Assembly: GCA_003242115.1 (NCBI GenBank)
Contig: QBMP01000067.1
Coordinates: forward strand, 1-12,953
Length of the DNA stretch: 12,953 bases
Direction: 5' to 3'
Source: Phormidesmis priestleyi
GTDB lineage: Bacteria > Cyanobacteriota > Cyanobacteriia > Phormidesmidales > Phormidesmidaceae
Part shown: positions 1 through 12,953 of the stretch, in pieces
Layout: each line of letters begins with the position of its first letter
How positions within the stretch are numbered: position 1 is the first letter of the stretch
Made by a program: the position numbers and the translations under genes
Notes under the pieces: generated by a model
Databases searched by the model: none
Seen by the model: only the letters and a program-made list of their open reading frames with translations
Told to the model about the DNA's origin: nothing

Positions 1-437
1 AGCCTGAAGTGAAGCTGGTGATGAGCGCTGATAAGCAAGTCACCGTTACGGATGAAAAGGGTCAGCCTAAGCTGGCTTGGGAAAAGCTCGAAGGCGATGT
101 TGCAGTTCAGCCCGGAGACATTTTGCGCTATGTCGTTGCTTCTGAAAATGAAGGCGAAATGGCCGCTGAAAATTTGGTGATTGCTCAGCCGATTTCTCCT
201 GAGCTGACTTACAGGCTGGGTTCTGCTAAGGGCAATGATATTGCCGTAACTACCTACAGCATTGACGACGGTAAAACGTTTGTCGCTGAACCGATGGTAG
301 AAGTCACTTTGCCTGACGGCACTGTAGAAATGCAGCCCGCACCCGCAGAGGCTTATACCAACGTGAAGTGGGACTTTAGCCAAGCGCTCGGAGCTAAAGC
401 AGCCGTCTCTGTTTCTCTCGAAGCAACCGTTAAGTAA
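1..437 (+). CDS. DUF11-type secreted protein, C-terminal part (5' end outside window)
   Basis: The reading frame is open from the window edge (frame of base 3) to a TAA at 435-437. A GTG at position 9 is in frame but lies inside the conserved domain (PEVKLVMSADKQV), so the real start is upstream. About 144 residues are visible. The pattern is that of a DUF11-type beta-sandwich: KLVMSADKQV, then VQPGDILRYVV, an N-x-G-rich strand, and a Leu/Pro turn (QPISPELTY). This matches small cyanobacterial DUF11 proteins that usually consist of a signal peptide plus one such domain. No enzyme motif or membrane segment is seen. DUF11 domains are typical of extracellular or cell-wall proteins, but a molecular function is not established. 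The following genes also encode DUF11 domains, suggesting a shared envelope role. A hairpin just downstream suggests that its transcript ends before the next group. Domain type is fairly certain; function is unknown. Confidence 0.75.
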   Translation, partial: PEVKLVMSADKQVTVTDEKGQPKLAWEKLEGDVAVQPGDILRYVVASENEGEMAAENLVIAQPISPELTYRLGSAKGNDIAVTTYSIDDGKTFVAEPMVEVTLPDGTVEMQPAPAEAYTNVKWDFSQALGAKAAVSVSLEATVK

Positions 438-445
438 CGCCGATT

Positions 446-472
446 TTGATCTCCTTGATCTCTTTGATCTCA
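446..472. repeat. 9-bp tandem repeat, three copies
   Basis: The unit TTGATCTCN (last base variable) is present three times with a period of 9 (446-454, 455-463, 464-472), between the DUF11 gene stop and the hairpin at 474. It is non-coding. No function can be assigned. Confidence 0.8.
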
Positions 473-473
473 C

Positions 474-514
474 AGCCTGTACGGGATTGCCTTTTTGGTC
501 GGCCCGTACAGGCT
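474..514 (+). terminator. 12-bp perfect hairpin, probable transcription terminator
   Basis: AGCCTGTACGGG (474-485) is followed by its exact reverse complement CCCGTACAGGCT (503-514), with a 17-base loop. Inside the loop GCC (489-491) and GGT (497-499) could pair further around TTTTT. The hairpin begins 37 bases after the stop of the first gene, the usual place for a terminator. The expected U-run after the stem is absent (AGTACCCCTTG follows). The hairpin is certain; its role as a terminator, rather than an mRNA 3'-end stabiliser, is inference. Confidence 0.55.
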
Positions 515-556
515 AGTACCCCTTGTTATTGATCACGATTTAGTGCTGAGTAACAT

Positions 557-655
557 CTTTTTGAGAGCGGTGCATCTACTTCTGAATTATGTGCTGCTGA
601 GATATGTGCTGCTGAGCTATGTGCATAAGTCATAAGCTGGACTGCTCTCAAAAAG
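557..655. repeat. 12-bp perfect inverted repeat framing the leader repeats
   Basis: CTTTTTGAGAGC (557-568) and GCTCTCAAAAAG (644-655) are exact reverse complements, 75 bases apart. In RNA the stem could extend three more pairs inward (569-571 with 641-643, one G-U wobble). The enclosed stretch holds the 15-bp tandem repeat at 588-624 and a 7-bp near-duplication (CATAAGT/CATAAGC). It lies 58 bases before the start at 714. It could be a leader structure of the envelope gene group or a relic of a small mobile repeat. No target-site duplication or transposase is visible. Confidence 0.7.
588..624. repeat. 15-bp tandem repeat, about 2.5 copies
   Basis: TATGTGCTGCTGAGA (588-602) is followed by TATGTGCTGCTGAGC (603-617) and a partial third copy TATGTGC (618-624). 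It sits in the loop of the inverted repeat at 557-655 and is non-coding. Confidence 0.8.
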
Positions 656-684
656 CTGTGATAGAACATTTTCGCGCTGTCATC

Positions 685-708
685 ACTTTCACAAGACTTT
701 CACAAGAC
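685..708. repeat. 11-bp tandem repeat directly before a start codon
   Basis: ACTTTCACAAG occurs at 685-695 and again at 696-706, followed by AC (707-708). The repeat ends five bases before the ATG at 714 and occupies the position where a Shine-Dalgarno would be; no purine-rich Shine-Dalgarno is seen there. The duplication could affect translation initiation, but that is untested. Confidence 0.75.
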
Positions 709-713
709 AGATA

Positions 714-2273
714 ATGTCAATGCCTAGATTTTCGGTTTGGTTTCGTCGCGGTTGGCTTCGTCGCGGTTGGCTTCGTCGCGGTTGGCTTCGTCAGTTAAGG
801 TGGAGTCTTTTTCTCTCAATGCTGTTGATTGTTCTAGCAGGGCAATCGACTCTTTTGGATGCGATCGCGCAAACATCATCCCCGCCAACTCTATTAATCA
901 ACCAAGCAACCGCCCGCTATAGCGCCTCAGGTAACGATATCAATCTCATCTCTAATCCCATCCAAATTGAGGTAGGAAATGCGCTGATTGATCCGGCAGG
1001 TAGCTTGCTAGGGTGTGACGGGCAGCCGCTCAGTAGCTATGCAGGCTTTTCGATGTCGCTATATGAGCCTGATGCCAGCGGCTTAGGACTCGGAAATTTG
1101 GTGCAGTTGACAGCTACGACAGGCGCTGACAGCATCCCGCCGAATAGCGGCAACGTCAATCCGTTTCCCTTTTTAGCTACTCAAGGAAAGTACAACTTTT
1201 TGCTGGATGCAACCCGCTCACTCACTGGGCCTCGCAACCTGGGTAAGATTCAAACTGCACAAGGCGCTGAATACGTTTTGGTCATCAATCCTCCGGCTGC
1301 TAGTAGCTTTACTGAACGGCGGATTCGATTGGTGATGTTGGGCGTGGTTAAAAACACAACCAACAACACAGCCATTCTGAGCTATCGGGCAACTGCTTTA
1401 GACGGACAACCCATTGGGACTGATGGCCAAACGGAGCTAGTAAGATCGGTTGAAATTCGCAATGCAGCGGTTCAAAGTCTGATCTTTTTTGAATTGGGTG
1501 TGAATTCGACGCTGTGCGATCGCAACCAGATGAATTTGGTCAAATCGGCGGATCGCTCGTCGGTGCAGCCAGGAGATACGGTGGTGTACCGGCTGCTGAT
1601 TCAAAATTTGGCCAAAATAGGCATTGATTCAGCCGTGGCAGTCGATACGCTGCCATTGGGCTTTCAGCTCATTCCAGAATCGGTGTCTGGGGTGATCAAT
1701 GGCACGCCCGCTGCTGTTGCTATTCAGCAGACGGGCTCTACGGTGACATTTAGCGTAGCCGATGCGATTGGGGCTGATCAGAAGCTAGAAATTATTTATG
1801 CAACCAGAGTTACTGCAGATGCGATTCGAGGCAGTGGTCGCAACAGTGCGATCGCAACCGCCCAGCGCATAGACAATCGATTCAGGTTACAAGATGGCCC
1901 CAGAACTCACCGCATGACGCTTGATCCGGGCATCTATTCGGACTGCGGCACGCTGATTGGCCGAGTGTTTGAAGATAAAAACTTTGATGGCGAACAGCAG
2001 CCCGGTGAAGCAGGCATTGCGAATGCGGTGATCTTTTTGGATGACGGCAACCGGGTAGTGACCGATGCGGATGGGTTGTTCTCACTTCAAAAAGTGTTGC
2101 CGGGGCAACGGACGGGCACGCTGGATTTGGTTTCACTGCCGGGATATACGCTGGCACCTAATTTGTACTTTAACGAGCGCAATAGCTATTCAAGGCTGGT
2201 CAATTTAGCGCCGGGTGGACTGGGCCGCATGAACTTTGGGGTGACGCCTACTTTTCAGGAGGGCCCGCTGTAA
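714..2273 (+). CDS. Secreted DUF11 / SdrD-B-like domain protein
   Basis: The 519-residue product is predicted to be exported. A strongly basic N-region (residues 11-30, with RRGWL three times in tandem) precedes a hydrophobic core (about 31-43) and a likely cleavage site after Ala-Ile-Ala (50-52). Residues about 55-270 begin with the INQATARY element common at the start of cyanobacterial DUF11 proteins and include a GSLLGCDGQPLSSY-type region. A DUF11-like domain runs from about 273 (NLVKSADRSSVQPGDTVVYR) to 400. An SdrD-B/Cna-B-like domain spans about 414-495 with a calcium-loop-like DKNFDGEQQPGE (421-432). No catalytic motif and no LPXTG anchor are seen. Start: ATG at 714, with a second ATG two codons later; neither has a clear Shine-Dalgarno. 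The stop overlaps the next start (TAATG), so the product is probably made together with the barrel protein and may be its partner. Domains are read by pattern; the role in envelope or surface assembly is inferred. Confidence 0.8.
   Translation: MSMPRFSVWFRRGWLRRGWLRRGWLRQLRWSLFLSMLLIVLAGQSTLLDAIAQTSSPPTLLINQATARYSASGNDINLISNPIQIEVGNALIDPAGSLLGCDGQPLSSYAGFSMSLYEPDASGLGLGNLVQLTATTGADSIPPNSGNVNPFPFLATQGKYNFLLDATRSLTGPRNLGKIQTAQGAEYVLVINPPAASSFTERRIRLVMLGVVKNTTNNTAILSYRATALDGQPIGTDGQTELVRSVEIRNAAVQSLIFFELGVNSTLCDRNQMNLVKSADRSSVQPGDTVVYRLLIQNLAKIGIDSAVAVDTLPLGFQLIPESVSGVINGTPAAVAIQQTGSTVTFSVADAIGADQKLEIIYATRVTADAIRGSGRNSAIATAQRIDNRFRLQDGPRTHRMTLDPGIYSDCGTLIGRVFEDKNFDGEQQPGEAGIANAVIFLDDGNRVVTDADGLFSLQKVLPGQRTGTLDLVSLPGYTLAPNLYFNERNSYSRLVNLAPGGLGRMNFGVTPTFQEGPL
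742..792 (+). repeat. 15-bp in-frame tandem repeat encoding RRGWL x3
   Basis: The unit TTCGTCGCGGTTGGC is repeated exactly three times (742-756, 757-771, 772-786), with a partial fourth copy TTCGTC (787-792). It lies in the signal-peptide N-region of the gene at 714 and encodes RRGWL three times. The period is a multiple of three, so loss or gain of copies would change the N-region by five residues without a frameshift. Confidence 0.9.
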
Positions 2274-2275
2274 TG
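2257..2275 (+). promoter_or_regulatory. Strong Shine-Dalgarno with TAATG stop/start overlap
   Basis: AGGAGGG (2257-2263) lies inside the last codons of the upstream gene, nine bases before the ATG at 2273. The upstream stop TAA (2271-2273) shares its last A with that ATG. This arrangement implies translational coupling of the two genes. It is the only strong Shine-Dalgarno I find before a start in this window. Confidence 0.8.
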
Positions 2276-5200
2276 GTCTCTAAAGCACAAAAAACACAAA
2301 TTTTAAGCGTGGGTTTTACGGGCGTTGTATTAGGCGTCGGGCTAATTCCGGTCGGGGCATCTAAAGCTCAGGCAGCTTCAGATACTTTGCCAATAGTCTC
2401 TCCGGCTGAAGCCCATGAAGACGAAACGACGGCAGTATTAGCGCTGCCTGAAGTCACTGCTGATCTGCCTGCACCTGAAGCCGATCATTCACGATATGTA
2501 GCGGTGGTATCAACGTGGTTAGCAGATGCTACAGCTCAATCAACAGGTGAAACGATTGTTGCAGGACTGCCAACAGAGCCGCCAACAGAGCCGTCAACAG
2601 AATTGCCAACAGAATTGCCAACGGTGGCTTTTGCTTCTGATCAGGCACCTGTTGCCGAAGCGCAGACGCTGCCTAATGTGACATTGCCTAGCCCCGGCGC
2701 AGCAGCAGTGCTGGTGATGCCGGAGTGGCAGCAGTCGCCTGCGCAAATTGCCTACAACCAAGCAGTTCAGCCATCGCTGCAAATATTGGCCGAAAGTAAT
2801 AAAGCGCAGACTGAGGCCGGATCGCAGCCATTAGTGATGCCTGACTGGCTGCGATCGCCCGTCCAAATTGCCGACAGCCGCAACGTCGTCATTTCTAGGG
2901 TAGTCTCATCAGATCCGAACGCAGCGCCCGATCAGCGGCTGGCTTTGCTCCCAATCCAAACCACAACATTAGGAGAACTGAGCGATCGCCTCAGCGATCC
3001 CAACGCACCGCTGACGTGGAGCACCCGCTCGGTTGCCAGTCCAGTTATATTAAGCGATCGCGTTATCGATCCGCCCGAATCAGTCGCTGTTTCTCCCACC
3101 TGGACGAATCCAGAATACTCGGAGCTGACCCTGCCAGCCTCGAATGCCACAGAGCGCTTTTTGTTGGGAAGCGATCGCACCGTTCCGCGCCTAGCTATTT
3201 CATCGCCGGGACTCTCCGATCCTAATCAGGTTATCTATGACGTTCGTAGCCTGCCTCAAATCGCGATTACGCCGATGGAGATGGCCAGCGCTGATGAAGC
3301 CGCGATCGCCGTCTCCGCTCAGCAGGTAGATATTCTCACGCCTCAATCCGGAGCAGTTTTAAATATTCCTTCCACCCCAATTGCGCTGCGCTTTCCGGTC
3401 GGGGCCAAAATTGCGCTGATCGTCAACGGTCAGCTCATTGACTCTAGCCAAGTCGGACGCACCGAAACTGACCCTACCACTCAGCTCAGAATTCAAACGT
3501 GGTACGGGATTCCGCTAGAAGCGGGAGACAACCTAATCGAGGTAATCTCGACAGAGACTGGCCAAGTATTTGCGAGTGCGCCTGTGATTGTGCGGGGCCA
3601 GCCTGAAGAGCTGACGCTATTTGCGCCCCAAACCCTGCCTGCTGACGGTAGCTCTACGGCAACGATTAGAGGTCAGCTTGTAGATGGCGTGGGCATTTCG
3701 TCGGTGTGGAATACGACCGTTACGCTCAATGCCAGCGATGGCCGCTTTTTGGGCACCGATCAAGCCCCGGATCAGCCCGGATTTCAGGTGCCGGTAATCA
3801 ATGGAGAGTTTTCGGCTGAGCTGCAATCTTCTCTGACTTCGCATTTAGTGCAGCTACAAGCGGCGACTTCTGGTTTTGAAACGTTTCGTCAAATTCAGTT
3901 CATCACGCCGCAAAGGCCCACGCTAATTTCAGGCGTTGTAGATTTGCGCTTTGGGGCAAGGGGCACAGATTATTACAGCAGTCGGCGAGAGTTTTTGCCG
4001 CTAGATCGTGACAACTCGTATGCGCTAGACGTGAATGCGGCTGTTTTTGCTACTGGCAATCTCGGAGAGTGGCTGTATACCGGGGCTTACAACAGCCGTC
4101 GCCCACTGAATGAAAACTGCCAAGGGGAATCAGGTCTTTTTCAAACCGAGGGCGGTTCTTGTGACAACACTTATCCGACTACTGGCGACGGCTCTTATTC
4201 AGAAGCCAGTGCCCCCTCGCTCGACAGCGTATATCTCCGATTAGAGCGCACTTCGCCCAGCAACGGCGCGGCTACTGACTATGCGCTATGGGGCGACTAC
4301 GGCACCGAAGAGTTCGCCACAGCGGCCCAATTTTTTACGGCCACCAGCCGTCAGTTTCATGGCTTTAAGGCAAACTACAACTTTGGCAATTTGGCTGTTA
4401 CGGGTCTGTATGCCAACAATGTAGAAGGCTTTCAGCGAGATACGCTAGCGCCTGATGGCACCAGCGGCTTTTACTTCACCTCGCTACGAAACATTGTGCC
4501 AGGAAGCGAAAATGTTTATTTTGAAGTGGAAGAGTTAGAGCGTCCGGGTACGGTGTTAGAGCGCCGTCAGCTATCGCGCGGGCTCGACTATGACATTGAC
4601 TACGACCGAGGCACACTGTTGTTTAATGATCCGGTGAGACGCACCGACATTAACAACATTGGTCAACTATTGGTGCGTCGGATCGTGACCACCTACCAGT
4701 ACGAAGGCGGCGGTAATACCAATGTGGTGGCGGGCCGATTGCAGTACGATTTGGATGGTCAGCCAGAGCAGAATTCTTGGCTCGGCACTAGCTATTTTAA
4801 TGAGGCTCAAGGTGATCGCAATTTCACCCTTTACGGCGCAGACACGCGCATTGCCCTAGGAGAAAGCGCTCAGCTGATTGCCGAAATTGCTCAATCTTCG
4901 AGTAGCTTTGCATCTGTTGGCAATGCGGCGGGCAGTACCGTAAGCGGGACGGCGTATCGGCTAGAAATCGATGGGAATTTAGGCGATCGCCTTACTGCCC
5001 GCAGCTATTTCCGCAGCACTGGCGCTGGCTTCACCAATGCCGCCACCACCAGCTTTGTGCCTGGGCAAACCCGCTATGGCGCAGATATTATTGGTCAGCT
5101 AACTGATACCACCGCACTACGGGCTCGGTTCGACCATGAAGATAACTTTGGCGTTGCCCCGCAGGTGACGGATTTATCGCCTTTGCTAGCAGGATTTAAT

Positions 5201-6712
5201 AACCCGCTCACCAATCCGGCGGGCACCCCCTTAGATAACTCACTCACGACCTATTCTCTAGGCGTTACCCAAAAGATTGGAGCTAGCACCGCCGAAGTCG
5301 ATTGGATTCATCGCGATCGCAGCGATCGCCTCAGTACCTTTGCTAATAGCAACGTCTCCACCGATCAGCTCAGAAGCCGCTTTACCACCCCGCTAGCTCA
5401 AAATCTCACATTCGTTGCCCAAAACGAACTCAATCTCTCCTCTGCTGTCGATCCGATTTATCCTAGCCGCACGCTGCTGGGGCTGAATTGGGAGGCTCTC
5501 CCCTGGCTCAATGTCGGCGTTAATCAAATCTTTTACGGCGGTGGTGGCAACAAGCGAGGTAGCTCTACCAGTATTGACGTTTCGGGCGAACATACCTTTG
5601 CGTCTAATACCGCCGTGCGCGGTCGCCTATCCGCCATTGATGGTTCTCAAGTCGGTGGCAGCATTGGCCTAGAACAAGGCATTAACCTCGCACCGGGTTT
5701 GGACTTGGATTTGGGCTACGAAAAAGTCTTTTCGACCTTGGGTAATGCCACCGCAGCCGGGACTCAGCTCAGCGAATCGGTCGCCGGTGCCAATGCCTCA
5801 GCCCTGGCCTTAGCAGGCGGAGAAAGCTACAGCGTTGGCCTCTCTTACAGCGATAATCCGAGCTTTCAAGCGAGCAGTCGGTTCGAGCATCGCACCTCCA
5901 CCAATGGCTCAAATACGGTGTTTACGCTCTCTGCGGTGGGCCGACTCACGCCTGCTCTCACTATTTTGGGAGACTATCGTCTAGCCAGCGCCGCCAATCA
6001 AAATATTACCGGATTAGGCACGACTAGCTTGCTCAAACTAGGGCTGGCCTATCGCAATTTGGAAGATGATCGCTTCAACGCTCTGCTGCGCTATGAATAT
6101 CGGTTGAATCCTAACTCTATTCCATCAGCTACAAGCTTTGGTACTAGCAGCGAAACTCAAGAGCATTTGTTAGCAGCCGAAGCTATTTATGCACCTAACT
6201 GGCAGTGGGAACTTTACGGCAAGTATGCGGTTCGCAACAGCAGCACATCTATTGACGGGGCAAGCGGTAGATTTGCCGCCAACAGCACCGTTCAACTCGC
6301 CCAGGCTAGAGCCACCTACCGACTGGGCTACAAGTGGGATGTCGTCGGTGAGGCCCGCTGGCTGGGCGGCGATGGCTACAGCGAAACGGGCTTTGCGATT
6401 GAAACGGGTTACTATCCACTGCCTGATCTGAGAGTGTCGGCGGGCTATAGCGCAGGCGCGGCGAATGATCGCGACTTTGGCAATAACCGCAGTGCGGGTG
6501 GATTTTACTTTGGTATTACCGCGAAGCTCAGCGGTTTGCTCAATGGCTTTGGCTCTCAGCCAACTGCACCCTATCAGCAAGTTCCGTCTTCGATTGCGCC
6601 CTCGGTAACTGAGGTATCGGCTACTGAAATGCCAGCAGGTGACATGCCAATAGGTGAAGCGCCAACCGCCGAAGCCCCAAGCAACCGCTATCCCACGGCC
6701 ACTGAACTCTAG
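2273..6712 (+). CDS. Large outer-membrane beta-barrel protein with N-terminal Ig-like domains
   Basis: The 1479-residue product starts with a signal peptide (basic MVSKAQK, hydrophobic about 10-30, cleavage near AQA 32-34). Residues about 36-350 are a Pro/Glu/Ser/Asp-rich, probably disordered region with a PTEP/PTEL repeat (100-115) and a duplicated LVMPxWxxSPxQIA motif (147-160, 187-200). An Ig-like unit follows at about 352-445, and a Big_1/invasin-like unit at about 447-545 (LPADGSSTATIRGQLVDG). From about 550 to 1426 the sequence alternates polar and hydrophobic or aromatic residues, with many Tyr and Gly and Asn/Asp turns, as in a large outer-membrane barrel. Residues 740-788 read VPGSENVYFE, RGLDYDIDYDRGTLLFNDPV, a pattern reminiscent of SprA-type and other giant barrel proteins. 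No TonB box or plug domain is seen. The last barrel-like segment ends at Phe1426 and is followed by a 53-residue Pro/Glu-rich tail. A role as translocon, adhesin or scaffold is inference; automated labels may say TonB-dependent receptor. Confidence 0.75.
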   Translation: MVSKAQKTQILSVGFTGVVLGVGLIPVGASKAQAASDTLPIVSPAEAHEDETTAVLALPEVTADLPAPEADHSRYVAVVSTWLADATAQSTGETIVAGLPTEPPTEPSTELPTELPTVAFASDQAPVAEAQTLPNVTLPSPGAAAVLVMPEWQQSPAQIAYNQAVQPSLQILAESNKAQTEAGSQPLVMPDWLRSPVQIADSRNVVISRVVSSDPNAAPDQRLALLPIQTTTLGELSDRLSDPNAPLTWSTRSVASPVILSDRVIDPPESVAVSPTWTNPEYSELTLPASNATERFLLGSDRTVPRLAISSPGLSDPNQVIYDVRSLPQIAITPMEMASADEAAIAVSAQQVDILTPQSGAVLNIPSTPIALRFPVGAKIALIVNGQLIDSSQVGRTETDPTTQLRIQTWYGIPLEAGDNLIEVISTETGQVFASAPVIVRGQPEELTLFAPQTLPADGSSTATIRGQLVDGVGISSVWNTTVTLNASDGRFLGTDQAPDQPGFQVPVINGEFSAELQSSLTSHLVQLQAATSGFETFRQIQFITPQRPTLISGVVDLRFGARGTDYYSSRREFLPLDRDNSYALDVNAAVFATGNLGEWLYTGAYNSRRPLNENCQGESGLFQTEGGSCDNTYPTTGDGSYSEASAPSLDSVYLRLERTSPSNGAATDYALWGDYGTEEFATAAQFFTATSRQFHGFKANYNFGNLAVTGLYANNVEGFQRDTLAPDGTSGFYFTSLRNIVPGSENVYFEVEELERPGTVLERRQLSRGLDYDIDYDRGTLLFNDPVRRTDINNIGQLLVRRIVTTYQYEGGGNTNVVAGRLQYDLDGQPEQNSWLGTSYFNEAQGDRNFTLYGADTRIALGESAQLIAEIAQSSSSFASVGNAAGSTVSGTAYRLEIDGNLGDRLTARSYFRSTGAGFTNAATTSFVPGQTRYGADIIGQLTDTTALRARFDHEDNFGVAPQVTDLSPLLAGFNNPLTNPAGTPLDNSLTTYSLGVTQKIGASTAEVDWIHRDRSDRLSTFANSNVSTDQLRSRFTTPLAQNLTFVAQNELNLSSAVDPIYPSRTLLGLNWEALPWLNVGVNQIFYGGGGNKRGSSTSIDVSGEHTFASNTAVRGRLSAIDGSQVGGSIGLEQGINLAPGLDLDLGYEKVFSTLGNATAAGTQLSESVAGANASALALAGGESYSVGLSYSDNPSFQASSRFEHRTSTNGSNTVFTLSAVGRLTPALTILGDYRLASAANQNITGLGTTSLLKLGLAYRNLEDDRFNALLRYEYRLNPNSIPSATSFGTSSETQEHLLAAEAIYAPNWQWELYGKYAVRNSSTSIDGASGRFAANSTVQLAQARATYRLGYKWDVVGEARWLGGDGYSETGFAIETGYYPLPDLRVSAGYSAGAANDRDFGNNRSAGGFYFGITAKLSGLLNGFGSQPTAPYQQVPSSIAPSVTEVSATEMPAGDMPIGEAPTAEAPSNRYPTATEL
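2570..2617 (+). repeat. 12-bp tandem repeat, four copies, encoding PTEP/PTEL
   Basis: Four 12-base units run from 2570: two exact copies of CCAACAGAGCCG, then TCAACAGAATTG and CCAACAGAATTG. A partial unit follows at 2618. They encode residues 100-115 of the barrel protein, a Pro-Thr-Glu-rich spacer shortly after the signal peptide. Confidence 0.85.
2711..2872 (+). repeat. Duplicated 14-residue motif LVMPxWxxSPxQIA
   Basis: Residues 147-160 (LVMPEWQQSPAQIA) and 187-200 (LVMPDWLRSPVQIA) of the barrel protein match at 10 of 14 positions and are 40 residues apart. The flanks are not similar. Conservation inside otherwise low-complexity sequence suggests a short linear binding motif or a repeated structural element. 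Confidence 0.75.
6626..6678 (+). repeat. 15-bp degenerate tandem repeat in the barrel C-terminal tail
   Basis: Units GAAATGCCAGCAGGT (6626-6640), GACATGCCAATAGGT (6641-6655) and GAAGCGCCAACCGCC (6656-6670), plus a partial GAAGCCCC, encode EMPAG, DMPIG, EAPTA and EAP at residues 1452-1469. The copies have diverged but keep the Glu/Asp-x-Pro spacing. Confidence 0.7.
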
Positions 6713-6778
6713 TTTTAATTGTCATCTCGCTCAATCCGCTCAAAAACTGCCCAAAACCGCCCAAAAACTGTTCAAAAG

Positions 6779-8947
6779 ATGACTCACCCACCGCTCAAAA
6801 AACATCTGACCAAAAACAGTCGAATGTGGCTCATGGCTTTCGGTTTGCTAAGTGCCATTTGGCTACCTAAAGTGAGCTGGGCGCAGGTTGATTCACCTAT
6901 TTCAGTACCTCCTTTTGCCAAAATTACGGTCAACAGCGCTGCTGATGGCTTGCCTCAACCCGATTCAGAGCTGACCTTGCGGGAGGCAATTGAGCTGACG
7001 AACGGCACTTTATCGTTTTCTGATTTGAGTGTGGCTGAACAGCAGCTTGTGGTTACGACTGGCCAATCTCGTTCTGAGATTCGGTTTGATTTGCCGATGG
7101 GGCAGACCACGATTGAGCTAGAAGGCGTGTTGCCAGCGATCGCTCAACCCCACCTCATCCTAGATGGCACCACTCAACCCGGCTACAATCCCAACGGCTC
7201 CGCAACGGCTGAAATTGCGATTCCCATCCCTATCGTCACGCTGCGTCCCGCCAGTGGCATTGAGGTGTTTCGCGGGCTTACCCTAGCTGCCGACAACATT
7301 ACCGTGCGGGGGCTGAGCCTGTACGGATTCAACTCACCCAGCCAAATTACGCAGTCAACGCCCCCGGCTGATATTTTCATTTCTAATCGGCAAATTCCGC
7401 TCAATCGAGAAACGCCGCTGCCCTCTGTTGGCGCTGCCTTTCCGCTCGATCACTCACCCAAAGGCATCGTGATTGAACAAAACTGGCTAGGGCTCTCGCC
7501 AGATGGCAGCAGACCAGCGGTGCCCTCTGGCTTTGGGGTTTCTGTTTTTGACAGTGCGGGCACGACTATTCGCCAAAATCGCATTCAGTATCACAACGGT
7601 AGCGGCATCATTTCCGGGCGTCAGGCCGATAGCTTGACTGTGTTAAACAATATTATTGTAGGTAATGGCACAGCGGGAATGCCGGATGCTATTCGCCTAA
7701 ATGGTCAAATTAACGAAGGGCTGATTTCGGGTAACTTGCTCTGTGGCAATGATGGCAGCGGCGTTTTTGTTTTTCGCCCTAGCGGTCGGGTAACGATTGC
7801 TAACAATCATATTCGCTTTAATGGGCAGCGCTTTAGAAGAGCGGCGGTGTATTTGATTGGGGACAATCATCGGGTTGTAGACAATGACATCACGGCTCAA
7901 AAAGGTGGCGGTGTGGTGGTGGGCCAAGGCGTTAATACCGTTAGCCAGGGAAATGTAATTACGGGCAATCGCTTTAGCCATATCGAAGGGCTGAGCATTG
8001 ATCTCACTGCGAGAGAAGATCGCGCGCCGAGAGACTATCAGTATGGCGATGGCATTAACCCACGGCGCAATAGCGAAAATCGCCGACGGGCAACGGCTAA
8101 TGGCGCAGTCGATGCGCCCCAGTTTGTTAGCAGTGAGCTGTTGTTAATCAATGGCCGAGTGGTGGTAAGCGGCCAAGCTGATCCGAATAATGAAATTCAG
8201 CTATACCGCACGACGGGCAAGGCGAATGAACATGGGCCGCTGTCTGAACCCATTGCGACGACGACGGCAGATGCGACCGGGAAGTTTGAATTTGAATTGG
8301 ATGAACTGAAAGAAGGGGAGGTGTTGAGTGCTGTAGCTACCGACCCGATTTACGGCACCTCCGAACCTGCCAGCAACAGCCTGATTCGCTCACTCAGCAA
8401 TTCTGAAGCTGCCACGGCTGCGACTGAACCCATTGAAATGCCTCAATGCACCACGCCACCAGCCACCGAAGCGCCGCCAGCCTCACCGCCAACAGAAGCT
8501 CTAGTAATACCCGATACGCTTCAGCTAGAAGTGCCTCGAAACATTCATTTTGCCCTCAATGAAGACGTTATCAGTCCTGAAAGTGCGGCAGTGCTCGATA
8601 AAATTGCCGATGTGCTCAGGCAGTATCCCAGCATTGTGGTGGATCTGCATGGCCATACGGACTCACGCGCCAGCCAAACCTACAACCAAGATTTAGCTCG
8701 CCGTCGGGCTGAAAATGCTCGCCGGTATTTGTTGAACCAAGGCATTGGGTCTGAGCGGATGATTCTTCGATCTTTTGGTGAAACGGCGCTGCTAGTTGTA
8801 GAAACGAATAGAACAAACTTTGCCCGCAACCGCCGAGTTGAGTTTGTTTTCAAAGATGTGCGCGGCGTTGACATTACTTTTACTGACCAAGAAAACGATT
8901 TGCAGATTGAGCTTATAAGTACCTGTGCAAAGTTAATTACAGAATAA
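6779..8947 (+). CDS. Parallel beta-helix protein with C-terminal OmpA-like domain
   Basis: The start is placed at ATG 6779 (722 residues). An in-frame TTG at 6719 would add 20 residues, and ATG 6824 is also possible; none has a good Shine-Dalgarno. From 6779 the product begins with a plausible signal peptide (basic KKHLTKNSR, a hydrophobic core, cleavage near SWA-Q, about residue 36). A CSLREA-like start is seen near 64-71 (ELTLREAI), with ILDGTTQPGY beyond it. Residues about 231-410 show recurrent N-x-I/V and G-x-G spacing typical of PbH1/NosD-type right-handed beta-helices. An Ig-like unit spans about 442-540, then a Pro/Thr-rich linker (about 555-580). The OmpA-like domain (about 581-700) keeps the peptidoglycan-binding hallmarks HGHTDS (624-629, Asp628), the Arg cluster 641-643 and NRRVEF. 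It probably bridges the outer membrane/surface assembly and the cell wall. The OmpA assignment is strong; the beta-helix ligand is unknown. Confidence 0.8.
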   Translation: MTHPPLKKHLTKNSRMWLMAFGLLSAIWLPKVSWAQVDSPISVPPFAKITVNSAADGLPQPDSELTLREAIELTNGTLSFSDLSVAEQQLVVTTGQSRSEIRFDLPMGQTTIELEGVLPAIAQPHLILDGTTQPGYNPNGSATAEIAIPIPIVTLRPASGIEVFRGLTLAADNITVRGLSLYGFNSPSQITQSTPPADIFISNRQIPLNRETPLPSVGAAFPLDHSPKGIVIEQNWLGLSPDGSRPAVPSGFGVSVFDSAGTTIRQNRIQYHNGSGIISGRQADSLTVLNNIIVGNGTAGMPDAIRLNGQINEGLISGNLLCGNDGSGVFVFRPSGRVTIANNHIRFNGQRFRRAAVYLIGDNHRVVDNDITAQKGGGVVVGQGVNTVSQGNVITGNRFSHIEGLSIDLTAREDRAPRDYQYGDGINPRRNSENRRRATANGAVDAPQFVSSELLLINGRVVVSGQADPNNEIQLYRTTGKANEHGPLSEPIATTTADATGKFEFELDELKEGEVLSAVATDPIYGTSEPASNSLIRSLSNSEAATAATEPIEMPQCTTPPATEAPPASPPTEALVIPDTLQLEVPRNIHFALNEDVISPESAAVLDKIADVLRQYPSIVVDLHGHTDSRASQTYNQDLARRRAENARRYLLNQGIGSERMILRSFGETALLVVETNRTNFARNRRVEFVFKDVRGVDITFTDQENDLQIELISTCAKLITE

Positions 8948-9272
8948 GATTTAGTAAAAATTCTAAAACTAGACGATTCAGGCAGAGTCTTTTGTAATTA
9001 ATTGTGCATGACTACTTACCGTAATTGCTGACTTAAAAAGGTGGCGAAAACTTACAGACACGAACCATTCATAAATTCTCATTCCTAAGTAGTTTGTAAC
9101 AAAAAAAGTTGGGTATTTAGTCAATTTGCCTAACGATAGCTCAAAAGAATGGGGAATACTCTTTAAAAACCACAGCGATCGCGTCACTGTCGCAGTGCTC
9201 CTAACGTATGTACAAAAATAACCATAAGCTAGTCGTCTTCCATAGCAAAAAACTAGCCTAAGCGCCTTACTC
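8948..9272. other. AT-rich 325-bp intergenic region
   Basis: There is no convincing gene here. A 100-codon minus-strand frame (8978-9280) crosses it but has no recognisable domain. Just after the stop at 8947, AGAC (8972-8975) can pair with GTCT ahead of TTTT (near 8990), a very weak terminator candidate. A HIP1 octamer lies near 9176, and CACTG-TCG-CAGTG (9185-9197) is a small inverted repeat. The region probably holds the promoter of the gene at 9273, but no clear -35/-10 pair was found. Confidence 0.5.
9225..9260 (+). promoter_or_regulatory. Imperfect hairpin just upstream of the 9273 start
   Basis: TAAGCTAGT (9225-9233) and ACTAGCCTA (9252-9260) pair at eight of nine positions (mismatch 9227/9258) with an 18-base loop. 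The stem ends 12 bases before the ATG at 9273 and no Shine-Dalgarno is seen in between. It may influence translation initiation or be part of an operator; chance formation is not excluded. Confidence 0.35.
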
Positions 9273-12200
9273 ATGTCCAAAACAGTTATTCTCGCGACTA
9301 TTGCTAACCGTCACCGCACCTATAAAATGGGGCTACAACGGATATTGTTGTGGGCGTTAGGAACAGGGGGTACAGTGCTGCTGCCTGTCCCTAACGCACT
9401 CGCCAATAGCCCCATCTGCGTATCGCCCTCTACCGCAACATTTAATACTGCCAACTACACGCGAAATACACCACTGCAAAATTCACTGCCGTTAACGTTT
9501 TTTAGCGGCAGTATGGGTTTTAATGCGTCACGGAGTGGCACAGCGACCTGGAGTAGTGGCGTACAAGTGCAAAACGATTCGATAGTCGGCGATTACCTAT
9601 TCTTGCAGCCCAATAATACAGCTAACTATCTCTCTAGCAGTAACAAAGTGACGTATGTTTTCTCATTTCCCCAGCGATTAACAAGCTTTTCTATGATAGG
9701 CAGCGGGCTCAACAACGACGATGGCACCACCATTATTGCCAGCTATCAGGGGGTGCCGATTCAAATTACAGCGGCAAACTTCAGTAACTTGAGCCCAGGC
9801 ATGACCCTAAAAGATGCTGATGGAGATGGTCAAAGAGACACCGTAGTTAGCAGCAATACGACTGGTGGTGTCTCTGTCAATACGAATACCTACAATTTGA
9901 ATATTACTGGGCCGATTGATACCATCAGAGTTGTTTCGGGGAAAGACTCTGCCAGTCTTGGTACGGTGACGATTGGCCTGCGCACCTTTGAGTACTGTAC
10001 GCAAGGTGCTACCAGTAATGTCATTGACTATGGAGATGCGCCCGATAGCTACGGAACAACCAATGCTAACAATGGGGCTCGTCATAACATCGTCAGTGGG
10101 CTACACCTCGGCACGGCCCCAGATAGTGAATCCGACGCGGTGCTACCGTTAGATGGTACTGGCGATGGTGCGGATGAAGATGGCATTACCCTACCGACGC
10201 TGACAGCAGGTAATACTAGCTATACGATTCCGGCTAGCAATATTACAGCAACTGGATCAGGGACGCTGCATGGCTGGGTGGATTTTGATAAAAATGGAAC
10301 GTTTAGTGCCAGTGAGTATGCCAGTGTGGCCGTTACCAATGGAACACCGTCTGGCAACCTAGTTTGGAATAGTATTACAGCGGGCGCAGCGGGCAATACT
10401 TACGCCCGATTTAGATTTACAACTGATGCCAGCATTAATGCAAGTAGACCCAGTGGGATTGCAGGAAATGGTGAGGTAGAAGATTATCGGTTAGCGATCG
10501 CATCCCCTCCATCTGCTTCTCAACCCTTCACCTGCGATACCTCGCTGTATATTGTCATCGGTGCCGAGTTCAATCCATTCTCGCAGCTTAGCCGGATTAA
10601 TCGTTCCGTAGAACCCTTTACGTTTGATCCTATAGGCCCTCAAATTAACAACTACAACTACAATGCTTTAGCCTATAACCCAGTCGATAATTATCTCTAT
10701 GGAATTGTTGAATTCACACAGAGTGGCAGTCCTTTCCTGCCAGGCACTGTGCTCAAAATTGGCACTGATGGTGTGCCTGTTTCTCTAGGAATACCCCAGG
10801 GATATGCCATTCCTTACAGACCTAATGCGGGTACTTTTTTGGCAGATGGAACCTATGTAATCGGTAGACAAACCAATTCGATTGTGACGCTCAACGTGAC
10901 AACATCACCCCCGACAGCAACGAACCGAGGAACCGTGACGGGAGCCTTATTTGATGATATTGCCGTTAACCCTTACGACACCACACCTAACCGAGTTTAT
11001 GGGGTTGATGCTAACAGCAATCGCCTGGTTCATTTTAATCTGGCCAATACTGGTGCTGGGGTGACGGCTGTCGGTGGTAACACCAACTTTAGCCACAACT
11101 ATGGTTCTCAGTTTTACGACGTTTTTGGTAACTTACTTTATCGCAGCGGTGGGATAAATGAGCTGTACACCATTGCCGCAGATGGCTCATCTACTAAAAT
11201 TGCTAATACCCCCAGTGGTGGCTCCCACGACGGTGCTTCTTGTTTTTCCGTAGGGCTTTCAAAAGAAGTCAACAATTCTCAGCCAGTTGCCGCTGGGCAA
11301 ACTGTCACCTACACTTACCGAATAGCTAACTCTAGTAGCTTAGCCATGTCGGTCACCTTGAGTGACGATTTAAGGTCGGTGAGCGATTATGCAGGTACGG
11401 CTGCTGAAAATGAAAGCAGTACGCCCATCAATGGGACATACACAGGTACAGTCTCCACCCCGTCGGGAACAGTCACGCTAAGCAACAGCAATCAAACTAT
11501 TACGATTTCGGGGATTGCACTTCCACCGCGATCCATTACGCCAATCACCGTAGAAGTCACCGTGCCATCGTCAGCCACGCTAGATACCTACTACAACCAA
11601 GCAACGCTGACCGGATTACCCCCGAATTTTGTTCCGTTAGTGCAGTCTGATTACCCTGCCACAGCGCTCTACGAAGATCCGACTCCCTTGGCGGTAATGC
11701 CCGCAGTTGCTAACGTGCCTAACGTCCTATTAGCAAAGCGAATTACTGCGATTAATCGAGGGCTCTTTGATGAACAACTCTTTAATACGCTTGGTAGCGA
11801 GAGTTATGTCAACGTAGGCACCAACGCAGATGATGACAACGCCGTGAATTGGCCCGGAGCCGCAACTACAGCGAATACAGGGAGCAGTACCGGCCAGCCT
11901 GTGGAAAGCTATATTGCCGGGATTGCCGGCATTAACGATTCGACGGCTGTTGAAAATAAGACGATTCGCCCAGGCGATCAGATAGAGTATACGATTCCAT
12001 TTTTATCCAATGGCAATGCGATCGCGAGAGGTTTGTTGATTTGCGATCGCATCCCTGCCAACACCACCTTTCTCTCTACCGCTTTCAACAGCAGCACGCC
12101 AGCTGCGGCTGGGTCAGGTGATCGTGGCATTTTCATTAGCTTCAATGGCCTTAACGTCGCGCTGACTAACGTGAACGATGGCGATGAAATCGCCGCTACT

Positions 12201-12407
12201 GGCGGCAATGACAACGGCATTGGCGGCTATTACTTTGCTCCCGGCATCGATCCTAGCAGCGCTTTTGCAGGTAAAACAGTGAGCTGCGGTGGGCCGAATA
12301 CCAACGGCGCAATTGTCGTGGACTCAAGTGATGTGCCTAATGCTACTGGTGACGGCGTTCCTAACAATTCCTATGGCTTTATCCGCTTTAGGACAGTCAT
12401 TAACTAA
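9273..12407 (+). CDS. Large secreted multidomain protein (GEVED, DUF6923-like, DUF11)
   Basis: The 1044-residue product has a signal sequence. From ATG 9273 the N-region is long; an internal ATG at 9327 would give a compact signal peptide (MGLQRILLWALG, ending ANALA-type before NSPICV). Residues about 45-245 form a beta-rich N-terminal domain with a calcium-loop-like DADGDGQRD (181-189). A GEVED domain follows: it opens with DYGDAPDSYG (about 252), contains the EF-hand-like loop DFDKNGTFSASE (337-348) and closes with the name motif GEVED at 400-404. Residues about 419-660 resemble DUF6923, a propeller-like region (SLYIV, YNALAYNPVDNYLYGI, LFDDIAVNP). A DUF11-like domain spans about 662-780 (SKEVNNSQPVAAGQTVTYTY). 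The last 240 residues (PNVLLAKRIT, IRPGDQIEYTIPF) form another DUF11-related module. No membrane anchor or sortase motif is seen. The same domain family occurs in the first two genes, suggesting a surface role shared with the barrel group. The gap upstream suggests its own promoter. Confidence 0.8.
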   Translation: MSKTVILATIANRHRTYKMGLQRILLWALGTGGTVLLPVPNALANSPICVSPSTATFNTANYTRNTPLQNSLPLTFFSGSMGFNASRSGTATWSSGVQVQNDSIVGDYLFLQPNNTANYLSSSNKVTYVFSFPQRLTSFSMIGSGLNNDDGTTIIASYQGVPIQITAANFSNLSPGMTLKDADGDGQRDTVVSSNTTGGVSVNTNTYNLNITGPIDTIRVVSGKDSASLGTVTIGLRTFEYCTQGATSNVIDYGDAPDSYGTTNANNGARHNIVSGLHLGTAPDSESDAVLPLDGTGDGADEDGITLPTLTAGNTSYTIPASNITATGSGTLHGWVDFDKNGTFSASEYASVAVTNGTPSGNLVWNSITAGAAGNTYARFRFTTDASINASRPSGIAGNGEVEDYRLAIASPPSASQPFTCDTSLYIVIGAEFNPFSQLSRINRSVEPFTFDPIGPQINNYNYNALAYNPVDNYLYGIVEFTQSGSPFLPGTVLKIGTDGVPVSLGIPQGYAIPYRPNAGTFLADGTYVIGRQTNSIVTLNVTTSPPTATNRGTVTGALFDDIAVNPYDTTPNRVYGVDANSNRLVHFNLANTGAGVTAVGGNTNFSHNYGSQFYDVFGNLLYRSGGINELYTIAADGSSTKIANTPSGGSHDGASCFSVGLSKEVNNSQPVAAGQTVTYTYRIANSSSLAMSVTLSDDLRSVSDYAGTAAENESSTPINGTYTGTVSTPSGTVTLSNSNQTITISGIALPPRSITPITVEVTVPSSATLDTYYNQATLTGLPPNFVPLVQSDYPATALYEDPTPLAVMPAVANVPNVLLAKRITAINRGLFDEQLFNTLGSESYVNVGTNADDDNAVNWPGAATTANTGSSTGQPVESYIAGIAGINDSTAVENKTIRPGDQIEYTIPFLSNGNAIARGLLICDRIPANTTFLSTAFNSSTPAAAGSGDRGIFISFNGLNVALTNVNDGDEIAATGGNDNGIGGYYFAPGIDPSSAFAGKTVSCGGPNTNGAIVVDSSDVPNATGDGVPNNSYGFIRFRTVIN

Positions 12408-12477
12408 TAAGTTCAGAGCATGTGCCTTTGTCTGCATCTTCTCACTCGGCTTCGGATCTCTTTCAATGCGCGCTGGG

Positions 12478-12953
12478 TTATTGCTCGAATGATTGCCCTA
12501 GTGACTGATAGGTTCGTCCGCGCCATTGGATAGAGCGTTGAGTGGCGGAAAGGATGATTCTAATCACGGCTAGCGGATCGGCCAATGGTGAGAGCCAAAA
12601 GCTTAGAGATTGAAAGAAGCTGGCTTTGGACCAGTCGTAAGAGCCGGTGACAGCGGCCTGCATTCCGCAGCGGATGAGGAGTAAGAAGGTGTTGAGGGCG
12701 ATCGCTACCAACAGCATCAGCGATCCAACGCTCTGCCATCCGTAGAACTTAATCGCTAGCAGCGCAAAAACCAATAGCGGCAGCGGCAGCGCCTGAGTGC
12801 TCACGAGTAGCCAAAGGTCACTCCAGAGCTGTCCGCGTGAAATCGAGTCTTTAAGATCGAGCGATCGCCCCCATCCCGACCAAGTTTCAGCCATGCCCTC
12901 ATACATTCGCACGCTGATCACCTCAGCCCCATCCAAAAAGCCCACCTTAAAGC
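12478..12953 (-). CDS. cruG: C-terminal part of a membrane glycosyltransferase, CruG-like (5' end outside window)
   Basis: The minus-strand frame runs from the window edge to a TAA at 12478-12480. A GTG at 12945 is in frame but is preceded by coding sequence (FKVGFLDGAEVI), so it is internal and the gene start lies beyond 12953. About 158 residues are visible. They start with FLDGAEVISVRMYEG and WSGWGRSLDLKD, which resembles the acceptor-side end of membrane family 2 glycosyltransferases. Two strongly hydrophobic segments (LWLLVSTQALPLPLLVFALL and SLMLLVAIALNTFLLLI) and a third weaker one (SFWLSPLADPLAVIRIIL) follow, with a terminal WRGRTY element. The combination recalls cyanobacterial CruG, which glycosylates the 2'-hydroxyl of carotenoids such as myxol. 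The assignment is from memory of the family; the catalytic half (DxD region) is outside the window. The gene is convergent with the surface protein gene (70-base gap) and not functionally tied to it. Membrane glycosyltransferase is likely; CruG specifically is moderate. Confidence 0.5.
   Translation of the reverse strand, partial: FKVGFLDGAEVISVRMYEGMAETWSGWGRSLDLKDSISRGQLWSDLWLLVSTQALPLPLLVFALLAIKFYGWQSVGSLMLLVAIALNTFLLLIRCGMQAAVTGSYDWSKASFFQSLSFWLSPLADPLAVIRIILSATQRSIQWRGRTYQSLGQSFEQ

Follow-up and report, generated by a model that had tools for sequence, protein, structure and literature searches.

The window, i.e., the whole stretch of 12,953 nucleotides analysed here, is part of a 15,966-base contig (QBMP01000067.1) in the draft genome of Phormidesmis priestleyi. 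Three open reading frames verified on its plus strand occupy positions 714-2273 (B), 2273-6712 (C) and 6719-8947 (D). B and C overlap by one base, while D starts at TTG 6719 or, likely, at ATG 6779, the latter leaving a 66-base gap after C. These frames and the gap reproduce the sequence-only reading made earlier, which had described three same-strand genes with gaps of at most 66 bases and DUF11 proteins on both sides. In Pfam and NCBIfam scans, the flanking frame at 3-437 is weakly DUF11-like and the one at 9273-12407 is of DUF11 type. The anatomy proposed at that time holds as well, with DUF11 and SdrD_B-like domains in B (the SdrD_B match lying below cut-off), Ig-like domains and a barrel in C, and a beta-helix and an OmpA domain in D. 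The features are as follows:

3..437, plus strand: A, a small single DUF11-like protein truncated by the contig start; the DUF11 match is weak.
714..2273, plus strand: B, proposed base subunit with a signal-peptide-like start, a DUF11/CLIPPER domain and an SdrD_B-like domain.
894..920, plus strand: putative donor-strand motif of B, LINQATARY, directly after the signal-peptide-like stretch.
1533..1811, plus strand: DUF11/CLIPPER domain of B with the Lys, Asp and Asn of an isopeptide triad.
1962..2108, plus strand: SdrD_B-like domain of B, below the Pfam cut-off, weakly matching an SdrD structure.
2273..6712, plus strand: C, the giant barrel protein.
3305..3907, plus strand: Ig-like domains of C, resembling GH2 galactosidase C-terminal and intimin Ig domains; Invasin_D3.
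3923..6526, plus strand: barrel of C, modelled with about 40 strands and matching outer-membrane barrels in structure.
6719..8947, plus strand: D, a protein with beta-helix, Big_6 and OmpA domains.
8549..8833, plus strand: OmpA domain of D (E 2.7e-18).
9273..12407, plus strand: E, a DUF6923/GEVED/DUF7927/DUF11 surface protein and proposed tip adhesin.
11703..12404, plus strand: E-CTD, the conserved CLIPPER-like C-terminal domain of E, a proposed acceptor without its closing strand.
12372..12404, plus strand: motif YGFIRFRTVIN, located at the very C-terminal end of E.

Downstream, at 12478-12951, an opposite-strand gene truncated by the window end gives a partial match to the CruG 2'-O-glycosyltransferase below the family cut-off. 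At the other end, a second contig of the same genome (C176) terminates in a gene termed Z, 41% identical to Z of Cylindrospermum, followed by the opening codons of A. The end of C176 and the start of the window have 9 bases in common, and the reading frame of A continues across, so the source genome would carry the order Z-A-B-C-D-E. A second, shorter set is split in this genome between contig C122, which ends in a short B (locus L088), and contig C96 (locus L004), which carries C, D-like and E-like genes and in which the D-like gene is interrupted by unknown bases plus a stop.

Both B and E are related to DUF11 proteins. E scores 27.1 bits against Pfam DUF11 (cut-off 24.6) and 41.0 against TIGR01451 (cut-off 24), which places it in the DUF11 family, and B exceeds the TIGR01451 cut-off of 24 with 34.6 bits while remaining under the Pfam DUF11 cut-off of 24.6 with 20.7 bits. 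The internal DUF11 domain of B has the CLIPPER triad, as Lys, Asp and Asn are each present in 88 of 88 proteins, and the bond itself is predicted. In addition, B ends in a conserved LxPGGxxRMNFxVTP sequence. Its signal region contains a 15-base tandem repeat (window 737-792) encoding repeated RRGWL, the copy number of which is possibly variable.

An outer-membrane location is predicted for C. AlphaFold2 modelling of residues 345-1430 placed 42 strands of seven or more residues after the Ig-like domains (pLDDT 77.6, pTM 0.64), and the three top Foldseek matches of the model were Deinococcus SlpA complexes. A Pfam scan of C with E up to 0.1 found no barrel family, including no plug or TonB-receptor barrel, no usher family PF00577 and no autotransporter barrel, and the Invasin_D3 match falls below cut-off. 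Against the PDB, the C sequence gave chance-level matches only, and its profile gave a weak match restricted to the Ig part of galactosidases. Relatives of C fall into at least 1069 protein clusters, named, where a name is given, 'TonB-dependent receptor' or 'hypothetical'. The OmpA domain of D belongs to its family with 66.6 bits against a cut-off of 27.2, and peptidoglycan binding is predicted. In three other genomes (G052, G077 and G187), an OmpA domain lies within the barrel's own frame (E 1e-10 or better), and G187 encodes a separate D besides the fusion. Synechococcus NIES-970 likewise has an OmpA-barrel fusion, and G145 shows a weak OmpA match in the barrel's frame (E 1.8e-4).

To follow gene order, species genomes were searched with a Nostoc relative of C, and the best 80 of 171 relatives were retained, a set that is biased because it is mostly Nostocales by title. 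B adjoins C in 74 of the 75 loci with enough upstream sequence and lies within two genes of it in all 75, which is far beyond chance; in 65 of 74 related loci the two genes overlap by 4 bases. Upstream, A and Z were found in 73/73 testable loci, and proteins with E-CTD followed downstream in 52/62, whereas D lies downstream of C in only 13/62. A conserved unit larger than three genes, Z-A-B-C-(D)-E, is therefore well supported, with D as an optional member. For B, C and the DUF11 genes on either side, the gene-neighbourhood search proposed by the sequence-only reading thus came out in its favour, and its suggestion that DUF11 proteins serve an envelope module as partners or cargo is supported; the products starting at 714, 2273 and 6779 did not emerge as the conserved set, and the three-gene module was rejected as the unit because D is optional. 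Open reading frames 3' of the operon in two loci (L065 16308-17027 and L026 14074-14754) share similar starts and are presumably of a transposase type, and insertions of this kind may be linked to the loss of E at some loci. Among 14 other fetched loci, five (L093-L097, here termed type II) carry a short B, with both A and Z missing from the fetched flank, and locus L100 also lacks A and Z.

Co-occurrence was followed in an even draw of 194 cyanobacterial genomes, the barrel search scoring at most two candidates per genome, so that extra copies may go unseen. C is present in 26 of these genomes, and the identical 26 contain B at E <1e-60 and E-CTD at E <1e-11, with only weak matches in six and seven further genomes, respectively. 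D-like proteins above 330 bits occur in 12 of the 26.

Relatives of C also lie beside DUF11-type genes in Deinococcus, Thermus, Acinetobacter, Vibrio and Alphaproteobacteria. A tblastn search of C against plasmids gave 43 records, including 17 from Deinococcus and 10 from Thermus. For 10 of the loci, nine of them non-cyanobacterial, 36 selected proteins were searched with the profiles built here. Among the nine, the C profile matches all (by locus choice), the B profile eight and the A profile four (E 4e-15 to 4e-20), while the Z profile gave no match to the gene in the Z position of D. radiodurans and Deinococcus QL22. On plasmid pTT27 of Thermus thermophilus, A, Z, B and C are followed in this order by an E-like gene whose C-terminus matches E-CTD weakly (E 0.006), and Deinococcus ficus carries A-Z-B-C and a beta-helix protein whose end partly resembles E-CTD. 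In Acinetobacter haemolyticus, B and C are fused, and A, an OmpA protein and a DUF11 protein are encoded as well; in one Myxococcales protein DUF11, OmpA and barrel are found in a single chain. Vibrio campbellii encodes C, a double OmpA protein and a protein of at least 3606 residues, termed DUF11-type solely on its match to the B profile. The profile of Vibrio C aligns with the cyanobacterial C profile over 834 columns (E 6e-53). A search with Vibrio C found 327 proteins; the 120 matches listed come, where the source is named, from Vibrio, Aliivibrio, Photobacterium, Shewanella, Psychrilyobacter and others, and are mostly named 'hypothetical' or 'TonB-dependent receptor'.

The termini of Z, B and E point to how the products may be joined. 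Directly after the signal-peptide-like stretch, the motif (I)xNxAxxxY is present at the N-terminus of 82/83 Z and 82/88 B proteins. Elsewhere it was found in A (1/83), E (6/79, two of which, L063 and L030, look genuine), C (1/98) and D (0/30), and in 11 of 547 other genes of at least 150 residues. The short B, predicted beforehand to carry the motif, does so in four of the five type II loci, with a variant in L093, and the short B of the second copy in the source genome has it too. Outside Cyanobacteria, the Z and B proteins of Thermus and Deinococcus and the Acinetobacter B-C fusion have the motif at the N-terminus as well.

At the other end of the putative joint, 68 open reading frames in 66 loci (the window gene counted twice) carry a YGFIRFRTVIN-type motif, with its start 11 residues before the C-terminus in 67 frames and 12 residues before it in one. 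When the Lys strands are matched, the structure alignment of the E-CTD model with 9ifr, the residue numbering of which carries some doubt, stops before the Asn strand. Three of six same-protein alignments agree with an end at this point and one disagrees, as do 43 of 76 profile alignments. The isopeptide positions of CNA, RrgB and SpaA also lie directly beyond the ranges aligned with the E-CTD model. E seems to end directly before the strand closing its last domain. All 79 E-CTD sequences keep both the Lys and the Asp of the isopeptide triad, making a bond to the Asn of a donor possible. Conservation of Lys and acid in a domain with no Asn strand of its own is the pattern expected from an inter-chain bond, if the register is right. 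The C-terminal domain of Z has Lys in 83/83 and Glu in 82/83, and in A the catalytic Asp position is Gln in 79/83. On this sequence and model evidence, donor-strand joining is likely and offers the simplest reading of these termini, although some alignments speak against it. A sequence search of the PDB with the E-CTD profile gave no match, and Foldseek found none for the model at E 0.001 or better. Sorting of terminal from internal domains with CLIPPER models failed because local matches stop at insertions.

Together, the cluster probably builds a surface fibre of snap-together pieces held by a very large outer-membrane barrel. The N-terminal strand of Z and B would act as a donor completing the unfinished domain of a neighbour, and E, the tip adhesin, would offer E-CTD as the acceptor. 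B may form the base subunit on C as the platform, and OmpA, in D or fused to the barrel, may clamp the structure to peptidoglycan. There is good support for the module and for its link to E, while we infer the isopeptide bond between the Lys of E-CTD and the Asn of the donor strand, as well as A as a cap and C as the export route. Surface display of CLIPPER subunits by donor-strand complementation, with the barrel platform and peptidoglycan clamp, is considered reasonably likely. A further step, that these loci define an undescribed class of outer-membrane fibre combining a barrel of about 40 strands, split CLIPPER donor-strand exchange, autocatalytic intermolecular isopeptide locks and an OmpA-peptidoglycan clamp across Cyanobacteria, Deinococcota, Pseudomonadota, Myxococcota and some Fusobacteriia, is proposed tentatively and is rather doubtful as a whole.

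It could instead be speculated that C is an export channel for which the constant C-terminal domain of E serves as the secretion signal, in the manner of type IX SprA, with no donor strand involved. This is unlikely, as it leaves both the N-terminal motif of Z and B and the end point of the 9ifr alignment unexplained, and E has no Por secretion tail in Pfam and NCBIfam scans with E up to 0.1. The SlpA complexes among the Foldseek matches and the occurrence of C relatives in Deinococcota fit an envelope-strengthening, S-layer-like role, with a porin-like C tied to peptidoglycan and a static DUF11 coat without a defined joint, yet such a role is judged improbable. That C is a TonB-dependent nutrient receptor with DUF11 genes as mere neighbours, as the NCBI names of many relatives imply, was rejected as very improbable given the Pfam scan above and the tight linkage of C to B, A, Z and E-CTD.

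If the donor-strand fibre is real, the barrels now named 'TonB-dependent receptor' or 'hypothetical' would gain a function as surface-adhesin platforms, Gram-negative bacteria would have a further route to covalent, shear-resistant fibres, and the loci would be a source of natural split isopeptide pairs (Tag/Catcher-like). A description of the module was not found in open-licence PMC literature, including the available parts of PMC13297417, PMC9210967 and PMC8779699, and the module terms did not occur in an Anabaena exoproteome paper (PMC4390845).

Among the closest known systems are the chaperone-usher pili (FimD, PapC), to whose usher family PF00577 C gave no match at E up to 0.1. The source genome contains a separate partial PF00577 Usher-family gene (C408:149-898, L116), and the organism may thus also own a chaperone-usher system. 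Type IX secretion relies on SprA, a very large barrel, and on secreted proteins with constant C-terminal domains, resembling C and the constant C-terminal domain of E, respectively; however, E has no T9SS tail and T9SS partner genes were not noticed in the loci read. A search of the genome for SprA_N (PF14349) gave no match, but neither did the control genomes. The DUF11 grappling hooks of Litorilinea (GhlA) are likewise surface filaments of DUF11 domains, yet they consist of one giant 49-domain chain, and the part of the source consulted does not mention a barrel operon (PMC13319060). Archaeal threads (Saci_0406) unite donor-strand complementation and a proposed isopeptide bond between molecules in a single filament, as proposed here, but according to the portion available they are archaeal, without an outer membrane, of another subunit family and bonded by Asp-Asn from n to n+2 (PMC9715654). 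Finally, the module shares its domain family with the CLIPPER (DUF11) fibrillar adhesins. In the part of the source seen, the crystallised CLIPPER belongs to an Acinetobacter adhesin that combines a GEVED-like domain and a stalk of CLIPPER domains with an OmpA-like anchor of its own (PMC12617251). There, the Lys-Asn bond and the anchor lie within one chain, whereas here the last domain seems split across two chains and the anchor would be formed by the barrel and OmpA.
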